A stretch of DNA of 64,000 bases, from positions 280,962-344,961 of the forward strand of contig NZ_AQXI01000001.1 of assembly GCF_000376445.1 (NCBI RefSeq), in the 5' to 3' direction. Shown piece after piece: positions 1-64,000 of this stretch. The notes beneath the pieces are model-generated. The model made no database searches, was not told the origin of the DNA, and was given only the letters and a program-made list of their open reading frames with translations. Origin of the DNA: Haladaptatus paucihalophilus DX253 (lineage in GTDB: Archaea; Halobacteriota; Halobacteria; Halobacteriales; Haladaptataceae). How positions within the stretch are numbered: the first letter of the stretch is position 1; each line of letters begins with the position of its first letter. Position numbers and translations under genes: made by a program.

Positions 1-254
1 TCGCCCTTGTTCGGCATCTCCACGCGGTCGATGACCTCTGTGTACGTGTCCGAGTCCGGGTTCACGTCCACGACCGACAGGAAGTCGGGTGCATCGACGT
101 CCGTCCCGACGTACAACGACGGTACGTACGCAACCGTCTCGCGCTCCGCCTCCTCGATGGCGGCCTGTGGCGTCGCGTAGCCCGGCCCCTCAACGTCGTG
201 GTGGTGTTCGTGGTGTTCGTGCGCTCCGCTTTCGCTTGATTCGGTATCGCTCAT
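1..254 (-). CDS. Selenium-binding protein 56 / methanethiol oxidase family, N-terminal part
   Basis: The reverse strand from the ATG at 254 encodes an N-terminus with GPGYATPQAAIEEA, then AYVPSLYVGTDVDAPDFL and SVVDVNPDS, which I recognise as the start of SBP56-family proteins; bacterial members oxidise methanethiol. The gene runs off the left edge, so the rest of the beta-propeller is not visible. A strong Shine-Dalgarno (GGAGGGGGG) lies just before the ATG. Residues about 11-18 are a short His-rich stretch (HEHHEHHH), outside the usual family core and possibly metal binding; that is inference. The family call rests on about 80 residues. Confidence 0.85.
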   Translation of the reverse strand, partial: MSDTESSESGAHEHHEHHHDVEGPGYATPQAAIEEAERETVAYVPSLYVGTDVDAPDFLSVVDVNPDSDTYTEVIDRVEMPNKG

Positions 255-727
255 GGTTCCCCCCTCCAGTTCGACCTTCGATAGCACCGGTCGTGACGAG
301 GAGTGTTGCGGCAAATATTGCCTCAAATTGGGGAGGATGTCTTGGGCTTCGTAGAGCCTGCGCATCCAACCAGCGGGATGTCCGATTGTTCCGAGGAGTG
401 TTTGTCTGGAGTGTGATTGCAACCACGGGGAATCAGACCGCCGCGAAAGCCCCCGCCCGCCCCCGATCGCTGTGCAGGATATCCGCGCTCTCCGCACCGC
501 ACGCGCAGATAGTTGCCTGCACAGACGACCACGATAAACGCGAGTTCAGTCGGAACGGAGCTCCGACAGCGTCCCCCTCACTCCGTTCGCGGGACCGGAC
601 GGCCCCTTTCAGTCCTACCCAAACGACAGCACCGCACCACAGCCTCCCCAGCCGATTCCTCCCTCGTCGCTACTGCCCTCGCAAGAACGAACTAACCCAA
701 GGCGTCTCCAACGATTCCGCCTCCCTC
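255..727. other. Non-coding stretch upstream of the SBP56 gene
   Basis: I find no convincing gene in this 473-base stretch. Open frames here have poor haloarchaeal codon pattern. The left part holds the SBP56 promoter: an AT-rich block at about 310-322 with a 13-bp near-perfect inverted repeat (GGCAA-ATA-TTGCC) lies about 56-68 bases upstream of the ATG, where a TATA/BRE region would be expected for a leadered transcript. The rest shows no clear structure. Confidence 0.5.
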
Positions 728-865
728 CTACACCCCGTATTCCGACACGCCGAGAATCGCACCGCACTCCGAACACTCCCAGACGGTCGCGTCGCTGAAC
801 TTCGCGTCCGTCTCGCTCTCTACGACTTCGATGAGGTCCTCGCCGCACGCGATACAGTGTCCCAT
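728..865 (-). CDS. Small zinc-ribbon protein, 45 aa
   Basis: A 45-residue protein read from ATG at 865 to TAG at 728-730. It has two CxxC pairs: CIAC at residues 4-7 and CSEC at about 31-34, spaced as in a zinc ribbon. Between them is an acidic helix-like segment. Haloarchaea carry many such mini zinc-finger proteins, often of unknown role in regulation or ribosome association. I do not recognise a named family. It stands alone on its strand, upstream of the SBP56 gene and downstream of the ndk operon end. The paired cysteines and good codon use make it a likely real gene. Confidence 0.7.
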   Translation of the reverse strand: MGHCIACGEDLIEVVESETDAKFSDATVWECSECGAILGVSEYGV

Positions 866-1034
866 ACGACGTCGTTCTCGCTTTCGATTATCTGCTTTTT
901 GGTCACTTCGAGAGCGCTAAAAGCAATTCAGGTGGTCACGTTTCTCCAGACGTGACTGATTCGAGGCCCCGTCGAAAGCGGTTGCTCCGCTCTGGGTCGT
1001 CGGGTGCAGAAAAATACCGCAACGCGTCAGTGAC

Positions 1035-1493
1035 TTACTCGTACAGCCACTCGGCGTCTATCTTCTCGTAATCGACCAGTTCGTCCTCGTCGAAGAACAG
1101 GTCGATTTCGCGCTCGTTCGCGCCCTCGTCCTCGTGGTCCGAACCGTGAATCACGTTTCGGCCGAGGTCGAGACCGAAGTCGCCGCGGATGGTGCCCGGG
1201 GCGGATTCGGCTGGGTCGGTTTCGCCCATCATGCGGCGAACCTGTCGCGTTGCGTCCTGCCCTTCCCAGACCATCGCAAAGACTGGGCCGGAGGTGATGA
1301 AATCGACAAGGCCGTCGAAGAACGGCTTGCCCTCGTGTTCACCGTAGTGGTCGTGGGCGAGTTCCTCGCTGATCTGCATGAACTTGCCGCCGACCATCTT
1401 CAGACCGCGGTCCTCGAAGCGGGAGACGATCTCCCCGATGAGGCCGCGCTGAACGCCGTCGGGCTTGACCATCACGAAGGTCCGTTCGCTCAT
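1035..1493 (-). CDS. ndk: Nucleoside diphosphate kinase
   Basis: Transfers the gamma phosphate of ATP to NDPs, keeping NTP pools balanced in the cytoplasm. The N-terminus [20 protein letters not shown] is the family signature, and NVIHGSD at 113-119 carries the phosphorylated histidine, H116. At 152 aa it matches haloarchaeal Ndk proteins and ends with an acidic tail. Its ATG overlaps the rpl24e stop (ATGA), so it is the last gene of the rpl7ae-rps28e-rpl24e-ndk operon and probably translated by reinitiation. This gene order is common in haloarchaea. Confidence 0.97.
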
Positions 1494-1681
1494 TCGTTAC
1501 CACTCTCTGCTTGGCCTTGCTCGGTCCATTCGAGGTCGCGCGGTTCGCGGCCGAGGTCGGCGTTCTTCTCGCACTTCGCCGAGCAGTAGTGGATGGTCGT
1601 TCCGTCTACGCGGACGAACATCGTTCCCGTACCGGGCTCGATGTCGTTTCCGCAGTAATCACACTCTCGCGTCTGTGGCAT
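1490..1681 (-). CDS. rpl24e: Large-subunit ribosomal protein eL24 (L24e)
   Basis: A 63-aa zinc-finger ribosomal protein of the large subunit. It has CDYC at 7-10 and CSAKC at 33-37, the C-x2-C / C-x3-C pattern of archaeal L24e, followed by a short acidic tail. The ATG overlaps the TAA of rps28e (TAATG) and the stop overlaps the ndk start (ATGA), so it is tightly coupled in the four-gene operon. Start choice is fixed by the [12 protein letters not shown]-terminus typical of the family. Confidence 0.96.
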
Positions 1682-1908
1682 TATTGTCCTCCGATGGAGT
1701 CTGCCTCGCGTGCGGTCTCTCGCAACTGGAGCACGTCGCCCTCTCGGACCGGTCCGAGACAGTTGCGAGTGATGATTCGCCCTTGGTTGCTGCCTTCGCG
1801 GATGCGGCATTTGACCTGCATGGCCTCGCCGTGCATCCCCGTCTTACCGACGATTTCGATGACCTCGGCGGAGGTGGAGTCCTCCTGTCCGGTCTCTTCA
1901 GCACTCAT
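1681..1908 (-). CDS. rps28e: Small-subunit ribosomal protein eS28 (S28e)
   Basis: A 75-aa ribosomal protein with an OB-like fold. The segment [20 protein letters not shown] followed by the [20 protein letters not shown] region is diagnostic of S28e. It lies 11 bases downstream of rpl7ae and overlaps rpl24e by one base (TAATG). Co-expression with L7Ae, eL24 and Ndk is expected from the common promoter upstream of rpl7ae. Confidence 0.97.
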
Positions 1909-1919
1909 TGTGAGTCACC

Positions 1920-2282
1920 TCACCGAAGTTCCTCGACCTTCGAGGCGATGTCGTCCACGTCGTCGCTGGCTTCGCCAGCGTCAACGATGGCGGCGGCGGC
2001 GCTGCCGACTTCGAGTCCGGCCGCGTGACCGACGTCGTCCTGCGTCTCGACGAAGATGAAGGGGATGCCCTTCTCGTCGGAGAGTTCGGGCAGGTGCATG
2101 ACGATTTCCTCGGGCGTAACGTCTTCCGCGACGTAGATGAGGTCGGCGTTGCCGCGCTCGACAGCCTTGGTCGTCTCGTTCGTTCCTTTCTTTACGCTTC
2201 CTGTGTCCCGTGCGACTTCGAGCGCGTCGAGCGCTCGGTCCTGCAGGTCGGCTGGGACGTCGTAATTGACGTATACTGGCAT
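1920..2282 (-). CDS. rpl7ae: Ribosomal protein L7Ae (kink-turn RNA-binding protein)
   Basis: A 120-aa archaeal L7Ae. Besides its place in the large ribosomal subunit, the family binds kink-turns in box C/D and H/ACA guide RNPs and in archaeal RNase P. Key stretches are [20 protein letters not shown] (about 31-50, the RNA-binding region), [10 protein letters not shown] and the IPFIFV strand. It is the first gene of the operon, with a strong Shine-Dalgarno (GGGAGGTG) 8 bases before the ATG. Its leader carries a box C/D-type element (2297-2368), suggesting that L7Ae may control its own translation; autoregulation through a leader k-turn is reported for other archaea. Confidence 0.97.
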
Positions 2283-2290
2283 AGGTTGTT

Positions 2291-2370
2291 CACCTCCCTA
2301 CGCGCTGGCTCAGGCTCCCCTGCCGGATGAGTCCTGTACGGCTAGGAGCATCATCAACCCCGCGTAGGTT
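2291..2370 (-). promoter_or_regulatory. Box C/D kink-turn element in the rpl7ae leader
   Basis: Read on the minus strand, an 8-bp perfect stem CCTACGCG (2368-2361) / CGCGTAGG (2304-2297) encloses a box C core TGATGA (2356-2351) and a box D CTGA (2313-2310). Directly next to the boxes GGT/GCC can pair, with a GG/AG mismatch before the outer stem, which is the expected terminal architecture of a C/D kink-turn. The outer stem touches the Shine-Dalgarno (2298-2291). The 37-nt segment between the boxes could be a methylation guide or just a loop. Either a cis L7Ae operator or a small C/D guide RNA overlapping the leader fits. Confidence 0.7.
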
Positions 2371-2372
2371 GT

Positions 2373-2402
2373 ACACTCCAGTAGAGTGTGCCCCCATAAA
2401 AA
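2373..2402 (-). promoter_or_regulatory. Probable rpl7ae operon promoter
   Basis: Minus-strand TTTTTAT at 2402-2396 is a good haloarchaeal TATA element. A transcription start about 25 bases on would fall near 2372, just before the outer stem of the C/D element. A small perfect hairpin, ACACTC-5nt-GAGTGT (2373-2389), lies between TATA and the predicted start, and could be an operator rather than part of the RNA. Confidence 0.55.
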
Positions 2403-2467
2403 CGCTTTCAAATCCACGACGGAGTGGCACGGTGGCGCACACGCTCCTATCCCCCGATTTCGGCCGA

Positions 2468-2605
2468 TTATTCACGACACTCGAAATCGGCGTCCCACTC
2501 GTCGCGGGGGAGTCCGTAGAACAGCGTGTCGTGGTACGCTCCCCGCGAGAAGATGTGCTCTCGAAGTCGGCCTTCGCGCTCGAATCCGAGCGACGTTCGA
2601 AGCGG
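2468..2605 (-). pseudogene. Remnant of a GNAT acetyltransferase, C-terminal end only
   Basis: One minus-strand frame ending at TAA (2468-2470) reads SLGFEREGRLREHIF, then SRGAYHDTLFYGLPRDEW and an acidic tail. This matches the C-terminal strand-helix-strand of RimJ/RimL-type GNAT N-acetyltransferases (GFxxEG...R....G.Y.D...Y.LL..EW). Upstream of about 2605 the frame loses similarity and no start codon or acetyl-CoA motif is present. It is probably the decayed end of a gene lost between rpl7ae and coxC. A larger gene with several frameshifts seems unlikely because coxC begins at 2766. Confidence 0.6.
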
Positions 2606-2765
2606 AAAACTGGACCGGGCATACCGATTCCGAGGGGACGAATGACAAAACAGTTTCAGTTCATCCGGGAACGGGACAAAATCCCGTCAAAAACGTTTCC
2701 GACGAATCCGAACACCCGTTTTGTGGCTCCAACACGTACACGCGTTCATGAGTGGGGGGACAGCA

Positions 2766-3620
2766 ATGCGTACAGAGACGGCGACCGAGGAACAGGACCA
2801 TCACCTTCCGGCACCCGAAGACTGGCCGAAGGGATTCGGCGAGGCGTCGTGGTGGCCCTTCGTCTCCGCGGTGGGTGTCGTCGGACTGTACGTCGGTGCG
2901 GGGCTCTACGTGTTGAGCCACGGCGGAAACTCCTACGTGCCACAAATCGCCAGCCCGGTCGTCTTCGTCCTCGGGACGGTCGTGTTCCTCGTCGGGCTGT
3001 ACGGCTGGTTGTACCACGGCTTCGTGGACCACTACTGGTACCGGGAGGGCGGCGGGCAGACGAAGCTCCGATGGGCGATGACGCTCTTTCTGGGGACCGA
3101 AGTGGCGACCTTCGGAGCGGGATTCGTCTACTACTTCTTCATCCGCGTCGGAACGTGGCCGCCCACCGGCCAGACCATCCCCGACGTGATGAGTTCCCTC
3201 GTTCTCATCAACACGCTCATCCTCATCGCAAGCAGTTTCACGCTCCACTACTCGCACATGTCGCTCCTGCGCGGGAAACGGAACCGGTTCATCACCTTCC
3301 TCGCGCTGACGATTCTGTTGGCGTTCGTCTTCCTCGGCGGCCAGATTTACGAGTACAACCTGTTCATCACACACGAAGGGTTCACGCTCACCTCGGGCGT
3401 GTTCGGAAGCGCCTTCTTCGGCCTGACCGGGTTGCACGGCCTCCACGTCTCGCTCGGCATCGTCCTCATGTGCATCCTGTTCGTCAGGGCGGCGTACGGA
3501 CAGTTCTCGTCGGAGCGGGACACCTCCGTCACCACCGTCACGATGTACTGGCACTTCGTGGACGCAGTGTGGATATTCCTCGTCGTCTCGCTCTACGCCG
3601 GTGCGACGCTTTCCGGCTAG
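2766..3620 (+). CDS. coxC: Cytochrome c oxidase subunit III
   Basis: An integral membrane subunit of a heme-copper terminal oxidase. About seven hydrophobic helices are visible in 284 aa. Family stretches include FLGTEVATFGAGFVYYFF, FFGLTGLHGLHVSLG (about 217-231) and TMYWHFVDAVWIFLVV near the C-terminus. I chose the ATG at 2766 because GGGGGGA lies just before it; ATG at 2748 and TTG at 2721 are in frame but lack a ribosome site. The gene is alone here; subunits I and II are not in this window. Together with the bc genes at 60290-64000 it belongs to aerobic respiration. Confidence 0.93.
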   Translation: MRTETATEEQDHHLPAPEDWPKGFGEASWWPFVSAVGVVGLYVGAGLYVLSHGGNSYVPQIASPVVFVLGTVVFLVGLYGWLYHGFVDHYWYREGGGQTKLRWAMTLFLGTEVATFGAGFVYYFFIRVGTWPPTGQTIPDVMSSLVLINTLILIASSFTLHYSHMSLLRGKRNRFITFLALTILLAFVFLGGQIYEYNLFITHEGFTLTSGVFGSAFFGLTGLHGLHVSLGIVLMCILFVRAAYGQFSSERDTSVTTVTMYWHFVDAVWIFLVVSLYAGATLSG

Positions 3621-3809
3621 CCACCACACCATGTCACCAATTGACAATGGCCAAAAAACATATACGGAAGGCACCTATTCGCTTATTTGGCGAGGTCCCC
3701 GCGCTAAATGCGAGCGGGTTGACGCCATCACGTAACCCCACCTCGCCCGACTCCTGACTGTTCTACACCGAAAAGAAACATCCTTGCGGCGGACCGACCA
3801 ACCACGGGT

Positions 3810-6116
3810 GTGAACGTCTCGTCTCTGGCGACATCGCTCCGTGAAGAAGCTCGACGGACGAACGAGCGTCGCCTCCTCGTCCTCGCGGGAAACCGCGACG
3901 AGGGGTACGAACTCGCTCGGAACGTCCTCTCCGCCGCGGGAATCCCCGAGAAAGCGACCGCGCAAGTCGGCCCGCGACGCATCGTGGACTGTGAGCGGGT
4001 GAGCCAGCGGCGGGCGGGGGAACTCCTCGGAACGACCCACGAAGCGGTCGTCTTCGACGCCCACGACGAACTCCGCCCGAACGCGCTGGGCCGGGTCGTC
4101 GGCGCGGTGGACGGCGGCGGTCTGTTCGTCCTCCTCACGCCGCCGCTCGACGCGTGGCCGACCCGCCGGGACGACTTCGACGCGACCCTCGCGGTCCCCC
4201 CGTTCGGGGTCGAGGACGTGACCGGCAACTTCCGACGGCGGTTCGTCTCCCTCCTCCGCGACCACCGCGGCATCGCCATCGTGAACGCGGATTCGGAGAC
4301 CGTCGAGGACGACGGCCTGACACACCCCGCACCCCGGCTGGCAGACACCGACCACGAAGGAGCGCCGGAAAACGCGGTACTGGATGCGTTTCCGCACGCC
4401 GCCGCTGACGCCTGTCTGACCGACGACCAACTGTCGGCGGTCAGCGCGTTCGAGGCGCTCCGCGACCCGAACACCGCGGTCGTCGCCGAGGCCGACAGGG
4501 GCCGCGGAAAGTCGAGCGCCGCCGGAATCGCCGCCGCGTGTTTTGCCGCCGAAGGCGATGACGTCCTCGTGACGGCGCGAAGCTACCGGAGCGCCCGCGA
4601 GGTGTTCGTCCGCGCCGCCGCCCTCCTCGATTCGATGGACGAACTCGCGGACACCGACCACGACCCGCCGACCCGGGTCACCGCGAATTCGGGCGGGAGC
4701 GTTCGGTACGAGAAGCCGACGGACGTTATCGAACGCGTTGGGCCGAAGGGCCAACGTAATTCACACGACGGACCGGAGGGCCGCCAGCGCGACCACGCTG
4801 ACATCGTGTTCGTGGACGAGGCCGCGGCCCTTCCTGTTCGCATGCTTGAGCGGTTTCTTCGCTTTTCGCGCGTCGCGTTCACGACGACGATTCACGGCTA
4901 CGAGGGTGCCGGGCGGGGCTTCTCGGTGCGGTTCCGCGACCGACTCGACGAGAGCGACCACGACGTGACCGACGTGACGCTGGCCGAACCCATCCGATAC
5001 GCGCCGGGCGACCCAATCGAGGTCTGGGCGTTTCGTGCGCTCGCGCTCGACGCCCGACCCGCGGTGGACCCGCTCGTGACCGAGGCGACGCCCGACGGAA
5101 CCGAGTACCTGGCGCTCGACGCGGACGACCTGCTCGCCGACGAGAACCTGCTCCGCGAGACGTTCGGCCTCCTCGTGTTGGCGCACTACCGAACCGAACC
5201 GGCGGATCTCGCCCGACTGCTCGACGCCCCGAACGTCGCGGTGCGGGCGCTCCGCTGGAACGGCCACGTCGTCAGCGTCGCCCTTCTGGCGCGGGAGGGA
5301 GACCTCCCCGCCGACGTGCGCGAACACATGTACGACGGCGGGCGCGTGAAGGGCAACATGCTCCCCGACGTGCTGACCACACAACTCCGGGATTTCGACG
5401 CCGGTATCCCGGTCGGGATGCGAATCATGCGCATCGCCACCCACCACGCCGTTCGTTCGTCGGGGCTGGGGTCGCGCCTGCTCGCCGAGATTCGCCGGGA
5501 GTGTTCCGACCTCGACTGGCTCGGGACGGGGTTCGGCGCGACGCCCGAACTGCTCCGATTCTGGCGGGAGAACGGCTACCGGACGGTGCAACTCTCCACG
5601 ACGCGCAACGACGCTAGCGGGGAGTACTCCGCGCTCATGTTCGACCCGATTTCGCCGTCCGGAAACGACCTGTACGAGCGCCACGCCCGACGGTTCGCGG
5701 CGCGAATCGCCTCGGTGCTCTCGGACGCGCTCGCCGACATGGACCCCGACGTGGTACGGGAATCCCTCCGGGCGACGGACGCGGACGTGGAGACGTCGCT
5801 CACCGACTGGGAGTGGCGACTGGTCGCCGCCAGCGCCTACGGGCCGGGACAGTTCGACCACGGCCCCGCCCCGTTCCGACGGTTGGTTGTCAAACAACTC
5901 GTCGACCCCGCTGACCCCGACGCGCTGTCCCAACGACAGGAACGCCTGCTGGTTCGAAAAGTCCTCCAAGCCCACCGCTGGCCAGCAGTGGCCGATGAAC
6001 TCGGCTTTCACTCCGCTGGCGAAGCGATGCGCGCGTTGGGCGCGGCGTTTCAACCGCTCGTGGACGCGTACGGTAACGACGCCGCGATGGAGGAGAAACG
6101 ACGCTACTCGGATTAA
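3810..6116 (+). CDS. tmcA: tRNA(Met) cytidine acetyltransferase TmcA
   Basis: Makes N4-acetylcytidine using acetyl-CoA and ATP, in bacteria at the wobble base of elongator tRNA-Met; archaeal relatives can act more broadly on RNA. The 768-aa protein has the expected parts: an N-terminal DUF1726-type domain, a helicase-like RecA module with Walker A ADRGRGKSS (about 227-235) and Walker B VFVDEA (about 333), then TTIHGYEGAGRGF, and a GNAT domain with the acetyl-CoA loop RSSGLGSRLL. GTG is the start. Its stop overlaps the stop of the convergent HTH gene through the palindrome TTAA. Confidence 0.95.
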   Translation: MNVSSLATSLREEARRTNERRLLVLAGNRDEGYELARNVLSAAGIPEKATAQVGPRRIVDCERVSQRRAGELLGTTHEAVVFDAHDELRPNALGRVVGAVDGGGLFVLLTPPLDAWPTRRDDFDATLAVPPFGVEDVTGNFRRRFVSLLRDHRGIAIVNADSETVEDDGLTHPAPRLADTDHEGAPENAVLDAFPHAAADACLTDDQLSAVSAFEALRDPNTAVVAEADRGRGKSSAAGIAAACFAAEGDDVLVTARSYRSAREVFVRAAALLDSMDELADTDHDPPTRVTANSGGSVRYEKPTDVIERVGPKGQRNSHDGPEGRQRDHADIVFVDEAAALPVRMLERFLRFSRVAFTTTIHGYEGAGRGFSVRFRDRLDESDHDVTDVTLAEPIRYAPGDPIEVWAFRALALDARPAVDPLVTEATPDGTEYLALDADDLLADENLLRETFGLLVLAHYRTEPADLARLLDAPNVAVRALRWNGHVVSVALLAREGDLPADVREHMYDGGRVKGNMLPDVLTTQLRDFDAGIPVGMRIMRIATHHAVRSSGLGSRLLAEIRRECSDLDWLGTGFGATPELLRFWRENGYRTVQLSTTRNDASGEYSALMFDPISPSGNDLYERHARRFAARIASVLSDALADMDPDVVRESLRATDADVETSLTDWEWRLVAASAYGPGQFDHGPAPFRRLVVKQLVDPADPDALSQRQERLLVRKVLQAHRWPAVADELGFHSAGEAMRALGAAFQPLVDAYGNDAAMEEKRRYSD

Positions 6117-6790
6117 TCCTGCCGGTCGTCGAGGATTTCGTCCGGCCCGGTCGTGAGGATGTGACGGCTCACCGTCCGGTGCGCCCGTCGTAGTCGTTTC
6201 GATAACGCCTGCTGGCTGATGTCGAGCTGTTCGGCGAGTTCGCTCAGGTTCGTCTTCCTCGGCACCTCGAAGTAGCCCGCGTCGAGTGCGGCGTTCAACG
6301 CCACGCGCTGTTTCGCCGTCAGGAGAAACTGCCCGTCGACGGTCGGCGTCTCGGGCGTGTGCAACCGCTTCAGTTCGACCGTCACGTCGTGATGCGTCAG
6401 GTCGGCTTGAAGCTTCGAGATGTGGTCGCGGTGTTCGAATCGCATCTGAAAATCCCACCCCTCCTTCGCGGCGGTTCCGGTGAGGATGACGGGGTCGCTT
6501 TTCAGTACGTCCTCGACGGTCGTTTTCGTCTCGTCGGACCACTCGACGCGATAGAGCGACCCGTACGGGATTTCGGTGAGTTTCGTCACCGCAACCGTCG
6601 TCGGGTCGGCACGAAGTTCCTCCTCGACTATTGTCGCCGTCCCGCCACACACCCAGATGTAGGGGAGAATACGGTTCGCGGGATGTGCGACCATGCGCTC
6701 GATTTCGACGGCCATGTTCGGAATCGCGTCGAAGGCGTCGGAGAGCGCGAACTGCTCGGTGGGTATCGTGAATTCGGCGATGACGCTCAT
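6113..6790 (-). CDS. Bat-type helix-turn-helix regulator
   Basis: A 225-aa haloarchaeal regulator. The C-terminal third, FLLTAKQRVALNAALDAGYF through TNLSELAEQLDISQQALSKR, is the HTH_10 (bacterio-opsin activator-type) DNA-binding domain. The N-terminal part (SVIAEFTIPTEQFALSDAF) is the sensor-like domain found in many of these proteins; there is no PAS or GAF. Targets cannot be read from sequence. The start at 6790 is preferred over upstream in-frame codons because MSVIAEFTIP is the common N-terminus. It is convergent with tmcA and adjacent to a HalOD1 gene on the same strand. Confidence 0.88.
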   Translation of the reverse strand: MSVIAEFTIPTEQFALSDAFDAIPNMAVEIERMVAHPANRILPYIWVCGGTATIVEEELRADPTTVAVTKLTEIPYGSLYRVEWSDETKTTVEDVLKSDPVILTGTAAKEGWDFQMRFEHRDHISKLQADLTHHDVTVELKRLHTPETPTVDGQFLLTAKQRVALNAALDAGYFEVPRKTNLSELAEQLDISQQALSKRLRRAHRTVSRHILTTGPDEILDDRQD

Positions 6791-6826
6791 TTCCTCACTG
6801 GCCTCCACTTTCCGTAACGAACACGC

Positions 6827-7114
6827 TCATCGAGAGGTCGCCTCGATGAGAATGCGGCCGTTACTAAGAACGACCACTTCGTACCCACAATAGGTAAATG
6901 TAACCCGTCCCGTGTTTCTCGCGCGTCCACTCCAACTATCAGCAAACAGCTCGTCGAGCGCGTCGGTATCGACCGTCTCGTAGAGCGGTGGCATGTCGTT
7001 CGTTCGAGCGTTCGTCACCGCTGCCGTCGCGGTGACGATTCCCTCGGTAATAGTCTCGTCGGGGGAGATGTCGTACGTAAAATCGGCACCCTCCTCCAGT
7101 TCGGCAACATCCAT
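6827..7114 (-). CDS. HalOD1 output-domain protein
   Basis: A 95-aa single-domain protein. The pattern TATAAVTNARTNDMPPLYET, then VDTDALDELF and a C-terminal strand pair VTFTYCGYEVVVLSNGRILI, matches HalOD1, a haloarchaeal signalling output domain usually attached to response regulators. Here it stands alone. The upstream region carries an AT-rich TATA-like block at 7168-7177 that could serve this gene and the divergent small gene at 7243. Regulatory role is inference from the domain family. Confidence 0.82.
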   Translation of the reverse strand: MDVAELEEGADFTYDISPDETITEGIVTATAAVTNARTNDMPPLYETVDTDALDELFADSWSGRARNTGRVTFTYCGYEVVVLSNGRILIEATSR

Positions 7115-7242
7115 AGCGAAATGAGTTTCGCAGCCGCCCTCAAACGCGGGGTTATTCTTGAAACCCTTTTATAATACTCGTTTCGATGTGTCCAAAAACA
7201 CCATCGCTACGACCATGTGGTTTCAACGCGTAGCGATTCCCG

Positions 7243-7398
7243 ATGGAATGTGCCGAAAACGACTGTGAAAACGAGGCGGCAGTTCGACTGCACATCCCGT
7301 GGGCCGAAAACCGCGTCGTCTGCACGAGCCACGCGAGGGTGTTGGCGCGACAGGATGGCGTGGTCGCCGAACCGCTGGAGGGTGTGGACTGGGAGTAA
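7243..7398 (+). CDS. Small Cys-containing haloarchaeal protein, 51 aa
   Basis: A 51-residue protein starting MECAENDCENEAAVRLHIPW with C3 and C8, and a later CTSHARVLA. The Cys/Cys...Cys/His arrangement suggests one zinc site. I recall similar short proteins in other haloarchaea but not a function. It lies divergent from the HalOD1 gene; the next gene (gltX) is convergent. The conserved Cys/His spacing supports it being real although it is very short. Confidence 0.65.
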   Translation: MECAENDCENEAAVRLHIPWAENRVVCTSHARVLARQDGVVAEPLEGVDWE

Positions 7399-7506
7399 TG
7401 GAGGAACGGGGGGGGGTACCGAGAGTGTCGCAGAAGGAGCGAGTCGGTCCGTCCGCGTGGCCGTGTCGGTGGTGAAGGGTCGGGAACGAGCGGAAAGCGC
7501 GGTCGT

Positions 7507-9285
7507 CTACTCGTGGGCGAAGTAGGTCACCGTCTCGGCGTCCTCCTCGCTGTCTCGCGCCACGCTATCCACTCGCGCGAACCCGACGCGCTCGAACTGC
7601 ACGATGTCGTCCACGTCCGTCTCCGCGAAGTCGGGTTCCGCGACGCCTTCCACGTCGCCGTCCATGGTCCGCATGCGGACCGGGACGGTTCCCTCGGCGG
7701 GTACCCAGTGGATTACGTCCACGCCTTCGTCGCGGACGGCGCTGATGTCGTCGCCCGTGTACTGGAGCGCGTCGCGGGTGTGCTCGAAGCACCCGAGTCC
7801 CTTCAGCCAAACGCGCTCGCCGTGGTCCGGGATGTCGTCGGCTTCGATGCGCACGGCCTCGCCCGCCGGGATGTGGCGCGTGCCCCTGTCCTCGTGGTCG
7901 GGATGGACCGGCGGTTCCGCCGCCTCGGGATAGTCGCCGATGAGCGGATATTCGACTCCGTTACCGGACGACGTCCGGTCGCCAGCCGAGCTCTGCTCGG
8001 CGCTGTCACGGACGAAGAAGAAGCGCGGCGCGTCGTCGTCCACCAACTCTCGGTTGTTGGCGTAGATGGTGCTCATCGCCAAATCGACGTTGCTCGTGGA
8101 GGTGCCGAGTCCGACCATCGCCTCGCGGATGGCTTCGCCGCGAATGCCACGGCGGCGGACGCTCTGGAGGGTGGGCGCACGCGGGTCGTCCCAGCCGTCG
8201 AGTTCGCCCTTCTCGATGAGTTCCTTGATGGTCGAAGTGGACATCTTCACGTCGTACTCGTCCACCTGCACGTGGCCCCAGTGGATGGTCTCGGGATACT
8301 CCCAGTCGAAGTAGTCGTAGACGAACTGCTGGCGCTTCGCGGAGTCCTGCAGGTCGATGCCGCGGATGATGTGGGTCATACCCGTCAGGTGGTCGTCCAC
8401 GCCGGACTGGAAGTCGAGCATGGGCCAACAGCGGTAGTCGGCCGCTTCAGGACGCGGATGGGGCGTGTCGATGATGCGGAACGCCACCCAGTCGCGCAGG
8501 GCGGGATTCTTGTGCTCGATGTCCGTCTTCACGCGGAGTACCATCTCACCGGACGAATACTCCCCTTCGATCATGTCCTCGAACTCGGCCAACGTCGTCT
8601 CCGCGTCCTTGTCGCGGTGTGGGCACGCCTTTGCGTCGTTTTTGAGGTTCGAGAACTCCTCGCCGGAACAGGAGCAGGTGTACGCGCCGCCCTTCTCGAT
8701 GAGGTCGCGGGCGTGGTCGTAGTAGATTTCGAGGCGGTCGCTGGCTTTGATAACCTCGTCTGGTTCGAAGCCGAGGTAGTCGATGTCCTCCAGAATCGCG
8801 TCGTAGGCGTCCATGTCCGGGCGCTTCGTCTCCGGGTCCGTGTCGTCGAAGCGGACCAGCATCTCGCCGTCGTAGAGGTCCTTGTACGTCCCGATAACCG
8901 CGGGCATCCGCCCGTGTCCGATGTGCCACGGGCCGTTGGGGTTCGGCGCACAGCGCATCCGAATCTCGTCGTACTCCTCGGCGTTGGGCAGGTCGGGGAG
9001 CACCTGGTCGTCTTCCTCGTCCTCCGCGTCGAGTTCTTCGACGAGTTCGGCGTCGAGTTCTTCGAGGCGAGCGCGTCGTCCCTCGGCGTCCAACTGGTTC
9101 ACCTGCGCGACGACCTTTCCGGCGATACCCGGCACTTCGCCGCCGTGTTCGCGGAAGTCGGGATTCTCGCCCATCAGCGACCCCATGATGGCACCGACGT
9201 CCGCGTCGCTGTCGTGTTTCAACGCGTTGAACAGCGCGTGTTTCTCCGCCTCCGTCTCGATTCGCGTCCGCAACTCGTCGTCCAT
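7507..9285 (-). CDS. gltX: Glutamate--tRNA ligase, archaeal type
   Basis: A class I aminoacyl-tRNA synthetase that charges tRNA-Glu; in archaea it also mischarges tRNA-Gln for GatDE to amidate. The 592-aa protein has a long acidic N-terminal extension, HIGH at 121-124 (PNGPWHIGHGR), the Cys-containing insert TCSCSGEEF, and KMSTS in DEYDVKMSTST. The C-terminal beta-barrel anticodon domain is the GlnRS-like type that marks archaeal enzymes. It is downstream of idsA with a 107-base gap, as the last gene of the rnj-idsA-gltX group. Confidence 0.96.
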   Translation of the reverse strand: MDDELRTRIETEAEKHALFNALKHDSDADVGAIMGSLMGENPDFREHGGEVPGIAGKVVAQVNQLDAEGRRARLEELDAELVEELDAEDEEDDQVLPDLPNAEEYDEIRMRCAPNPNGPWHIGHGRMPAVIGTYKDLYDGEMLVRFDDTDPETKRPDMDAYDAILEDIDYLGFEPDEVIKASDRLEIYYDHARDLIEKGGAYTCSCSGEEFSNLKNDAKACPHRDKDAETTLAEFEDMIEGEYSSGEMVLRVKTDIEHKNPALRDWVAFRIIDTPHPRPEAADYRCWPMLDFQSGVDDHLTGMTHIIRGIDLQDSAKRQQFVYDYFDWEYPETIHWGHVQVDEYDVKMSTSTIKELIEKGELDGWDDPRAPTLQSVRRRGIRGEAIREAMVGLGTSTSNVDLAMSTIYANNRELVDDDAPRFFFVRDSAEQSSAGDRTSSGNGVEYPLIGDYPEAAEPPVHPDHEDRGTRHIPAGEAVRIEADDIPDHGERVWLKGLGCFEHTRDALQYTGDDISAVRDEGVDVIHWVPAEGTVPVRMRTMDGDVEGVAEPDFAETDVDDIVQFERVGFARVDSVARDSEEDAETVTYFAHE

Positions 9286-9392
9286 TACTGGTCCCTATTC
9301 CCGCCCGTCTCAAAACTCCCGCGAATCCGTGCGCTCCGGAGCGACACCGCTGGCGCTCTCCGCGTCGTCGCGTCCGTAAAAATCGACGTGGC

Positions 9393-10448
9393 TCAGTAAC
9401 CGCGTTCGATGAGGTAGTCGGCTATCTGCTCGAGCAGATAGCGCGATTCGTTGTCCGGGAGCACGCTCAGGTGGTCCTTGCCGCGTTGGACGAGTTCCTG
9501 TGCTTTCTCCGTGGCGTACTCGATGCTTCCGGCCGCTTCGAGACGCTGGACTGCCTCGTCGATTTCCGCTTCCGTCACGTCGCCGACGTCATCGGTTTCG
9601 ACCAACGAATCCACGTCCACGCCCTGACTGCGGGCGTGAAGCGTGATGATTGTCTGTTTGCTCTCCACGAGATCGCTACCTCGCTGTTTGCCGAGTTTGT
9701 CGCTCGGCACGGTCAAATCGAGCACGTCGTCCTGAATCTGGAACGCCCGTCCGACGTCGATACCGTAGCGGTACAGCGCTTCCGTCGTCTCCTCGTCCGC
9801 ACCGAGGAGGACGGCCGGAACCTTCGCCGCCGCACCGTAGAGGACCGCCGTCTTGTTCTCGATCATTTCGAGATACTCGTCCGGGAGGACGTCGGGACGC
9901 TCCTCGAAGGCGACGTCGAGCGCCTGGCCTTCACAGATTCTCGTACAGGTGGATGCGAGTACGTCGAGCGCGGTGACACAGCGGTCGGGCGTGGCGTCCG
10001 TCTCCAGCATGATTTCGAACGCCTTGGAGTACAGCGTGTCACCGGCCAGAATCGCCGTTTCCGTGTCGTAGGCACGGTGAACCGACGGAACGCCACGACG
10101 GAGGTCGTCGTCGTCCATGATGTCGTCGTGGATGAGCGTGAAGGATTGGATGACTTCGATGCTCACCGCGGCGGCCATCACGTCCAGTTCGGTTCCGTCG
10201 AGCGCCGGGAACTTCCGGTACGCTTCCGACATCGGTTCGACGTCGGCCAGCGCGTCCGCGACGAGCAGGAGGACCGTCGGTCGAAGGCGCTTCCCGCCCG
10301 CGTCGAGCAGGTAGCGGGACGCCTCGTAGAGACGCTCCGGTTCGACTATCGGGAGTTCCTCCTCGATGGCCGCGTTGACGAGTTCGCGGCGCTGCTCGAC
10401 CGTCTGCATGACGAGTTCTTCACGTGATTCCGTACTCGCGTCAGTCAT
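9393..10448 (-). CDS. idsA: Polyprenyl (geranylgeranyl) diphosphate synthase
   Basis: A trans-prenyltransferase that condenses IPP with allylic diphosphates to make the C20 (or C25) chains of archaeal lipids. The first aspartate motif DDIMDD is at 108-113 and the second is FQIQDDVLDL. GGKRLRP at 51-57 binds diphosphate. F103, five residues before the first motif, is the aromatic residue that limits chain length in archaeal GGPP synthases. One base separates it from rnj upstream. The C-terminus YLIERGY is typical. Confidence 0.94.
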   Translation of the reverse strand: MTDASTESREELVMQTVEQRRELVNAAIEEELPIVEPERLYEASRYLLDAGGKRLRPTVLLLVADALADVEPMSEAYRKFPALDGTELDVMAAAVSIEVIQSFTLIHDDIMDDDDLRRGVPSVHRAYDTETAILAGDTLYSKAFEIMLETDATPDRCVTALDVLASTCTRICEGQALDVAFEERPDVLPDEYLEMIENKTAVLYGAAAKVPAVLLGADEETTEALYRYGIDVGRAFQIQDDVLDLTVPSDKLGKQRGSDLVESKQTIITLHARSQGVDVDSLVETDDVGDVTEAEIDEAVQRLEAAGSIEYATEKAQELVQRGKDHLSVLPDNESRYLLEQIADYLIERGY

Positions 10449-10449
10449 A

Positions 10450-11796
10450 TCACTCCACCAGTTGGATGAGGTTGCCGTTACGTGTTACGTGAAGGTCCTT
10501 GCCGAGTCGGTAGCCTTGCGATTCACAGAGGTCGACGTACGGCGCGAAGCCTTTCATGTTCTGGTGGGCAGGAATGACGTTCTGGGGTTGCAGCGCGTCG
10601 AGCATCTGGTAGTGACCTTCCTCGCGGAGGTGGCCCGAAACGTGCACGTCGTCGTAAATCCGTGCGCCCTGCATCTTCAGGAGTCGCTCGGACTGGTAGC
10701 GCTGGCCTTCGTTCGTCGGTTCCGGGATGACGCGGGCCGAGAAGACGACCTTGTCACCGCTGTCCAACTGGTACGGCGTCTCGCCGCGACCCATGCGCGT
10801 CAGCATCGCGCGCGGTTCGCCTTGGTGACCGGTCACGATGGGGAGGTAGTTCTCCTTGCCCTCCTTCATGATGCGCTTGAACGTCCGGTCGACGGACTTT
10901 CGGTGGCCGAACATGCCGAGTTCCTCGGGGAAGTCGACGAAGTTCAGGCGTTCCGCGGTGCCCGAGTACTTCTCCATCGAGCGGCCGAGCAGGACGGGCG
11001 TCCGTCCGATGTCCTCGGCGAACTCGACGAGGCTCTTGACGCGGGCGATGTGGCTGGAGAACGTCGTCGCCACGATACCGCCGTCGTAGTCTTCGATGCT
11101 GTACAGTACGTCTTTCAGGTGGCGGCGAGCGACCGACTCGCTCGGCGTGCGACCCTTGCGACCCGCGTTCGTACAGTCCTCGATGTAGGCGAGAACGCCG
11201 TTGCCCTCGCGCCCGATTTCGCGGAAGCGCTTCATGTCGATGGGATCGCCGAGGACCGGCGTGTGGTCCATGCGCTTGTCGAGGCCGTAGACGATGGCAC
11301 CCTCGGGAGTGTGAACCACCGGGTTGATGGCGTCGATGATGGAGTGAGTGACGTTGACGAATTCGAGTTCGACGTCGTCGCTCAACTGCATCGTCTCGCC
11401 GGCTTCCATCTTGATGAGGTCGTTTTCGACCCCGAACTTCTCCTCGCCCTGAATCTGCTGTTTCACCAGTTCGATGGTGAACGGGGACGCGACGATAGGT
11501 GCGTTGTACCGGTGGGCCAGTTTGCTGATGGCACCGATGTGGTCCAAGTGACCGTGTGTCGGAACGATGGCCTTCACGTCGCCTTCCAAATCGGACATCA
11601 CGCGGTCGTCCGGAATCGCGCCCATGTCGATGAGGTCGAGGCTGTGGAGTTTCTCTGTCTCGACGTTATCGTGGAGCAGCACCTTCGACAGGTTCAGCCC
11701 CATGTCGAAGATAACCACGTCGTCGCCTGCGCGAACGGCAGTCATCTGCCGCCCAACTTCTTCGTAGCCGCCAATTGTTGCAATTTCGATTTCCAT
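10450..11796 (-). CDS. rnj: Ribonuclease J
   Basis: A beta-CASP metallo-beta-lactamase 5'-3' exoribonuclease active in archaeal RNA turnover. THGHLDHIG at 80-88 supplies zinc ligands H81, H83, D85 and H86. The later HSIIDAI, the SSHIARV beta-CASP motif and [15 protein letters not shown] also fit. At 448 aa it has the short archaeal aRNase J form without a C-terminal extension. GAGG lies about 10 bases before the ATG. It starts the rnj-idsA-gltX group and has an unusually structured leader (11821-11955). In several haloarchaea isopentenyl phosphate kinase precedes rnj; it is absent here. Confidence 0.95.
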
Positions 11797-11820
11797 AGTT
11801 TGCTTTCCTCAAGCATTGAA

Positions 11821-11985
11821 ACGCCACGCGGCGTGGCGATTGCGTTGCTCACTGAAATACTCGCGGGGCCGCGAGCGTCAGACCCCGGCGTCTTACAGCA
11901 CGTCGGTCTGGCACTCGCGCGCGGCGGGACCGCACACCCGCGAGTTGCCCAGTCTGCAAGCATCTACGCCCCGGGGTAATAAAAA
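11821..11985 (-). promoter_or_regulatory. Promoter and multi-hairpin leader of rnj
   Basis: Minus-strand TTTTTATTA at 11985-11977 is a clear TATA element, placing transcription start near 11955, so about 160 bases of leader precede the ATG. This leader holds four hairpins: CTCGCG/CGCGAG (11914-11919 with 11939-11944, with an inner GCGG/CCGC), CAGACC/GGTCTG (11879-11884 with 11905-11910), CTCGCGG/CCGCGAG (11860-11875) and CGCCACG/CGTGGCG (11822-11838). The first and third share the same stem sequences, so strands could swap partners. Feedback control of RNase J by its own leader is a reasonable guess. Confidence 0.6.
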
Positions 11986-12440
11986 CTGCCGGGATTGTGT
12001 TCTCTGGGAGCTAGTCTCAGGAGGGAAATCGGTTGATTCCGAAGACGCTCCTGTTTCAGAAAGTGTATTCTATCGAGAACCACTCTCGTGTGTTCGAATT
12101 TTCAAATGATAGAAAATCGTCTTTATCCTCGCCACGCTGTACGATGGGCGTCGCAGCGGTCCTCGTCACGGGACTCCTGTACGGAAGCGGACGGGTGTCC
12201 GTGCGGGCCGCCGAAGTCGGACTCGTAGTTGGTCGTTGCTTGTCGCCCTCTTCGGAGTTCGGTTGTTCGGCGTGTGACGGCTCCTATCCCGGGTCGTGTT
12301 TCGAGGACAGCACGGCGATTCGACGGAGAGTGAGTCGATGGTGAGTAGTCGTTCTTCCTGTCGGAGCAACTTGGGAGACCCCCCAATTCCAATATGTATC
12401 TGATTATTATAGTAATATTTCGAATTAAATAATTTAGTTA
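11986..12440. other. Intergenic stretch between divergent rnj and protease genes
   Basis: I see no supportable gene. A hydrophobic plus-strand frame from ATG 12144 (VAAVLVTGLLYGSGRV) would need a frameshift near 12240 to continue into another hydrophobic run (LLVALFGVRLFGV) ending at a stop. That could be a decayed small membrane protein, but there is no homologue I can name. The last part becomes very AT-rich toward the promoter of the protease gene. Confidence 0.4.
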
Positions 12441-12443
12441 AGT

Positions 12444-12484
12444 GTGGGTATAATTATGTAGGTAGGGTTAACAGAAAACATCGG
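12444..12484 (+). promoter_or_regulatory. Promoter of the secreted protease gene, probably leaderless mRNA
   Basis: TATAATTATG at about 12449-12458 lies 27-36 bases upstream of the ATG at 12485 in a very AT-rich tract. No Shine-Dalgarno is present. Transcription would start within a few bases of the ATG, as is common for haloarchaeal leaderless mRNAs. Confidence 0.55.
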
Positions 12485-14767
12485 ATGAAATTAAAAGCGG
12501 TGCTGTTGAGTTTACTAGTCGTACTGTCCACGTCGGCCGTCTGGGTCGGCGGTGCCGTCGCAACGCAACCGAACACGAGCGACACGCTTCAACCGACCGT
12601 CTTCGAACCGAAGACGACCGTGAACAACTCCACGAACGGCGACGGCCTCCAGAAGGCCGAGCCGTCACAGGAGTCGCTCGACAAACCCGTCGATTTCGAC
12701 TCGGCCCCCTCGTCGTTCACGACGACTGACGAGGGGAGTGCGGCGTCCGGTGGGATGTCCACCCTCGCCCAGGATTCCTCGTCAATCGTCATGGACCCGT
12801 CCGACGACGAGACGGACCCGGACGTCATCGGAACGACGAAGCAGTACCTCGGCTCCGACAACGACAGCTACTACTTCAAGAACTTCACGCTGCTGTCCAT
12901 CGGTGACCACGTCGAGATATGGGTCGCTCGTGACCTCGCGTGGCCCGAGAACGACTCGCGGACCGACCCGACCATCTCGGAGCAACAGGCCGAAGCGCTC
13001 CGCACGCAGTTCGAAGAGAACATGTACGAGACCGAATCGGACGTGTTCGGCACACCCGACGCCCGCAACGGAACGGAGGGTCTGTTGGAGGAACTCGGTG
13101 CCGTCCCCGACGACTACTACCACACCGAAAACGGGTCCGGGAAGACCGTCCTGCTGGTGGACAACGTCCGCGACGAGAACTACTACAACGCGTCGTATCC
13201 CATCTACACGGCCGGGTTTTACTCGCCGACCATCCAGAAATACACCGACCGTAACGTCGTCACGCTCGACGCCAAAGGCTGGAACGAGGTCAACGAGACG
13301 AACGACGAGGTAGGGTACGAGGGAACGCTGGCGCACGAGTACCAACACCTCGTCCACAACGACCTCGACGGCGACGAGACGACGTGGGTGAACGAAGGCA
13401 TGTCCGATTACGCCGAGGTCGTCACCGGCTACGGCGTCTCCGAGGGGCACGTCCAAGCGTACGAGGAGATGCCCTCGAACTCCCTGACCAACTGGGAGGA
13501 CCAAGGTGCCATCAACGTCCTCTCGGACTACGGCATCGCGTTCAGCTTCCAGATGTACCTGAGCGACAGGTACGGAACCGACTTCATCAGTAACCTCGCA
13601 CACGAGAAGGCGAACGGCATCGAGGGCGTCGAGAAGACCCTGGACGAAACCGGTGCGAACACGGACTTCTACGGGCTGTACCAGGACTTCTCGACCGCCG
13701 CGGTGCTCGATTCGTCCGAGCGCCGCGTTCGGGACGAGTACGACATCGACGGCCTCGATTTGAACCTCAACACGTCGAACGACGTCGGCACCGCGGGTGC
13801 GTGGGGGACCAACTACAAGGAGGTCGATACGTCGGATAAAGGCCCGATAACGGACGTGACGCTCTCCGGAACCGACTACATCGGCACCCAGTGGCAGACC
13901 GCGACCGACCCGGTCACCGGCGAGGGACAAGTGCTGTACTCCGGGTCCGGAACCCTCCTCGACCGGTTCGCCATCACGAGCGCCGACCTCTCGAACGGCG
14001 ATTCGACGCTGTCGTTCGAGACGTACTACGACATCGAGGAGAACTGGGATTACGGCTTCGTGCAAGTCTCGACCGATGGCGGCGAGACGTGGGAGAGCCT
14101 CGAATCGAACCGCACCGACGACTCGCCGAACCCGGACGCGCATCCGACCATCAAGGAGAACGCGCCGGGATACACCGGCACCACCGGCGGCGAGTGGGTC
14201 GAACAGTCGTTCGACCTCTCCGAGTACGAAGGCGAGGGCGAGGTTCTCATCGCGTTCCGCTACGCGACGGACTGGGCGACCACCCAACCCGGAATGTACG
14301 TCCGTAACGTCGAGGTCGGCGGCGAGAGCGTCCCGACCGACGCGACGGATTCGTTCATGAGCCTCCGCGAAGCGACCGGCGATAAAATCGAGTACCAGTT
14401 CACCTTCATCGGCATCAAGGAGAACGGCAAAGCGAAGGTCAAACAGCTCGATATGCGGACCTTCTCGGACGACGAGGAGCAGGAACTCCATCACTTCCTC
14501 CGCAACGGCAACTTCGAGAAAGTCATCGCCGCATCGACGTGGGCGGCCCACCCCGGCGAAGGGGGCCGCGTCCCGGTCAGCGTCGAATTCGAATACGCCC
14601 GTGACGGGCACGGCGGCCACGGTCATCACGGCGGACATCACGGCGGCCACGGACACCACGGCGGCCACGACGGTCACGGACACCACGGTGATGACGACCA
14701 CGATGGACACGGTGGGCATCACGGCGGTCACGGACACCGCGGCGGCCACCACGCCTACAACTGGTAG
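12485..14767 (+). CDS. Secreted HExxH metalloprotease with histidine/glycine-rich tail
   Basis: A 760-aa exported protein. Residues 1-26 form a Sec-type signal peptide (KLKAVLLSLLVVLSTSAVW). LAHEYQHLVH places the zinc ligands at H284 and H288 with E285 catalytic; WVNEGMSDYAE at about 301-311 supplies a downstream Glu, as in M6 immune-inhibitor-A-type gluzincins. The segment after about 450 looks like a beta-sandwich domain (VSTDGGETWESL, then ATDWATTQPGMYVRNVEV), also seen in M6 relatives. The last 52 residues from about 708 are nearly all His, Gly and Asp in HGGHGHH-type repeats, likely binding Zn, Ni or Cu. It probably degrades extracellular protein. Confidence 0.82.
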   Translation: MKLKAVLLSLLVVLSTSAVWVGGAVATQPNTSDTLQPTVFEPKTTVNNSTNGDGLQKAEPSQESLDKPVDFDSAPSSFTTTDEGSAASGGMSTLAQDSSSIVMDPSDDETDPDVIGTTKQYLGSDNDSYYFKNFTLLSIGDHVEIWVARDLAWPENDSRTDPTISEQQAEALRTQFEENMYETESDVFGTPDARNGTEGLLEELGAVPDDYYHTENGSGKTVLLVDNVRDENYYNASYPIYTAGFYSPTIQKYTDRNVVTLDAKGWNEVNETNDEVGYEGTLAHEYQHLVHNDLDGDETTWVNEGMSDYAEVVTGYGVSEGHVQAYEEMPSNSLTNWEDQGAINVLSDYGIAFSFQMYLSDRYGTDFISNLAHEKANGIEGVEKTLDETGANTDFYGLYQDFSTAAVLDSSERRVRDEYDIDGLDLNLNTSNDVGTAGAWGTNYKEVDTSDKGPITDVTLSGTDYIGTQWQTATDPVTGEGQVLYSGSGTLLDRFAITSADLSNGDSTLSFETYYDIEENWDYGFVQVSTDGGETWESLESNRTDDSPNPDAHPTIKENAPGYTGTTGGEWVEQSFDLSEYEGEGEVLIAFRYATDWATTQPGMYVRNVEVGGESVPTDATDSFMSLREATGDKIEYQFTFIGIKENGKAKVKQLDMRTFSDDEEQELHHFLRNGNFEKVIAASTWAAHPGEGGRVPVSVEFEYARDGHGGHGHHGGHHGGHGHHGGHDGHGHHGDDDHDGHGGHHGGHGHRGGHHAYNW

Positions 14768-14862
14768 AACCACACACGTCGCTCACCACTTTTTTCGGAT
14801 AGATAGAACGGAGACGGCGAAAAACCGAACCGCTGGTTGGCTTCGAAACGGAACGTCCGTCG

Positions 14863-16038
14863 TCAGTCGTCGGCGGAGACGGGCGCGTTCCGAACGTCGA
14901 TTTCTCCCGAATCCAACTCGGCTTCCACTTCGCGCGCCGCCTGCACCATGTTCGCCATCTTGCCGTAGGCCACCTCGCGCGGGAGGAGTTTCAGGCCGCA
15001 GTCGGGGCTGACGGTGAGCTGTTCGGGGGGAACGATTTCGAGTCCCTTCTTGATGTTCTCCTTGATTTCCTCGACGCTCTCGACTTCGGCGGTGTGGGCG
15101 TCGGTGACGCCGAGCGCGAGGTTCGCGGTGAACTCGGGGTCGCGGAACACGTCGAGTTGCTCGTAGTCGCCGTTGGCGAGTTCGAGGTCGAACTCGTCCA
15201 CCGGGTAGTCCAGCATCTCGGGGTAGATACGCGAGTAGTCACCGTAGCAGACGTGCAGGCCGAGATAGACGTCCTCCGGAACGGCGTCGGACTCGTCCGA
15301 CTGGCCTCCGTTCGCTCCGCTCACGGAGATTCCGTCCGCGATGCGCTCCAGACACTCGCCGACGATGGCGTGGTCGTCCGGCGTCGTCGCCAGCGCCGGT
15401 TCGTCGATTTGGATGTAGCGCGCACCCGACTCGACCAGTTTCTTTATCTCCTCGTTCACCAAGTCGGCGAGGTCGTAGGCCAGCGACTCCTCGTCGTCGT
15501 AGGCCTCGTTGAAACTCCAACTCGCCAGCGTGTACGGGCCGGTGATGGGGACTTTGACGGGACGGTCCGCCACCTCGCTGGTGAACTCGTACTCGTCCAC
15601 GAGCCACGTCTCGTCGTACTCGACGTCCGTGACGACGCTCGGCTTGTCGAAGTAGTTGTGACCCCACACCTTCACCGGGCCGTTGAACTCGTAGCCCGAG
15701 ATGCGGTGGGCGAAGTACTCGACCATCTCGTTGCGCCGCATCTCGCCGTCCACCACGACGTCCAATCCGGCGCGCTCGTGCTCCTTCGTGATGAGACGCG
15801 AGGCGTCGTTCTGTGCCTCCTCCCACGCGTCCTCGTCGAAGTCGGCGTCCGGGTCCTCGTAGAGTTCGCGCGAGCGGTCCACCCACTTCGGCTTGGGGTA
15901 GCTTCCGACGATGGTCGTCAGGATGAAGTGGTCGTTGTCGTGGTCCTCCGGACGGAACTGGTTTCGAGCATCGTCTGGCGACTCGCGGGTCGTTCCTCCC
16001 CGCTCGTTTTTCGAGTCGCGTGGCGACCCGCCACTCAT
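14863..16038 (-). CDS. metE: Methionine synthase, cobalamin-independent (MetE catalytic half)
   Basis: Transfers a methyl group to homocysteine. The 391-aa protein corresponds to the C-terminal barrel of bacterial MetE: TTIVGSYPKPKWV at the start, YIQIDEPAL in the middle, and zinc ligands in LHVCYGDYSR (HxC) and SPDCGLKLL (Cys). The first 35 residues are a charged low-complexity extension. GGAGGTGG precedes the ATG, which overlaps the stop of the upstream partner gene (ATGA). The methyl donor in haloarchaea may be a folate or a corrinoid protein; sequence does not settle this. Confidence 0.92.
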   Translation of the reverse strand: MSGGSPRDSKNERGGTTRESPDDARNQFRPEDHDNDHFILTTIVGSYPKPKWVDRSRELYEDPDADFDEDAWEEAQNDASRLITKEHERAGLDVVVDGEMRRNEMVEYFAHRISGYEFNGPVKVWGHNYFDKPSVVTDVEYDETWLVDEYEFTSEVADRPVKVPITGPYTLASWSFNEAYDDEESLAYDLADLVNEEIKKLVESGARYIQIDEPALATTPDDHAIVGECLERIADGISVSGANGGQSDESDAVPEDVYLGLHVCYGDYSRIYPEMLDYPVDEFDLELANGDYEQLDVFRDPEFTANLALGVTDAHTAEVESVEEIKENIKKGLEIVPPEQLTVSPDCGLKLLPREVAYGKMANMVQAAREVEAELDSGEIDVRNAPVSADD

Positions 16039-17030
16039 ATTTCCACCTCCTCCAACCGCGCGGCTTCGCCGAGCACGGCCGCCTTCTCCTCGAACTTGCT
16101 GTACGGCAGGTAGAACGGTTCCGTGTTCGTCGTGAGATACTCCGTCTCGAACTCGTTGACCGGCGTGTTCTCCTCGAACCAGTCAACACGTTCGGCGACG
16201 GTTTCCGCCGATTCGACCAGCGTGTTCTGTCCATCGACCAGACCGAGGGATACGGAGTCCGTCGTCCCGAACTCGTTGATGTTGGAGAGACACCCCTCGT
16301 GGTCGGTCACGAGGTCGTAGCCGAGGGCGTCGATGTCGGCGTCGAGCACGTGCGCGTGAACCTTCTCGGTGAGCGAGCCGAAGTAAGGCTGTACCACCAC
16401 GTCCGCGTCCGTCGCGTTCGCAACAGCGTCGATGGCCTCGCTCGCCCGGGCGTCCTCGCCGTCTTCCGGCGGGCTAACCACGAGGGAGGGTTCGAGGAGG
16501 AACAGCGTTTCGACGGACGGGAAGGCTTCGACTTCGCCCGCGAGGAACTCCGCGACGGCGGCGAGGAACTCCTCGTCGTCGCCGTAGTATTCGTCCGTTG
16601 CGAGGTCGGCGAGGGAGTAGGGACCGGGGAGAACGGCCTGCACGTCGTCGGCGAGTTCCGCGGCGGATTCCAGTTCCGCGGCCACGTCGCCGTCGAAGTC
16701 GAGTTCGTCCACGACCACCGGATCGCGATAGAAGTTGTTGTTGTCGTAGTACCGCACGATGCCCCCCGTTTCGACGGAATCGTGAACCGTGAGGGGATGC
16801 GCGAGCATGTCGTCCCAGCGGAGCTGTCCCTCGACGATTCGGTCGAGTCCGGCGTCCTGCTGGACCGCGACGACTTCCGAACGAGCGTCGTCGTACACCG
16901 CGGTCACCTCCGGCCCCTCGTCGCCGGAGATGAGGTCGTGTTTCTGGTGACCCTTCAGGTCCGAGAGGTCGTCCTTCGCCCAATCCGGGAGCGGGAACAA
17001 CCCCGTCGTCGTGGCGATTCGCTCAGTCAT
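16035..17030 (-). CDS. MetE N-terminal-like partner protein
   Basis: A 331-aa TIM-barrel protein related to the N-terminal half of cobalamin-independent methionine synthase (TTGLFPLPDWAKDDLSDLKG, then LPGPYSLADLA and FLLEPSLV). It lacks the HxC...C zinc set of the catalytic half. It is translationally coupled (ATGA) to metE, so the two gene products probably act together as a split enzyme. The ATG lies next to a predicted transcription start, giving a leaderless mRNA. A palindrome upstream (17063-17081) probably controls both genes. Confidence 0.88.
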   Translation of the reverse strand: MTERIATTTGLFPLPDWAKDDLSDLKGHQKHDLISGDEGPEVTAVYDDARSEVVAVQQDAGLDRIVEGQLRWDDMLAHPLTVHDSVETGGIVRYYDNNNFYRDPVVVDELDFDGDVAAELESAAELADDVQAVLPGPYSLADLATDEYYGDDEEFLAAVAEFLAGEVEAFPSVETLFLLEPSLVVSPPEDGEDARASEAIDAVANATDADVVVQPYFGSLTEKVHAHVLDADIDALGYDLVTDHEGCLSNINEFGTTDSVSLGLVDGQNTLVESAETVAERVDWFEENTPVNEFETEYLTTNTEPFYLPYSKFEEKAAVLGEAARLEEVEI

Positions 17031-17056
17031 GTACGGGGGGCTAAGATATGCCGGTG

Positions 17057-17081
17057 TTTAATATTTTCCGTTCGGGAAAAT
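17057..17081 (-). promoter_or_regulatory. metE operon promoter with overlapping operator-like palindrome
   Basis: A perfect inverted repeat ATTTTCC-5nt-GGAAAAT spans 17063-17081. It overlaps the AT-rich TATA element (minus-strand ATATTAAAC, centred near 17061) and the BRE position just upstream. The predicted start near 17034 fits a leaderless mRNA beginning at ATG 17030. A dimeric regulator bound here would control access of TBP/TFB. The likely signal is methionine status, but that is inference. Confidence 0.6.
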
Positions 17082-17093
17082 AACCGTGGATAA

Positions 17094-17669
17094 TTATCTG
17101 ACGAGTTTCAGAATCGTCAGCGTCTCGAACGGGAACGACTCGTCGCGGAGCGCAACGGCGCTAAATCCGTTCTCACCCGCCCGCGAGACGACCTCCTCCA
17201 CGCCCGAGAGACTGCTGACGAGGAGGAACACACGTCCACCCGGTGCGAGCACCCGCCCGACCGCATCGAGGAACGGGTCGATGACTTCCCGACCCGACTC
17301 GCCGCCGGAGAGGGCGCGTTCCATCCAGTCGTCGCGCTCCTCGTCGGGGTCGGTCGGCAGATACGGCGGGTTGAACAGCACCGCGTCGAACGCCCCGTCG
17401 CGGAACGGCGACACCAAATCCGCCCGGACCGCCTCGACGCCGCGCTCGCGTGCGTTCGCGCAGGCGTGTGGATTCACGTCCGCTCCCACGACGCGGGCAC
17501 CCGTCTCCTCGGCCACGTACTCCGAGACGTAGCCCGACCCCGTGCCGACTTCGAGGACCAACTCGTCTCCCGCTATCTCCTCGGCCGCCACTTCGGCGAG
17601 GAGGTGTGAGTCCTCCGCCGGTTGGTACACCTTCGTCTCCGTTCCGCGTCGTTCCGCGAGGTCTGTCAT
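17094..17669 (-). CDS. HemK2/Mtq2-type protein glutamine methyltransferase
   Basis: A 191-aa SAM-dependent methyltransferase. VYQPAEDSHLL at 14-24 is the archaeal/eukaryotic HemK2 (N6AMT1/Mtq2) signature, motif I is VLEVGTGSG at 38-46, and NPPY at 100-103 marks glutamine N5-methylation. The eukaryotic orthologue methylates the GGQ loop of release factor eRF1, so aRF1 is the likely target. It overlaps the mscS stop by ATGA and ends the rpl21e-to-hemK2 operon. Confidence 0.9.
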   Translation of the reverse strand: MTDLAERRGTETKVYQPAEDSHLLAEVAAEEIAGDELVLEVGTGSGYVSEYVAEETGARVVGADVNPHACANARERGVEAVRADLVSPFRDGAFDAVLFNPPYLPTDPDEERDDWMERALSGGESGREVIDPFLDAVGRVLAPGGRVFLLVSSLSGVEEVVSRAGENGFSAVALRDESFPFETLTILKLVR

Positions 17670-18901
17670 CGTTCGTCGCCTCCGTCGTCGGATTCCGGGC
17701 CGCCGTCGTTCACATGTCCGTCGGTCGGGCCATCATCAGTCGTTCCGCCGTCGGTCGCTCCGCCGTCCGCGGTCGCACCGAATTCACGCGCCCGTTCCCG
17801 TTCCTCCGCGACCCGAAACCCGCCCGTCTCCTCGCGGCCGGAGAGTTCGCGCTGCGGGAAGGGTATCTTGATTCCCTCGCGGTCGAACGCCTCCTTCACC
17901 GCGTTGATGACCGTCGTCTTCGCCCGCCACTTCCGTCGGGCGCTGGGCTTGTCTATCCAGAAGCGAAGCCCGAGCACGACGGCCGAATCGCCGAGTTCCT
18001 TCGTCACGACTTGCGGCGACGGCACGGCCAGCACGTCGTCCGGTTCGCGCATCACCTCCTTCGCCACGGCCGCGGCCCGCTCGACGTCCGCCTCGTAATC
18101 GACGCCGACGTCCACCTCCAACCGCAACCGCCCCTTCCGACTCCGGTTGATGATGGTACTCCCGCCGACGATATCGTTCGGAATCATCACGTACTCGCCG
18201 TCGAACGTCTGAATCCGCGTGTTGACGATGGAGATGTCCGTCACGATTCCCTCCTCCTCTTCGATTATCACCCAATCGCCGATTTCGAACGGCCGGGCGA
18301 ACATCAGCATGAACCCGGCCAACAGTGACCCGAGGGTCTGCCGGGCGGCCATACCGACCACGATTCCGAGGAATCCCGCACCGACGAGGAGGCCGGTGAT
18401 ATCCACTTCCCAAACACCGAGGACGGCGGTTAACCCGACGACGTACACGCAGACCTGCGCGACGCGGACCATCACTTGTGTTTGGTGTTTCGAGAACGCG
18501 TCGCGCCCCCTGATTACCCGCTGAATCCCCTGCCGGATGAACCCGGCGACGACGTAGGAGGTTGCGAGCAACGCAGCTGACGACCCGACTTGGAACGCCG
18601 TCGCCATTTCGACACCGAAATCCGCCTGCATGATGAGTTCCGTGTTGATTATCTTCCACGTGAAGGCGAGTGTCGTGAACGCGAGCAAAAGGAACACGCA
18701 GACGAAACCGACGACGATGACGTTTGCTAGCGAATTGGGCACTCGCTCTTGCAAACGCGGACGGGCGTACCATGCCACGGCGAAAAACGCGATGAGCGCG
18801 AGAATGACGAACGCGGAGGTGAAAATCCGCATGTCGAACCAACTTTGCCGTCCGACCTGTCTGAACAACCTCTCCGTCTGGGCGAGCGGCAGTCCTTCCA
18901 T
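17666..18901 (-). CDS. Mechanosensitive channel, MscS family (operon copy)
   Basis: A small-conductance mechanosensitive channel of 411 aa. Helices occupy roughly 25-45, 60-80, 100-120 and 145-165. The pore helix and beta domain follow as LLVGAGFLGIVVGMAARQTL, then FARPFEIGDWVIIEE and VMIPNDIVGGSTIIN. The C-terminal 50 residues are a low-complexity Gly/Asp/Thr tail. The ATG overlaps the ksgA stop (TGATG) and the stop overlaps hemK2 (ATGA), so it is embedded in a translation operon. It should release solutes on hypo-osmotic shock. Confidence 0.93.
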   Translation of the reverse strand: MEGLPLAQTERLFRQVGRQSWFDMRIFTSAFVILALIAFFAVAWYARPRLQERVPNSLANVIVVGFVCVFLLLAFTTLAFTWKIINTELIMQADFGVEMATAFQVGSSAALLATSYVVAGFIRQGIQRVIRGRDAFSKHQTQVMVRVAQVCVYVVGLTAVLGVWEVDITGLLVGAGFLGIVVGMAARQTLGSLLAGFMLMFARPFEIGDWVIIEEEEGIVTDISIVNTRIQTFDGEYVMIPNDIVGGSTIINRSRKGRLRLEVDVGVDYEADVERAAAVAKEVMREPDDVLAVPSPQVVTKELGDSAVVLGLRFWIDKPSARRKWRAKTTVINAVKEAFDREGIKIPFPQRELSGREETGGFRVAEERERAREFGATADGGATDGGTTDDGPTDGHVNDGGPESDDGGDER

Positions 18902-19785
18902 CAACCACCACCTCGACCCAACTCGTCTGCGACCCGTGCCATCGCGGCGAACTCCACGGGCGACACCTTCCCGGCACGCTCTCGGAGGATGTCCTCGTCC
19001 AACACGTCGTCGTCCGGAGATTCGAGCGCATCGACGACGGCGTCCGGGTCGTCGAGCCCCGAGATGTGGGCCGTGTTCCGAATCCCGTTTCGAATCGTCT
19101 TCCGACGCTGGGTGAACACCGCCTTCACGAAGTCGAGGAAGAACGCCTCGTCGTCCACCTCGTACTCCGGCTCCCGCGGAATCGTCCTGACGATTGCGCT
19201 CTCGACCTCCGGTTGCGGCGCGAACGCCTCGCGCGGGACCGTCTCCACGACGCGCACGTCGGCGTAGTGCTGTGCCGTCACGGAGAGTCGCCCGTAATCG
19301 TCGCTTCCAGACTCGGCGGCCATGCGCTCTGCGAACTCCTTTTGGAACATGAGGAGCATCGGCTTTCCGAGCGGGAGGAGTCGAAACGCGATTTCGCTCG
19401 AAATGCCGTACGGAAGGTTGGCGATACAGGCCGAGAAGTCGGGGAGTTCGACCGACAGCGCGTCACCCTCCACGACCGTCAACCCCCCATCGTCGCACTC
19501 CGAACGGAACTCCTCGCGGAGAAACTCGGCGAACGTCGGGTCGCGCTCGATAACCGTCACGCGGTCCGCGGCCGCGAGCAGGCGGTCCGTGAGGACACCC
19601 GGTCCCCCGCCGATTTCGAGGACGTGCTCCAGATTCATCTCGTCGGCGTACGTCGGTATTCTGTCCACAACTCGGTCGTCCACGAGGAAGTGTTGGTCGC
19701 GGTTCGGGTCGCCCCGGACGCCCGCACGTCGAATCAGCGCGTCGGGGTCCCTCGTACCGGCTTCCTCGGGTGGCGAGCGTTCCAT
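18901..19785 (-). CDS. ksgA: rRNA small-subunit dimethyladenosine transferase (KsgA/Dim1)
   Basis: Dimethylates two adjacent adenosines near the 3' end of 16S rRNA during ribosome assembly. Of 294 aa, QHFLVDDRVVDRI is the N-terminal motif, VLEIGGGPG at 55-63 binds SAM, and NLPYGISS at 123-130 carries the NLPY catalytic motif. The C-terminus VSPVEFAAMARV is typical. It follows the DUF655 gene at some distance (121 bases) and overlaps mscS by TGATG. Confidence 0.96.
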   Translation of the reverse strand: MERSPPEEAGTRDPDALIRRAGVRGDPNRDQHFLVDDRVVDRIPTYADEMNLEHVLEIGGGPGVLTDRLLAAADRVTVIERDPTFAEFLREEFRSECDDGGLTVVEGDALSVELPDFSACIANLPYGISSEIAFRLLPLGKPMLLMFQKEFAERMAAESGSDDYGRLSVTAQHYADVRVVETVPREAFAPQPEVESAIVRTIPREPEYEVDDEAFFLDFVKAVFTQRRKTIRNGIRNTAHISGLDDPDAVVDALESPDDDVLDEDILRERAGKVSPVEFAAMARVADELGRGGG

Positions 19786-19906
19786 CGTTATCCTGTCTAC
19801 CGGAGCGAGCGGCGTAAACCCACCGAGTTCCGACCGGCGTTGGTTAGCACTCGTCGAAGCGAGACGAGAGAGCGGGAAGCGAGCGAAAATCGAAACCCCG
19901 CTCGCG

Positions 19907-20479
19907 TCAGTCGTAGCGGACGAACGTTCGATACTTCAAATCGTCCTCGCGGATCTCTTCGAGGATGCGCTCCACGAGAACGTCCTCCGGGTTGTGAAGT
20001 CCGGACACGCGGTCTTCGAGGTCGTCGAAACTCTCGAACGGTTTCCGTTTCCGCGTTTCGAGCACGTGGTTGCGCAGTTTCTTCCCGATGCCGGGGAGGA
20101 GGTTCAACTGGTGGAGACGGAGGGTTATCGGTTGGGCGTCGTTGTAGAAATCGACGAACCGCCGTTCGTCGCGGTCCACGATGTCCGTGACGGCGTGTTC
20201 GAGTTCCGACTGCGCGGCGGAGGTGAGGTCACCGTACGCGACTTCGCGCACGTTGGTGACGTTCTCGCGGGCCGCGGGTGGTTCGATTGGAATGCTGTCG
20301 CCGATACCGACGCTTGCACCCTGTTCGAGCACGAGTTCGAGGAGATGGAAATCGGATTCAGTCAGGACGTACGCGACCGGTTCCTTCTGGTACTGCGGAC
20401 GGTCGTCTTCCGCACGACCGTGTGGCAGGAAGTCGAGCACCACAGCCGACGCTTCGCTGTCAGTCTCGGATTCACTCAT
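19907..20479 (-). CDS. DUF655 family helix-hairpin-helix RNA/DNA-binding protein
   Basis: A 190-aa archaeal protein. The N-terminal half (VVLDFLPHGRAEDDRPQYQK) is an OB-like region and the C-terminal half has a helix-hairpin-helix LNLLPGIGKKLRNHVLETRK. It sits in the conserved archaeal order rpl21e-rpoF-DUF655-ksgA, suggesting a part in ribosome or RNA maturation, but its biochemical role is not known to me. The start at 20479 gives the usual acidic N-terminus. Confidence 0.88.
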   Translation of the reverse strand: MSESETDSEASAVVLDFLPHGRAEDDRPQYQKEPVAYVLTESDFHLLELVLEQGASVGIGDSIPIEPPAARENVTNVREVAYGDLTSAAQSELEHAVTDIVDRDERRFVDFYNDAQPITLRLHQLNLLPGIGKKLRNHVLETRKRKPFESFDDLEDRVSGLHNPEDVLVERILEEIREDDLKYRTFVRYD

Positions 20480-20522
20480 TGCACTCGAATACGATGACGA
20501 GCAACTTAAAGAATCGGTGAAG

Positions 20523-20879
20523 CTACTCGTACTTCGCCACGACGTTCAGTATCTCGTCCAGCTCGTCACCCGAGAGGGTGAACCGCTCCTGTGCGTAGAC
20601 CGCTCGCAGTTCGTCGCGATCCTTCGGCAGGAGGTCGGCGATCTTGTACGCCGTCGCCTCGTCCACTTTTTCGAGTTCGAGCAGCTCCCCGACCAGTTCG
20701 CGCGACTCCTCAGCGTCGAGGACGGCGAACCGGTTGACGTGTTCGATGGCTCGGGAGAGGTTGTAGGGCATCTCGCGGGTCTCGTCCAGCGCGCGTTCGC
20801 GCTCGATGTCCGCGAGGAGTTCCTTCGCCTCCGGCGTCGTGAGATACTCCTCGTCGAGCTTTTCCTTGAAGATAGTCAT
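20523..20879 (-). CDS. rpoF: RNA polymerase subunit Rpo4 (Rpb4/RpoF)
   Basis: A 118-aa subunit that pairs with Rpo7 to form the stalk of archaeal RNA polymerase. The N-terminus TIFKEKLDEEYLTTPEAKEL, the middle TREMPYNLSRAIEHVNRFA and the C-terminus LDEILNVVAKYE match archaeal Rpb4/F. It starts 3 bases after the rpl21e stop, so both are co-translated. Confidence 0.94.
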   Translation of the reverse strand: MTIFKEKLDEEYLTTPEAKELLADIERERALDETREMPYNLSRAIEHVNRFAVLDAEESRELVGELLELEKVDEATAYKIADLLPKDRDELRAVYAQERFTLSGDELDEILNVVAKYE

Positions 20880-20882
20880 AGC

Positions 20883-21173
20883 TTACTTCTGTTCGCGGAG
20901 GTGTGCGGGCTGGGTGATGAGCGTCTTGTCCTTGCCGCCGTCGTTGATGATGACTTTGTACGCTTTGCCCTGCTTACCGACGACCTCACCCGTGCGACCG
21001 TTGAATCGCGGGTGGAAGCGACCTTTGCGGACGCTCGGGTCGATTTTGAGGTGGACTTTCTGTCCGTTCTCGTACTGCTGGACGGCGCGCTGTGGTGGGG
21101 ACGTACCACGTTCTCGGGGGTTGTTCGACAACTTTTCGCGGGTAGTGTTGTACGGTCCGTTCGAGCTCGGCAT
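20883..21173 (-). CDS. rpl21e: Large-subunit ribosomal protein eL21 (L21e)
   Basis: A 96-aa ribosomal protein. The N-terminal basic segment ([18 protein letters not shown]) and the SH3-like core ([20 protein letters not shown], then [16 protein letters not shown]) are diagnostic. It is the first gene of the six-gene operon; a TATA-like TTTTATAA element on the minus strand lies near 21208. Confidence 0.96.
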
Positions 21174-21295
21174 AGTCGTATGACGCTCTTGTTCAGTGAC
21201 GGTTATAAAAGATACGTTCCTCCTCGCCGAGACACGAACCTCGCGGGTCGGTTTGGCACGGGACCGGTGGCGCGGTCATCCAACCGGGAAGCCCA

Positions 21296-22312
21296 TCACC
21301 ACCGCTGGTGGACCGCATCGGCCACGTACTCCTCGTAGACCTCCCTGACGCGCTCTGTCTCCTCCGTCGTGAGCGGCGGGAGCGAGGCGGCGATGACGTT
21401 CTCCCGAACGTGCTTCGGGTCCGTCGAACCCGGAATGACGGCCGAAACGGCGTCGTGGTCGAGAATCCACCGAAGGGAGAACTGCGCCATCGTCGCGTCC
21501 TCGGGTACCAGCGGTCGGAGTTCGTCCACCGCTTCGAGGCCGCGCTCGTAGGGCACACCCGCGAACGTCTCGCCGCGGTCGAACGCCTCGCCCTCGCGGT
21601 TGAAATTCCGATGGTCGTTCTCCGGGAACTCCGTTTCGGCCGAGAGGTTCCCGGTCAGCAACCCGGACGCCAGCGGAACGCGGACGATGATTCCCACGTC
21701 GCGGCGCGCCGCCTCGTCGAAGAACAGTTCCGCGGGGCGCTGGCGGAACGGGTTGAAGATTATCTGCACCGTCTCCACGCCCGGATACTCGATGGCTTTC
21801 AGTCCCTCCTCGACGCGCTCGACGCTCACGCCGTAGTGGTCGATTCTCCCCTCGGCTTTCAGGACGTCCAGCGCGTCGAAAGTTTCGGGCTGGTAGTACA
21901 CGTCCGTCGGCGGGCAGTGCAGTTGGAGTACATCGAGCGCGTCCGTATCGAGATTCGACCGACTTCGGTCCACGAACTCCCGAAGGTTCGATTCCGTGTA
22001 CCCGGACGCGTCGTGCGGGTCGAGCCTCCGTCCCGCCTTCGTCGCCACGGTGGGACGCTCGTCCGGGTCGTACTCCGCGAGCACGTCGGCGATGACGCGT
22101 TCGCTCCGTCCGTCGCCGTACACGTCCGCCGTGTCGAGGAACGTGATTCCGGCGTCGATGGCGGCACGAACGGCCTCGTGAGCCGCTTCGTCGGACACGT
22201 CGCCCCAGTCCGACCCGATGTTCCACGTTCCCATTCCGACTTCCGTTACGTCGTAGCCCGTCGTTCCGAGCGCGCGTTCGTCCATGTTGCACGGCACGTG
22301 GTCCCGGTACAT
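21296..22312 (-). CDS. Aldo/keto reductase
   Basis: An NADPH-type oxidoreductase of the AKR superfamily. The catalytic tetrad is visible as Asp and Tyr in FLDTADVYGDG, Lys in VATKAG and His in LQLHCPP. The C-terminal SAVIPGSTDPKHVREN is the cofactor-binding stretch. The start at 22312 has GAGG before it; MDERALGTTGYD at 22285 is the more conserved N-terminus but has no ribosome site, so either may be used. It is divergent from metB with only 60 bases between, so the two may share control. Substrate unknown. Confidence 0.9.
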   Translation of the reverse strand: MYRDHVPCNMDERALGTTGYDVTEVGMGTWNIGSDWGDVSDEAAHEAVRAAIDAGITFLDTADVYGDGRSERVIADVLAEYDPDERPTVATKAGRRLDPHDASGYTESNLREFVDRSRSNLDTDALDVLQLHCPPTDVYYQPETFDALDVLKAEGRIDHYGVSVERVEEGLKAIEYPGVETVQIIFNPFRQRPAELFFDEAARRDVGIIVRVPLASGLLTGNLSAETEFPENDHRNFNREGEAFDRGETFAGVPYERGLEAVDELRPLVPEDATMAQFSLRWILDHDAVSAVIPGSTDPKHVRENVIAASLPPLTTEETERVREVYEEYVADAVHQRW

Positions 22313-22372
22313 GCCTCTTCTTCCTGAGCGCGAGGCGAAAGGATAACCCTCCTCCGGTTCGTCCCCTCGCGC

Positions 22373-23539
22373 ATGACCGACAGCGACGATTTCAGGTTCG
22401 AAACGCGGTCCATCCACTCCGGACAGGAACCCGACGAGAAGACGGGCGCGCTGATGACGCCCATCTACGCCAACTCGACGTACGTGCAGGACGGGCCGGG
22501 CGACCACCGGGGCTACGAGTACTCCCGGACGGGTAACCCGACGCGCACCGACCTCGAAGACAATCTGGCCAGCCTCGAAGGCGGCGAATACGGTCGCGCC
22601 TTCTCCAGCGGGATGGGAGCCATCAACACCGTCCTCAACCTGCTCTCCTCGGGCGACCACGTTATCGCCAGCGAGGACGTGTACGGCGGCACCCACCGAA
22701 TCTTCACGCAGGTGTACGCCGACTACGACGTCGAGTTCTCCTTCGTGGACATGACCGACCCCGACGAAGTGGCGGACGCGGTGCGCGAGAACACCGAACT
22801 GCTGTGGGTCGAAACGCCGACCAATCCCCTGCTCAACGTCGTGGACATCGCGGCGATGGCCGACATCGCGGCGGACGCCGACGCGCTCTGTGCCGTGGAC
22901 AACACCTTCGCCACGCCGTACCTCCAGCGTCCGCTCGAACTCGGTGCGGACATCGTGTCCCACTCGCTGACGAAGTACCTCGGCGGGCACTCGGACGTGG
23001 TTGGCGGCGCGCTGATTACCGACGACGCCGAGTTGGACGAGCAAATCGGCTTCTATCAGAACAGCGTCGGCGCGACCCCCGGTCCGCACGATTGTTTCCT
23101 CGTCCTCCGCGGAACCAAGACCCTCGGCGTGCGGATGGACCGTCACTGCGACAACGCCCGCGACATCGCCCACTGGTTGGACGACCACGACGCGGTGGAC
23201 ACCGTGTACTACCCCGGCCTCGAATCGCACCCGAACCACGAACTCGCCGCGGAGCAGATGAACGACTTCGGCGGTATGGTCAGCTTCGAACTCGACGCCT
23301 CGCTGGAGGAGGCCGCCGACGTGGTGTCCGAGACGGAGGTGTTCACCCTCGCCGAAAGCCTCGGCGGCGTCGAATCGCTCATCGAACAACCCGCGACGAT
23401 GACCCACGCCGCGATTCCGAAGGAAGAACGACTGGCCGCCGGACTCACCGACGGCCTCATCCGCGCCAGCATCGGCATCGAGCACGTGGACGACCTGAAG
23501 GCGGACCTCCAACAGGCGTTCGACGCCGCGCTGAAGTAG
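22373..23539 (+). CDS. metB: Cystathionine gamma-synthase/gamma-lyase family
   Basis: A PLP enzyme of the trans-sulfuration family, 388 aa. It has ETRSIHSGQEPDEKTGALMT, YEYSRTGNPTR (substrate phosphate/PLP contact), and SHSLTKYLGGHSD with the PLP lysine at about K201. Sequence alone does not separate synthase (methionine direction) from lyase (cysteine direction). With the CysK/CBS-type enzyme at 32414 it could run either trans-sulfuration direction. It is alone on its strand and divergent from the aldo/keto reductase. Confidence 0.92.
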   Translation: MTDSDDFRFETRSIHSGQEPDEKTGALMTPIYANSTYVQDGPGDHRGYEYSRTGNPTRTDLEDNLASLEGGEYGRAFSSGMGAINTVLNLLSSGDHVIASEDVYGGTHRIFTQVYADYDVEFSFVDMTDPDEVADAVRENTELLWVETPTNPLLNVVDIAAMADIAADADALCAVDNTFATPYLQRPLELGADIVSHSLTKYLGGHSDVVGGALITDDAELDEQIGFYQNSVGATPGPHDCFLVLRGTKTLGVRMDRHCDNARDIAHWLDDHDAVDTVYYPGLESHPNHELAAEQMNDFGGMVSFELDASLEEAADVVSETEVFTLAESLGGVESLIEQPATMTHAAIPKEERLAAGLTDGLIRASIGIEHVDDLKADLQQAFDAALK

Positions 23540-23620
23540 TCACCCCCTCTATTTTCCGCGGTTGCGGAATCGAATGCCGGAGCCCAACAGTACTCCAAAC
23601 CGGAGCACGTAGCGTCGTGC

Positions 23621-24289
23621 ATGGAACTGACCGACCACGTGTACGCGTTTCCGTTGACCTTCGAACGCGGCGACCGCGAGACAGTCATCTACCCGTCGGG
23701 CGTCGAAACCGAAGGCGGCTTGCTTCTCCTCGACGCGGGGTTCCCCGGTCAGACGGACGATTTGGCCGACGCACTCGCCGACCACGGCTTCTCGCTGGAC
23801 GACGTGGAGACGCTGCTTCTGACCCACCAGGACGGCGACCACGCGGGCGGTGCCGAGGACCTCCTCTCCCGAACCGACGCGACCGTCGTGGCTTCGACCG
23901 GTGACACGCCCGCCATCGAGGGCGACGAGGACCCAATCAAATCGAGGGGCGACCGCTACCCGCCCGTTTCGGTCGACGTGCAGGTCGTCGATGGCGTCAC
24001 GTTCAGAACCGAGGCCGGACCGATGCGCGTCGTCGAAACGCCGGGGCACACGCCCGGCCACGTTTCGCTCGTCCTTCCCGAGGCGGACCTCCTCATCGCT
24101 GCCGACGCCACCGTCGCCGACGAGGACGGCCTCGTCGGGCCGAACGAGCGGTTCACGCCCGAGTTGGAGCGAGCAATCGAGTCGGTCGGCACGCTCGCCG
24201 ACTTCGAGACGAGTCAGGTCCTCTGTTATCACGGCGGGTTCGTCGAGGACGCCGACGTCGAGGCGACGTACCGGTCGCTCACGGAGTGA
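23621..24289 (+). CDS. MBL-fold metallo-hydrolase
   Basis: A 222-aa metallo-beta-lactamase fold protein. THQDGDHAGG is a variant of the HxHxDH motif in which the second His is Asp, as seen in some glyoxalase-II-like subfamilies; TPGHTPGHVSLVL and LLIAADA follow, and CYHGGF near the end gives the last His. It is close in size to glyoxalase II or arylsulfatase-like MBL hydrolases, but substrate is not readable. It lies 81 bases after metB in the same direction. Confidence 0.87.
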   Translation: MELTDHVYAFPLTFERGDRETVIYPSGVETEGGLLLLDAGFPGQTDDLADALADHGFSLDDVETLLLTHQDGDHAGGAEDLLSRTDATVVASTGDTPAIEGDEDPIKSRGDRYPPVSVDVQVVDGVTFRTEAGPMRVVETPGHTPGHVSLVLPEADLLIAADATVADEDGLVGPNERFTPELERAIESVGTLADFETSQVLCYHGGFVEDADVEATYRSLTE

Positions 24290-24312
24290 GAAAAACGAAA
24301 CGAAAAGTGGAA

Positions 24313-24579
24313 TTATATCCGACCGACGTTCTGCACGTCGACGCTCTCGACGCCATCGACGTTCGAGAACGACTCCTCGACGGCTTCCGTGCCACCGGCA
24401 TCGTCGGGGACGATGACCGTCGGCAGGAGCGCGACGAGACCGAACGCAACGTCGTCGCGTTCGAAGCCGTTGATTTTCGCACCCTCGGGGAGCGAATCTT
24501 CGAGTTTCTCTTGGAGGTCGTCCAGGTCGATCTCCGGGCTCTGCGGCATTACCTTGACTTTAGCTGCTACTTTTCCCAT
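24313..24579 (-). CDS. ef1b: Elongation factor 1-beta (aEF1B)
   Basis: An 88-aa guanine nucleotide exchange factor for aEF1[20 protein letters not shown] at the start, [16 protein letters not shown] in the middle and a C-terminal strand ending in [12 protein letters not shown] match archaeal EF-1 beta. It is preceded by 3 bases by the small zinc-ribbon gene, an arrangement seen in other haloarchaea. Confidence 0.95.
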
Positions 24580-24582
24580 GAT

Positions 24583-24759
24583 TTACGGTCCGAGGAACCC
24601 ACAGTCGGGGCACTCGTAAAGGTTGCTCTGTTTTCGGCACTTCGCACAGCGGTAGATCGTCTGCCCACAGTCTGGGCATTTGAACGACGCGGCGTTCGTG
24701 CCGGAGATGTTAATCCCGCACGAGACGCATTTTCGCGCTTGTTTTTGGGTCTGACTCAT
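24583..24759 (-). CDS. HVO_2753-type zinc finger protein, 58 aa
   Basis: A 58-residue protein with four zinc knuckles: CVSC (11-14), CPDC (28-31), CAKC (38-41) and CPDC (50-53). This matches the haloarchaeal HVO_2753-type double zinc finger, whose Haloferax member has been studied structurally and linked to swarming and biofilm behaviour. It sits directly upstream of ef1b (3-base gap), consistent with a translation-linked role. Confidence 0.88.
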
Positions 24760-24817
24760 ACACCCACGTTCCGCCGCGCGACTTTTAACGCTTCCCTTTC
24801 GGGGTTCGAGCGGGTCG

Positions 24818-25210
24818 TTAGAACGCGCCCGTCTCGACGGTTGCGTCGGCGTGCAGGCTCTCTTTCACCGCGTCGTGAACCTTGCAAAGTTCGAAGGCGC
24901 GGTCGATGGCGTCCTGTGCCGTCTCGTCGTCCGTCTCGGCTTCCCACTTGATGTCGAACGCGACGGCGTCGAGTTTGTCGTCGTCGTTCAGGTCGCCGCT
25001 CACGTCGATTTCTATCTTGCCGAGGTCGCCAGCGCCGCGCTGTTCGCCGCCCACGCGAAGGGCGGGAACGTAGCACGAACCGTACGCGGCGAGCAGTGTT
25101 TCGAGCGTGTCCGGGGCGTCCTCGCCCGTCGCGTCGATGGTGACGGAGAAATCGCGGACCTCGTTCTCTGCGCTGTATCCTGCTTCCGACGTGGTAGTGA
25201 CTTCTGGCAT
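24818..25210 (-). CDS. OsmC family protein
   Basis: A 130-aa OsmC/Ohr-fold protein. [12 protein letters not shown] has the first redox Cys (C46) and [10 protein letters not shown] the second (about C112), the pair that reduces organic hydroperoxides in this family. The start at 25210 is chosen because [18 protein letters not shown] is the typical N-terminus; the frame remains open further upstream without homology. It is separated from the zinc-finger gene by 58 bases. Confidence 0.88.
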
Positions 25211-25239
25211 TGCAATTTCCACGTTCGCCGCAACACTCC

Positions 25240-25560
25240 TAAGGCTTGTTCTTCCGGCCGCGCTTGTCGGAGTGAACGTGTAGAACCGTGCAAGATAGTC
25301 GATGTGAAACAAGTCAACCGCCATGGCGCGTGCGTCAGCAGGCCGAGGATTTCACATCCGAGGGCCTGCTGGAAAGCGCGAGGGACGACTGAGCGCATGC
25401 GAAGGAGTCGGTTGGGGAGGGAGTGGCATGCGAGGTTTCAGAGAAACCTCGAAAACGAACGGCAGCGCCGTGAGTACGCGGTGCGGCGGCGGGTGGTTTC
25501 ATTGACGTCTGTATTTGCAGCCACAGCAATACCAACCACGAGACAGCGAGCGGGGGGGCT
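25240..25560. other. Structured non-coding region, possible small RNA or dispersed element
   Basis: No convincing gene. Two strong hairpins lie here: AGCAGGCC/GGCCTGCT (25337-25370), with an inner GGAT/ATCC and tandem G-A mismatches, and CGAGGTTT/AAACCTCG (25431-25451). GCATGCGA occurs twice (about 25396 and 25427). A minus-strand TATA-like GGTTATAC lies near 25590. This could be a small RNA or a dispersed intergenic element. Strand is uncertain. Confidence 0.35.
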
Positions 25561-25684
25561 TTGTGGGTCTTCTTCGTAGTTGCTGAAATCGTATAACCGG
25601 TAACCGCGTCTGTTCGTAGCTAATCACCTACTCAAACTCGTCGAAGAAAACAAAAAAAACCGTCCCGTCTACTCTCGATTCCCG

Positions 25685-26410
25685 TCACCAGAGTTCTTCG
25701 GAGAGGTCGAACGTCTCGTCGCCCTCCAAGACGTGAACTTCGGCGTCGTTGCCGGTGGCCTCGACCTCGCGCACGAAGTCCTCGGGGTCCTGCTCGATGG
25801 GCGGGAACGTGTCGTAGTGCATCGGGAACGCGTAGTCGGCGTCCACCCAGTCCACCGCGACGGCGGCCTGCCACGGTCCCATCGTGAAGTGGTCGCCGAT
25901 GGGAACCGCGACGGCGTCGGGTTCGAGGAACGGACCGATGACGTCGCGCATCTCGGTCATCAGGGAGGTATCGCCCGCGTGGTAGAACGTCTCGCTCTCC
26001 TCGTCGGAGACTTGGGTCGGCTTGGTGTCGCTGATGACGTAGCCCGCGGGCATCCCGCCGGAGGCACCGTAGCCCGTGTCGAGGCCGTTGGTGTGGTCGG
26101 CGCGAACCATCGTGACGTAGGCGTCATCGGCTTCGAAGGTGCCGCCCATGTTCATCCCGGTACCGTCCTCGACGCCGTACTCGTCGGTCACGTAGCCGAT
26201 GACCTCCGGCGTGGCGACGAAGTGAGCGTCGCGGAACCGGTCGGAGTCCGCGATGTGGTCCGCGTGCCCGTGCGTGAGCAGCACGTAGTCCGGGTCCAAC
26301 TCCTCCGGGTCCGTGTCCGTCTTCGGATTGTCGAAGAACGGGTCGATGAGGAGTTCCGTGTCGCCGACGGTGACGTGCCATGTCGAGTGTCCGTACCAAG
26401 TAAGCTCCAT
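25685..26410 (-). CDS. UPF0173-type metal-dependent hydrolase
   Basis: A 241-aa metallo-beta-lactamase-fold hydrolase of the YtkL/UPF0173 type. The N-terminus [12 protein letters not shown], the zinc motif [13 protein letters not shown], and later [12 protein letters not shown] and [14 protein letters not shown] are diagnostic. Substrate unknown. It is divergent from the FAH-family gene with a 105-base shared promoter region that contains minus-strand TTTTAAGA near 26443. Confidence 0.9.
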
Positions 26411-26515
26411 GGTGTACGTTGGGATACTTCCTAAACCGTCTTAAAAGATGTTGGCGGCGGGTGGGGTGTTACCGGAGTCCGAACCGTTTTGCCTCCCGAA
26501 TACGACACCCAGCGT

Positions 26516-27247
26516 ATGCATCGAGTCCGATTCCGCGACCCGGCAGGGTCGGTTAGAACCGGCGAATGGCGCGACGGCGAACTCCGATTCGGGGGCGACA
26601 GCTACGCGCCCGAGGAGGTCGAACTCCTCGCACCGACGGAACCGACGAAGGTCGTCTGTGTAGGTCTGAACTACGCCGACCACGCGGCCGAGCGAAACAA
26701 GGACGTTCCCACGCGTCCGCTACTGTTCCTCAAGCCGCCGAACACCGTCGCATCCCACGGCGACACCATCACGCTCCCGGCCGGAAAGGAGCGCATCGAC
26801 CACGAGGCGGAACTCGGCGTCGTCATCGGCGAGCAGTGTCGAAACGTCGCCGAGGAGGACGCGATGGACGTCGTTGACGGCTTCACGTGCGTGAACGATA
26901 TCTCGAACCGCGACGACCAGGATTTGGAGCAGAACTGGGTCCGCGGCAAGGCGTTCGACAACTCCTGCCCGCTCGGGCCGGTCGTGGCGTCTCCCGAGAA
27001 CGTCCCGGAGGACGCCCGCGTGCAACTCCGCGTCAACGGCGAGGTGCGACAGGAGTCCTCGCGCGACCAGTTCATCTTCTCCGTCCCGGAACTCATCGCT
27101 GAGATTACGACCTACCTCACGCTGGAACCGGGCGACGTCGTCATCACCGGCACGCCGTCGGGGGTCGCGCCGCTCGAAGACGGCGATACCGTCGAAGTCG
27201 AGATAGAGGGAATCGGAACGCTCGAACACGACGTTCGAATTCCGTAG
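26516..27247 (+). CDS. Fumarylacetoacetate hydrolase family protein
   Basis: A 243-aa FAH-fold enzyme acting on C-C bonds of dioxo acids (for example hydrolase, decarboxylase or isomerase of aromatic degradation, or acylpyruvase). KVVCVGLNYADHAAER, the LLFLKPPNTV stretch, metal-binding DHEAELGVVIG and VITGTPSGVAPL are family motifs. ATG at 26516 is used; a TTG at 26489 is in frame but has no ribosome site. Substrate cannot be assigned. Confidence 0.9.
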   Translation: MHRVRFRDPAGSVRTGEWRDGELRFGGDSYAPEEVELLAPTEPTKVVCVGLNYADHAAERNKDVPTRPLLFLKPPNTVASHGDTITLPAGKERIDHEAELGVVIGEQCRNVAEEDAMDVVDGFTCVNDISNRDDQDLEQNWVRGKAFDNSCPLGPVVASPENVPEDARVQLRVNGEVRQESSRDQFIFSVPELIAEITTYLTLEPGDVVITGTPSGVAPLEDGDTVEVEIEGIGTLEHDVRIP

Positions 27248-27287
27248 CAATCTGGAAAACTGATTTTTCGAGGCGGCGAACCCGCGA

Positions 27288-28451
27288 TTACAGCACGCTC
27301 CACGCCTTGATGGCGCGGTTGTACGACGAGATGTCGGCGATCCAGCGCGCCGCGATGGCCTTCTTCAGGACCTCCGCGGGCGTGGAGTTGAAGGTGCTGA
27401 TGGGGAAGTCCATCCCGGCGACTTTGACGTCGTGAGCGACGGCCTCGTCACCGATGGAGATGACGGTCCCCTTGTTGTTGTACGTCCACGTCTTGAGCGG
27501 CTGGCCGTAGATGGCGCGGGCGACGTTCTCGCCGACGACTTCGGCGGCCTGCCACGCGGCCTGGGCGGTCGGCGGTGCCGGGTTCTCGCCCTGGTCGATG
27601 ATGGCACAGTCGCCGATGGCGAACACGCGGTCGTCGCTGGTCTGGAAGTTGGATTCGGTGGTGACGCGGTTGTGTTCGTTGTCGAGTCCGCAGTCGTCCA
27701 TGGCGTCGCGGCCCGTCACGCCGCCGGTCCAGACGAACACGTCGTAGTCGAGGGCGTCGCCCTCGTCGAACTGAATCTCGTCCTCGGTGGCTTCGGTAAT
27801 CGGGTCGCCGGTCAGGATGTTGATGTCCTTTTCGAGGACGTACTTCTTCACCGTCCCCTGCAGTTCAGGGTCCTGTCCGGGCATGATTTCGTCGAGTGCC
27901 TCGACGAGGTAGATGTCGATGGGTGCGCGGTGCTTGTCGCGGTACTCCGCGATTTCACCGGCGCTCTGGATGCCGGACAGTCCGGCCCCGCCGATGACGA
28001 TCTTCGCCGGGTCGTTGCGGGAGGCGGTCTTGGCGGCCTCCTTCACTTGGTCGTGGATTTCGAGCGCGTCGTCCAGACTCTTCAGCGTGAGAGCGTTCTC
28101 CGCCATGCCCGGGATGCCGTAGTAGGCCGTCTTGCTGCCGAGCGCGGCGACGAGATAATCGTATTCGAGGTCGTCACCGTCTTCCAGTTCGACCGTTCGG
28201 TCGTCCGTGTCGATGTCCACAACGGTGTCCTGCACGAAGCGCGTGCTCGGGGACTTGATCTCGTGAATCGGGAGCGTAATCTTGTCCTTCGCTCGCGGGT
28301 CACGGATAACACGGTGGGATTCGTGCAGTACGAGGTGGTAGTCCTTGTCCGACACCCACGTAATGTCAGCGTCATCGAGTTCTTCTTCGAGTTGCTGTAT
28401 CGCGCCAGCACCAGCGTAGCCAGCACCGAGCACGACGACCTTCGAAGTCAT
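27288..28451 (-). CDS. ndh: NAD(P)/FAD-dependent oxidoreductase, type II NADH dehydrogenase
   Basis: A 387-aa flavoprotein that probably passes electrons from NADH to menaquinone at the inner membrane face without pumping protons. FAD is bound at VVVLGAGYAGAG (residues 4-15), NAD at IVIGGAGLSGIQSAGE, and the second FAD loop is VFAIGDCAII. DYLVAALGSKTAYYGIPGM is also typical. The start at 28451 gives the glycine-rich loop at the N-terminus. It is divergent from yhbY-mscS. A paralogue is at 57062-58171. Confidence 0.91.
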   Translation of the reverse strand: MTSKVVVLGAGYAGAGAIQQLEEELDDADITWVSDKDYHLVLHESHRVIRDPRAKDKITLPIHEIKSPSTRFVQDTVVDIDTDDRTVELEDGDDLEYDYLVAALGSKTAYYGIPGMAENALTLKSLDDALEIHDQVKEAAKTASRNDPAKIVIGGAGLSGIQSAGEIAEYRDKHRAPIDIYLVEALDEIMPGQDPELQGTVKKYVLEKDINILTGDPITEATEDEIQFDEGDALDYDVFVWTGGVTGRDAMDDCGLDNEHNRVTTESNFQTSDDRVFAIGDCAIIDQGENPAPPTAQAAWQAAEVVGENVARAIYGQPLKTWTYNNKGTVISIGDEAVAHDVKVAGMDFPISTFNSTPAEVLKKAIAARWIADISSYNRAIKAWSVL

Positions 28452-28589
28452 ATCCGAACATCGGGATTCATACGATACAAAGGTGTTGAAACCCGCAAGC
28501 GGGTGCGTGATATTCACACTCCCCCCAAATCTGACCGGACGTGTTGGTTACAAGCTTTAAAGGTGGTCGCGCCAAACTATCCGCTACTT

Positions 28590-28835
28590 ATGAGTAATCA
28601 CGAACTGCGCAAGGAGGCACACGACCTCGACGTGACGGTGTGGGTCGGCAAGGGCGGCGTCGGTGCCGTCACCGAGGAACTGAAGAACCAACTGCAAAAC
28701 GAGAAGCTCGTGAAGGTGAAGTTTCTCCGAGCGGCCCGCGGCGGCACCTCGACCGACGAACTCGCGGACGAACTGGCTGACGAGGTGAACGCCGAACTCG
28801 TCGAAACGCGTGGGAACACGGCGGTGTACCACTGA
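28590..28835 (+). CDS. YhbY/CRM-domain RNA-binding protein
   Basis: An 81-aa single CRM domain. VWVGKGGVGAVTEELKNQL has the GxxG loop that contacts RNA, and LVKVKFLRA is the central strand. Bacterial YhbY associates with pre-50S ribosomes, so a role in rRNA processing is likely. Its TGA overlaps the mscS ATG (TGATG), which suggests translational coupling to a channel gene. Confidence 0.9.
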   Translation: MSNHELRKEAHDLDVTVWVGKGGVGAVTEELKNQLQNEKLVKVKFLRAARGGTSTDELADELADEVNAELVETRGNTAVYH

Positions 28836-29710
28836 TGGAACCGCTACCCGGACTCAGTGGTATCTTCGGCGATAACGCGGGGCTCGTGACACAAGCAATA
28901 TACTTCGTCGTCTCGTTTGTCGCCCTCTACCTGCTCGGTAGAATCGTCGTCATACCGATGGTGAAACGCCTACTCGACAGGCGTGGATACGAGGATAGCG
29001 TCAAGAAACCACTTACAAAGATAACGCAGTTGGTCGTCCTGTTCGTGGCAGTCGCACTCGCGTTCGGGTTTGCCGAGCTCGGGAACTTCCTCACCGCGTT
29101 CGCCACCATCGGTGCCGCCGCGACGTTGGCAGTCGGCTTCGCGCTGCAGGACCTCATCGCCAACTTCGTCGCCGGTGTGTTCATCTTCACCGACAAACCG
29201 TTCAAAATCGGCGACTGGATAGAGTGGGACGACGGCAGTTACTCCGGTATCGTGGAGGACATCGACCTCCGCGTGACCCGCGTTCGAACGTTCGACAACG
29301 AACTGCTGACGGTGCCGAACTCGGTGCTGACCGACGGCGTTATCAAGAACCCCGTCGCCAACGACAAACTCCGCATCCAGTTCCTCTTCGGCATCGGCTA
29401 CGACGACAACATCCACCGGGCGACCGAGATCATCATCGAGGAGGCCGAGAACCACTCGGACATCCTCGACACCCCCGAACCGTCGGTTCGGCTCACCGAA
29501 CTCGGCGACTCCTCCGTGGGGCTCAAATCCCGCTTCTGGATTTCGGACCCGAAGCGCAGTGACTTCGTGAAGACGCGCGGCGAGTACGTCACCGCGGTCA
29601 AACAGCGCTTCGACGAGGAGGGCATCGACATCCCGTACCCCTACCGCAACCTCGCGGGGGGAATCGAGATTTCGAACCCGTCCGAGTTGGCGGTGCTGTC
29701 GGAAGACTGA
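28835..29710 (+). CDS. Mechanosensitive channel, MscS family (second copy)
   Basis: A 291-aa MscS-type channel with three or four N-terminal helices. The pore helix region ATIGAAATLAVGFALQDLIA is Gly/Ala-rich, then VFIFTDKPFKIGDWIEWDD, the VEDIDLRVTRVRTFDNE strand and LTVPNSVLTDGVIKN define the beta domain. It is shorter than the operon copy and lacks its acidic tail. It overlaps yhbY by TGATG. Confidence 0.93.
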   Translation: MEPLPGLSGIFGDNAGLVTQAIYFVVSFVALYLLGRIVVIPMVKRLLDRRGYEDSVKKPLTKITQLVVLFVAVALAFGFAELGNFLTAFATIGAAATLAVGFALQDLIANFVAGVFIFTDKPFKIGDWIEWDDGSYSGIVEDIDLRVTRVRTFDNELLTVPNSVLTDGVIKNPVANDKLRIQFLFGIGYDDNIHRATEIIIEEAENHSDILDTPEPSVRLTELGDSSVGLKSRFWISDPKRSDFVKTRGEYVTAVKQRFDEEGIDIPYPYRNLAGGIEISNPSELAVLSED

Positions 29711-29782
29711 GGCGGCCATCGTCGCCCGTCGTTCCGACGGTCGTGGAACAGCGTTGAAGTAGACCGGGCGTTATTTTTCGGT

Positions 29783-30682
29783 ATGAACGGCAGTCGAAGA
29801 ACCTTCCTCTCTACCGTCGGTTCCGTTTCGGTCGGTGGCACGGTCCTCCTGTCGGGGTGTGCTGGAAGCGACTCGGACGGGGACGCGAACGGCCGGACGA
29901 CGGACGTATCGTCCGGGGCGGAGTCGGCGGACTCGACGGCGACGACGGAAACAACCACCGCGACGGGAAAACAAACCGTCTCGACGGCGACGATACGCGA
30001 CGGGACGGAACAGGAGACGACTATTTACGAGATTCGCTCGGGGTCTCCCGGTCCGACCGCGTTCGTCGGAGGGGGAATGCACGGCAACGAGGAGAGCGGA
30101 TACTGGGCCGCGGACGCCATCAGGAAGTGGGACATCGACGCCGGAACGCTCGTCGTCCTCCCGAAAGCGAACGTTCGCGGCGTGCGCCACGAACGTCGGG
30201 AGTGGCCGCCGGGAATGGACTTGAACAGAAAGTTCCCCATCGGGGAGCCGCCGACGAACGCGCTCGCGAAGGCGGTTTGGAGGGCCATCGAGGAGTACGA
30301 CCCGGACCTGTTCATCGACCTTCACAGCTCCAAGGGAATCTTGCGACGCGAGGGCGACGAGGGCGTCGGACAGAACGTGTTCCGCTCGAAACACGACGAA
30401 ATCGTCACGAGCGTCGATGCGGCGGTCGAACGGTTGAACGACGAGTACGTCACCGGCTACGAACCGGTTTACGACTTCGTTCACACGCCCGTGAGCGAGA
30501 CGAAATACGACACCACGCCGATGCTCGTCAACAAGATGCGGGCGGACCGCGACGTGCCGTCGTGTCTCTTCGAGGTCACGCAGGACGACGTGAAACCCGA
30601 AAAACGCGCTCGCTGGACGCGGACCTTCGTCGATAGCGTGCTCGATTCGTGGGGGATTCGGTCGTCACGACTGAACGGATAG
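29783..30682 (+). CDS. Tat lipoprotein, M14 / succinylglutamate desuccinylase-aspartoacylase-like hydrolase
   Basis: A 299-aa exported zinc hydrolase. SRRTFLST is a twin-arginine motif and LLSGC at 22-26 a lipobox with C26 as the lipid anchor, so the enzyme sits on the outer face of the membrane. A Ser/Thr/Asp-rich spacer follows to about 75. HGNEE gives H100 and E103, DLNRKFP the substrate Arg region, and LFIDLHSSKG the third zinc ligand. It could release acyl or amino groups from small amides or peptides. The substrate is unknown. The 5' flank has TTATTTTT close to the ATG. Confidence 0.83.
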   Translation: MNGSRRTFLSTVGSVSVGGTVLLSGCAGSDSDGDANGRTTDVSSGAESADSTATTETTTATGKQTVSTATIRDGTEQETTIYEIRSGSPGPTAFVGGGMHGNEESGYWAADAIRKWDIDAGTLVVLPKANVRGVRHERREWPPGMDLNRKFPIGEPPTNALAKAVWRAIEEYDPDLFIDLHSSKGILRREGDEGVGQNVFRSKHDEIVTSVDAAVERLNDEYVTGYEPVYDFVHTPVSETKYDTTPMLVNKMRADRDVPSCLFEVTQDDVKPEKRARWTRTFVDSVLDSWGIRSSRLNG

Positions 30683-30773
30683 GGTTCGGTCGAACCGAGA
30701 CGACATCTGTATTCGGGACGGCGTTTGGATTCGAGACGGCGTTTCGACTCGGCGGTGAGAATGCGATATGAAT

Positions 30774-31081
30774 GTGGACGGCCGGGGTTGCCCGGCGTTC
30801 CGGACCGGGGAATCCCGGTTGCCTCCTCCACCCCGCGATCCGACGAGCGACAGCTGTTCGGCGGTCCGCTGCTCACTTCCGTGCCTGACGGATTGCCACC
30901 GACTAACCGCGACGGGACACCCCTGCGAGTGTTCGCCGCGGACCGCTGGCCCCGTCGGACGAGGCTTCTGCGTTGGCTTTCGGGGCCCGGCCCGGTCTGA
31001 CCGGACGTACCCGGAGTTTGGTTCCCGCTCAAGACCATAGCGCGGGCGGGGAGCAGGGCCTAACTGCCCAACCTAGTCCAC
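30774..31081 (-). ncRNA. Signal recognition particle 7S RNA
   Basis: The minus strand carries the SRP domain-S hallmark GTCAGGCACGGAAGTGAGCA (30889 down to 30870), the conserved SRP54-binding helix 8 with its GGAA-type bulge region and AGCAGC. The 5' segment TAGGTTGGGCAGTTAGGCCC is the Alu-domain start seen in haloarchaeal 7S RNAs. The ends pair as helix 1: GTGGAC (31081-31076) with GTCCAC (30779-30774). Length is about 308 nt, as expected. A TATA-like CTTAAG near 31103-31108 fits a start at about 31081. The RNA works with SRP19 and SRP54 in membrane protein targeting. Confidence 0.93.
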
Positions 31082-31155
31082 TTCCTTCTACTCCACTCCG
31101 ACTTAAGGGCCTTTCGGGTTCGGAATGGCGTCAAGCTTCGACTTTGCCCCGGAAG

Positions 31156-31488
31156 TCATCCGACCGTGGCGATGGCCACGACGTTCGAGACGACGACGAG
31201 CAGTCCGACGACGAGATAGACGATACTTCCGAGTCGAAACGTCCGACGCGACCGCTGGGTCCATCCCGAGAGGACCACGAGGAGGAGGACGGTCGCCGCT
31301 TTGAGAAGAAGCAACCCGAACAGTCCCATCTCGGCGAGGAGGTGGGAGACGAACGGGTTCCCCTCGCTCAGCCCGAGTTCCAAACCGATACCGGTCGTTA
31401 TCACGTCGCCGAGCATCACTCCTAACACGGCGATCAGCAACGGGGGAGAGACGTGCGACCACAGGCGAGAGAGAGCGTTCGGCGACAC
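31156..31488 (-). CDS. Small membrane protein, DUF5658-like
   Basis: A 110-aa protein with three hydrophobic segments (about 17-33, 55-72 and 88-108). The stretch MLGDVITTGIGLELGLSEGN followed by PF resembles the D..TT...L..G..E.NP pattern of DUF5658-type membrane proteins. Function unknown. The start is GTG at 31488. It lies just upstream of the SRP RNA gene on the same strand. Confidence 0.7.
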   Translation of the reverse strand: MSPNALSRLWSHVSPPLLIAVLGVMLGDVITTGIGLELGLSEGNPFVSHLLAEMGLFGLLLLKAATVLLLVVLSGWTQRSRRTFRLGSIVYLVVGLLVVVSNVVAIATVG

Positions 31489-31570
31489 GCCACCACCTGC
31501 ACCGTCACGTTACTTTGTTATAGGCCGACTGTCGGGGAGTAACACATCGCTGTGGACCCAAAAGGGACGA

Positions 31571-31969
31571 CTACAGCACGGTTCGGGCGTACCAACCCGC
31601 GCTTGTGGGGACGGCAAGCGTCGCGAGGAAAATCACCCACCGATACCCGTTCAACGCGTCCATGCGTGCCGCTTCGACCAACGTGGACGCGGGGGTCACG
31701 ACGGCCCACCAGAGCGTAATGCCCGCCAGAAAGCCGCCGAGGACGAGGGTGACGCCCGCGACGGTCGCCGGGTCCGACCGACCGCGGAGTGCGGACCCGA
31801 ACGCGATGAACGCGACGAGAGAGAGGAGAACGTCGAGCAGTTCGACGGGAACGGGAATCGTATCGTAGTAGACGCTGACCGCCGTCGCCGGAGCGACGAA
31901 ATACGGCAGGGAAACGAGCGCAACTACGACCAGACACGACACCATACCGACTTTCAGCGCCTTGCTCAT
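31571..31969 (-). CDS. Small membrane protein, unknown function
   Basis: About 132 aa with four predicted membrane helices (LKVGMVSCLVVVALVSLPYF, LLDVLLSLVAFIAFGSAL, VAGVTLVLGGFLAGITLWW and WVIFLATLAVPTSAGWY). I do not recognise the family. Three ATGs (31981, 31975, 31969) are in frame; a TATA-like TTAA near 31997 predicts a start close to 31972, so I give the last. Nothing in the neighbours indicates a role. Confidence 0.65.
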   Translation of the reverse strand: MSKALKVGMVSCLVVVALVSLPYFVAPATAVSVYYDTIPVPVELLDVLLSLVAFIAFGSALRGRSDPATVAGVTLVLGGFLAGITLWWAVVTPASTLVEAARMDALNGYRWVIFLATLAVPTSAGWYARTVL

Positions 31970-32050
31970 GTGCATACCCATCCGTGGAACCGAGTTAAGC
32001 GTCCTGCTTGAGTCGGAAAACCCACATTACTCCGGAACGAATGGGGGAAT

Positions 32051-32356
32051 ATGGGACTCGGAAGCACGGCCAAGAAGATTCAGAAAGTCGCCGACACCGC
32101 GGAGAAACTGTACGCTAAACTCAACGAGATGCGCGAGCAGTTGGTAGACATGCGCGAGACGCTAGAGACGACGAACGAGCGCGTCGAGCGACTCGAAGCG
32201 GAAAACGAACACCAGAAGGCGCTCATCGAGGCGTTGGCCCGCGAGGAAGGCATCGACGTAGACGAGGTGCTGTCCGAAGTCGAATCCGCCGAGGCGGACG
32301 GCGAGGGCGAAGCGGGGGACGACTCGACCGACGAGACGGTCGAAGCGAGCACGTGA
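32051..32356 (+). CDS. DUF5798-like coiled-coil protein
   Basis: A 101-aa acidic protein. Residues about 5-75 form a continuous heptad coiled coil (KVADTAEKLYAKLNEMREQL, then LETTNERVERLEAENEHQKA), followed by a very acidic Gly/Asp/Glu tail. This matches a haloarchaeal family of unknown function that I recall as DUF5798. No enzyme motif is present. It lies 57 bases upstream of the cysteine synthase-type gene. Confidence 0.72.
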   Translation: MGLGSTAKKIQKVADTAEKLYAKLNEMREQLVDMRETLETTNERVERLEAENEHQKALIEALAREEGIDVDEVLSEVESAEADGEGEAGDDSTDETVEAST

Positions 32357-32413
32357 GTCACCGAGTCGGAAGACATAACAACGACTAACAGCCCTCCCGT
32401 CAATTTTTGCGAC

Positions 32414-33394
32414 ATGACGACACATCGGGAACCGCTCGAATCGGTCCTCGACACGGTGGGCCGAACCCCGCTCGTTCGTGTTCAGGCCGCCTCCGACGAG
32501 ATACCAGTGTACGCGAAAGTGGAATCGTTCAACCCCGGCGCGAGCGTCAAGGACCGCATCGGGAAGTACATGATAGAGGCGATGCTCGACAGCGGCGAAC
32601 TCCGACCCGGCGGGACCGTCATCGAACCGACCGCCGGAAACACGGGTATCGGCTTCGCCATCGCCGCCGGGCAACTCGGCGTGAACGCCGTGTTCGTCGT
32701 CCCGGAACGGTTCAGCCTCGAAAAGCAACAGCTCATGCGCGCGCTCGGCGCGGAGGTCATCAACACGCCGACCGCGGACGGCATGGGCGGCGCCATCGAG
32801 CGCGCCCACCAGCTCGCCGAGGAAACCGAGAACGCGGTCGTTCCACAGCAGTTCAGCAACCCGCTGAACGTCGAGGCGCACTACGAGACGACGGGACCGG
32901 AACTCTACGACGCCCTCGACGGCGACATCGGCGCGGTCGTTGCCGGGTGTGGGACCGCCGGAACCCTGATGGGCATGGCGAAGTACGCCCGCGACCAGCA
33001 CCCCGATACCTACGTCGCCGCCGTCGAACCGGAAGGGTCGCTCTACTCCACGACGAAGGGGGCCGACGTGCCCGAGGAGGAGTACAAAATCGAGGGCATC
33101 GGGACGCACGACCCGACGACCAACGAACTGTTCGACCCCGACCTCGTGGACGAAATCATCCAAGTGCCGGACGAAGCCGCCCACGACGAACTGAAACGGC
33201 TCGCACGCGAGGAGGGCCACCTCGTCGGCTCCTCGGCCGGCGCAGCGAGCATCGCGGCCCAGCAGGTCGCCGAGAAGATTCGGGACGGCGAAATCGATGC
33301 CCCCGGAAACTCGGTCGTCACCATCTTCCCCGACTCCAGCGAGCGCTACCTCTCGAAGGGAATCTACCGCTCGTTCGCCGAGTGGGAGGGATAA
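32414..33394 (+). CDS. Cysteine synthase / cystathionine beta-synthase family PLP enzyme
   Basis: A fold-type II PLP enzyme of 326 aa. NPGASVKDR carries the PLP lysine K46, EPTAGNTGIG is the substrate-binding loop, and GCGTAGTLMG binds PLP phosphate. There is no C-terminal CBS domain. It can be O-acetylserine sulfhydrylase (CysK) or a short CBS; with the metB-like gene at 22373, cystathionine formation from homocysteine and serine is possible. The neighbour is the coiled-coil protein upstream. Confidence 0.92.
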   Translation: MTTHREPLESVLDTVGRTPLVRVQAASDEIPVYAKVESFNPGASVKDRIGKYMIEAMLDSGELRPGGTVIEPTAGNTGIGFAIAAGQLGVNAVFVVPERFSLEKQQLMRALGAEVINTPTADGMGGAIERAHQLAEETENAVVPQQFSNPLNVEAHYETTGPELYDALDGDIGAVVAGCGTAGTLMGMAKYARDQHPDTYVAAVEPEGSLYSTTKGADVPEEEYKIEGIGTHDPTTNELFDPDLVDEIIQVPDEAAHDELKRLAREEGHLVGSSAGAASIAAQQVAEKIRDGEIDAPGNSVVTIFPDSSERYLSKGIYRSFAEWEG

Positions 33395-33577
33395 GCGCGG
33401 GGTTAGAGAGGTACATGGAGACGGAGAGGCGCTGACCGACTTTTGCGGATGCAAGGTACGGAGCCGTATATAGTGAAATTATCAAACTACTAAACGACGC
33501 TCCCCCTTGGGCCTCTACATCCGAGGACCGACGACTATCGGTCTCGGTGGCGGTCGAGCGACCACGACCAACTATCC

Positions 33578-33997
33578 ATGTCACAGACTGATCGAAATGC
33601 AACTCCCTCCGAGACGGTATACAGGGAGTACATACTGGGAGTCCGAATCGTCACGATACCGACCGAGGATGGGAGCGCCCGCTACCGATTCGAAGCGCCG
33701 AACCACGAAGGAGTTCGGTTCGAGGACCCCGAGTTGGCGGAACTGTACGCGGACGTGTACTTCGACGTGAACGGGTTCGAGGAGGCGGGAACGGGCGAAC
33801 GTGGCGTCCCGCCGGAGATAATCCAGGCGGGTCGGGATACGCTGTCCGCGTACTTCCTCACCCAACCGTACACCGACCTCAACTGGGTCGCCTCGTTCTA
33901 CGGCAAAACGCCTCCGGAGATAGAACGGTACGTTTCGACGGTTCGGAAGCGGGCCGAAGAGATACGCACCGGCGCGGAAGAGATGGGGATGGAGTAG
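33578..33997 (+). CDS. Uncharacterised haloarchaeal protein, 139 aa
   Basis: I do not recognise the family. The protein has a beta-rich N-terminal part (REYILGVRIVTIPTED, then RYRFEAPNHEGVRFEDPELA) and an alpha-helical C-terminus (ERYVSTVRKRAEEIRTGAEE). No signal peptide or membrane helix. A TATA-like GTATATAG lies at about 33463-33470, roughly 110 bases upstream, leaving a leader of about 85 bases. The neighbours do not suggest a role. Codon use is normal for the window, so it is likely a real gene. Confidence 0.7.
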   Translation: MSQTDRNATPSETVYREYILGVRIVTIPTEDGSARYRFEAPNHEGVRFEDPELAELYADVYFDVNGFEEAGTGERGVPPEIIQAGRDTLSAYFLTQPYTDLNWVASFYGKTPPEIERYVSTVRKRAEEIRTGAEEMGME

Positions 33998-34283
33998 GGG
34001 AACTCGCTCGTCTCTCGGAGAACGTTCTGTTTTCGGTTAGGGATGGAGTGAATAGCTCCGTGGGAGGCCCCCATCACCACCCACATTACACCGGAGTTCC
34101 ATACGATATCAAACCAGTTCGAGAACTATAGAGCGAGGGAGAGCGGGAGACTCGGCCGAACGCTCGCCGAGTTCCGTGAAAGCACCACGTTCTCGTCGGA
34201 TGACGGACGTATGTTTAAAACTTCGAACAATGTCGGAGAAACGCGTACATAGACGTCGTATCGGACCAATATACCACATACAT

Positions 34284-34317
34284 ATATTATAAATTTACAT
34301 ATTATCTTACTGTAAAT
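34284..34317 (+). promoter_or_regulatory. phoX promoter with inverted repeat around the transcription start
   Basis: TATTATAAAT at 34284-34293 is a TATA element 35-44 bases before the phoX ATG. A perfect inverted repeat ATTTACA (34293-34299) / TGTAAAT (34311-34317), spacer 11, covers the expected transcription start near 34315. The spacing (18 bp centre to centre) suits a dimeric regulator on one face of the helix. Phosphate control is inferred from the gene. Confidence 0.5.
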
Positions 34318-34327
34318 CGACGCTCGC

Positions 34328-36388
34328 ATGGTCGAGTTCACCCGACGCAAACTGATGGCCACATCGGTCGCTGCGACACTGGGCGCGAGCGTTTCGTCGA
34401 ACGTTATCGGAATCGAGAGCACCGAACCCCCGGAGGACGACGACACTCCGAGTGCACCGTACGTAAAGGGCAGCCTCAAGCGCTTTTCGTCCACCGCGTT
34501 CGGCGCGGAGGTCACCGGACCGTTCGTCTTCGAGGACGGAACGCCGCTGTACAGCCTTCAACATCCGAGCCGCGACAACCCCGCGCCGTACAACAGGTCC
34601 GGCATCGGCTATTTCGAGGGGTTCCGGTTTTCGATGGACGGACGCAACGACGACTTCTCCGGGCTTTCGACGCCGCAAACGAACGAGGAGAAAGGGATGG
34701 TTCGAAGCGCGAGCGGCGAATTCACGTTCCTCGCACGGGAGGAAGACCGCATCAACGGGAACACCGAACGTCTCGGCGTTACCCAAACGCCGGACGGCTG
34801 GAACATCACGCCGGACAACTTCGCCGGGACGCAGTACGGTGACCCCGCATCCAATCCCGACTGTAATCAGTTCATTCCGACCGACGAGGAGGGTACCGAA
34901 GGGTTCCTGTTCACCAACTGGGAAAACAGCCCCGGAAACGTGTCCCGAATACCCATCAGTCAGGACGAAGACGGCGGCTGGACCGCCGACCTGGAGAACG
35001 CCATCAACCTCGCAAACACGGAACCGATGCGCGAACTCGGTGGGACGCGAATCAACTGCTACGGCGACCGCAGTCCGTGGAACACGATGATTTCGGCGGA
35101 GGAGAACTACGCGCAACCCCGCGTTTCGCTGACCGCGACGGTGGGCGACATCGTGGAGAAGGGAAGCGGGAAGAACCTCATCGGCGGCTGTCAGTTCTGG
35201 AACCGACCGAATCCGAGCGGAATTCAGGAGGCCATCGACGAGTACTACGGCGACGAGTCGTGGGGCGTCCAAGGCTACTGGGCGCTCACGGGCCTCGAAT
35301 TCCTCGCGTACTACCTCGGTGCCGAACGCATCGACCAGACTGCCTCACCGGTCGACCAGTCCGCGGAGGACGAGCGGAACACGATGAACCCCATCGGTGA
35401 CGTGTACCCGAACCCGTACCGCTACGGCTATTTCGTCGATTTCCGCGAACCGACGGCGGAGACGCCGGAACCCATCAAATACTACGTGATGGGCCGAGCG
35501 TCGTGGGAATCTCCAGACATACAGAGCGACAAACGAACCGTGTACGGTTGTTCCGACGGCGACAGCAAGGGTATCTACAAGTTCGTCGCCGACGAGGAGA
35601 TCGACGGCTACTGCGACCCGATGAACGTCACCGGAACCCTGTACGCACCGAAGGTGACCAACGCGGACGCGGCGAAGAAGAACCCGCCCGCCGACGTGAA
35701 CCTCGAATTCGAGTGGTTGGAACTAGGCCACGCCGCGAACTACGAGGTCGAGAAATGGATCGCCGAGTACGACGACGTTACACAGGTCGATTACCTCGAC
35801 ACCCACGCCGACACCGACTGGGAAGACGACCTCGACACGGCGCTCGAAGAGGCCGATACGGAAGTCGTCGAAAACGGCAACCGGAACTACATCACGAACG
35901 AGGAGATCGTCGAGTGGGCCGAGCAGTACGAGAACGAAGGGCCGAACGGCGTGGACGAGGAACTCCGGAAGGTTCCCTTCCTCGAAACCCGTGCGGCGGC
36001 CAAGGAAGTCGGCGCGACCATCGAGTTCAACAAGGCCGAAGGCGTCGATAGCGTCGACGGTGCGCAACCCGGCGACTACATTTACTTCGCCATCTCGGCG
36101 CTCAACGATGCGCTCGCCGACACGCTCGGCGACGTTCGACTCGACCGCGTGGACGGCGGCGTCGTCTACCGCGCCGAACTCGAAGACGATTACAACGTTT
36201 CGACCCTCGAACCCGTCATCGTCGGCCCCGACGCGAGCGACCCGGCGGACATCGCGGACGACGCCCTCATCAACGTCGACAACATCTACGTGATGGACGA
36301 CGGTCGCGTCCTCTGCTGTGAGGACGCCGATAAGTTCGGTCGGTCCTACAGCAACGACTGTCTGTACGTCTACGAACCCGATAAGTAA
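34328..36388 (+). CDS. phoX: PhoX family (DUF839) alkaline phosphatase, Tat-exported
   Basis: A 686-aa exported phosphatase of the PhoX type, which hydrolyses phosphomonoesters using Ca and Fe. FTRRKLMATSVAATLGASVS is a twin-arginine signal (RR at 6-7). Family stretches include the LTNWENSPGN-like FTNWENSPGN, PWNTMISAEENY (metal-binding Glu), YGYFVDFREP and YCDPMNV. Long acidic inserts are typical of haloarchaeal secreted enzymes. It is monocistronic with an inverted-repeat promoter. Confidence 0.86.
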   Translation: MVEFTRRKLMATSVAATLGASVSSNVIGIESTEPPEDDDTPSAPYVKGSLKRFSSTAFGAEVTGPFVFEDGTPLYSLQHPSRDNPAPYNRSGIGYFEGFRFSMDGRNDDFSGLSTPQTNEEKGMVRSASGEFTFLAREEDRINGNTERLGVTQTPDGWNITPDNFAGTQYGDPASNPDCNQFIPTDEEGTEGFLFTNWENSPGNVSRIPISQDEDGGWTADLENAINLANTEPMRELGGTRINCYGDRSPWNTMISAEENYAQPRVSLTATVGDIVEKGSGKNLIGGCQFWNRPNPSGIQEAIDEYYGDESWGVQGYWALTGLEFLAYYLGAERIDQTASPVDQSAEDERNTMNPIGDVYPNPYRYGYFVDFREPTAETPEPIKYYVMGRASWESPDIQSDKRTVYGCSDGDSKGIYKFVADEEIDGYCDPMNVTGTLYAPKVTNADAAKKNPPADVNLEFEWLELGHAANYEVEKWIAEYDDVTQVDYLDTHADTDWEDDLDTALEEADTEVVENGNRNYITNEEIVEWAEQYENEGPNGVDEELRKVPFLETRAAAKEVGATIEFNKAEGVDSVDGAQPGDYIYFAISALNDALADTLGDVRLDRVDGGVVYRAELEDDYNVSTLEPVIVGPDASDPADIADDALINVDNIYVMDDGRVLCCEDADKFGRSYSNDCLYVYEPDK

Positions 36389-36430
36389 GGGAAACAGCGA
36401 TTCGGCGGGTTTTCGATGGGGTTCGTCCCC

Positions 36431-36841
36431 TTACCCCATCAACCGGCCGTACTCGACCTTCATACAGCGGTCTTGAACGACTCGTTTTCCGGCGTCCTCC
36501 GCGCGTTTCGCCGCGTCGTCGTCGCGGATGCCCAACTGCATCCAGACGGTATCCACGTCGTCCCGTTCGAGAGCGGCATCGACGATTTCGGGAACCTCCT
36601 CGCTCGGCCGGAACACGTCCACGATGTCTATCTCCTCGTCCACATCGGCGAGGGAATCGGCCGCTTCCCGTCCGAAGATTTCGTCCGCGAAGGGGTTGAC
36701 CGGGATGACCTCGTAGCCGTGGTCGCGGAGGTATTTCGGAATCTCGTGGGCGTCCTTTCCGGGCGTCGAAGAGCAGCCGACGACCGCCACCGTGTCGAGT
36801 TCGAGGATGTCCCGCAGTTCGTCGTCTCCTTCGATTGGCAT
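36431..36841 (-). CDS. CoA-binding domain protein (YccU-like)
   Basis: A 136-aa Rossmann protein of the CoA_binding_2 family. TVAVVGCSSTPGKDAHEIPK has the glycine-rich loop, followed by GYEVIPVNPFADEIFGREAA and VWMQLGIRDDDAAKRAEDAG. Proteins of this type bind CoA or related nucleotides but have no assigned reaction. The next gene upstream on the same strand starts 57 bases away (stop at 36898) and may be co-transcribed. Confidence 0.9.
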   Translation of the reverse strand: MPIEGDDELRDILELDTVAVVGCSSTPGKDAHEIPKYLRDHGYEVIPVNPFADEIFGREAADSLADVDEEIDIVDVFRPSEEVPEIVDAALERDDVDTVWMQLGIRDDDAAKRAEDAGKRVVQDRCMKVEYGRLMG

Positions 36842-36897
36842 GGGAGAACTGAGACGACCAGCGCGCAAAAGCGTTGGCTCTTTCGCCGGACTGCGAG

Positions 36898-37539
36898 CTA
36901 CACTCGCCGCCACTCGGTCGTCGGACCGACGCCCTTCAACCGGATTTCCGACCCGTCGTCCCCGTCTTCCCGAACTTCGATTTCGCCGTCGAACAACTGC
37001 CGGAGCGTGCTCATCGTCTGCGCGTCGTGCGCCGAGGAATCGATGACGAACAGTCCGAGGGCCTCCGCGCTCTGGACGCGACCGGTGAAGACGTGGAGGA
37101 ACCGGAACACGGTTTGGAGATTCGAGTACATGAGGAGCGTCGAAAGCGAATCGAACGCGATGCGGTTGGAACGGACGCCTGAATCGTAAAATCGCTGGAG
37201 GTACTCCGAGAGTTTGATTCCGATGCCGGTCATGTCCACCGGCGAGGACGCGAATTCGATACCGTCGGTCCGCTGCGGAGCCATTCCCTGTTGTTTCGAA
37301 ACACAATCCACGACACCGATGGGAACGTCCGGGCCATCGAGGCGCGATTCGTACTCCGAGAGCACCTGTTTGCCCGCGCTTTTCGTCGTCACGAGTATCG
37401 AACCATCACCTGCACGGTTGCCGTGTGCGAGCATGTCGAACGTGAGACGGCGCTTTCCAGTCATCGGCGGCCCTGCGACGAGCAGATTCGTCCCGGGATT
37501 GATGTCTCTCCCCGCGAACGCCCCACCTAAGTCGTACAT
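36898..37539 (-). CDS. RecA-superfamily ATPase, RAD55/KaiC-like
   Basis: A 213-aa single RecA-fold domain. The P-loop is AGPPMTGKRRLT (about 22-33), a second conserved region is SNRIAFDSLSTLLMYSNLQ (Walker B and sensor), and LGLFVIDSSAHD follows. Haloarchaea have many such proteins, often called HTR-like or RAD55-like, near signalling genes; they lack a full KaiC double domain. The role may be regulatory rather than recombination. It is upstream of the CoA-binding gene on the same strand. Confidence 0.82.
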   Translation of the reverse strand: MYDLGGAFAGRDINPGTNLLVAGPPMTGKRRLTFDMLAHGNRAGDGSILVTTKSAGKQVLSEYESRLDGPDVPIGVVDCVSKQQGMAPQRTDGIEFASSPVDMTGIGIKLSEYLQRFYDSGVRSNRIAFDSLSTLLMYSNLQTVFRFLHVFTGRVQSAEALGLFVIDSSAHDAQTMSTLRQLFDGEIEVREDGDDGSEIRLKGVGPTTEWRRV

Positions 37540-37697
37540 CGTGGACCCTCACTGTACACGGTTGCACCCTTCGATTCGATAGCGAAACGGGGGAACGGTG
37601 AGCGAAACGCCAGTTTTCTCCCCCTGTATCATCTGGGATTAATATATTGGGTTCCGCTTATATTCTTTTTGATTGCTATCTGACCCGTCGAAAACAC

Positions 37698-38579
37698 TCA
37701 AAAGAGAACGGCTATCCGACCGATGACGAACGCGATAGCGGCGAGGAACATACCATATTTCAAATGATTCTGCCCGGCTGTCGGGTTCCCGAAACTCTCA
37801 GCGGCGGCATAGAGCATGATGGCGTCCGCGGGAACGACGACCACCAGATAGGGCAGCCCGAACACGCCCCACAGATACGGCAGCGGACTCGCGGCGACGG
37901 CGACGACGAGCAGTATCGCACCGAAGGCCGTCGCACGACGTGCACCGATTGCCAACGGAAGAGTGTTCAACCCCTCTTCCCGGTCGCCAGCCATGTCCTC
38001 GACGTCCTTGATTATCTCTCGCGTGAACGTCGAGAGCGCGGCGAGCAAAAAGAGAATCGCGGCGGTTCGGATTTGATCGACCGGAACGCCGACGCTCCCC
38101 GCGTCGGCCGCAACCGCCGCACTGCCGAACAGAAACGTGCTGCCCCCGAGATAGGCGACGACGGCGTTCCCGACTCCCGGCAGACCCTTAAATAATTTCG
38201 TGTAGGCCACGAGCGCGAGGAGGTTGAGCGCCGCGATGCCGATGGCGAAGACGGGCAACGCGAGCGCCGCGACCACGGCACCGACGAACAACACGATACT
38301 GAATATCAAGGTTCCCTTCGGCGAAACCGCTCCGCGCGGAATGGGTCGCTCCGGCGCGTTGATGCGGTCGATCTCCCGGTCGAAGTAGTCGTTGATGGCG
38401 TTGCCCGCTCCCGTCGCCAACCACGTCGCCACCACGGCCGCGACCACCTGTACCGGTTGCGAATCGGTGAAGACGCCACCCGCGACGAACGCGCCGATAA
38501 AGGTGAGCACGCCCGCCGCGAACGTATTCCCCGGACGTGTGAGTTCGAACAGTCCCTTCGCACGCCCGTCGATACTCAT
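37698..38579 (-). CDS. ubiA: UbiA prenyltransferase, geranylgeranylglyceryl phosphate geranylgeranyltransferase (DGGGP synthase)
   Basis: A 293-aa integral membrane enzyme that adds the second C20 chain in archaeal lipid synthesis. NDYFDREID at 63-71 is the first Asp-rich motif, followed by APERPIPRG; the second is KDVEDMAGDREEGLNTLP. About eight helices are visible. The archaeal position of ERPIPRGAVSP after the first motif supports DGGGPS over quinone-type UbiA. With idsA and mvaD it belongs to isoprenoid lipid synthesis. Confidence 0.9.
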   Translation of the reverse strand: MSIDGRAKGLFELTRPGNTFAAGVLTFIGAFVAGGVFTDSQPVQVVAAVVATWLATGAGNAINDYFDREIDRINAPERPIPRGAVSPKGTLIFSIVLFVGAVVAALALPVFAIGIAALNLLALVAYTKLFKGLPGVGNAVVAYLGGSTFLFGSAAVAADAGSVGVPVDQIRTAAILFLLAALSTFTREIIKDVEDMAGDREEGLNTLPLAIGARRATAFGAILLVVAVAASPLPYLWGVFGLPYLVVVVPADAIMLYAAAESFGNPTAGQNHLKYGMFLAAIAFVIGRIAVLF

Positions 38580-38680
38580 ACGGCGACGTACTCGGTCCAC
38601 GTCGTATAAATGGTCGGAATGAGATTTCCGCGAGACGAAACCACGACGTTTAAAAAGTAGGGGGCAGTACGAGTGAGTAC

Positions 38681-38755
38681 GGGCGCTTAGCTCAGTCTGG
38701 ACAGAGTGCTTGGCTTCGGACCAAGTTGCCGCGGGTTCAAATCCTGCAGCGCCCA
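38681..38755 (+). tRNA. tRNA-Arg, anticodon UCG
   Basis: A full cloverleaf: acceptor GGGCGCT / AGCGCCC with discriminator A, D arm GCTC...GAGT, anticodon stem CTTGG/CCAAG with loop CTTCGGA (TCG), T arm GCGGG-TTCAAAT-CCTGC. The 3' CCA is not encoded. A TATA-like TTTAAAAAG at 38650-38658 lies about 25-30 bases before the 5' end. Its last 16 bases are duplicated downstream (38854-38869). Confidence 0.95.
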
Positions 38756-38869
38756 TGTTTTTGACGACGAACGAAGTGAGGAGTCGAAACTGGGCAAAGG
38801 ATTTGAACTAGACCGAGGTTTGACGCGAAGCGTCGGTGCTCGGGCGTGGTTCCCAAATCCTGCAGCGCC
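38738..38869 (+). repeat. 16-bp direct repeat of the tRNA-Arg 3' end
   Basis: CAAATCCTGCAGCGCC occurs at 38738-38753 inside the tRNA and again at 38854-38869; both copies are followed by a short T-rich run. AAGGATTTG at about 38796-38804 is an inverted partial copy. A tRNA-end duplication 116 bp apart looks like attL/attR of a collapsed integrative element. No integrase remains. Confidence 0.55.
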
Positions 38870-39133
38870 GTTGTTTTCGTTCGATAGTCGAACAACTGAG
38901 TGCTTTCCACCGAGATTCATGACCCGACCAGTAGGCCTCGCCGATCGAGAAGTATGGGTTCAGTAGAAGGAACCGTTCGTTCTGGTGAATTCGGTGTGTC
39001 TTCTCCACAGAACCACCCAATTGGTCAAATAAAGATCAAAACTCCTCTATTCTGGATGTTTGTCTAAATAATTCCCGGATTAAAAAACGAATGCGGTAGG
39101 TATATCCGTGTGGTGGGTCTCTGTTTAGTTGTA
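38870..39133. other. Intergenic region and cold-shock gene promoter
   Basis: I see no gene here. Most of the tract is of average composition and then becomes AT-rich. ATTAAAAAAC at about 39077-39086 is the best TATA element for the cold-shock gene and would give a leader of about 20-25 bases. A second AT-run GGTATATCC (39092-39100) is closer and could also serve. Confidence 0.4.
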
Positions 39134-39328
39134 ATGGCAAACGGTAAGGTTGATTTCTTCAACGACACTGGCGGCTACGGTTTCATCTCGACTGACGACT
39201 CCGACGACGACGTGTTCTTCCACATGGAAGACGTTGGCGGCGAAGACCTGACGGAAGGGACCGATATCGAATTCGACATCGAACAGGCCCCCAAGGGCCC
39301 CCGCGCGACGAACGTCGTCCGCAACTAA
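39134..39328 (+). CDS. cspA: Cold-shock domain protein
   Basis: A 64-aa single cold-shock domain (OB fold) binding single-stranded nucleic acid. ANGKVDFFNDTGGYGFIST is RNP1-like and DVFFHMEDV RNP2. Relative to bacterial CspA, the N-terminal Lys-Trp is replaced by Val-Asp, common in haloarchaeal forms. The ATG at 39134 gives the usual length; no Shine-Dalgarno is seen. It probably acts as an RNA chaperone at low temperature or in stationary phase. Confidence 0.93.
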   Translation: MANGKVDFFNDTGGYGFISTDDSDDDVFFHMEDVGGEDLTEGTDIEFDIEQAPKGPRATNVVRN

Positions 39329-39479
39329 CTAACGTTTCGTACCGTCGCCACACGGCGATACGACGTAACTTCATTTCTCCAGTCGAACTTCCCGGAGAGA
39401 ACTATCGCTGTTTGACGGACGGTACGGTAGAGAGCCCGTTTGGGATAACCCTATCCCTCGAAAGAACCTATGCGACAGT

Positions 39480-39725
39480 ATGGATGAGTACGAGGCCACC
39501 TTCGAGATTACGTCGAAGGACGATGCACATGCCGTCGAAAGATTGCTGAATCGACTGTACGACACGCTCCGAGAGGAGTCACGGACGGTCCGTGCCGGAA
39601 CGAGTGATTCAACGGAGATGTTAGAGCATTTCGAGGGGATCCACAATGCCGCCCAACGACAGAGACCAGGGAGGCTCACGGTAGTGTTCGAACAGCGAGA
39701 TGAACCCTTCGAGGAGAAGCAGTAA
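39480..39725 (+). CDS. Small uncharacterised protein, 81 aa
   Basis: Acidic soluble protein of 81 aa (EATFEITSKDDAHAVERLLN, then LREESRTVRAGTSDSTEMLE, with strand LTVVFEQRDEPF at the end). The alternation of strand, helix and strand resembles a ferredoxin-like half. No metal or catalytic motif. I do not recognise the family. It has no clear ribosome site; the mRNA may be leaderless. Confidence 0.6.
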   Translation: MDEYEATFEITSKDDAHAVERLLNRLYDTLREESRTVRAGTSDSTEMLEHFEGIHNAAQRQRPGRLTVVFEQRDEPFEEKQ

Positions 39726-39923
39726 TCGATACAGAACAGAGCAGGCAACTACCGGAGTAAGACAAATCCCCTAAGACGGTTACTCGATAGGTCCAACGGT
39801 CTCTCCCCCACAGTGGGATCGTATTCGTAGTTTCCGCTTTCAGTTTTCACACAATACACAGACGTGTCTCACTTGTTCGCTATCGACAAATATCAGCGTT
39901 CCGTGGTTCCCGCTTTCAGACGC

Positions 39924-39946
39924 CTCACGCCCGAAAGGACGATTCG
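39924..39946 (+). repeat. 23-bp direct repeat, copy 1
   Basis: A 23-base sequence beginning CTCACGCCCGAAAGG and ending GACGATTCG, identical to copy 2 at 40473-40495. The two copies lie on either side of the AhpD-like gene at 39976-40321. No transposase gene or terminal inverted repeat was found. Confidence 0.6.
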
Positions 39947-39975
39947 GATCATGATCGAACGCGGAGAGAGGTTTG

Positions 39976-40321
39976 TTACTCGTTGCGCTCGGCCTCAAGC
40001 GCTTGGAGTGTCTCGTACGCGACAATCGCATAGGTCATTGCCGGGCCGCCTCCCATTACGACGGCTATCTTCAGCGTATCGATGATTTCCTCGTGGGTCG
40101 CACCGGCCTCCAGTGCGGCATCGGTGTGCCAGAGAATGCAGTGGTCGCACCGGGTGACGACGCCGATGGCGAGCGACATCAGCTCCTTGGTTTTGTGGTC
40201 GATGACGGTCGTCGTTTCGGCGGATTCGACGAATCCGACGAACTGTTCGAGTTCGGGTGCTTCTTCCACCAGTTCTCCGAGCGATGCTTTGAACGCAGCC
40301 AACTCTTCAGAGCGAGTCATA
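39976..40321 (-). CDS. Carboxymuconolactone decarboxylase / AhpD-like protein
   Basis: A 114-aa alkylhydroperoxidase-D-fold protein. TRCDHCILWHTDAALEAGAT gives the redox pair C58-x2-C61 and a nearby His65, the AhpD relay. KTKELMSLAIGVV precedes it. It probably reduces peroxide or acts as a thiol-disulfide partner. The chosen ATG at 40321 gives MTRSEELAAF. It is bracketed by the 23-bp direct repeats, and a second AhpD-like gene (broken) lies 744 bases away. Confidence 0.88.
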
Positions 40322-40472
40322 GAAGACCAATAGATGTCCAATCACATGTCTTTGAGGTTATTTCCCAATCGGCGAGAACAGCCACCGTGTGCCCTGTTTT
40401 TTGCACTAACGGCATAGGGAGTTCAGATTCGTTGCCGGACACATCCATTCCGAGACAATCGAATTCGGTCGT

Positions 40473-40495
40473 CTCACGCCCGAAAGGACGATTCG
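40473..40495 (+). repeat. 23-bp direct repeat, copy 2
   Basis: Exact copy of the sequence at 39924-39946. Flanks differ, apart from a similar preceding ...CG(T/C). The neighbourhood 40322-40700 has no convincing gene. Confidence 0.6.
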
Positions 40496-40891
40496 TTCGA
40501 CGGTCAAACAAAAGCTTGCGGCGTCCGTTCGATCCTCGAACGGTTTGTATCCGACCGAGGGTAGTAGAGTATTCATAAAACAGTGCCAACGACCGAATTC
40601 GTTGCCGTTCGAGACCAACACGAGTCGCAACGAGTCGGGCCGTTTCACGTCACCGTCGTCAGTCGTGGTGCGCTTCGGTCGGATTATTCGACAGTAGGGA
40701 CCGTATAACAATACCGGATGCGGCCATTGGATGAATTGCGAGCGTCGTAGGGTGCGACCGGGTCGCCACGCACTCCGCGACGTTCGAGCACAGCTGCCCA
40801 ACGTCGTGTTCCACGGCATACTCACGCCAGTCAGGTCGTGCCCGCTTCCCGGCACGGCCATACCGCGCTCCGGTGGGGGACTCCGGGACGA

Positions 40892-40981
40892 GAACGGGTT
40901 GCTTGTTGGTAGAAGCACCATCGACCCCGCGTCGGTGGCGGCCACTTCGTGGCCCCGGTGGTTCGATTCCACCCCCGTTCG
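40892..40981 (+). ncRNA. Class-II tRNA-like RNA with an abnormal anticodon arm
   Basis: The parts of a long-variable-arm tRNA are present: acceptor GAACGGG (40892-40898) / CCCGTTC (40974-40980), TT at 8-9, D arm GCTT-GTTGGTAG-AAGC (40901-40916), variable arm GGCCAC-TTC-GTGGCC (about 40940-40954), and T arm GGTGG-TTCGATT-CCACC (40957-40973), with G as discriminator. The anticodon arm is wrong for a working tRNA: 21 nt, folding as an 8-bp stem CCATCGAC/GTCGGTGG with a 5-nt loop CCCGC, no U33. Either a tRNA pseudogene or a tRNA-mimic. A TATA at 40704-40709 and a hairpin at 40739-40786 precede it; TTTTT follows at 41008-41012. Confidence 0.55.
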
Positions 40982-41064
40982 TACAACGAGTTCGGTGGAG
41001 CGGTCGATTTTTAATGCGATGGAACGGCACGATTCGCGTGCCGACGTCCGTTCGTCACGGAAAG

Positions 41065-41659
41065 CTACTCGCGTCGTTCCCTGCCCATCGTGTGGAACTC
41101 GTCGTTCGGTCGCCAGTCGGCGAACATGGCCATCCGGTTCGAGAGGTTGAAAAAGGACGTCACGCTTCCGATGTCCCAGACTTCCTCGTCGCTGTACCCG
41201 ACGTCGCGCAGTCGTTGTAGGTCGTCGTCGGACACCTCGGTCGGGCGCTCGGTGAGTTTCACCGCCACGTCGAGCATCGCCACCCGCTTCTCGCTCACGT
41301 CCGCCCTGCCGGTAGTTCGCCACCAACTGGTCGGCGAGGGTGGGCCGTTTCGCGTAGATGCGAACGAGCGCGCCGTGGGCGACGTTGCAGTAATAGCAGT
41401 GGTTGACCCCGGAGACGGCGACGATTATCATCTCTACCTCCTCGCGGTCGAGCGACGTATCGTCGACGAGGGCGTCGTGGAAGGCCATGAACGCGCGGAA
41501 GTGGGAGGGCTTGTACGCGAGCGCCGCGAACACGTTCGGCGTGAATCCGGCGCGTTCGGTCTCCTCGTCGATGCGTTCGCGGAGGTCGTCGGGAATCTCA
41601 TCGTAGTCGGGGACGGGAAATCGTCGCTGTGCCTCGTCGGAGAGGGTCGGGTCGGACAT
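41065..41659 (-). pseudogene. AhpD-like peroxidase-related gene with a one-base frameshift
   Basis: The N-terminal part from ATG 41659 reads a peroxidase-related CMD/AhpD protein (NVFAALAYKPSHFRAFMAFH, then VSGVNHCYYCNVAHGALVRI with CYYC and His). After ADQLVANYRQ the frame departs; the continuation VSEKRVAMLDVAVKLTERPT through NLSNRMAMFADWRPNDEF lies in the next frame down to TAG at 41065. Removing one C from the CCC run at 41304-41306 (plus strand) restores NYRQADVSEKR as in relatives. It is a recent pseudogene or a sequencing slip in a C-run. Confidence 0.8.
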
Positions 41660-41744
41660 ATCCCCCGATTCGGTGTGTTCTCACTTAACAAAGTCGTCCG
41701 GTTCCGAGACGGTTGGACCCGAAAAACAAAACTGATACCGTCCG

Positions 41745-42629
41745 TTACGCGTTCGAGCGTTGCTCTTCGGAGGCCTCTTCGACCCACCCTTCGGCTCTGG
41801 TCTGGGGGACGTTCGCCGCCTCGGCAACGTCGTCCGGTTCGGCGGAAGCGAGGTCTTCGAGGGAGTCGATGCCCGCATTTTCGAGCCGTGAGCGGTAGGT
41901 ATCGCCCAACCCGTCGATCCGTTCGAGGTGCTGGCCGTCGCCCTCCGCTTCCATCTCCGCACCCTCTTCGCCCTCCGTTTCCTCCGCTTCCGCTTTGTCA
42001 CCGTCGTCGGACTCGTCGCTCGCTTCGCCCGTCTCGGCGATGGTTTCGAGACGGTCCTCGATAGCCGAGAGGCGGTCGTCGAGTTCGTGACGGAGTTCCT
42101 CGACGTCCTCGCTCGTCTCGTCGATTTCCACGGCGGATGAAGCGCCCGCCTCCGCTGTGGCGTCCGCGTCTCCCGCTTCCGTTTCGACCGCTTCCTCACT
42201 TTCCGAGAGCCGTCGTAAATGCTCCGCTCGGTCGATGACCTGGGACAGTTGGGATTGGACCGATTCGACGTGCGCTTGGAGGTGGTCGCGTCTCTCCTCG
42301 ACTTCTTCGCGGAGTTCGACTTCCTCCTCGGACATCGCTTCGGTCTGCTCGTCCAGGTTCTTCTCCAGTTCGGCGACTTCCCGCTCGAATCGGTCCAGTT
42401 GGTCGTCGAGTTCCTCGGGCGATTCGATTTCGGGTTCCGGAACGCCGAGCAGTTCCCGGTTCTCCTCGAAAACGTCCTCGGAGACGACGTACTCCAGGTG
42501 TTCGCTCGGGACGAACCCGACGACGTTCTTTCGGTCTTCGTCATCCATCAGAATGACGCCGCTGTCTACCGCTTTGTACCCTTTACAGTCGAGGGTGAGT
42601 CCGTTTTCACAGATTACTTTCATAGTCAT
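41745..42629 (-). CDS. Coiled-coil protein with C-terminal helix-hairpin-helix domain
   Basis: A 294-aa acidic protein. The N-terminal 70 residues (KVICENGLTLDCKGYKAVDS, VILMDDEDRKNVVGFVPSEH) look like a small beta domain with strand register of a haloarchaeal uncharacterised family. Residues about 75-150 form a long coiled coil, then an acidic linker, then a C-terminal HhH (HLERIDGLGDTYRSRLENAG, IDSLEDLASAEPDDVAEA), the kind that binds DNA without sequence preference or mediates subunit contacts. It might tether DNA or RNA. MTMKVI at 42629 or MKVI at 42623 can start it. Confidence 0.78.
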   Translation of the reverse strand: MTMKVICENGLTLDCKGYKAVDSGVILMDDEDRKNVVGFVPSEHLEYVVSEDVFEENRELLGVPEPEIESPEELDDQLDRFEREVAELEKNLDEQTEAMSEEEVELREEVEERRDHLQAHVESVQSQLSQVIDRAEHLRRLSESEEAVETEAGDADATAEAGASSAVEIDETSEDVEELRHELDDRLSAIEDRLETIAETGEASDESDDGDKAEAEETEGEEGAEMEAEGDGQHLERIDGLGDTYRSRLENAGIDSLEDLASAEPDDVAEAANVPQTRAEGWVEEASEEQRSNA

Positions 42630-42939
42630 TTTATGATGTGTTGTATCGTATCGATGTTGCTGACACCGGGAGAGCAACCGACGATATGGTATTGTGATGT
42701 CGTTTGGGTCGCTCCTCGGCGTCGGTACTCGACTGGTTGTCCCGTCGAACCGCGGTTCTCTTCCGGCAGTCCGTGCGGTGGACGCGACCACGCCGCCCGA
42801 CCCCCCTCGTTTCGTCGATAGCCCCAGTATCGACGGGCCCACCGCACACGGACGACCGTAAGTAGCATAAACACTACGACGGTGACGTGGTACGATGAAA
42901 CGGGATTCGCTCGGACGGACCGCTGCCGTCGCCGGGGTG
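42630..42939. other. Intergenic stretch with one hairpin
   Basis: No gene I can support. A perfect 7-bp hairpin GTCGATA-GCCCCAG-TATCGAC is at 42814-42834. A minus-strand frame of 82 codons ending in this region has poor amino-acid composition and no homologue that I recognise. The left end is AT-rich and would hold the promoter of the coiled-coil/HhH gene. Confidence 0.4.
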
Positions 42940-43773
42940 TCAGTCTCCCGTCCCGAGTTCCCGTTCAGTGAGCACCGAACGGATTGCCGTCTCGGTCGAG
43001 TCGTCGGTATCGCGCGACAGCACCGCGAGGACCGACTCGACCAGTTGGTCTTCCATCTCGGCTTCCCTGAAACTCATCGCCGGGTTCACGTCCACGGCCC
43101 AGTAGCCGTCGTCGGATTCGATGAAGTCAACGCCGATGGCTTGCGAGCCGGTGAGTTTCATCACGTCTCGAATCTGCTCGGCCAGCACGGGTTCGGGATC
43201 GATGAGGTCGATGTACTCCTTTTTCCCGCGTAGTTTCGACTTCGCACGGAGCACTCGGACGACGATTTCGTCGCCGGTGTCCACGGCGTAGTACTTGTGA
43301 TCGATGGGATCCGCCGGGACGAGTTCCTGATAGAAATCCCCCTCTCCGTTGAACTCGGGGTCGGGATGGAAGTGCCAGTCGAAGGATGTCTTCGCCACGT
43401 AATCACCCGATGGTTTTTCGAACGAGACCGGTGGCACCCGACAGCCCACGCGTTCGAGCACGCGATACCCGACGAGACGAGCGCCGAGAAGGACCGTTCT
43501 GTACCCGTTCCACGTCGCAATACCCGCCGATTCGGCCCGTTCCAGCGCGCGAAACGAATGCGGGTCCACCTTCTTGTTCATCAGCAGATCGAGATTCGAG
43601 ATAGTTTCCTCGGACAGCGCCGTTCCGGGCTCGAAGAAATCGACACGGATACCGCGATTGCGAAGTTCGTCTCCAACGACCGAGAACACGTCGTGTTCCT
43701 CGTTGCAAATCACCCCCACTCGCTGTCGAGACTGTTCCCCCCCTTGAGATCTCTTGTTAAGCGACACAGACAC
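42940..43773 (-). CDS. ATP-grasp (RimK-like) ligase A
   Basis: A 277-aa protein with a compact ATP-grasp fold. GDYVAKTSFDWHF has the ATP-binding Lys, FYQELVPAD the adenine loop, DHKYYAVDTGDEIVVRVLRA the central strands, and GVDFIESDDGYWAVDVNPAM the metal-binding Asp/Asn pair. The N-terminal part (VGVICNEEHDVFSVVGDELR) is the pre-ATP-grasp domain. Such enzymes join a carboxylate to an amine through an acyl phosphate. It is a clear paralogue of the gene at 45852. It is separated from the TIM-barrel gene by 206 AT-rich bases. Confidence 0.85.
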   Translation of the reverse strand: MSVSLNKRSQGGEQSRQRVGVICNEEHDVFSVVGDELRNRGIRVDFFEPGTALSEETISNLDLLMNKKVDPHSFRALERAESAGIATWNGYRTVLLGARLVGYRVLERVGCRVPPVSFEKPSGDYVAKTSFDWHFHPDPEFNGEGDFYQELVPADPIDHKYYAVDTGDEIVVRVLRAKSKLRGKKEYIDLIDPEPVLAEQIRDVMKLTGSQAIGVDFIESDDGYWAVDVNPAMSFREAEMEDQLVESVLAVLSRDTDDSTETAIRSVLTERELGTGD

Positions 43774-43979
43774 TCTCTAGCATAGGTGTACGTATAGAAA
43801 TTGTGTATGCCTACCACGCAATAGCTCTGTTATGTCAATATAATCTATATATGAGTATATAAATATGGTTCCCGGCGCACGCGTGCCGAACGGCATCGGA
43901 ACGGACGAGTGAAAGTTACGGACGGCCATACATCGCCTCCCAAACGCGACGTGTCGACGGACCGGCGGTGTGGAATCGC

Positions 43980-44747
43980 TTACGAACCACCCGAGACGCA
44001 CCGGCGGATATCGTCGAGCGACTTCATCTCGAAAACGTTGTATTCGGCACCGATTTCGTCCGCGACCGCCCGAAACTCCGGAAGGGGGTCGTGGTCGTCA
44101 CCCGTCCCGTCGTTGTCGTGGAGGTGAGCGACGTGAATACGGTCGCCGAATCGCTCGACGAACGCCTCGTAGGGAACCCCCGTAGCCTTCGCGTGCCCCA
44201 CGTCGAGCGTGAACCGGAAGTATTCCGAGTCGATACCGATGTCGTCGGCGAACGCCGCAATCCGGTCGGGGACCGCGGTGTTCCGTCGGCTCGATGGTTT
44301 ATCCCGTTGATTTTCGAGACAGACCGGCACTTCGACCTCCTCGGCGTAGTTGATACACTCGCGGATGGAGCGAACGGCTTGCTCGCGGCCGTGTTCCTGT
44401 GCGCGTTCCGGATACCGCGTCCGCACGGACCCGCCGTGAACCACGACGCCACCGGCCTCGATGTCCGCGGCCAAATCCAGCGACTCCTCGACGGCTTCGA
44501 CCGACGCCCGTCGAAGCCGTTCGTTCTGATTCCCGAGATTGCAGTCACGGTGGGGCATGTGGACGGTGTACGTCACCCCGTGGTCGTCCGCGATTCGCCG
44601 CAATCGGTCCGGGCTCGGCGGGTCCGAACGCACGTCCAAGTACCCCTTCCGTAGCTCGACGTGTGAAAGCCCCTGTTCCCCCAAGAACCGGACGAACTCC
44701 TCGACCGATTCATCGAACCGCACGTCGAGCGATGCACCGAACTGCAT
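43980..44747 (-). CDS. TIM-barrel sugar isomerase / AP-endonuclease-2-like protein
   Basis: A 255-aa xylose-isomerase-like barrel. VVVHGGSVRTRYPERA, VPVCLENQRD, FRFTLDVGHAKATG and VAHLHDNDGTGDDHDPLPEF give the metal ligands (Glu, Asp/His, Asp, His) of this superfamily, whose members isomerise or epimerise sugars or act on abasic DNA. The start at 44747 gives MQFGASLDVRF. It lies between ATP-grasp A and the ComB-like gene. An enzyme acting on a small hydroxy-acid or sugar phosphate is the simplest view. Confidence 0.83.
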   Translation of the reverse strand: MQFGASLDVRFDESVEEFVRFLGEQGLSHVELRKGYLDVRSDPPSPDRLRRIADDHGVTYTVHMPHRDCNLGNQNERLRRASVEAVEESLDLAADIEAGGVVVHGGSVRTRYPERAQEHGREQAVRSIRECINYAEEVEVPVCLENQRDKPSSRRNTAVPDRIAAFADDIGIDSEYFRFTLDVGHAKATGVPYEAFVERFGDRIHVAHLHDNDGTGDDHDPLPEFRAVADEIGAEYNVFEMKSLDDIRRCVSGGS

Positions 44748-44900
44748 AGTTGTACTCACCGCCGTAATACTGCGTCCGCAGAGCGTATAGCCGTTATTCA
44801 CACTCGGGAGACAGGCGAGGTTCCGGCGTCGAAACGACTACGATATCGACGGTGAAACGGCAGAAAAACAGTGAAACGGCAGAACTGACGGTAAAAACGA

Positions 44901-45665
44901 TCAGTCGGAGGTCGCGGGTTGGGCCGCCGTCTGCAGCGGCGACTCGTTCACGTCGACGAACTCGCCGCCGACGAGTTTTGGCACGACCGACCGACTGTTC
45001 ATGGCCTGCACGAACTCCTCGACGTCCCGGCGGCGAACCTCGTGTCGCTCGACGTAGTTCTCACCCTTCGCCACCTGCAGCATGTCCTGAAACATCTCGA
45101 CTTCGAAATCGAGGAGGGGATAGTCGTTCAGGTATCGACCGATCATGGCGGCACCGAGGTCGTCCTCCGTCGCCCACTCGCCCTTCGACCCCGCACTGAC
45201 GAGATACGTCTTCTCGTCGTCGGGGAGGTGACGAGCCAGCTCCGCCGCGTTCGTCGTGGACCCGATGTAGATGTCGACGTCATCGTCGCCGAGTTCTTGG
45301 AGGTTGGATATCGCACGCCCGCCATTCGAGGAGGTCAAACTCGTGGGACGCCCCGTTACGTCCACCGACTGCACGTAGCTCGGGGAATTGTAGAAGTCGT
45401 ACCCGTCCTCGGGTTCGAACGCCTCGGTGCGACCGCCACCGATTTTCGCGTCGGCGTTGTCCGACTGGTACTCGAACTCCAGTCCACGTTCTTCGGGGAC
45501 GTGGACGGACTGGGCACCCGCGGCCAGCAACTCGACGACGGTGGTCGAGAAGAACATGACGTCGATGATGACGTAGTTGCCGGGAGCGGGTTCCGTTGGC
45601 AGGTCCTCGCATCGTCGGATGTGGTCCCCATCGAAGTCGATGGAGAGTTGGTTCGTATTTTGCAT
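44901..45665 (-). CDS. ComB-like 2-phosphosulfolactate phosphatase family protein
   Basis: A 254-aa protein with the ComB fold. VIIDVMFFSTTVVELLAAGA, LEFEYQSDNADAKIGGGRTE, TSLTSSNGGRAISNL and IYIGSTTNAAELARHL are recognisable family segments. ComB hydrolyses 2-phosphosulfolactate in coenzyme M synthesis, but haloarchaea do not make CoM and no ComA/ComC-like genes are visible here, so the substrate may differ. It reads toward the TIM-barrel gene. It is divergent from ATP-grasp B, with an inverted repeat in between. Confidence 0.82.
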   Translation of the reverse strand: MQNTNQLSIDFDGDHIRRCEDLPTEPAPGNYVIIDVMFFSTTVVELLAAGAQSVHVPEERGLEFEYQSDNADAKIGGGRTEAFEPEDGYDFYNSPSYVQSVDVTGRPTSLTSSNGGRAISNLQELGDDDVDIYIGSTTNAAELARHLPDDEKTYLVSAGSKGEWATEDDLGAAMIGRYLNDYPLLDFEVEMFQDMLQVAKGENYVERHEVRRRDVEEFVQAMNSRSVVPKLVGGEFVDVNESPLQTAAQPATSD

Positions 45666-45744
45666 AGAGTATCTGGAGTGTCCGAATAGGAACGTGCAAT
45701 GATTGCGTATGCAGGTAGTTTAACGCCTATCTAGGTAGAAAAGC

Positions 45745-45767
45745 GCTCTGTAATATCTCTACAGAGC
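45745..45767. promoter_or_regulatory. Perfect 8-7-8 inverted repeat in the divergent promoter region
   Basis: GCTCTGTA (45745-45752) and TACAGAGC (45760-45767) form a perfect inverted repeat with a 7-bp spacer. It lies between the ComB-like gene (minus, TATA-like TTAAAC near 45720) and ATP-grasp B (plus, TATA-like CATATACG at 45808-45815). A second inverted pair TTGCCACG/CGTGGCAA flanks the plus-strand TATA (about 45796-45842). Likely operators; the regulator is not in the window in obvious form. Confidence 0.55.
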
Positions 45768-45851
45768 ACTATATAGTCAATCACGGTGGGTGCCTGTTGC
45801 CACGAAGACATATACGAACACGGGTGGTACTCCGTGGCAAGGTGATTCACC

Positions 45852-46589
45852 ATGGGGGATGAAGCCACCGGCGACGAACGTATCGGAATTATCTGCGATC
45901 CGAACCATCAAGTGTTCGGCGTCGTCGCCGAAACCTTACGAAAGCGAGGGTACGACGTCGAGTTTTTGGAACCGGGTGTGGAGCAGCCACGCGACCGCCT
46001 CGACCGACTGACCATGCTCGTCAACAAGAAGGCGCGGTGGGAGTCGCTCGACGCGCTCGAATACGCCGAACGGAACGGAATCAAGACGTGGAACGGCTAC
46101 GTGGCCTCCCTGCTGTTGTTCAATCGCGTATCCCAACTCGGCTGTCTCGCCGCCGCCGGATTTCGTATCCCGTCAATTCTGACCGAACCGCCGGACGGCG
46201 ACTACGTGGCGAAGGGGTTCATCGACATCGGCGACGACCCCGTGGCGAACGGGACCGGGGATTTCTATCAGCGACTCCTCGACGCCGACGGGCCGGACCA
46301 CAAGTACTACGCCGTCCACGACGGCAACGAAACCCACACGGCGGTCGTGCGGTTCGACTCGAAGCTCCACGGCGAGCGCGAACGCCTCGGTCCCGGAACC
46401 ATCGACACCGACGTGGCCGTCAGAATCGAACGACTGCTCGATTTTCTCGGTGCACGCGCGCTCGGCGTCGACGTGATTCGGGTGGACGACCGCTGGGTCG
46501 CGGTCGACAGCAATCCGGCGACGAGTTTCAAACACACCGGCCTCGAAACCCCGCTCGCGGACTCCATCGAGGACGCGTTGCGGGGCTGA
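45852..46589 (+). CDS. ATP-grasp (RimK-like) ligase B
   Basis: A 245-aa paralogue of the protein at 42940. Shared segments are GIICDPNHQVFGVVAETLRK, LVNKKARWESLDALEYAERN, IKTWNGYVASLLL, GDYVAKGFID, DHKYYAVHDGNET and GVDVIRVDDRWVAVDSNPAT. It is shorter and lacks the C-terminal Glu-rich tail. The active-site Lys and the Asp/Asn metal pair are kept, so it is probably an active ligase. It begins 187 bases from the divergent ComB-like gene. Confidence 0.84.
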   Translation: MGDEATGDERIGIICDPNHQVFGVVAETLRKRGYDVEFLEPGVEQPRDRLDRLTMLVNKKARWESLDALEYAERNGIKTWNGYVASLLLFNRVSQLGCLAAAGFRIPSILTEPPDGDYVAKGFIDIGDDPVANGTGDFYQRLLDADGPDHKYYAVHDGNETHTAVVRFDSKLHGERERLGPGTIDTDVAVRIERLLDFLGARALGVDVIRVDDRWVAVDSNPATSFKHTGLETPLADSIEDALRG

Positions 46590-46627
46590 CGGTCCGTGTA
46601 TCCGCTCCGCCGGACCGTCCGAGCGCT

Positions 46628-47320
46628 CTACTTCGGCGTCGCAAGCATCGGGCGTACGAACTTCTCCGGCGGCCGTTCCTTGTGGGCGCGGGCGGGTTCG
46701 ACGCGTATCGTTCGGTCGCGGCGAACGTCGTATGCCGTCAGCGCGCCCCCGTAGACGCAACCGGTGTCGAGGCCGACCGCGGCGTCCTCGACGAACGGCC
46801 GTTCGAGCACCGTGTGGCCGAAGAACACCCGATCGTCTCCCGAGTAGCGTTCCCACCAGAACGGGCGGCCGTCGTCGCCGAGCGACTCCATGTTCTGTAA
46901 GTCGTCCACGGTATGCTCGCCGAGCGGCTTCCGCGGGTCGATGCCCCCGTGGACCACGAGCGCGTTCTCCCACGTGATGGCGACCGGAAGCGAAAAGAGC
47001 CAGCGGAGGTCCGCCTCGGTCAGGTCCGGCGCGACCCGTCGGCCACGGAGCAGTTTCTCCTCGTTGTTCCCTCGAACGGAGAGCATGTTGTCCGACGAGC
47101 GGACGAGTTCGACGACGCCGTGACTGTCCGGTCCGCGTCGAACGAGGTCCCCGACGAAGACGAGAAGGTCGTCGTCGCTCGGCGCGAGTTTCTCGATGAG
47201 TCGGTCGAGCGTCTTTCGGCACCCGTGGACGTCGCCGACGACGTACACGTTGTTCCAGTCGGCGAGGTCGATGGCGCGGTGCTGTGCCGAGATACTCCGA
47301 TTAAACGGGGCCGAGTTCAT
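46628..47320 (-). CDS. Metallophosphoesterase (Ser/Thr phosphatase / Ap4A hydrolase-like)
   Basis: A 230-aa calcineurin-fold phosphatase. GDVHG, FVGDLVRRGPDS, GNNEEKLL and VVHGGIDPRKPL are the four metal-binding motifs, and VFFGHTVLERP the last His. The order and spacing match PrpE/ApaH-type and PPP-type enzymes. It may dephosphorylate proteins or dinucleotides. It is convergent with ATP-grasp B with a 38-base gap. Confidence 0.87.
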   Translation of the reverse strand: MNSAPFNRSISAQHRAIDLADWNNVYVVGDVHGCRKTLDRLIEKLAPSDDDLLVFVGDLVRRGPDSHGVVELVRSSDNMLSVRGNNEEKLLRGRRVAPDLTEADLRWLFSLPVAITWENALVVHGGIDPRKPLGEHTVDDLQNMESLGDDGRPFWWERYSGDDRVFFGHTVLERPFVEDAAVGLDTGCVYGGALTAYDVRRDRTIRVEPARAHKERPPEKFVRPMLATPK

Positions 47321-47550
47321 TTGTCGTGTCGTAGATGAGCGTTCTCAAACGGGCGTAGAAATAAGCTCCGAAACGCTCCGAATTCCGCGCTCGAACTCGT
47401 TCGGGAAGCCCACCCGGAACCGGTGGTGTGCAACGACGGTCGTCCACCGGGATGACCGCCTACTCGCCCGCCGCTCGTCGCCGGAACCCGCGGCGTCAGT
47501 TCCGTGGATTTACACTCACACGGCCCCTCGGTTCGATAGCAAACGAACCC

Positions 47551-48435
47551 ATGGATTCGCCAGACGAGGCTATCGACCCGGCAACGGCGTTCGGCGCGCT
47601 CAGCGACCCGACGCGGGTCGAAATCATCGAAGCGCTCGCCGACACCCACCGCGAGCGGCCGGGAAATCCGACGTTGCCGTTCTCCGAGTTGCGAAAGCGC
47701 GTCGGCGTCCGCGACTCGGGGCGATTTCTGTACCATCTGAAGAAGCTCCGCGGGCACTTCGTCGAGAAGACGGACGAGGGGTACCGACTCAACTACGCGG
47801 GCGTCGAGATGGCGTCCGCCATCCTCGCAGGGACGTACACCGGGCGCGAAACGCTCGGTCCGGTCGAACTCGATAGCGCGTGCAGCGAATGCGGAGAGAC
47901 GGCCATCGGCGCGTACGAGGACGGCGTTCTCTCCGTTTCCTGTGACAACGACCATCCCCTGTTCCATTGGGGAGTGCCACCTAACGCCGCCGCGGACGCG
48001 ACAGTCGAGGAACTCCTCGAGTTGGCGACGGTGTTGGTCCACCGCGCCGTGGAGTTGGCGCTCCTCGGCACGTGTCCCAAGTGCTACGACTCGATTTCGA
48101 CCGCGGTCCGGCCGGTCGAACCGGAGGTGGGAGAGGAGGAGGTAGTCCCGCGATTCCACGCGGTCTGTGAGACGTGTGGCGCCCAACTCCTCGGTCCCAT
48201 CGGATTCTGCCTGTTGAGCCATCCGGAGGTGAACGCGTTGTACAATCGCCACGGGCGCTCCGTCCGCACGTCGTACCTGTGGGAACTCGAATTCGCACAG
48301 AACGACGGGTCCCTCGTGAACGAGGGAGACGACGACCGTCTCCGACTCACCTTCCGACTCGAAGGCGAGGAGCTGTCCGTTACGATAGACGACACCGCCC
48401 ACGCCACGGAGACGACGCGGCGAACCGTGGAGTAA
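47551..48435 (+). CDS. ArsR-type HTH regulator with zinc-ribbon C-terminal domain
   Basis: A 294-aa haloarchaeal regulator. Residues about 8-85 are a winged helix (AFGALSDPTRVEIIEALAD, LRKRVGVRDSGRFLYHLKKL, FVEKTDEGYRLNYAG). The C-terminal part has two Cys pairs (CSEC near 112 and CPKCYD, later CETCGAQL), suggesting zinc sites and a sensing or dimer domain. Start ATG at 47551. Targets unknown. The M23 gene follows 69 bases later on the same strand. Confidence 0.87.
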   Translation: MDSPDEAIDPATAFGALSDPTRVEIIEALADTHRERPGNPTLPFSELRKRVGVRDSGRFLYHLKKLRGHFVEKTDEGYRLNYAGVEMASAILAGTYTGRETLGPVELDSACSECGETAIGAYEDGVLSVSCDNDHPLFHWGVPPNAAADATVEELLELATVLVHRAVELALLGTCPKCYDSISTAVRPVEPEVGEEEVVPRFHAVCETCGAQLLGPIGFCLLSHPEVNALYNRHGRSVRTSYLWELEFAQNDGSLVNEGDDDRLRLTFRLEGEELSVTIDDTAHATETTRRTVE

Positions 48436-48503
48436 CTATCAAAAATTCAATCGAAGAATCGTTCGCCAAACACTGAAGCGGGAGACGACCCCATCTACTC
48501 CCG

Positions 48504-49577
48504 ATGTCCGGCGCACACGGCCCGACCGATTCCGGTGACGGAGTAGAATCGACCCGACGCGAGGGGCTCCTCGGGCGTCTCCCCGACCCGACGTTTCTCT
48601 CCCTGCTCGGCTTCCTCTCGATACCCGGCTACCTGTTCCAATCACTTCGTTCCCTCCGGCTGTTCGCGCTGTTCTTCCTGTTCGGGCTGTGGCCGCTCGT
48701 GCGGGGCTTCCTTCCCTCGTTCGGTGAGGACGAGGAGGACCCGACCGATTGGGTCGCCATCGGCGGAAAATCCTACACGCGCCGGTCGCGCCTGTCGCTT
48801 CTGCTGTTGCAGTTGAACCCGTTCGTGTTCGTACAAGGCGTGCTCCAACTGGTCGGACACGTTCCGACGCTCCTTCGATACCGCGGTCGATTGCCGAACC
48901 CCGACCGGTTCGAACAGGCGACCGCCTACCGGTTGCCGTTCGCCGACGGCACATTACGGGACGATTCCACCGACGACGCCGACGGTGGTACAGCACCGAC
49001 GGACGGCAAAACGTGGACGGTCATCAACGGCGGCCCCACGCGCGAACGCTCCCATTCGTGGAGCATCCTCGCCCAGCGATACGCCCTCGACTTCGTGATA
49101 ACTGACGAGGAGGGTCGCACTCACACCGGCGACGGGTCACGCCCGGACCAGTACTACTGCTACGGCGAACCGATACGCGCACCCGCGGATGGCGTCGTCG
49201 TCGCGGCGCACGACGGCCATCGAGACGGTCCCCGTGCGGGCGGATGGCTCGACCTGCGCCAACGCAACATCCTCGGCAACTGGGTCACCATCGAGCACGC
49301 CGACGGCGAGTACAGCGTCTCGGCACACCTTCAGCGCGGAAGCGTCGCGGTCTCCGAGGGCGAGCGCGTGGAACGCGGACAGCAGATCGGTCGCTGTGGG
49401 CACTCCGGCAATTCGACGGAACCCCACCTTCACTTCCACGTCCAGGACCGCCCGAACTTCTACCTCGGGATGGGACTGCCGATTCGGTTCGAGGACGTCG
49501 CGTCCGACGCGGCGGACGACTCCGGCGACCCCCGCTACGTTTCGGCGGGCCAGCGGGTCGCCCCGAGAGCGGACTGA
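48504..49577 (+). CDS. Membrane-anchored M23-family (LytM) peptidase
   Basis: A 357-aa protein with an N-terminal membrane part: helices at about 31-50, 52-74 and 95-110. The peptidase domain begins after about 175. ALDFVI gives the first zinc ligand region, APADGVVVAAHDG the strand, and EPHLHFHVQD the HxH motif. M23 enzymes normally cut peptidoglycan cross-bridges; haloarchaea have none, so the target is likely S-layer or surface glycoprotein or another cell-wall peptide. It follows the ArsR gene on the same strand. Confidence 0.85.
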   Translation: MSGAHGPTDSGDGVESTRREGLLGRLPDPTFLSLLGFLSIPGYLFQSLRSLRLFALFFLFGLWPLVRGFLPSFGEDEEDPTDWVAIGGKSYTRRSRLSLLLLQLNPFVFVQGVLQLVGHVPTLLRYRGRLPNPDRFEQATAYRLPFADGTLRDDSTDDADGGTAPTDGKTWTVINGGPTRERSHSWSILAQRYALDFVITDEEGRTHTGDGSRPDQYYCYGEPIRAPADGVVVAAHDGHRDGPRAGGWLDLRQRNILGNWVTIEHADGEYSVSAHLQRGSVAVSEGERVERGQQIGRCGHSGNSTEPHLHFHVQDRPNFYLGMGLPIRFEDVASDAADDSGDPRYVSAGQRVAPRAD

Positions 49578-49591
49578 GGCGCACAGTCCGC

Positions 49592-50686
49592 TCAGTCGGA
49601 GCTATCCCGCTCGAAGTAGCGACTCGCACCGAATATCCCGAGGAACCCAGCGACACCGGCGAGGATTCCGAACCCGGCCTGTCCGTTCGACGTGGTTCCG
49701 TCTTCGGGTCCGCTCGCCGCCCCTTCGGTCGCCGTCGATGTCAGCGGCGTCGTACCGTCCGTGACGGTCGGGTCGCCTCCAGAACCGGTCGTGGTTCTCC
49801 CGGTGGCGCTCGTCGTCTCTTCTGTCCGACTCCCGCCGCGCGTCGTTCGCGGTTCGGTGGCAGTCGTGGTCGAGGTCGTAGTTGCCGAACCGTCGTTCCC
49901 ACCACACTGCCCTGAACGGATGACGACCGGTGTTTCCATGTCCAACGACGCCCACCGATGGCCATCGGAATCGGCGGCGAGCGCGTTCCAGTTCTCGACC
50001 GGTCCGACGTAGTTTCGGTTCACGTGTTGCCTGTACAACCGCGCGTCGTCGTTGAACGCTGGGTCGATGGTCACCACGTCGTCGCGGGTGATTCCCCGGA
50101 ACGCGCCGCCGTCGGCACCCCCGCCGTGGTGGGAATCGCCCGCCCACGTCCAATCAACGGTCCAGCCGTCGTCCGACTTCGAGAAGGTGTCGTAGTTGGT
50201 GGACGCGTCGTACTGGTCGTCGGTGACTGCCCACTCGCCGTCCGCGGGGAGACCGGTGATGTGGAACGTGACCGACCCGCCGCCGTCGCTCCCGCGCTTT
50301 CCGTGCATGAAGACGAGGCTCCTCCCCTTCGGACCGTGGTAGAGGTAGAGGACGCTGTTTTCGGCCTGTTCGAGGTCGGTCGCCGGGCCGTAGGCGCTGT
50401 ACCACCCCTCGGGGTCGGTGTCCGACGAGCGGTAGTCGTAGAACGTCTCTATCGGCAGGTCCGACGTGACGACACCGAGCGGGACGCACGTATCGTCCTG
50501 TTCGAGGACGAACTCCGACGGTCGAACGACCGCCTTCGAACGGGACCCGTCGTTCTCGCCCCCGAGACTGGCGGCCGAAACGCCGCCGATGGCACCGACG
50601 CCCCCGGCGACCGCGAGGAGGTACGTTCGTCGGTCGATACCGTCCCGTGTTCGTCGCTTGATGTCGTTCCGTGTTCGCTTCGTCAT
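49592..50686 (-). CDS. Exported surface protein with Thr-rich stalk and PGF-CTERM-like end
   Basis: A 364-aa protein. DRRTYLLAVAGGVGAIGGVS is a twin-arginine-like signal. The globular part (ETFYDYRSSDTDPEG through NWNALAADSDGHRWA) is of unknown family. Residues about 270-335 are Thr/Ser/Gly-rich (glycosylated stalk), followed by a hydrophobic AGFGILAGVAGFLGIFGASR and a short charged tail, resembling PGF-CTERM anchors cut by archaeosortase ArtA. It starts the surface-cluster group on this strand at the 3' end. Function unknown. Confidence 0.78.
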   Translation of the reverse strand: MTKRTRNDIKRRTRDGIDRRTYLLAVAGGVGAIGGVSAASLGGENDGSRSKAVVRPSEFVLEQDDTCVPLGVVTSDLPIETFYDYRSSDTDPEGWYSAYGPATDLEQAENSVLYLYHGPKGRSLVFMHGKRGSDGGGSVTFHITGLPADGEWAVTDDQYDASTNYDTFSKSDDGWTVDWTWAGDSHHGGGADGGAFRGITRDDVVTIDPAFNDDARLYRQHVNRNYVGPVENWNALAADSDGHRWASLDMETPVVIRSGQCGGNDGSATTTSTTTATEPRTTRGGSRTEETTSATGRTTTGSGGDPTVTDGTTPLTSTATEGAASGPEDGTTSNGQAGFGILAGVAGFLGIFGASRYFERDSSD

Positions 50687-50756
50687 GCTCGTCGGCTTGC
50701 AGTCGGGCAATCGTCGGCTAGCAGGTCGGGGGCGAACAGGTCGGCAGCAGGGCGTC

Positions 50757-51776
50757 TCATTCCGACACCACCCTGAGCGCGGAGGGGAGCCGACGATACA
50801 CCCCGGTCACCGCCTGCATCCGGGTCGCCTTCCGCTGGACGGTGTGGTAGGCGACCGGCTCCGGGCCGAACTTCGATTTGTACCGACAGAGGCGGGGCAG
50901 GTTCGCGCCCACGAGGTCGTAGCGGGTCAGCCCTCGCTCCCGCGCGTCCCGAATGATGTGCCAATCCAGCAGGTCGTTGATGGGCACGTCGAGGTCGTGT
51001 TTCGCGCCGCCCTGCCAGCGGTAGATGGTGTCGTCCCCTTCGAGCGTGACCATGCCGCCGAGGATTTCGCCGTCTCGCTCGCAGACGTAGGGGCGGACGC
51101 ATCCCTCGGGTAGTCGCTCGTACAGTTCGGTCACGAACGCGGGGTCGATGCGGTACTCCTTATCCTGTGCCGCGTGGCGGTTCTGAATCTGGCCGATGAC
51201 CGCCTCGATACCCTCGACGCCCGCTTCCCGAATCGTGCAGTCGTCGTCCCGGTTCCTGACGTTGCTCCGCGCGTCGCGGCTAAACTGCATCAGCAGGTCG
51301 TCTTCCGTCAGGTCGAGGATGTACGTGTACGACGGCGACACGTCGAACCCGTTCCACGAGAAGGGACGCAGGTCGGTGTACCCGTCCACGGTCCGAACGT
51401 CCACGTAGTGTGGGTCGATTTCGTCGTCTATCCACGACAGACAGCCGTCGATGAACGACCGATGTCGGCGCTCCGCTTTCCGCTGTTTCAGCTTCGAGAA
51501 GTTGAGCAGGGCCGGACCGAGGTAGTACACCTCCAGGTGCGGCGGCGGCGAGTACACCATCCGGAACGGTCCCTTGGTCGTCTCGAATATCGGGAAGATG
51601 CCGACCGGTTCCTGCCCTTTGTAGCCGACGAGGAACCGCACCTCGGCGTTCGCCGTTTCCGCGAGGTGCGTGAGCGCCTCGCGCCGATGAAACGGGGTCG
51701 TTTCCTTCGATTCGTCCACGAACGAGTTCCATCGTTCGAGCGTGCTATCGTCCGCTTCTTTTACGTCTATCGTCAT
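50757..51776 (-). CDS. FemAB/GNAT-type acyl- or aminoacyl-transferase
   Basis: A 339-aa protein with a double-GNAT (FemAB-like) fold. SKETTPFHRREALTHLAE, GKGPFRMVYSPPPHL-type segment, FSRDARSNVRNRDDDCTIRE (the conserved R.N.R helix), and IYRWQGGAKHDLDVPINDLL are typical of acyltransferases in exopolysaccharide and cell-surface clusters. It probably modifies a surface polymer with an acyl or amino-acid group. It is preceded by the AlkP gene with 5 bases between. Confidence 0.84.
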   Translation of the reverse strand: MTIDVKEADDSTLERWNSFVDESKETTPFHRREALTHLAETANAEVRFLVGYKGQEPVGIFPIFETTKGPFRMVYSPPPHLEVYYLGPALLNFSKLKQRKAERRHRSFIDGCLSWIDDEIDPHYVDVRTVDGYTDLRPFSWNGFDVSPSYTYILDLTEDDLLMQFSRDARSNVRNRDDDCTIREAGVEGIEAVIGQIQNRHAAQDKEYRIDPAFVTELYERLPEGCVRPYVCERDGEILGGMVTLEGDDTIYRWQGGAKHDLDVPINDLLDWHIIRDARERGLTRYDLVGANLPRLCRYKSKFGPEPVAYHTVQRKATRMQAVTGVYRRLPSALRVVSE

Positions 51777-51781
51777 GCGTA

Positions 51782-53512
51782 TCACTCCAAATAGCCGAGT
51801 GCCGTCAGTCGGTTCTCCATCGATTCCTCGGATGCGGTCGGTTCGCGTCCGTCCTCCCGCGCTTCCTCCTTCCGCTCGCGTCCGCCCTCCCGCCGCGTCG
51901 GGTACGAACGTTCCCCGACGGGTTCCACGGAAGACAACGCCTCGCCGTCCATCTCGGTGCTCGTCGGCACGCCGAACAGCGCGAGGACGGTGGGCGTCAC
52001 GTCGAAGATGTGGGCGTCCCCGAGCGGGCCGTCGATGCCGTCGCCCGCCATGGCGACGACGCCGTTTCGCTTGTGGTTCCACGGTTGGCCGGGCGCGGCG
52101 AACTCGTCCCCCGAAAGCTCCGCGGAGAGGAAGTGGTCGAAGTCGGACGGAACCGTGACGATATCGACCGCCCGGTCCGCCTCCGGTCCGTCGAAGTACG
52201 CTTCCCGCCGTGCCACGTCCTCGAACAGCGGCTCTCCGTCCGGCGTCTCGACGCCTTCGAGGAGGGAGATGAGTTCCGTCCGGAGGGCTTCGTATCGCTC
52301 GGGCGGGACGACGCCGTTCGGGTCGCGGCCCGCCAGATTGATGCGGACGCCGCACTCGATTCTGGCCCGCATGTACGCCGTCGAGGCCGGGAAATCGACC
52401 TGCCTGCCGCTCGCCCGGACGACCCCCGCGGGAACGTGTTCGGACGCGAAATCGCGGAGGCCGACCGCCGACAACAGTTTTCCCGCCCGTGTCGTCGTGA
52501 GGCCGCACTTGGCGGCGAGGGCGGTCACGCGCCGAAGCAAGTTGGGGTCGTCCGCGTCGTCTCCGTCCGCGTCGCCGTTTCGAAGCCGCGACTCCCGCGT
52601 CGGAACCCACGAGGGCATTCCGTCGCCGCCCTGCGACACGTCCACGTACCCGTGTTTTGCGAGGAATTCGTTGACGTAGAATCCCGTGCCCGTCATCTCG
52701 CCCATCCCGTGGTCGCTGACGACGAGAACGGTGTCCGGGTCGGTCGCGTCGAGGACCTCGCCGACCTGCTCGTCCACCGCCTCGTACACCGCCCGAACCG
52801 TCTCCCGCTCGCCGGGGAACTCGTGGAACACGGTGTCCGTCTGCTGGAACTGCAGGAATCCGAAGTCGGGGTCGAACCGGTCCGCGAGGAGGCGGAACGC
52901 CTCACCGCGCATCTCCACCACGTCGCGGTACTCGGCGGCGGCTTCCTCGGGCGAGAGGTCCGTCGTTTCGGGGTAGACGCGGTAGTCCTCGATTTCCTCG
53001 CGGATGTCGGAGAGCAGGTCCGGCGGGTGACACGCCGGGGAGTCGGGGGCCATGTACCCCGGCACGAGCGCACCGTCGAACTCGCGCGGCGGGTGCGTCA
53101 CGGGCACGTTGACGACGACGCTCGAGAATCCGTGCCGGGAGAGGTGCTCCCAGACGGGAACGGCGCGGACGTCCGAGCCGTCCACGACGCTCCAGTCGTA
53201 GCCCTCGTAGTCCAGAAAGCTGAACACGCCGTGTTTGCCGGGGTTGACGCCGGTGAACAGCGACGGCCACGCGCTCGGCGTCCACGGCGGCAGTTGGGAT
53301 TCGAGCGGACCAGAGACGCCGCCGTCGAATATCGAGCGGAGGTTCGGAAGCGCCCCCGCCGAAAACAGCGGTTCGAGAATCGGCGGACAGGCCCCGTCCA
53401 GTCCGAGCACCAGCGTTCGAAGGCCGTCGTTGTTACCAACGTCTCCATCGACGCCCTCGTTGTTACCGATGTCTCCGTCGCTGCCATCGCCACTACTGTC
53501 GTTGCCGCTCAC
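51782..53512 (-). CDS. Alkaline-phosphatase-superfamily phosphodiesterase/phosphatase
   Basis: A 576-aa protein of the AlkP/NPP type. TLVLGLDGACPPILEPLF holds the first metal Asp, LPPWTPSAWPSLFTGVNPGK the nucleophile Thr/Ser, and VVSDHGMGEMTGTGFYVNEF the second metal site. In haloarchaeal surface-polymer clusters such proteins are found next to asparagine-synthase-like and glycosyltransferase genes. The first 30 residues are a Gly/Asp/Asn repeat (GDIGNNEGVDGDVGNND). The GTG start at 53512 overlaps the stop of the AsnB-like gene. Confidence 0.85.
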   Translation of the reverse strand: MSGNDSSGDGSDGDIGNNEGVDGDVGNNDGLRTLVLGLDGACPPILEPLFSAGALPNLRSIFDGGVSGPLESQLPPWTPSAWPSLFTGVNPGKHGVFSFLDYEGYDWSVVDGSDVRAVPVWEHLSRHGFSSVVVNVPVTHPPREFDGALVPGYMAPDSPACHPPDLLSDIREEIEDYRVYPETTDLSPEEAAAEYRDVVEMRGEAFRLLADRFDPDFGFLQFQQTDTVFHEFPGERETVRAVYEAVDEQVGEVLDATDPDTVLVVSDHGMGEMTGTGFYVNEFLAKHGYVDVSQGGDGMPSWVPTRESRLRNGDADGDDADDPNLLRRVTALAAKCGLTTTRAGKLLSAVGLRDFASEHVPAGVVRASGRQVDFPASTAYMRARIECGVRINLAGRDPNGVVPPERYEALRTELISLLEGVETPDGEPLFEDVARREAYFDGPEADRAVDIVTVPSDFDHFLSAELSGDEFAAPGQPWNHKRNGVVAMAGDGIDGPLGDAHIFDVTPTVLALFGVPTSTEMDGEALSSVEPVGERSYPTRREGGRERKEEAREDGREPTASEESMENRLTALGYLE

Positions 53513-55440
53513 CGCTCCTCACCCCCTTCGTCGGTGGTCGGAAGCCTGATCAGCGGTCGGTCGCCGACCGGTTCCGAACCGGTCGCCCCCGAGTCGTCGG
53601 TTTCGACGGCATCGCCCAGCAGTTTCGTTACCGGCATCTCGAGCAGGGTCAACAGCGTGTAGAGTTCGACGGTGTTGTCCGCGCCGTCGAAGTGGTCGCG
53701 GTAGCTTCGCCGGACGCCCTCCCAATCGAGGAATGGGAGGATTTCGACGACCTCGCGGTTCGCGGCGAGCGCGTCCCGGACGAATCCGTCCTGTCGGACA
53801 AACGCCGCGTCGTTCGGCCACGGGCCGTGCGTACACCACGGTTCCGGCGGCGTCTCGTCCTCGAAGTGCTTCCACCGGAATGCGTTCAGGTGCTTGCCGA
53901 CGTATTCGACCGGGAACGAGCGGTCGGCTCGAACGCCGGACTCCGAGTGCGGAACCGCGGCGAGACGCGAGTCGAGCCGCTCGATGGCCTGATGGACGAT
54001 GTTGCGCCGAAGCTGATATTCGACCGGCATCGAGAGGTGGAGGTCGATGAGCCGATTGTCGAGAAACGGCGTCCGATACGGACGGAGTTGTCGGAGGCTG
54101 TTCGTGTAGATGAGTTCGGTGTCGTTCGACAGCGGGTAGTAGTCGCTACAGAGGACGAGTTCCCGAATCGACCGGTATCGAACGCCGTGGTGGTCTATCT
54201 CCCCGTCCGAAGTGACGGAGATGTTTTTCCGAAGGACGGCTTCGAGGTCCACGTCGGCGTCGAGGTACGGAGGGGCGTCGGTGGCGAGCCGGTCGATGAA
54301 CTCGTCCACCGTCCGAATCGGCGTTTCGAGCGGCAAGGTCACGTTCCCCACCGGGCCGAGCGACACCTTCGGCGACGGGACCGCGTGGCCTTTGAACAGC
54401 GTGTCGGCGTACAGCCCGGACATGAGCACGTCCACCGACGACGTGATTTCGTCGGCAAAGCCCGTCGGGTAGCCCTGTTTGTACCACCCGTCGAAGTTCG
54501 AGAGGGAGGGGTTCTCCGCGAGCGACCGCCGCCGATACTCCTCGTCGCGGTGGAGGAACCGAAATTCGTTACCGGCGGCCGCGGCGATACGCTCCGCGAC
54601 GCGCGCCTCGCGGTTTCTCCAGTCGTTCATGTGGAACCCGACGACGGGACGGTCCATCGCGGCCATGACGAGCCGCGAATCGCTCCCTCCGCTCAACAGC
54701 AGGCCGTACTCGCGGTCGTCACGTACCCACTCGTCGAGGATGCGTCGAAATCGCTCGACGAACTCCTCGACGAAGTACTCGAACGGTTCGTCCTTCGGCG
54801 CGTACTCGGGCCGCCAGTACCGCCGGGAATCCGTCGATGCGTCGTCGAGGTCGATGGCCGTGACCGTCGCGGGTGGAAGCCGTTCGATGCCGGAGAGCGG
54901 CGTCGTCACGCCGAACGACCGCTTGTAGGCGAGAAACTCGGCGAGATAGTCGCGGTCGAACGCGGTTTCGACGCCCGGAAATCCGGCGAGCGTTTGGATG
55001 TCCGTCGAACACAACAGCGCGTCGCCCGCCTCCGTGTGGAAGAGCGGATACGAACCCAATCGGTCGGTCAACAGGAAGACGGTCCGTCGTTCGCGGTCGT
55101 AGACGACGCCCGCGAACTCCCCGTTTAAACCGTCCACGAAGTCGATGCCGTACGACTCGTACAGGTTCGCACAGAACGTCGGCGTATCGATGGCGGCCGG
55201 ACGCGGTTGATACGAGCCGTTTCGTTCGAACCCGTGCACGTCGCCGAGGGTCCAGACCAGCACGTCTTCCGTGGCGGTTCGGACGGGCTGTTCGTCGGCC
55301 AGCAGCGGATGGAATCCCGTGGTCACGGCGACCGCATCGTCGGCGAACGAATCCGTTCGCTCTGGGCCCCCACGCCGCATGCTCGGAAACGCGTCTAAGC
55401 CGACCGTGCGGTCGCCGAAGGCACCGAACAATCCTACCAT
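53509..55440 (-). CDS. Asparagine-synthase-like protein without the glutaminase Cys
   Basis: A 643-aa AsnB homologue. The N-terminus is MVGLFGAF, where active AsnB has Met-Cys-Gly, so the Cys2 nucleophile for glutamine is missing; the rest of the Ntn domain (VDGLNGEFAGVVYDRERRTV, LLTDRLGSYPLFH) is kept. The synthetase domain has the PP-loop SGGSDS at about 246-251 and YSD-less C-terminal helices. It could use ammonia or another amine to form an amide on a surface polymer. Head gene of the FemAB-AlkP-AsnB group, with overlapping ends to AlkP. Confidence 0.85.
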   Translation of the reverse strand: MVGLFGAFGDRTVGLDAFPSMRRGGPERTDSFADDAVAVTTGFHPLLADEQPVRTATEDVLVWTLGDVHGFERNGSYQPRPAAIDTPTFCANLYESYGIDFVDGLNGEFAGVVYDRERRTVFLLTDRLGSYPLFHTEAGDALLCSTDIQTLAGFPGVETAFDRDYLAEFLAYKRSFGVTTPLSGIERLPPATVTAIDLDDASTDSRRYWRPEYAPKDEPFEYFVEEFVERFRRILDEWVRDDREYGLLLSGGSDSRLVMAAMDRPVVGFHMNDWRNREARVAERIAAAAGNEFRFLHRDEEYRRRSLAENPSLSNFDGWYKQGYPTGFADEITSSVDVLMSGLYADTLFKGHAVPSPKVSLGPVGNVTLPLETPIRTVDEFIDRLATDAPPYLDADVDLEAVLRKNISVTSDGEIDHHGVRYRSIRELVLCSDYYPLSNDTELIYTNSLRQLRPYRTPFLDNRLIDLHLSMPVEYQLRRNIVHQAIERLDSRLAAVPHSESGVRADRSFPVEYVGKHLNAFRWKHFEDETPPEPWCTHGPWPNDAAFVRQDGFVRDALAANREVVEILPFLDWEGVRRSYRDHFDGADNTVELYTLLTLLEMPVTKLLGDAVETDDSGATGSEPVGDRPLIRLPTTDEGGEER

Positions 55441-55496
55441 GTGCCCCTCCCTCCCGAAACGCGTCGAATTCCCTTCTCACTCATAACGGCCGCGTA

Positions 55497-55659
55497 GCGG
55501 TCGGTAGTCCGACCGTTCGCCGGTGGTGGATGGGCGACCCGTTCGGCGGAACCGCAGCCTAATTCGATTCGATGTGGCCTTTCGTTCATCCGTTCTCACT
55601 GAAATACAACTGGCGACGCCGAACCATTGTTATACGCGGCCTGTGGGTGACGTACGTCA
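55497..55659. promoter_or_regulatory. Two palindromes upstream of the asnB-like operon
   Basis: CGGTCGG-TAGT-CCGACCG at 55498-55515 is a hairpin or operator about 60-75 bases upstream of the ATG at 55440. TGACGTACGTCA at 55648-55659 is a 12-bp perfect palindrome about 215 bases upstream, just after a TATA-like GTTATACG. The 285-base gap has no gene. Either site could control the surface-polymer operon. Confidence 0.4.
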
Positions 55660-55724
55660 TCCTACCGGTCGAGTAGCGGGAACGAACCGATGAGAAGAGG
55701 GAACCTACTCGCGCGATAGGGGGT

Positions 55725-56180
55725 TCATACCGTATCGAGCGCGCGCTCGACGAACCGCTCGCGGAGTTCGGGGTCCGGGATTTGACACTCGTCCGTCCGC
55801 CCGAAGAGCCGGTAGCGGTGCGTCGCTATCAGGTCGTACACCGGGTCCCGGAGGGCGGCCGGGAGAAAAACGAGGGGGTACAGGAGCGGCCACGGACCGT
55901 CGAGTCGGCGGCAGACCCGGAGCGCGGCGGTGGAACGGGTGTAACAGTCGTCACCCTCCACGAGCACGACCGAATCGAACTCGTCGGTCGAGAGGCCGTG
56001 TCGGTCGAGGAGCGCCCGCCCGACGGCGGACTGGAGCGGCGCGAACCGGAACGTCCCCGACTCGTCGAACCGGACCGTGAACCGAACGGCGGCGTTACAG
56101 AGGTTGCACACGCCGTCGAAGAGCAACACCGGCCCGTCGAGGTCGCCGATGATTTCGTCGGGGTCCCGTTCGTCGGTCAT
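55725..56180 (-). CDS. DCC-family thiol-disulfide oxidoreductase (DUF393)
   Basis: A 151-aa thioredoxin-like protein. LLFDGVCNLCNAAVRFTVRF has the DxxCxxC core, with FAPLQSAVGRALLDRHG and CYTRSTAALRVCRRLDGPW further on, all diagnostic of DCC proteins. The family's reaction is unsettled, but redox is likely. Start at 56180 (ATG) gives MTDERDPDE; a GTG at 56195 in frame is less convincing. Next gene on this strand is the small zinc-ribbon membrane protein. Confidence 0.88.
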   Translation of the reverse strand: MTDERDPDEIIGDLDGPVLLFDGVCNLCNAAVRFTVRFDESGTFRFAPLQSAVGRALLDRHGLSTDEFDSVVLVEGDDCYTRSTAALRVCRRLDGPWPLLYPLVFLPAALRDPVYDLIATHRYRLFGRTDECQIPDPELRERFVERALDTV

Positions 56181-56356
56181 CGTTTCGTTCCCCACTCGGT
56201 GTCGCGGACCGATAGATTCGTCGGAAGTTCCTCATCGTCGCCGTCGCTTTCGTCATCGCGTCCACAACAGAGCGGGGATTTCGTGGCAGTTTGCGCCACG
56301 TCTAACTCCCCGACTCGTTTTCTCGAAAAGTGAACGTCGTGGCACGCAGTTTCTTC

Positions 56357-56578
56357 TCAGTCCATTCTCACGTTACTGGTCGCACAAGCGCAGGTGACTG
56401 CCGGGTCGAGAACGTCGTCTATCGGCATCGCTTCGCCACAGTCCGTGCAAACGACGTGTGGCGTCGAGTGGCGTCGTCGTTCTCGGTAGTATTCCAGTGC
56501 TCTCGTTCCGATTAGCGCCGCAGCACCGGCTCCGACCGCGCCGATCAGTACCGTGTCAAGCGTCGGCTCGCGTGCCAT
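56357..56578 (-). CDS. Small membrane protein with C-terminal zinc ribbon
   Basis: A 73-aa protein. One membrane helix (TVLIGAVGAGAAALIGTRAL) is followed by a basic stretch and a CTDCG ... CAC zinc-ribbon-like tail. I do not recognise the family. It may be a membrane-attached zinc-ribbon accessory protein. The start at 56578 gives MAREPTLDTV. Divergent from the four-helix membrane gene. Confidence 0.65.
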   Translation of the reverse strand: MAREPTLDTVLIGAVGAGAAALIGTRALEYYRERRRHSTPHVVCTDCGEAMPIDDVLDPAVTCACATSNVRMD

Positions 56579-56708
56579 GGTGAGGCAAGGATGGGCCAGT
56601 ACCTTAAAGATGATGCTGAATTCGTTTATTATAACCATTTCGCCGCGGAGGTTCCGACGAGTCGCAAGCGGTTCTTATAAAAACAGGTTCGTCGTAGGGG
56701 AATTCACG

Positions 56709-57065
56709 ATGTTATCCCTCATGGGTTCCGTCGTCGGCTTCATCGTGAGCCTGCTCATCGGTGGTCTCGGCATCTACATCGGTGCGCGGGTCGTCACGGG
56801 AACCGACGATTACGGATACGCGTTGATAACAGCCATCGTTGGCTCGGTCATCGGCGGTATCGTCGCGGTGTTAGTCGGCTGGTTGTTCGGTTGGATCGTC
56901 GTCCTCATCGCGTGGGTTTGGGTCATCAACTGGCGGTATCCCGGCGGTTGGGGCAACGCCATCGGTATCGGTCTCATCGCGTGGCTCTCGGTGGTCGTCA
57001 TCTCCTACGCGCTGGTCTTCCTCGACGTCCTGACGTCGAGCGCACTCGGGATTCCGGGTATTTAG
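56709..57065 (+). CDS. Four-helix membrane protein, unknown function
   Basis: A 118-aa very hydrophobic protein. Helices are GSVVGFIVSLLIGGLGIYIG, LITAIVGSVIGGIVAVLVGW, LFGWIVVLIAWVWVIN and IGIGLIAWLSVVVISYALVF; the conserved WRYPGGWGNA loop joins the last two. It resembles haloarchaeal uncharacterised membrane proteins, but no function can be assigned. Its stop overlaps that of the convergent NDH-2 gene. Confidence 0.75.
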   Translation: MLSLMGSVVGFIVSLLIGGLGIYIGARVVTGTDDYGYALITAIVGSVIGGIVAVLVGWLFGWIVVLIAWVWVINWRYPGGWGNAIGIGLIAWLSVVVISYALVFLDVLTSSALGIPGI

Positions 57066-58171
57066 TCCCCCAACTCTTCTCCGATCAAATCGACCGCGTT
57101 TCTGACGGCACCGACCGACGAGAGGTAACCAGCGCCGACCGTCGCCTTGAGCGCCTTCGCCGCCCGTCCAGTCACGACGGTCGGGCCGATTTGCGCCACC
57201 GCGCCGTCGCCGACCGAAACGAGCCACCCCGGCGAGTCGAAGGTGAACTGGTCGAGACGCGGGTCGAACACGTCGTCGCCCTCGACCAGTCGAACGATGT
57301 TTTTCGCGACGACGCGGGCCTCCCGCACGGCGGATTGTGCGCTCGCTGGAACCGCCTCGCCGTCGCCATCGACGACTTGCGCGGCGTCGCCGACGACGAA
57401 GGTTCCGTCGCCGAGTCGGAGCGTGCTATCGACGCGGGCGCGGTCGCCGCCCATCGCGTCGGAACCGCGAATCCCGCCCGTCCAGACGAACAGGTCGTAC
57501 GCGAACGTTTCGCCGTCTTCGAGCGTGATAGTGTCGTCATCGGCGCGGGAGACGGCGGTTCCGGTACGAATGTCGATGTCGCGTCGTTCGAGTTGGTCCC
57601 GTACGGCCTCCTGAAAGTTGGCCGGGAAGGCGGGCGCGACCGTCTCGAACTGTTCGAGCAGGACGATTTCGACGTTCTTCTCCTCCTCGTCGGCGAGGGC
57701 GGCCAGTTCACCCGCGACCTGCACGCCCGAGAGTCCCGCGCCGCCGACCACGACGCGACCGCCGTCGGCGGAAAGGAAGCCCTCCCGAATCTCGCGGGCG
57801 TGTTCGAGACGCTTCAGGGGAATCGCGTACTCCTCGACGCCGGGGAGGTCGTAGAAGGCGGTTTCGGCACCGAGACAGACGGCGGCGTAGTCGTACTCCA
57901 GCACGTCGTCTTCGAGGCGGACGCGATTTTCGTCCGGGTCAACCGATTCGACGCGAGTCTCCCGAACCTCGCAGTCGAGGACGTCGGTCAACGGAATCGA
58001 GATTTGGTCCGCGAGCGAGGGGCGGCGGATGACGCGGTGGAGTTCGTGCTGAACGAGGTGTTCGCCCGTCTCCTCGACCACGACGATGGTGGCGTCGTCG
58101 GAGAGGTCCGTTTCGAGTTTTCGAGCGAGGGACAGACCGGCATAGCCAGCGCCGAGCACTGCGATGTCCAT
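57062..58171 (-). CDS. NAD(P)/FAD-dependent oxidoreductase, second NDH-2-type
   Basis: A 369-aa flavoprotein of the same family as the protein at 27288. DIAVLGAGYAGLSLARKLE binds FAD, VVVGGAGLSGVQVAGELAAL binds NAD, and TFVVGDAAQVVDGDG is the second FAD motif. DYAAVCLGAETAFYDLPGVE is close to the other copy. It likely oxidises NADH with quinone or another acceptor. Its neighbours are a small membrane protein and the lipid gene mvaD. Confidence 0.88.
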   Translation of the reverse strand: MDIAVLGAGYAGLSLARKLETDLSDDATIVVVEETGEHLVQHELHRVIRRPSLADQISIPLTDVLDCEVRETRVESVDPDENRVRLEDDVLEYDYAAVCLGAETAFYDLPGVEEYAIPLKRLEHAREIREGFLSADGGRVVVGGAGLSGVQVAGELAALADEEEKNVEIVLLEQFETVAPAFPANFQEAVRDQLERRDIDIRTGTAVSRADDDTITLEDGETFAYDLFVWTGGIRGSDAMGGDRARVDSTLRLGDGTFVVGDAAQVVDGDGEAVPASAQSAVREARVVAKNIVRLVEGDDVFDPRLDQFTFDSPGWLVSVGDGAVAQIGPTVVTGRAAKALKATVGAGYLSSVGAVRNAVDLIGEELGD

Positions 58172-58232
58172 GGGAAAACAACGGATGGGAGGGCTAAAGG
58201 CGTACTCCCCGCTCAAGTAGCGGTTCGGGAAC

Positions 58233-59207
58233 TCAGAACAGCGCGTCGTCTTCGGGGAGGATTTCGGCCGGGCCGCCGACCTTCCAGCGCATGGTCTCGA
58301 CGCCACAATCGGCGACGACTTCCTCGACGTATTCGGCGTGCTCGGCGGTCGTGTTGACGTACACGCTGGCACCCGTGTCCGTGGAGTAGTAGACCGGAAT
58401 TCCCTCGTCGTTGCGGAGTTTCCGAACCGCGTCGAAGATTTCGAGGGTTTCGGGCTTCCAGTACACCCATCCCGCCGGACCGGTCATGGTCGTCGCGGCG
58501 AGCGAGAGGGAGTCGTGTTCCGCCGTCTCGAACACGCGGTCGAAGTCGCCGACGCGGAGCGCGTCGCGCATCTCGACGAGTTGGTCGTGGATGTGCGCCA
58601 ACCGCGCGTCGAACATGTGACTGTCGGCGGCTTCGCGGTGGGCTTCCTCGGTCTCCTTGTAGGCCGGAACCAGCCCGGCGACGATTCGCACGTCGTCTTC
58701 GAGCGGCGATTCGAGCCGCTCCGAGCGGCAGTCGTGGTCGTTCAGGCCCATGTGAAGGTCGGAGAAGCCGCCCGTCACGGCGCGGGCGGCCGAGGACGAC
58801 CCGAGGCGCGCGATGGTCGAGACGTCCGGACGCGAGAGGTCGAGACCGGCGGCCTCCACCGCGGCCATCGCGGCGGCGGCGAACCCGGACGACGAGGAGC
58901 CGAGACCAACGTTCGAGGGGAAGCTGTTCTCGCTCTCCAGTCGGACGCGGGTGTCGATTTCGGCCAGCTCGCGCACGCGGGAAACCACAGTACGTACGCG
59001 GTCCGCCGCGTGCCCCGTCAGTTTCTCGCCGTCGACGACGAAGGTGTCCGAGTCGAACGACTCGTCGAACTCGACCGTCGTTTTCGTGTGGCTCGGTGCG
59101 GTACAGACGCTGATGCTGTCGTGGTACGGGTACCGCTGTTCCTCGTCGCGCATCCCGTGGTACTTGACCAGCCCCTGAATGGGGTGGGCCTTCGCGGTCG
59201 CTTTCAT
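58233..59207 (-). CDS. mvaD: Phosphomevalonate decarboxylase
   Basis: A 324-aa GHMP-kinase-fold enzyme. In haloarchaea this homologue acts on 5-phosphomevalonate to give isopentenyl phosphate (shown for a Haloferax enzyme), which IPK then phosphorylates. NSFPSNVGLGSSSSGFAAAA is the phosphate-binding loop, with HPIQGLVKYHGMRD near the start and WKPETLEIFDAVRKLRNDEG and STDTGASVYVNT further on. It feeds idsA and the lipid pathway. Confidence 0.93.
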   Translation of the reverse strand: MKATAKAHPIQGLVKYHGMRDEEQRYPYHDSISVCTAPSHTKTTVEFDESFDSDTFVVDGEKLTGHAADRVRTVVSRVRELAEIDTRVRLESENSFPSNVGLGSSSSGFAAAAMAAVEAAGLDLSRPDVSTIARLGSSSAARAVTGGFSDLHMGLNDHDCRSERLESPLEDDVRIVAGLVPAYKETEEAHREAADSHMFDARLAHIHDQLVEMRDALRVGDFDRVFETAEHDSLSLAATTMTGPAGWVYWKPETLEIFDAVRKLRNDEGIPVYYSTDTGASVYVNTTAEHAEYVEEVVADCGVETMRWKVGGPAEILPEDDALF

Positions 59208-59285
59208 ACGGAGATGGGTGCGTGACGGGCGTTTAAACTCTCTGGAATACGAGTCGGACGACGGGCGGTTTCCGAGTCGTCCATC

Positions 59286-59483
59286 TTAGAAACGACGAGC
59301 AATTTCGTAGGCGAGCGTCGTCGGGAGCAGGACCGCTAGCAAGACGACCGTTATTTCGACCGTCGTCGGCCCCCAGTTCACCCACGCGCTGTAGAAGTAG
59401 AGCGCGGCGGCGGCGAGAACGCCGACGACCGTCGAGACGTAATCCGGGTCCGTCCACGAAGCCGAGTAACCATCGGGGGACAT
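59286..59483 (-). CDS. Small membrane protein, 65 aa
   Basis: A short protein with two membrane helices (VSTVVGVLAAAALYFYSAWV and TVEITVVLLAVLLPTTLAYE). The N-terminus SPDGYSASWTDPDY is polar. I do not recognise the family. ATG at 59483 used; a GTG at 59501 adds six residues. Between mvaD and the divergent nth gene. Confidence 0.6.
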   Translation of the reverse strand: MSPDGYSASWTDPDYVSTVVGVLAAAALYFYSAWVNWGPTTVEITVVLLAVLLPTTLAYEIARRF

Positions 59484-59591
59484 GTTCGCGCCTACGAACA
59501 CCGGGAGTAAGATTCTTTCTCCGCGCCGACTCTCTCACCGCTCTCCCGAGACATCGAACCACTCAAACCGACGCCCTCCGAGAACACCGAC

Positions 59592-60278
59592 ATGGGCGTC
59601 CCACTCGACACGCGGGAGGAACAACTGGACGAAATCGTGGACAGACTGTACGACGAGTATCCCGACGCGACCATCTCGCTCAACTTCTCGAACCGCCTCG
59701 AACTCCTCATCGCGGTCATGCTCTCGGCCCAGTGTACCGACGAGCGCGTGAACAAGGAGACGGAACACCTGTTCGAGAAGTACGAGTCGGTGGAGGACTA
59801 CGCGAACGCCGACGTGGACGAGTTGGCCGAGGACCTGAACTCCATCACGTACTACAACAACAAGGCGAAGTGGATACACAGCGCCTGCGGGACCATCATC
59901 GAGGAACACGACGGGGAGGTTCCAGACACGATGAGCGAACTGACCGACCTCACGGGCGTCGGGCGGAAAACCGCGAACGTGGTGCTCCAGCACGGTCACG
60001 ACGTGGTGGAAGGAATCGTCGTTGACACCCACGTCCAGCGTCTCTCGCGCCGGTTGGGTCTGACGGAGGAGAAGACGCCCCAGAAAATCGAGTCCGACCT
60101 GATGACGTTCGTCCCCGAGGAGGACTGGCAGTGGCTGACCCACCTGTTCATCAGCCACGGACGGGCGACCTGCACCGCGCGGAACCCCGATTGCGGGGAC
60201 TGCATCCTCGAAGACATCTGTCCGTCCTCGAAACTCGACAACGACATCGACCTCGCCAGCGGCGAGGCGTGGGACTGA
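59592..60278 (+). CDS. nth: Endonuclease III
   Basis: A DNA glycosylase/AP lyase that removes oxidised pyrimidines. LTGVGRKTANVVLQ is the HhH with the catalytic Lys in GRKTA, VDTHVQRLSRRLG contains the catalytic Asp, and CTARNPDCGDCILEDIC is the [4Fe-4S] loop (C-x6-C-x2-C-x5-C). At 228 aa it is close to bacterial Nth size. Convergent with the membrane gene at 60290, with 11 bases between stops. Confidence 0.95.
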   Translation: MGVPLDTREEQLDEIVDRLYDEYPDATISLNFSNRLELLIAVMLSAQCTDERVNKETEHLFEKYESVEDYANADVDELAEDLNSITYYNNKAKWIHSACGTIIEEHDGEVPDTMSELTDLTGVGRKTANVVLQHGHDVVEGIVVDTHVQRLSRRLGLTEEKTPQKIESDLMTFVPEEDWQWLTHLFISHGRATCTARNPDCGDCILEDICPSSKLDNDIDLASGEAWD

Positions 60279-60289
60279 GGGACTTCGAA

Positions 60290-60778
60290 TCAGAGATAGT
60301 CCGTGTGCAGGATGAAAAAGCGTGCGACGCCGAGCGTCCACGCGAGCAGCCAGAAAATGATGTAGCCAGCGACCCCGGCGCGCAGACGCCACCGCCACGA
60401 GTCCATGTTTTCGTGGAGTTCGCCGATGTCCATCTCGGGGTTCGGCGTGCCGTACAAATCGTGAGCGCGTTTGACCTGAAATATCCTAATGATGCCGGTG
60501 AGCGCCAGTATCAACATCGCGTAGGCTTGCAACCCGAGGAAGGCGTGCACCGCGGCGAGACCGCCGCCGAAGTGGGCGATGAATCGCGGAAGCATCCACG
60601 TGAGGAAGGGCACCGTGGTCAACAGCAGTCCGACGGAGATATACTTCAGATGGCGGGTCAGTACCGCCCACGTCACGGGGTCCGATTCGAGAATGATCCA
60701 CGCGCCGTAGAGATAAAACGGAAAGCTCGCCGTCACGACTAGGGCGACCACGGTCGCAATCGCCGCGTCGGATACCAT
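60290..60778 (-). CDS. Four-helix membrane protein next to the cytochrome bc genes
   Basis: A 162-aa integral membrane protein. Helices at about 5-28, 45-62, 76-98 and 133-153. His residues in LTRHLKYISVG, LPRFIAHFGGGLAAVHAFLG could ligate haem, but that is speculation. Haloarchaeal relatives lie beside the bc complex genes (I recall DUF7321 for this type). It reads away from the cytochrome bc cluster. Confidence 0.78.
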   Translation of the reverse strand: MVSDAAIATVVALVVTASFPFYLYGAWIILESDPVTWAVLTRHLKYISVGLLLTTVPFLTWMLPRFIAHFGGGLAAVHAFLGLQAYAMLILALTGIIRIFQVKRAHDLYGTPNPEMDIGELHENMDSWRWRLRAGVAGYIIFWLLAWTLGVARFFILHTDYL

Positions 60779-60868
60779 ACTGGATGGTTAGACCGGGATG
60801 CGTTAAACCGTCCGAAACGCCGGGCAGGTCAGAAGACGTTTTAGCCATCGAAGTGTAAGGTTCGGGTA

Positions 60869-61657
60869 ATGGCTGACTCCGACAGCGGGACGGAGGGCGT
60901 GGACGACGACGCGCCAGAGAAATCCCGCGAGGAACTCCGCCGCGAGGTCGACGATAAGTACGATTTCGAGAACTTCGGACCCGAGGACATGGCGGAGATG
61001 TCGCTCGAAGAGTGGGAGGTCGCCTTCGACCCCGACTCGTGGATAACCGGCACGGAGTTGCTCGACCGCGTGGAGGCCGACCTGAAACACCGCATCGCTA
61101 TCAGGGAGGTGTTCGCCGTCGTCGAGCGCATCACGCGCGACGGGGAGCCACAGTTGGCCGCGTACTCCGACGAGGGATACGCCATCGTCTACCCCGACGG
61201 TAGCGTCGAGGGACGTGGAACCGTTTTGCGCGACGTGAAACCCACGGTCGCGTTAGCGTCGATGGACGAGTACGAGGTCCCGGAAATGCCCGAGGGGGGC
61301 CAACTACCGCAACCGGACGAGGTGACCGAGGGCAGCGGCGAACTCGGCAACAAGCTGATGCAGACCATCGGCGCGATTCACGTGCTCGGCGGTATCGGGA
61401 TGATAATCGCGTGGCTCCTCATCGTCCTCGGTGTCGTCGGCGTCGCCGATTCGGTTCGAGACGGCGCACCCCTGCTCGCCCTCGTCGGGGGTGCCTTCTT
61501 CGTCTTCGGACTGTTCGTCCTTCTCATCGTGGCGAACGCCCGTTTGTCCGACAGATTTCGGTCCGAGGAGTATCGAAACAGACTCCGCTCGGCGGGCGTC
61601 GAATCGGGGATGCGACCCGACTTTCTCCCCGTCGACGAAAAGGACCAGGACGACTGA
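60869..61657 (+). CDS. Membrane protein of the cytochrome bc cluster (DUF7319-like)
   Basis: A 262-aa protein. The N-terminal 150 residues are soluble and acidic (KYDFENFGPEDMAEMSLEEW, then VVERITRDGEPQLAAYSDEG); two helices follow (IHVLGGIGMIIAWLLIVLGV and LLALVGGAFFVFGLFVLLIV) with a short basic-acidic tail. This gene precedes halocyanin in haloarchaeal bc clusters. It may assist assembly of the complex; no enzyme motif is seen. Confidence 0.8.
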   Translation: MADSDSGTEGVDDDAPEKSREELRREVDDKYDFENFGPEDMAEMSLEEWEVAFDPDSWITGTELLDRVEADLKHRIAIREVFAVVERITRDGEPQLAAYSDEGYAIVYPDGSVEGRGTVLRDVKPTVALASMDEYEVPEMPEGGQLPQPDEVTEGSGELGNKLMQTIGAIHVLGGIGMIIAWLLIVLGVVGVADSVRDGAPLLALVGGAFFVFGLFVLLIVANARLSDRFRSEEYRNRLRSAGVESGMRPDFLPVDEKDQDD

Positions 61658-61745
61658 ACCGGACGGAGGGATTCCGAGCCTGCCGATGACGGCAATCCAT
61701 CGGCATCGGTGGGTTTAAGCAAGTCCCATCCTGACCAACACATGT

Positions 61746-62426
61746 ATGAAGAGGCGGGACTTTCTACTGGCGGCCAGCGGTGTTGCTGGCGGAACAGCCG
61801 CGACTGCGGCACCCGCTGGTGCGCAACAAACGACGACGTCAGGAGGCGGAAACCAGTCCGGTGGTAACGGGACGAGTGGAGGCCAAACGACGACGTCGGG
61901 AGGCGGGAACCAGTCCAGCGGGAATCAATCGAGCGGGAACCAATCACAGGGCGGCGGTGGTGGCGGTCCTACGAAGACCGTGAAGGTCGGTCCGGGCGGC
62001 GACTTGGTGTTCGACCCGGACAAGCTGACCATCACGCCCGGGACGACGGTCAAGTTCGTCTGGGAGTCGGACGGTCACAACGTCGTCCCCGAAAGCCAAC
62101 CAGAGGGCGCCGGCTGGGAAGGCTCGGGCAGTGCGAGCGAGCTTTTCGACACCGGTCACACCTACTCGCACACGTTCAGTACGCCCGGCGAGTACGCGTA
62201 CGTTTGTGCCCCGCACAAGAGCGCCGGCATGACCGGTTCCATCACCGTCGGTAGCTCGGGCGGTGGCGGCGCGGTAGCGGAAGCGGACCCGGAGGAGATG
62301 GGTGTTCCGTTCCAGGCACATTACGTCGGAATCGCGACGATTCTGATGGTGATGATGTCGCTCCTCTACACGTTCTTCTTCCTGAAGTACGGCGAATCCG
62401 CAAACACCAGTGGAGGGAACAGATAG
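61746..62426 (+). CDS. Halocyanin-type blue copper protein, Tat-exported, membrane-anchored
   Basis: A 226-aa copper protein. MKRRDFLLAASG is a twin-arginine signal. A Gly/Ser/Asn/Thr-rich linker follows (about 27-72). The plastocyanin domain has the copper ligands in VWESDGHNVVPE (His) and YVCAPHKSAGMTGSI (Cys, His, Met). A C-terminal helix (VGIATILMVMMSLLYTFFFL) anchors it. It would shuttle electrons from the bc complex to the terminal oxidase. Next gene starts directly at the stop. Confidence 0.92.
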   Translation: MKRRDFLLAASGVAGGTAATAAPAGAQQTTTSGGGNQSGGNGTSGGQTTTSGGGNQSSGNQSSGNQSQGGGGGGPTKTVKVGPGGDLVFDPDKLTITPGTTVKFVWESDGHNVVPESQPEGAGWEGSGSASELFDTGHTYSHTFSTPGEYAYVCAPHKSAGMTGSITVGSSGGGGAVAEADPEEMGVPFQAHYVGIATILMVMMSLLYTFFFLKYGESANTSGGNR

Positions 62427-62813
62427 ATGTCCTCGTCAGGAAGCACTTACGGCGATATTCACCGATACGAACCGGCACGAGAAAGCACGACCGCCGCTAT
62501 CACCATCGTCCTGTTGACGATAGTCGAGGTCGTGTTCGTCGGTCTGTTCACGTACGGCCTCCTCAACGGCTGGGGCCTCAGGGAGGCCGGCAACATGTTC
62601 CTCGGCGGCATCCTCGCGGTCATCTTCATCGACCTCGCGTTCATCCTCATGTTGTACCGCAAGGAGTTCCTCCCCGACGTGATGATCGTGAAAAAGCGTC
62701 GTCGCAAATGGGAAGACCTCTACGTGCGCGAGGGACAAGAGGAAGGAACCGAATCGTTCGGTAACGCGTGGGAACAGTTCAAACGAGCAGTGTACCCCTA
62801 CTACAAACGATAA
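62427..62813 (+). CDS. Small membrane protein of the cytochrome bc cluster (DUF7318-like)
   Basis: A 128-aa protein starting right after the halocyanin stop. Helices are AAITIVLLTIVEVVFVGLFT and MFLGGILAVIFIDLAFILML, with a basic patch KKRRRKW behind. No motif for cofactors. The family is associated with haloarchaeal cytochrome bc genes. It may be a small subunit or assembly factor. Confidence 0.8.
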   Translation: MSSSGSTYGDIHRYEPARESTTAAITIVLLTIVEVVFVGLFTYGLLNGWGLREAGNMFLGGILAVIFIDLAFILMLYRKEFLPDVMIVKKRRRKWEDLYVREGQEEGTESFGNAWEQFKRAVYPYYKR

Positions 62814-62816
62814 ACA

Positions 62817-63659
62817 ATGGCAGGAGACGACAAATATCCGGAGAGCACAGGTCGCCGCCGTTTCGTCAAAGGCGTGGTCGGCAGTGCAACGCTCACTGGC
62901 GTCGGTGTCGGCGCCGGTGCCGCATTGAAAACTGCTACCTCCCCGTCCGGCGAGGGCGGTGGGACCACGCAGTACATGGCGGTCGAGAACATCGCGGGAC
63001 CCGCCCCGCGTGGAATGCCGCAGATACCCATCGAAATCGACAGCGAAGGATATCTCAAGGGGCAGTTCCCCGAGGCGAAGAAGGTCCAAAAGGGCGGACA
63101 GGAAGTCGTCGTCGCCGAGAAGAAGATCGGCGGCATGACGTACTCCCCCGAATGGTTCCAGTACTGTGGTGTCCAGACGTACAAAGGCGTTGACCCCGAA
63201 GCGGACCAAGACAACTACTTCCGATACAAGAAAGGGGCACAGTACGAATGGCAGGCCGACGTCGAGGCGGGCGGGAAAGTCCACGTCGACGACTTCTCGG
63301 ACTACAAGACGTGGGGCAACGGCATCGGTAAGTCCGGTCTCGGCAAACCCGCGACGGTCACGTGGCGTTCACAGGACGTGGACAGCTCGCAGACCCTGAC
63401 GGTACAAGTCCTCCGTAGCCCGCTCATCGAGAAGAAGGACAACGAGTGGGTAAACGCCAGTACGGACAAAGGATTCGTTGCGTGGCTCAACAAGTGTACC
63501 CACTTCTGTTGCGTTCCCAAATTCAAGGGAATCGCGGGGTCCGCCAAGTTCAACGCCCAGGACGACGTCTACTGTCCGTGCCACCAGTCGGTGTACGACC
63601 CCTTCAGCCTCGTAAAGAAATCCTTCGTGGCGCTGCCACGCCCGGAGGGGGACAGCTAA
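62817..63659 (+). CDS. Rieske iron-sulfur protein
   Basis: A 280-aa Tat-exported [2Fe-2S] protein. RRRFVKGVVGS is a twin-arginine signal and anchor. The cluster motif is CTHFCCVP and CPCHQS (C-x-H and C-x2-H). Between the anchor and the cluster domain is an insert unusual for mitochondrial Rieske proteins but common in haloarchaea. It works with the cytochrome b gene that follows by one base. Confidence 0.93.
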   Translation: MAGDDKYPESTGRRRFVKGVVGSATLTGVGVGAGAALKTATSPSGEGGGTTQYMAVENIAGPAPRGMPQIPIEIDSEGYLKGQFPEAKKVQKGGQEVVVAEKKIGGMTYSPEWFQYCGVQTYKGVDPEADQDNYFRYKKGAQYEWQADVEAGGKVHVDDFSDYKTWGNGIGKSGLGKPATVTWRSQDVDSSQTLTVQVLRSPLIEKKDNEWVNASTDKGFVAWLNKCTHFCCVPKFKGIAGSAKFNAQDDVYCPCHQSVYDPFSLVKKSFVALPRPEGDS

Positions 63660-63660
63660 G

Positions 63661-64000
63661 ATGAGTCTCGAACCAAAAGACGAATACGACCACGGGGAGT
63701 GGCTCCGTGAGAAGGACCTCACGCCCATCGAGAGTACGTTCCTCACGACGCTGATGTGGATGGACAAGCGCTTCCGCATCGTGGACTACCTCGAAATCCT
63801 GGAGACGTTGTACTACCGCGTCAACCTCCAGATGCCGAAAAGCCACACCGAACAGTACGGCCTCGACAACAAGTTCTGGTACTGGTATCCGCTGTACGCG
63901 CTGGGGAGCTTTTCCACCCTCGCGTACGCGGTTGCCGCGATCAGCGGCGCGCTACTCGGGTTCTACTACTCGCCCTCGACCGCCGGTGACCCGTCGGCCG
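63661..64000 (+). CDS. Cytochrome b (N-terminal part, window-cut)
   Basis: The first 113 residues: SLEPKDEYDHGEWLREKDLT, then MPKSHTEQYGLDNKFWYWYP and a first helix ALGSFSTLAYAVAAISGALL leading into GFYYSPS. This is the N-terminus of haloarchaeal cytochrome b/b6, with Q-site and haem helices beyond the window end. It completes the halocyanin-Rieske-cyt b unit. Confidence 0.9.
   Translation, partial: MSLEPKDEYDHGEWLREKDLTPIESTFLTTLMWMDKRFRIVDYLEILETLYYRVNLQMPKSHTEQYGLDNKFWYWYPLYALGSFSTLAYAVAAISGALLGFYYSPSTAGDPSA

What the first reader, a model, noticed from the sequence alone, without database searches (positions are those of the whole stretch)
2291..2402. Box C/D kink-turn in the leader of the L7Ae operon, next to its Shine-Dalgarno
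An 8-bp closing stem (2297-2304 with 2361-2368), box C TGATGA and box D CTGA sit between a good TATA element and the rpl7ae ATG, and the stem touches the ribosome site. L7Ae binds this very structure. So the protein may block its own translation, or the leader may be processed into a C/D guide RNA with a 37-nt internal segment that could target rRNA or tRNA. Leader k-turn control of L7Ae is known in other archaea, but I do not know whether this haloarchaeal arrangement is described.
Basis: partly seen in the sequence, partly recalled or inferred. Interest (0 to 1): 0.8.

Follow-up and report, generated by a model that had tools for sequence, protein, structure and literature searches.

The report
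Haloarchaeal L7Ae kink-turn mRNA leader
The start of the mRNA for ribosomal protein L7Ae in salt-loving archaea folds into a conserved kinked hairpin ending at the ribosome-binding site, most likely so that L7Ae can switch off its own production; this control is known elsewhere, but the haloarchaeal version is larger and has an unexplained conserved loop.

Summary
On the minus strand, the whole rpl7ae 5' UTR (2371-2283) is one structured RNA: an 8-bp closing stem (P1), a GG/CC extension, a kink-turn (U-GAU-GA opposite GA) and a second helix (P2) with an apical AGGA loop. P1 ends inside or beside the Shine-Dalgarno sequence. All 81 haloarchaeal sources examined have it once, and 366 of 391 class genomes score at E<=0.01. 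Sixteen of the 20 listed non-scorers carry it with apical inserts too long for the model, three early-branching genomes carry a minimal k-turn hairpin instead, and one was not read. Covariation far exceeds a tree-based null (23 paired double changes against 3.2 expected, 0 of 300). The tandem G-A nucleotides are invariant in 68 of 68 distinct sequences.

Best explanation: L7Ae autoregulation through its own leader. This is established for Sulfolobus and Archaeoglobus, but was tested in Haloferax only with about 50 bp, which in Haloferax leaders seen here excludes the bulged strand. The guide-RNA alternative is not supported.

The haloarchaeal element is absent from Rfam 15 and in no paper I found as a structure. 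It is a new variant of a known kind. The invariant apical GGA is unexplained.

The parts
2395..2402 (-). TATA element TTTTTATG of the rpl7ae promoter
   Evidence: sequence; TATA-like box centre lies 25-27 nt before the leader's first model position in 78 of 80 leaders where one was found, so transcription probably starts at the leader's first bases
2371..2371 (-). predicted transcription start, +/- 2 nt (inferred)
   Evidence: constant TATA spacing; no RNA data available here
2361..2368 (-). P1, 5' strand (CCTACGCG)
   Evidence: covariation with 2297-2304
2358..2359 (-). C-helix next to the k-turn, 5' strand (GG)
   Evidence: pairs with 2307-2308; G-C to A-U double change in Halovenus and Haloarcula
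2350..2357 (-). k-turn bulged strand TTGATGAT: L1-L3 GAU 2355-2353, 1b-2b GA 2352-2351, 3b U 2350
   Evidence: L3 U, 1b G and 2b A invariant in 68/68 distinct sequences
2345..2349 (-). P2 / NC-helix, 5' strand (GCTCC)
   Evidence: covariation with 2314-2318
2339..2342 (-). P2 upper helix, 5' strand (GCCG)
   Evidence: pairs with 2322-2325; G-C/A-U/U-A at the last pair
2332..2335 (-). invariant apical AGGA motif (function unknown)
   Evidence: conservation; fixed distance from the k-turn
2322..2325 (-). P2 upper helix, 3' strand (CGGC)
2314..2318 (-). P2 / NC-helix, 3' strand (GGAGC)
2309..2313 (-). k-turn non-bulged strand: box D CTGA 2313-2310 (2n-1n GA 2311-2310), then -1n G 2309
   Evidence: G and A invariant 68/68
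2307..2308 (-). C-helix, 3' strand (CC)
2297..2304 (-). P1, 3' strand (CGCGTAGG), end merges with the SD
   Evidence: 13 nt from 1n to P1 end in 74/76 leaders
2290..2297 (-). Shine-Dalgarno GGAGGTGA
   Evidence: matches the complement of the 16S 3' end; overlaps P1 by 1-3 nt in 48/81 leaders and starts within 4 nt of it in the rest
1920..2282 (-). rpl7ae (L7Ae/eL8), 120 aa, first gene of the operon
   Evidence: phmmer E 6.9e-60 to H. marismortui L7Ae (1s72_F) and 1.3e-36 to 6hct_C
1681..1908 (-). S28e-like gene, second in the operon
   Evidence: ORF; name assigned from knowledge of the family, not searched

Best explanation
The rpl7ae 5' UTR is an autoregulatory ribosomal-protein leader. Transcription starts about 3 nt before P1 (inferred from TATA spacing). 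The RNA folds into P1, a k-turn and P2 (shown by covariation). Free L7Ae, when in excess over rRNA and guide RNAs, binds the k-turn (inferred). It thereby locks the C-helix/P1, whose 3' end is part of or touches the SD, so the 30S subunit cannot load (inferred). Compared with the leaders of methanogens and of three early-branching genomes, where the SD lies 0-3 nt from a small k-turn hairpin, the haloarchaeal form has a fixed 13-nt P1 strand between k-turn and SD and an enlarged apical domain.
For: Single copy and only at rpl7ae: 366 of 391 class genomes score at E<=0.01, essentially one hit each, and the one extra hit (E 0.002) lies inside an unrelated coding region. Of the 20 listed non-scorers, 16 carry the leader with longer apical inserts, three have a minimal k-turn hairpin, one was not readable. 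Covariation of P1, C-helix and P2. Tandem G-A nucleotides and L3 U invariant. In the four lineages with a 4-nt instead of a 5-nt connector the -1b:-1n pair is C-G, U-A or U-G, i.e. a standard 3-nt-bulge k-turn. Fixed k-turn to SD distance. Constant TATA spacing. L7Ae here aligns over its full 120 aa with L7Ae proteins of solved ribosomes and k-turn complexes. Autoregulation through leader k-turns shown in S. acidocaldarius (PMC5539422) and for A. fulgidus in vitro with a crystal structure (PMC6298567).
Against: No binding or expression data for this structure. P1 plus P2 is predicted stable without protein (-38 kcal/mol), unlike the weak stems described in PMC6298567, so L7Ae may act by steric block rather than by folding the hairpin. 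Most leaders have an extra U (UUGAU), not the textbook 3-nt bulge with a Watson-Crick -1b:-1n pair. SD overlap with P1 is only 0-3 nt. The invariant apical AGGA is not explained by this model.
Confidence: 0.78

Rival explanations
1. The leader is processed into a stable C/D guide RNA whose internal segment directs 2'-O-methylation.
For: Box C and D sequences flanked by a terminal stem. Small RNAs of 42 and 27 nt were mapped between rpl7ae and its neighbour in Haloferax mediterranei (PMC5852579), though their place inside the leader could not be checked.
Against: The internal segment is a covarying helix P2, its apical part is not conserved in length (19-92 nt), and complementarity to the own rRNA operon is 9 nt, equal to shuffles. 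No Rfam C/D family matches it.
Confidence: 0.04
2. The leader is a two-site element: the k-turn binds L7Ae, and the invariant apical AGGA loop is a second recognition or docking site, for another protein or for the SD end of the same RNA brought close by the kink.
For: G38 67/67, G39 65/67, A40 66/66. AGGA stays 15-17 nt from the k-turn in 71/76 leaders while the distal part varies widely. The P1 and P2 arms are of similar length. The motif is absent where the leader is a minimal hairpin.
Against: Pairing of AGG with the P1 CCU strand is contradicted by leaders with CCC/GGG P1 and an unchanged loop. No rRNA mimic found. No candidate protein.
Confidence: 0.2
3. The structure acts mainly on mRNA stability or transcription elongation, not on ribosome loading.
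For: The 5' end is probably inside the structure from the first bases, which could protect the transcript.
Against: P1 consistently ends at the SD with a fixed spacing, and known relatives act on translation (PMC5539422, PMC6298567).
Confidence: 0.12

Closest known systems
L7Ae k-turn leader of Sulfolobus acidocaldarius and other archaea (Daume et al. 2017, PMC5539422)
   Same: k-turn strands in the 5' UTR of l7ae next to the SD. The authors already noted a further-upstream Kt-b strand for H. volcanii in their alignment and saw some repression with an H. volcanii 50-bp construct by Sulfolobus L7Ae.
   Different: The ~50-bp H. volcanii construct probably cannot hold this structure: in Haloferax leaders here the bulged strand lies 108 nt before the ATG. 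I found no secondary structure or covariation for haloarchaea in the main text; the supplement was not readable here.
Archaeoglobus fulgidus L7Ae UTR k-turn (Huang, Ashraf and Lilley 2019, PMC6298567)
   Different: There the stem is weak and only folds with L7Ae. Here P1 and P2 are long, GC-rich and covarying, the connector usually has one extra U, and the apical domain has an invariant AGGA.
Other archaeal ribosomal leaders (eL15, S15 Halobacteria, L4; Eckert and Weinberg 2020, PMC7247131)
   Same: Lineage-restricted structured leader in front of its own ribosomal protein gene.
   Different: That list has no haloarchaeal L7Ae/eL8 leader among its new motifs.
Archaeal C/D guide sRNA
   Same: Box C/D k-turn closed by a terminal stem.
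   Different: No guide spacer, no C'/D' pair seen; the middle is a helix.

Membership tests
L7Ae-binding autoregulatory k-turn leader | located in the 5' UTR of l7ae | tested here: met
L7Ae-binding autoregulatory k-turn leader | tandem G-A / A-G opposite strands with U at L3 | tested here: met
   invariant in 68/68 distinct sequences
L7Ae-binding autoregulatory k-turn leader | 3-nt bulge with a -1b:-1n pair | tested here: inconclusive
   met in four lineages with 4-nt connectors (C-G, U-A, U-G); most leaders have one extra U and a U-G pair
L7Ae-binding autoregulatory k-turn leader | SD within or next to the k-turn stem | tested here: met
L7Ae-binding autoregulatory k-turn leader | L7Ae binds it and lowers translation | not testable with these tools
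   needs experiment; the published H. volcanii test used ~50 bp only (PMC5539422)
C/D guide sRNA | single-stranded guide complementary to rRNA or tRNA | tested here: not met
   rRNA operon tested only: 9 nt, same as shuffles; segment is helical; tRNAs not tested
C/D guide sRNA | stable processed small RNA | not testable with these tools
   only indirect report in H. mediterranei
Any Rfam 15 family | covariance-model match | tested here: not met

The most novel reading that the evidence does not exclude
The haloarchaeal leader is a two-input switch: L7Ae-induced kinking brings the invariant apical AGGA loop, held at a fixed distance on an arm about as long as P1, to the SD end of P1 or to a second partner, so that control depends on two signals rather than on L7Ae alone.
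Probability: 0.18. Interest if true: 0.68.

Novelty: new variant of a known kind. Interest (0 to 1): 0.5.

Why it matters
It gives a near-universal, covariation-supported structure for a regulatory RNA in a whole class of archaea with genetic model organisms (Haloferax, Halobacterium), where L7Ae feedback has so far been tested only with a construct that appears too short to hold the bulged strand. It shows how a minimal k-turn hairpin, seen in methanogens and three early-branching genomes, may have grown into a larger leader, and it leaves an invariant apical loop whose role can now be tested directly.

Tried and rejected
Guide-RNA reading: rejected (helical segment, no rRNA complementarity above shuffles). 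Alternative pairing of the P2 CUCC strand with the SD (anti-SD switch): CUCC is replaced by GUGGC, GCUUC or GCUUU in L024, L026, L014, L015 and L036, so rejected as a general mechanism. Pairing of the apical AGG with P1 CCU: loop unchanged where P1 is CCC/GGG, rejected as a covarying pairing. Extra copies in the genome: best other hits E 0.74 and 7.7, none convincing. Extension to nop5-fibrillarin as in Sulfolobus: in the window genome and most close relatives nop5 looks leaderless (TTTAAA about 25 nt before the ATG) and no leader k-turn was seen upstream in the 25 relatives. Homology outside the class: the model finds no good match in the other genomes of the phylum (best E 0.12), although many have a small k-turn-like hairpin before l7ae. 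All-pairs G-test with a tree null gave no pair below E 0.05 (best 0.067); the structure-given test was decisive. H. mediterranei small RNAs could not be placed because that genome was not recognisable among the 15 genomes of the genus searched.

Full report
OBSERVATION. The finding reads on the minus strand. The rpl7ae ORF starts at 2282 and the SD GGAGGTGA is at 2297-2290. Between its strands, 5' to 3', lie GGG, TTGATGAT (2357-2350), GCTCC, TA, GCCG, TACAGGACTCATC, CGGC, AGG, GGAGC, CTGAG, CC, AG. ViennaRNA folds this as P1, an internal loop and P2 at -38.2 kcal/mol (z -2.86).

COMPARATIVE EVIDENCE. Eighty rpl7ae loci from named haloarchaeal records all carry the same leader. A covariance model from 29 short leaders finds exactly one significant hit in each of 81 sources, and hits 366 of 391 class genomes at E<=0.01. 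Of 20 listed genomes without a hit, 16 carry the leader with long apical inserts, three (L136-L138) carry a minimal k-turn hairpin, and one was not readable for lack of flank. The unlisted five non-hits were not inspected. Sliding the 3' partners by 1-3 columns loses the signal. On the tree of 68 distinct sequences the structure shows 23 branches with paired double changes against 3.2 +/- 1.7 in 300 tree-based null simulations (none as high), and 94.6% paired cells against 79%.

K-TURN. L3 U, 1b-2b GA and 2n-1n GA are invariant in 68/68. Most leaders have U-UGAU or UU-GAU before GA, one nucleotide more than a standard k-turn. Four lineages lack the extra nucleotide (Halalkalicoccus and L049: UCAU; L043/L046: CUGU; L114: CCGU; L124: CUGU), and there the base before the 3-nt bulge pairs with -1n as U-G, U-A or C-G. 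This supports a k-turn with a -1b:-1n pair. 3b is U, C, A or G and 3n is C, U or A. By the rules in PMC6298567 (3b C or 3n G needed for ion-driven folding) most would not fold in ions alone; that is an inference from rules measured on other k-turns.

GEOMETRY. A TATA-like box lies 25-27 nt before model position 1 in 78 of 80 leaders, so transcription should begin at the leader's first bases. P1 ends 10-17 nt before the ATG. The SD match begins 1-3 nt inside P1 in 48 of 81 and within 4 nt after it in the rest. The distance from 1n to the P1 end is 13 nt in 74/76 leaders. The apical GGA is nearly invariant (67/67, 65/67, 66/66) and 15-17 nt from the k-turn in 71/76 (the five others are probably mis-parsed by an earlier GGA), while the stretch beyond it varies from 19 to 92 nt.

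OUTSIDE THE CLASS. Other genomes of the phylum often show a small hairpin TGATGA-stem-GA directly followed by the SD. In about half of the 23 leaders tested it exceeds shuffles at p about 0.05 or less, and in the rest it does not. The haloarchaeal model finds no good match there. The likely history (inference) is growth of a minimal k-turn hairpin into a larger leader within the haloarchaea.

FUNCTION. L7Ae autoregulation through a leader k-turn is shown in S. acidocaldarius and supported by structure for A. fulgidus (PMC5539422, PMC6298567). For H. volcanii only about 50 bp was tested. In three Haloferax leaders here (H. gibbonsii, H. sulfurifontis, H. denitrificans) the last 50 nt contain the non-bulged strand but not the bulged one, which starts 108 nt before the ATG. 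H. volcanii itself was not among the loci, so the same gap there is an inference, although the paper's legend says its Kt-b lies further upstream. The best reading is therefore translational autoregulation by L7Ae, with the SD end of P1 as the control point. Binding, repression and which downstream genes are affected are inferred, not shown.

GUIDE READING. The internal segment is a helix with covariation; its longest complement in the genome's own rRNA operon is 9 nt, as in shuffles. tRNAs were not tested.

KNOWN STATUS. No Rfam 15 match for the leader in the window or in 15 other loci. The r-leader survey PMC7247131 lists haloarchaeal S15 and euryarchaeal eL15 but no L7Ae leader. Literature searches found no haloarchaeal description beyond PMC5539422; only open-licence PMC papers were searched and supplements could not be read.

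Noticed in passing
window 2373-2390: Short palindrome-like stretch CACTCTACTGGAGTG between the TATA element and the predicted start; some relatives have other inverted repeats there. Could be a regulator site.
   Followed up: no
L207 and relatives (nop5): nop5-fibrillarin appears leaderless in the window genome and most close relatives, with no leader k-turn, unlike the Sulfolobus and Thermococcus situation described in PMC5539422.
   Followed up: partly
L136, L137, L138 upstream of rpl7ae: Three early-branching genomes of the order have a minimal k-turn hairpin (for example CGUGAUGA-AGCGC-GCUA-GCGCU-GAACG) whose C-helix abuts the SD, in place of the large leader.
   Followed up: partly
Haloferax mediterranei, between HFX_2748 (rpl7ae) and HFX_2747 (PMC5852579 tables): Two published small RNAs (42 nt and 27 nt, opposite strands) map next to rpl7ae; possibly leader fragments.
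   Followed up: partly
L020, L072, L117 and other long leaders: One or two variable hairpins inserted after the apical AGGA, total apical length up to 92 nt in the aligned set, different between genera.
   Followed up: no

Follow-up and report, generated by a model that had tools for sequence, protein, structure and literature searches.

A tRNA-like RNA family of haloarchaea with a variable hairpin in place of the anticodon

The tRNA-like domain and the unit that carries it

The window analysed here is a 64,000-nt stretch of the main contig of the Haladaptatus paucihalophilus DX253 genome (G000:C1:280962-344961), and a class-II cloverleaf can be read directly from its forward strand at 40892-40981. 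Its 7-bp acceptor stem pairs GAACGGG (40892-40898) with CCCGTTC (40974-40980) and is followed by the discriminator G73 at 40981, the last base of the domain. The D arm (40901-40916) has a 4-bp stem and contains G18G19, the long variable arm (GGCCAC-TTC-GTGGCC, 40940-40954) forms six pairs of which three show compensatory changes, and the T arm (40957-40973), assigned by direct reading and comparison of copies, has the canonical five pairs and the loop TTCGATT. The acceptor, D and T arms and the elbow residues U8, G18G19 and TTCRANY are therefore all present as in a canonical tRNA. This class-II architecture, which the original prediction had described, was confirmed by the direct reading, by the predicted fold (-46.2 kcal/mol, z -3.5, equalled by none of 200 shuffled sequences) and by a comparison of 22 copies.

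The anticodon arm departs from this pattern. As predicted, it is 21 nt long and lacks U33: at 40918-40938 it reads CCATCGAC-CCCGC-GTCGGTGG, an 8-bp stem closed by a 5-nt loop (CCCGC, 40926-40930). Opening the closing C-G pair gives an alternative geometry of 7 bp with the 7-nt loop CCCCGCG, in which position 33 is C. A canonical 7-nt loop with U33 on a 5-bp stem was not found here, and among nine copies dispersed in Haladaptatus whose arm allows a 7-nt loop, only one has U33, with that loop on an extended stem.

ARAGORN made no call for the domain and found no tmRNA in the window region, and the Rfam tRNA model (RF00005) gave no match at its gathering threshold. A tmRNA was rejected on structure as well, since its tRNA-like domain is split around an mRNA-like tag, whereas the tRNA-like part here is contiguous and lies at the 3' side. 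The best sub-threshold Rfam match was tRNA-Sec (RF01852), at 34.6 bits against a gathering cut-off of 47, and the likeness lies in the class-II shape, G73 and the TTCGAAUCC T loop. However, tRNA-Sec is recognized by a 13-bp acceptor-T stack, arranged as 8/5 or 9/4 (PMC7609411), whereas the window copy has a 7/5 stack, a 4-bp D stem and a hairpin arm without the UCA anticodon, and tRNA-Sec was rejected.

The domain forms the 3' end of a conserved unit of about 290 nt (40693-40982, forward strand), the dispersed, leader-bearing form of the RNA. Its limits are those of the blastn matches in other Haladaptatus genomes, which start at 40693-40705 and end at 40982, with unrelated flanks; the T at 40982, just past G73, is unchanged in all 22 copies. 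At the 5' end lies a promoter-like box (40696-40712) with the TATA-like core ATAACAAT at 40705-40712, 187 nt upstream of the tRNA-like domain, where such an element had been proposed; the core is invariant in 22/22 copies. The RNA start is predicted about 20-28 nt downstream of the box. The leader contains two hairpins with covarying pairs according to RNAalifold: P1 (GAGCGTCG / CGACGTTC, 40740-40785), which corresponds to the long hairpin previously placed at 40739-40786, and P2 (GGTCGTGCC / GGCACGGCC, 40834-40859), in which single pairs occur in several types. A transcript of about 280 nt with the tRNA-like part at its 3' side had been suggested; this layout agrees with the joint occurrence of box, leader and domain in the 22 copies, and its transcription is predicted from them. 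The proposed end of the transcript at a T5 run (41008-41012) does not hold, because the run lies outside the conserved unit and the sequence beyond 40982 is unrelated between copies.

Two other features of the window were recorded. On the reverse strand, an archaeal SRP RNA is found at 30772-31083 (187.5 bits, Rfam), and an AhpD-like gene (carboxymuconolactone decarboxylase type) at 41041-41659 is frameshifted after ...VANYRQ, with intact orthologues in two other Haladaptatus genomes (L032 and L033).

Dispersed copies in Haladaptatus

A blastn search of 59 genomes, comprising the host and eight other Haladaptatus genomes among them, found the region in the host and in seven of the other eight Haladaptatus, and the dispersed form was absent from all other genera in this set. 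The unit is thus present in eight of nine Haladaptatus species, in several copies in most and mostly on megaplasmids; the host has a single copy and one species (G003) has none. In PLSDB, copies were found on plasmids of H. caseinilyticus, H. halobius, H. pallidirubidus and H. salinisoli. Some copies have longer flanks in common, which suggests that they moved with larger segments, and many are alike in the unit alone. The flanks of the window copy have no synteny in the other genomes compared, and no shared neighbour gene was found at the loci inspected. Integron attC sites and inverted-repeat ends were considered and dropped after the unit ends had been read.

Two further observations concern genome structure. 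The 21.5-kb H. halobius plasmid NZ_CP085343.1 (L046) looks like a head-to-tail dimer, its gene set repeating every 10.7 kb with one tRNA-like copy per repeat, and may be an assembly dimer. On the H. pallidirubidus chromosome, identical segments that include tRNA-like copies lie about 552 kb apart (G006:C1:1611767 and 2163616), reflecting a large duplication or an assembly artefact.

We aligned 22 distinct full copies (extracts of 266-305 nt), in which the box, a variable leader and the tRNA-like part travel together and homology breaks off sharply after the tRNA-like end. The acceptor stem shows no variation and the elbow residues are invariant or nearly so, whereas the anticodon arm ranges from 21 to more than 35 nt, with lengths above 50 nt in another subgroup; mean pairwise identity is 0.55 in the anticodon-arm region against 0.94-1.0 in the T arm and acceptor. 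A homologous region in another species without the pairing would have spoken against the original prediction. Pairing is instead kept in 98.4% of the cells; the search with the whole region yielded kept pairing in eight of nine congeneric genomes, more than expected by chance. Both sides changed in 6 pairs compared to 1.6 in shuffled alignments, covariation was above that of 500/500 shuffles, and the compensatory changes lie in the D, anticodon and variable helices.

A single-copy relative across the Halobacteria

A covariance search had also been proposed. The Rfam models gave the domain no match above threshold. A model built on the tRNA-like domain detected a further RNA, which all Haladaptatus genomes contain, G003 among them, and which also occurs in other families of haloarchaea. 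This form is usually present once per genome, chromosomal, without a leader and likewise anticodon-less; the host copy occupies G000:C1:934644-934729. In this form the acceptor reads GGAAGGG, the D arm is canonical (GCTCAGTGGTAGAGC) and the anticodon arm hypervariable; an AT-rich promoter box (CATAACAAAG or CGATTACAAATACG) lies about 25-35 nt upstream, a position similar to that which T/A-rich boxes tend to occupy at host tRNA genes. A single-base bulge occurs in the T stem of all GGAAGGG-type sequences measured (sets of 28, 60 and 16, which overlap in part); it lies on the 5' strand, at a distance of one or two pairs from the loop. The window copy matches the single-copy RNA at 72% of the core, compared to at most 64% for the host tRNAs compared.

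The exact signature of the single-copy form occurs in 168 of 391 Halobacteria genomes and in 43 of 86 genera, a count that misses divergent members; as a negative control, the reversed pattern gave no match. Apart from one unclassified Euryarchaeota MAG, all contigs that matched among 84,980 named genomes are haloarchaeal, and the absence of the model genera Haloferax and Halobacterium from these contigs suggests that they lack the gene. The 391-genome sample includes 8 further genomes with a GAAMGGG type, which is nearer to the window copy and whose T stem is canonical; several genomes carry both types. The covariance model R2 matched 286 genomes; since R2 cannot separate weak members from tRNA-Ser (4 of 20 weak matches within the class are ordinary tRNA-Ser), this count was set aside in favour of 168. 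Outside the Halobacteria, the R2 matches stay below 66 bits and are as long as class-II tRNAs, which they probably represent. In an alignment of 44 sequences of the dispersed and single-copy forms, double-change cells numbered 165 against about 50 in shuffles, a difference that leans towards the model because the alignment was fitted to its structure.

Single-copy members vary among themselves: most have G73 and some have discriminator A, the variable arm is weakly conserved in or missing from some (L246, L249), and some pass RF00005 at 39-44 bits. Their neighbours were mechanically called, uncurated ORFs given family labels by reading of the sequences. A helicase-like gene adjoins in 43 loci, apparently of Natrialbaceae, and glmS is nearby in 8 loci, apparently of Haladaptatus and Halorussus; since this synteny is family-specific only, the neighbourhood does not indicate one function. 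Halegenticoccus soli carries three single-copy-type loci (L203, L207, L213) and Halobium salinum two (L163, L181), with differing anticodon arms in each species, and at L140 and L142 a tRNA-Gly(TCC) gene directly follows a tRNA-like gene of the GAAAGGG type.

No description of either form was found in Rfam or in the open-licence literature searched on haloarchaeal tRNA-like, anticodon-less and pseudo-tRNAs and sRNAs, and searches of phage records, IMG/VR and Rfam gave tRNA-like scores and nothing further. The RNA family is real and conserved, and apparently undescribed. Genes resembling tRNAs have been annotated as pseudogenes in tRNA gene clusters of Haloarcula and relatives, and the sections of that report consulted here handle them as pseudogenes and describe no family (PMC6333295); they are set beside the present RNA by description only.

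A probable tRNA mimic outside decoding

We consider it somewhat probable (about 0.6) that this part of the window is a copy of a non-coding RNA gene composed of a promoter, a leader and a non-decoding tRNA mimic that is under selection and probably acts outside translation. The ATAACAAT box would drive a transcript of about 255 nt, in which a structured leader of about 165 nt precedes the class-II tRNA-like domain. RNase P would separate leader and mimic by a cut at 40891/40892, tRNase Z would cut after G73, and CCA would then be added; judged by sequence, maturation by these three enzymes is probable. Because the acceptor, G18G19, the TTCRANT loop, the elbow and G73 are kept while the anticodon is unusable, the RNA is expected to enter tRNA maturation and not to decode. 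Constraint falls on the parts that RNase P, tRNase Z, the CCA enzyme and elbow-binding proteins see, and the part that the ribosome reads is free to vary, which argues for a mimic outside decoding; with a variable hairpin replacing the anticodon, the family is almost certainly not for reading codons. The mature mimic would occupy a tRNA-binding protein or a nuclease, as a decoy or scaffold. The window copy would represent the leader-bearing, multicopy branch, and its commoner relative the leaderless, usually single-copy chromosomal gene. The earlier observation is confirmed and its interpretation partly supported, its suggestions of a tRNA mimic and of a substrate for tRNA end-processing enzymes both being compatible with the sequence data. 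The single copy in the host, the Haladaptatus species that lacks the dispersed form and the failure to find a common neighbour gene weigh against our reading.

RNase P and tRNase Z cut the tRNA-like elements (t-elements) of Haloferax volcanii, which serve as processing elements beside other RNAs (PMC4946936). The present RNA resembles them as a tRNA shape within a longer, here predicted, haloarchaeal transcript and as an expected substrate of the same enzymes, and its modelled structure is compatible with such cleavage; unlike them, it forms an autonomous unit that has a promoter box of its own, and it has a separate class-wide single-copy gene. Bacterial Y RNA (YrlA), tmRNA, mascRNA and gammaherpesvirus TMERs also contain a tRNA-like module, one that draws on the enzymes of tRNA maturation and does not decode. 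The likeness to these non-coding RNAs is one of description, as no sequence relation was seen, and the present RNA differs in its complete cloverleaf, its anticodon arm as a free hairpin and its restriction to haloarchaea.

Several other explanations were weighed. The original prediction had allowed for a decayed tRNA, and a functionless tRNA-derived dispersed repeat (SINE- or MITE-like), spread on plasmids passively or by transposition, would account for the multiple, mostly megaplasmid-borne copies with sharp ends and unrelated flanks. However, compensatory changes in the anticodon, variable and leader helices, an acceptor and elbow that stay invariant at 66-80% overall identity, and single-copy orthologues kept across 43 genera disfavour decay, and sharing of k-mers across the unit ends equalled that of shuffled pairings (p 0.13-0.36), so that no target-site duplication signal above chance was seen; we regard this explanation as improbable. 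Equally improbable in our view is charging by SerRS, which would recognize G73 and the long variable arm without reading the anticodon, the amino acid then being donated outside the ribosome. It is consistent with G73 in 22/22 dispersed and most single-copy members, with the class-II variable arm and with the ordinary tRNA-Ser among the weak model matches, and in the single-copy form the bulged T stem could keep the elongation factor away; the members with discriminator A, those whose variable arm is weakly conserved or missing and the lack of a transferase among the neighbours speak against it.

A slightly less probable proposal is a decoy aimed specifically at nucleases that cut the anticodon, such as VapC (PIN) toxins, with the anticodon arm tracking changing nucleases. 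No part of the domain is less conserved than that arm, VapBC genes are among the neighbours of some copies, and for the dispersed copies a PIN/VapBC gene lies less than 600 bp away at two independent places (p about 0.007-0.025, post hoc). This is a weak positional hint, as a PIN gene is missing within 3 kb of 29 of 32 copies, among them the window copy. An unusual working tRNA, with an intron hidden in the arm or a 7-nt loop on a 7-bp stem, is very unlikely: ARAGORN forces anticodons (Arg, Trp, His, Gly, Gln, Glu) on some copies, but these isotypes vary without pattern between homologues, eight of the nine copies with 7-nt-loop geometry lack U33, arm length runs from 15 to more than 50 nt, and the host genome encodes the Ser and Leu tRNAs that would be expected.

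For the non-decoding mimic, a decoy is the leading but unproven role, and nothing in the conserved parts of the domain favours it over an aminoacyl donor. More tentatively, the family may be a class-wide tRNA-derived RNA with a dedicated non-translational job, kept from the elongation factor by the T-stem bulge in its single-copy form, which in Haladaptatus gained a structured leader, spread on megaplasmids and diversified its anticodon arms, for example as decoys against tRNA-cutting toxins.

Anticodon-less tRNA mimics are known chiefly from scattered bacterial, viral and mammalian cases. If the present reading is true, a conserved, usually single-copy gene across much of an archaeal class would constitute a new RNA family, missed or mis-called by tRNA finders and open to a clear genetic test in haloarchaea that can be cultivated, and the tRNA annotation of haloarchaeal genomes may be contaminated by the mimic.

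What the first reader, a model, noticed from the sequence alone, without database searches (positions are those of the whole stretch)
42940..46589. ATP-grasp / TIM-barrel / ComB-like gene group that may make an unknown small molecule
Two paralogous RimK-like ligases bracket a xylose-isomerase-like barrel and a ComB-type phosphatase. ComB belongs to coenzyme M synthesis, which haloarchaea lack, and no ComA/ComC-like genes are seen here. A consistent reading is: an isomerase makes or converts a phosphorylated hydroxy acid, ComB-like removes the phosphate, and the two ligases join it to amines or amino acids. The product could be a sulfonated solute, a cofactor or a protein tag. All reactions are inferred from fold.
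Basis: partly seen in the sequence, partly recalled or inferred. Interest (0 to 1): 0.78.

Follow-up and report, generated by a model that had tools for sequence, protein, structure and literature searches.

The report
Haloarchaeal five-gene phosphoester gene cluster
A small set of genes that travels together in several salt-loving archaea looks like an unstudied pathway that adds and removes phosphate groups on an unknown small molecule, rather than the coenzyme-making step its database label suggests.

Summary
The four genes are there and their linkage is real. Two further loci keep only C plus one ATP-grasp.

The proposed chemistry changes. The sister clade of B lies within about 4 kb of phnJ in 15 of 15 haloarchaeal C-P lyase genomes, where PhnP, a cyclic phosphodiesterase, is missing. 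Nine positions that I match to endonuclease IV metal ligands are invariant in 13 of 13 B sequences. C falls below every ComB equivalog cut-off and lacks canonical ComB's arginine. Its relatives end pst (phosphate uptake) operons, or sit with an ECF transporter plus either a B-type barrel or a PHP hydrolase, never both. A and D have the ATP-grasp fold but D-x-N and Lys motifs like the inositol pyrophosphate kinase PPIP5K2, where ligases have E-x-N and Arg.

Best reading: a phosphorylation and dephosphorylation pathway for an unidentified phosphoester, tied to phosphorus metabolism. Whether A and D are kinases or ligases is unproven.

The parts
42940..43773 (-). A: ATP-grasp protein, 277 aa; orthologue of the first ATP-grasp gene in L188 and L220
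   Evidence: A clade W+L188+L220 with support 100/98; model pLDDT 87.8 with ATP-grasp fold; D-x-N and Lys motifs
43980..44801 (-). B: AP_endonuc_2 TIM barrel, predicted trinuclear-metal phosphodiesterase; the conserved N-terminus suggests the true start is the ATG near 44747
   Evidence: PF01261 97.4 bits; CbiR 87.6 bits, cut-off 105; nine ligand candidates invariant in 13 of 13; member of the ComB-linked clade, 100/100
44901..45665 (-). C: ComB-family (PF04029) protein, predicted phosphatase of altered specificity
   Evidence: PF04029 80.5 bits; below all ComB equivalog cut-offs; canonical Arg replaced; grouped with ATP-grasp-linked and pst-linked ComBs, 81/91
45852..46589 (+). D: ATP-grasp protein, 245 aa, paralogue of A, divergent from C; the D-type gene is the one kept with ComB in all five ATP-grasp loci
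   Evidence: D clade W+L188+L220+L187 100/99, with L190 94/84
46628..47320 (-).
   Evidence: PF00149 62 bits; next to the group in L188 and L220, 58-59% identical

Best explanation
The five genes encode a small pathway that adds and removes phosphate on an unidentified polyol- or sugar-acid-like metabolite, tied to phosphorus metabolism. C is a ComB-fold phosphatase with changed specificity that takes a terminal phosphate off. B is an endonuclease-IV-type, probably three-metal phosphodiesterase that opens a phosphodiester (perhaps a cyclic one) to the monoester that C then hydrolyses. E is an additional metallophosphoesterase. A and D are ATP-grasp enzymes acting on the same metabolite, more likely as kinases than as carboxylate-amine ligases. 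The same B/C hydrolysis pair is used with an ECF importer (instead of ATP-grasps) in other haloarchaea, so one version takes the phosphoester up and the other makes it. SHOWN: gene content, co-occurrence, orthology, residue conservation. INFERRED: every reaction, the order of steps, the link to phosphate supply. UNKNOWN: the substrate.
For: Linkage: E-A-D-C-B in window, L188 and L220; C plus D-type ATP-grasp in L187 and L190; A and D each form their own orthologous clade. Phosphorus link of B: 15 of 15 PhnJ genomes among 195 carry a strong B relative within about 4 kb of phnJ, and 0 of those 15 have a PhnP match over the family cut-off. Phosphorus link of C: in the four ComB genomes of one genus (L032-L035) it follows PhoU-type genes of a pst operon, and these ComBs group with the ATP-grasp-linked ones (81/91). 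B/PHP exchange: of 26 named loci (of 36) with the ECF S component, 9 have a TIM, 15 a PHP, 2 neither, 0 both; all 13 S-component genomes among 195 have ComB. Metal ligands of B. A/D motifs: profile alignment puts D-x-N and Lys of A/D on D-x-N and Lys of PPIP5K2, where PsnB and LysX have E-x-N and Arg; D-x-N invariant in the 7 cluster proteins aligned and kept in L187. Exchange of transporter for ATP-grasps: the S component is absent from 4 of 4 ATP-grasp genomes and from G000, and present in 4 of 4 ECF genomes tested.
Against: No biochemistry, no expression data. The window genome has neither phnJ nor the ECF S component, so the phosphorus link is carried by relatives. B is not always linked to phosphorus genes: Salinigranum has two copies with no such neighbour recognised, and one of 23 strong B genomes (G003) has neither phnJ nor ComB nor the S component. 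The L187 genome has C and D but no B, so B is not essential. By overall fold A is slightly closer to LysX/RimK (Z 20.8-20.5) than to PPIP5K2 (19.5) or ITPK1 (19.1); these differ by under 2 and do not decide. The best sequence match of the A/D profile in the PDB is the ligase PsnB (E=0.0016) ahead of PPIP5K2 (0.012). ECF transporters usually carry vitamins (recalled), which fits a phosphate-scavenging role poorly.
Confidence: 0.42

Rival explanations
1. Biosynthesis with ligases: C dephosphorylates a 2-phospho-hydroxy acid and the ATP-grasp pair joins the freed acid to amino acids or amines; B hydrolyses or isomerises a precursor.
For: Closest folds by Z are LysX and RimK; PsnB is the best PDB profile hit; weak rimK_fam match. 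ComB enzymes act on 2-hydroxycarboxylic acid phosphates (recalled), whose carboxylate suits a ligase. Two orthologous ATP-grasps of different type in each full locus would suit two sequential couplings.
Against: D-x-N instead of E-x-N and Lys instead of Arg at two aligned sites; both far below ligase family cut-offs; B looks like a phosphodiesterase; no gene for an amine partner or carrier protein was seen to recur among the loci (read by eye).
Confidence: 0.3
2. Cobamide or other cofactor salvage: the ECF transporter imports a phosphodiester-containing cofactor, B (CbiR-like) cuts its phosphodiester, C removes the phosphate; the ATP-grasp version remodels the pieces.
For: CbiR is the best curated match of B (87.6 bits, cut-off 105) and of its cluster orthologues; ECF transporters typically carry vitamins (recalled).
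Against: All are below the CbiR cut-off; the sister clade of B sits in C-P lyase operons, which have nothing to do with cobamides; PHP proteins take the place of B in other ECF loci; no cobamide gene was among the ten window genes scanned with Pfam.
Confidence: 0.12
3. True coenzyme-M-type step: C hydrolyses 2-phosphosulfolactate to sulfolactate in a haloarchaeal sulfonate pathway.
For: PF04029 membership; NSP and NGG motifs kept; some haloarchaea do carry ComA-like genes close to ComB.
Against: Canonical Arg lost while the two ComA-linked ComBs that could be aligned keep it; none of 36 named near-clade loci has a ComA hit within the fetched DNA; far below equivalog cut-offs.
Confidence: 0.08

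Closest known systems
ComB, 2-phosphosulfolactate phosphatase (PF04029; TIGR00298)
   Same: Fold family; D35, NSP, NG and ED motifs kept
   Different: Arg of the D-V-L-R-A-T motif replaced by F/H/Q/Y/S; 58.3 bits against a 175 cut-off; no ComA linkage in 36 named loci; found instead with TIM/PHP hydrolases, ECF, pst genes or ATP-grasps
Endonuclease IV / CbiR (AP endonuclease 2 superfamily)
   Same: All nine ligand candidates invariant; CbiR is the closest curated model
   Different: Below the CbiR cut-off; linked to ComB and, in a sister clade, to C-P lyase
PhnP / PhnPP, phosphodiesterases ending the C-P lyase pathway
   Same: The sister clade of B holds PhnP's place in 15 of 15 haloarchaeal C-P lyase genomes; a PHP protein alternates with B in ECF loci as PHP-type PhnPP (fold recalled) alternates with PhnP in phn pathways
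   Different: Different folds (TIM barrel against metallo-beta-lactamase); the window genome has no phnJ
RimK / LysX / ArgX ATP-grasp ligases
   Same: ATP-grasp fold, Z about 20
   Different: D-x-N and Lys where LysX and PsnB have E-x-N and Arg; far below family cut-offs
ITPK1 / PPIP5K (Vip1) ATP-grasp inositol phosphate kinases
   Same: ATP-grasp fold, Z 19-19.5; D-x-N and Lys shared with PPIP5K2; a kinase paired with a phosphatase, as PPIP5K has a fused phosphatase domain (PMC8024741, passage read)
   Different: No Pfam ITPK match for A or D; substrate unknown; no inositol phosphate reported from these organisms that I know of (recalled)

Membership tests
ComB (2-phosphosulfolactate phosphatase) | PF04029 domain over the curated cut-off | tested here: met
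   80.5 bits, cut-off 26.4
ComB (2-phosphosulfolactate phosphatase) | Equivalog score (TIGR00298 or PRK00886 models) | tested here: not met
   Best 58.3 bits against 175.05; all eight models listed are below cut-off
ComB (2-phosphosulfolactate phosphatase) | Arg in the D-V-L-R-A-T motif of the solved ComBs and of ComA-linked haloarchaeal ComBs | tested here: not met
   2yyv has VLRAT; window has VMFFS; L055 and L058 have ALRAS; the near-clade rows have no Arg there (L222 is partial and not read at this site)
ComB (2-phosphosulfolactate phosphatase) | Activity on 2-phosphosulfolactate | not testable with these tools
   Needs purified protein
RimK-type ATP-grasp ligase | ATP-grasp fold | tested here: met
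   pLDDT 87.8; LysX Z 20.8, rmsd 2.8, 230 aligned
RimK-type ATP-grasp ligase | rimK_fam score over cut-off | tested here: not met
   A 21.1 bits against 143.4; D no match
RimK-type ATP-grasp ligase | Glu-x-Asn metal motif and Arg as in PsnB and LysX | tested here: not met
   A/D have Asp-x-Asn and Lys; that these separate ligases from kinases in general is recalled
ITPK/PPIP5K ATP-grasp kinase | Asp-x-Asn and Lys at the aligned sites | tested here: met
   Alignment to PPIP5K2, E=0.012 for the profile
ITPK/PPIP5K ATP-grasp kinase | Match to the ITPK Pfam model PF05770 | tested here: inconclusive
   No match for A, D or five cluster relatives; a distant haloarchaeal relative matches at E=1.9e-4, 21.4 bits against 23
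ITPK/PPIP5K ATP-grasp kinase | Phosphotransfer to an inositol phosphate | not testable with these tools
   Needs purified protein
Endonuclease IV-type phosphodiesterase | Nine ligands of the three-metal site | tested here: met
   H81, H122, E163, D200, H203, H226, D235, H237, E258 invariant in 13 of 13; the first six positions align to M. tuberculosis End4, the last three are assigned by motif (recalled)
CbiR | Equivalog score NF041277 over cut-off | tested here: not met
   87.6 bits against 105; orthologues 76.7 and 77.9
PhnP-equivalent of C-P lyase | Sits in a phn operon | tested here: not met
   True for the sister clade in 15 of 15 PhnJ genomes; the window genome has no PhnJ

The most novel reading that the evidence does not exclude
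A haloarchaeal counterpart of eukaryotic inositol (pyro)phosphate metabolism: paired ATP-grasp kinases (A, D) and three phosphoesterases (B, C, E) build and break a polyphosphorylated small molecule that stores phosphate or reports phosphate status, with an alternative version that imports the phosphoester through an ECF transporter and takes it apart with ComB plus either an EndoIV-like or a PHP-type hydrolase.
Probability: 0.17. Interest if true: 0.87.

Novelty: new variant of a known kind. Interest (0 to 1): 0.6.

Why it matters
Two plasmid-borne relatives of this ComB clade are annotated '2-phosphosulfolactate phosphatase', and the partner barrel 'sugar phosphate isomerase/epimerase'. The evidence says both labels are probably wrong and that the two form one hydrolysis module. 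Its ECF version is present in four Haloferax species, a genus with good genetics, so it can be tested now. The same analysis offers a candidate for a known gap: archaeal C-P lyase operons are reported to lack phnNOP (PMC10574752, section read), and all 15 haloarchaeal C-P lyase genomes found among 195 carry a B-type barrel within about 4 kb of phnJ. If A and D are kinases, it would be an unrecognised phosphorylated-metabolite system in archaea.

Tried and rejected
Coenzyme M or sulfonate synthesis: rejected as the main reading. B as isomerase: set aside because of the nine conserved ligand candidates and the C-P lyase sister clade.

The first searches suggested A/D are unlinked to ComB: true for the 195-genome sample apart from the window, but overturned by the named-genome scan. 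The common A/D relatives elsewhere have no shared neighbours that I saw, except a group beside ProRS and fttA that has largely lost the D-x-N motif.

Fold of the ECF S component (collected): mean pLDDT 39, not used; no Pfam or NCBIfam match, so its substrate class is unknown. Deciding ligase against kinase by fold failed: Z values too close. PDB profile searches with the broad A/D alignment gave nothing at E 0.01 or better. Shared promoter motif: the window C-D gap holds an 8-bp inverted repeat; no comparable copy in L187, L188 or L220. Synteny in congeners through E: no other window gene near the E relatives. PhnP search: 15 of 15 PhnJ genomes have sub-threshold matches, but none over cut-off and none within 100 kb of phnJ.

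Literature: searches found no paper on this cluster or on a haloarchaeal TIM barrel in phn operons; only open-access papers are held. Read: passages of PMC1544339, PMC10897400, PMC7614388, PMC8024741, PMC10574752 (and its section 15), PMC8774927, PMC13373138 and PMC7733943; all others seen as listings only.

Limits of counts: the gene caller is home-made and made some antisense or missed calls (for example ComB in L033 and L050), so linkage counts rest mainly on tblastn and the genome search. The PHP count in the 195-genome set (7 of 13 S-component genomes) rests on that caller. In G007 ComB, at a contig end, and the TIM/ECF genes lie on different contigs. The ComB tree used 53 rows, window included, after dropping hits of 150 aa or less or with stops from 63 loci with hits; L058-L060 are not in it, nor L192, L193, L195, L197 and others. 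The B tree dropped hits under 180 aa, with stops, under 40% identity (except one paralogue) and duplicates. The A/D tree dropped rows of 150 aa or less or with stops. The two locus sets overlap in species (for example L198 and G140), so they are not independent. The chance estimate uses a rough gene density (37 genes per 195 genomes of 3.4 Mb).


Full report
WHAT IS THERE. The four ORFs exist at the stated places. C is PF04029 (80.5 bits, cut-off 26.4) and B is AP_endonuc_2 (97.4, cut-off 31.1). A and D are 43% identical paralogues with only weak sequence matches to ATP-grasp families, but the AlphaFold model of A (pLDDT 87.8) is clearly ATP-grasp: LysX Z 20.8, RimK 20.5, PPIP5K2 19.5, ITPK1 19.1. 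Next to D lies E, a calcineurin-like phosphoesterase. The genome is probably a Haladaptatus: handles described as 'same genus' have the contig coordinates of Haladaptatus plasmids.

IS THE GROUP REAL? In 195 genomes of the order, ComB relatives occur in 30, none of them one of the 8 congeners searched. In that sample no locus but the window's has ATP-grasp and ComB together. The named-genome scan with a ComB-clade alignment gave 36 loci. Of these, L188 (Haloarculaceae archaeon H-GB1-1) and L220 (Halobellus sp. Atlit-31R) have E, A, D, C and B together; L187 (Halorarius litoreus) and L190 (Salinigranum salinum) have a D-type ATP-grasp beside C. A-type proteins form one clade (100/98) and D-type another (100/99; with L190 94/84). 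By chance about 0.07 ATP-grasp genes were expected in the 65 loci searched, and 6 were seen at 4 loci. E relatives appear near ComB in only 2 of 36 named loci, exactly the two full clusters. So the unit is real and has five genes. Its smallest form is C plus a D-type ATP-grasp (5 of 5 loci, window included); A, B and E are present in 3 of 5. The L187 genome has no B at all, and the L190 genome has two B copies away from ComB.

WHAT B TELLS. Strong B relatives (E<1e-60) are in 23 of 195 genomes, the own genome included. PhnJ, the C-P lyase enzyme, is in 15 of 195, and all 15 are among the 23. Comparing coordinates, B lies 3-4 kb from phnJ in each. In the locus scanned gene by gene with Pfam (L130) it ends a phnGHIJ-KL-M operon, and the gene clusters of the other phn loci match. 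The remaining genomes are the six with ComB and ECF (G140, G134, G117, G150, G024, G007), the own genome and G003. E. coli PhnP opens 5-phosphoribosyl 1,2-cyclic phosphate (PMC10574752, passage read), and archaeal phn operons are reported to lack phnNOP (same review, section read). None of the 15 genomes has a PhnP match over cut-off; one of 14 control genomes does. The ComB-linked B proteins are a separate clade (16 rows, 100/100), so this shows chemistry by kinship, not the same substrate. Nine ligand candidates of the endonuclease IV three-metal site are invariant in 13 of 13 aligned proteins from both clades. CbiR, a proven phosphodiesterase of the superfamily (PMC7733943, passages read), is the closest curated model but its cut-off is not reached.

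WHAT C TELLS. In other haloarchaea this ComB clade sits with an ECF transporter: S component, fused ATPase, T component. The S component is in 13 of 195 genomes and all 13 have ComB. Of 26 named loci with the S component (of 36), 9 have a B-type TIM, 15 a PHP protein, 2 neither and none both. TIM and PHP thus look interchangeable, as PhnP and PhnPP are alternative routes after C-P lyase (PMC8774927, passages read; that PhnPP is a PHP protein is recalled). In the four ComB genomes of one genus, ComB follows PhoU-type genes of a pst phosphate-uptake operon (the pst and PhoU names were given by eye), and those ComBs group with the ATP-grasp-linked ones (81/91). Canonical ComB has Arg in D-V-L-R-A-T; the clade has lost it, while L055 and L058, with ComA-like neighbours, keep it. 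C is therefore probably a phosphatase of other specificity.

WHAT A AND D TELL. Profile alignment of the cluster ATP-grasps places their D-x-N on D-V-N of PPIP5K2 and their Lys (K-Y-Y-A-V) on Lys of PPIP5K2 (D-V-K-V-Y), where PsnB and LysX have E-x-N and Arg. D-x-N is kept in all seven cluster proteins aligned and in L187. This favours phosphotransfer, but the best single hit of that profile is the ligase PsnB (0.0016 against 0.012 for PPIP5K2), and fold scores do not decide. I put kinase slightly above ligase.

MECHANISM. Most likely: A/D phosphorylate a polyol- or acid-like metabolite; B opens a phosphodiester; C and E remove phosphate. The ECF version imports the phosphoester instead: the S component is absent from the four ATP-grasp genomes and from the own genome, and present in four of four ECF genomes tested. 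The exclusion is not absolute for ATP-grasps as a family: a degenerate group without the D-x-N motif occurs in ECF genomes such as G202 and G177. Every reaction is inferred; the substrate is unknown.

AGAINST. The own genome lacks phnJ and the S component. B can stand alone. C and D occur without B. Searches found no paper on this cluster; most papers of subscription journals are not held.

VERDICT. Observation confirmed and extended; interpretation partly supported. The families are known, the combination is not described in what I could search. It is a testable new variant of phosphoester metabolism.

Noticed in passing
L121-L134, L136 (phn operons); All 15 haloarchaeal C-P lyase genomes in a 195-genome sample carry an EndoIV-like TIM barrel 3-4 kb from phnJ and lack PhnP over cut-off: a candidate for the missing archaeal cyclic phosphodiesterase.
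   Followed up: partly
L055, L058, L059, L060: Four haloarchaeal genomes have a ComA-like gene (TIGR03849 237 bits in L055, cut-off 280) close to a distant ComB; in three of them a glyoxalase-like gene lies between. Possible real sulfolactate-type synthesis in haloarchaea.
   Followed up: no
L032-L035: In one genus ComB follows PhoU and PhoU-AbrB type genes of a pst operon; in L032 and L034 an ORF next to ComB looks like an inositol-monophosphatase family protein (by eye, not scanned).
   Followed up: partly
L036:9548-10408 and relatives: ECF S component of unknown family (no Pfam or NCBIfam match), always with this ComB in 13 of 13 genomes; substrate unknown.
   Followed up: partly
L158-L171: A degenerate branch of the A/D ATP-grasp family that has largely lost the D-x-N motif sits beside prolyl-tRNA synthetase and fttA in two genera.
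   Followed up: no
L239-L242: Another haloarchaeal ATP-grasp family of about 265 aa with D-V-N motifs; one member nearly reaches the ITPK Pfam model (21.4 bits, cut-off 23).
   Followed up: no
window 45745-45767: Inverted repeat GCTCTGTA-N7-TACAGAGC in the C-D gap, a possible operator; no comparable repeat in the sister loci.
   Followed up: partly
window 41745-42842 and L188 around 2025-2460: The N-terminal part of the HHH-domain protein beside A resembles a small ORF between E and A in L188; L220 has no room for it between E and A (by eye).
   Followed up: no
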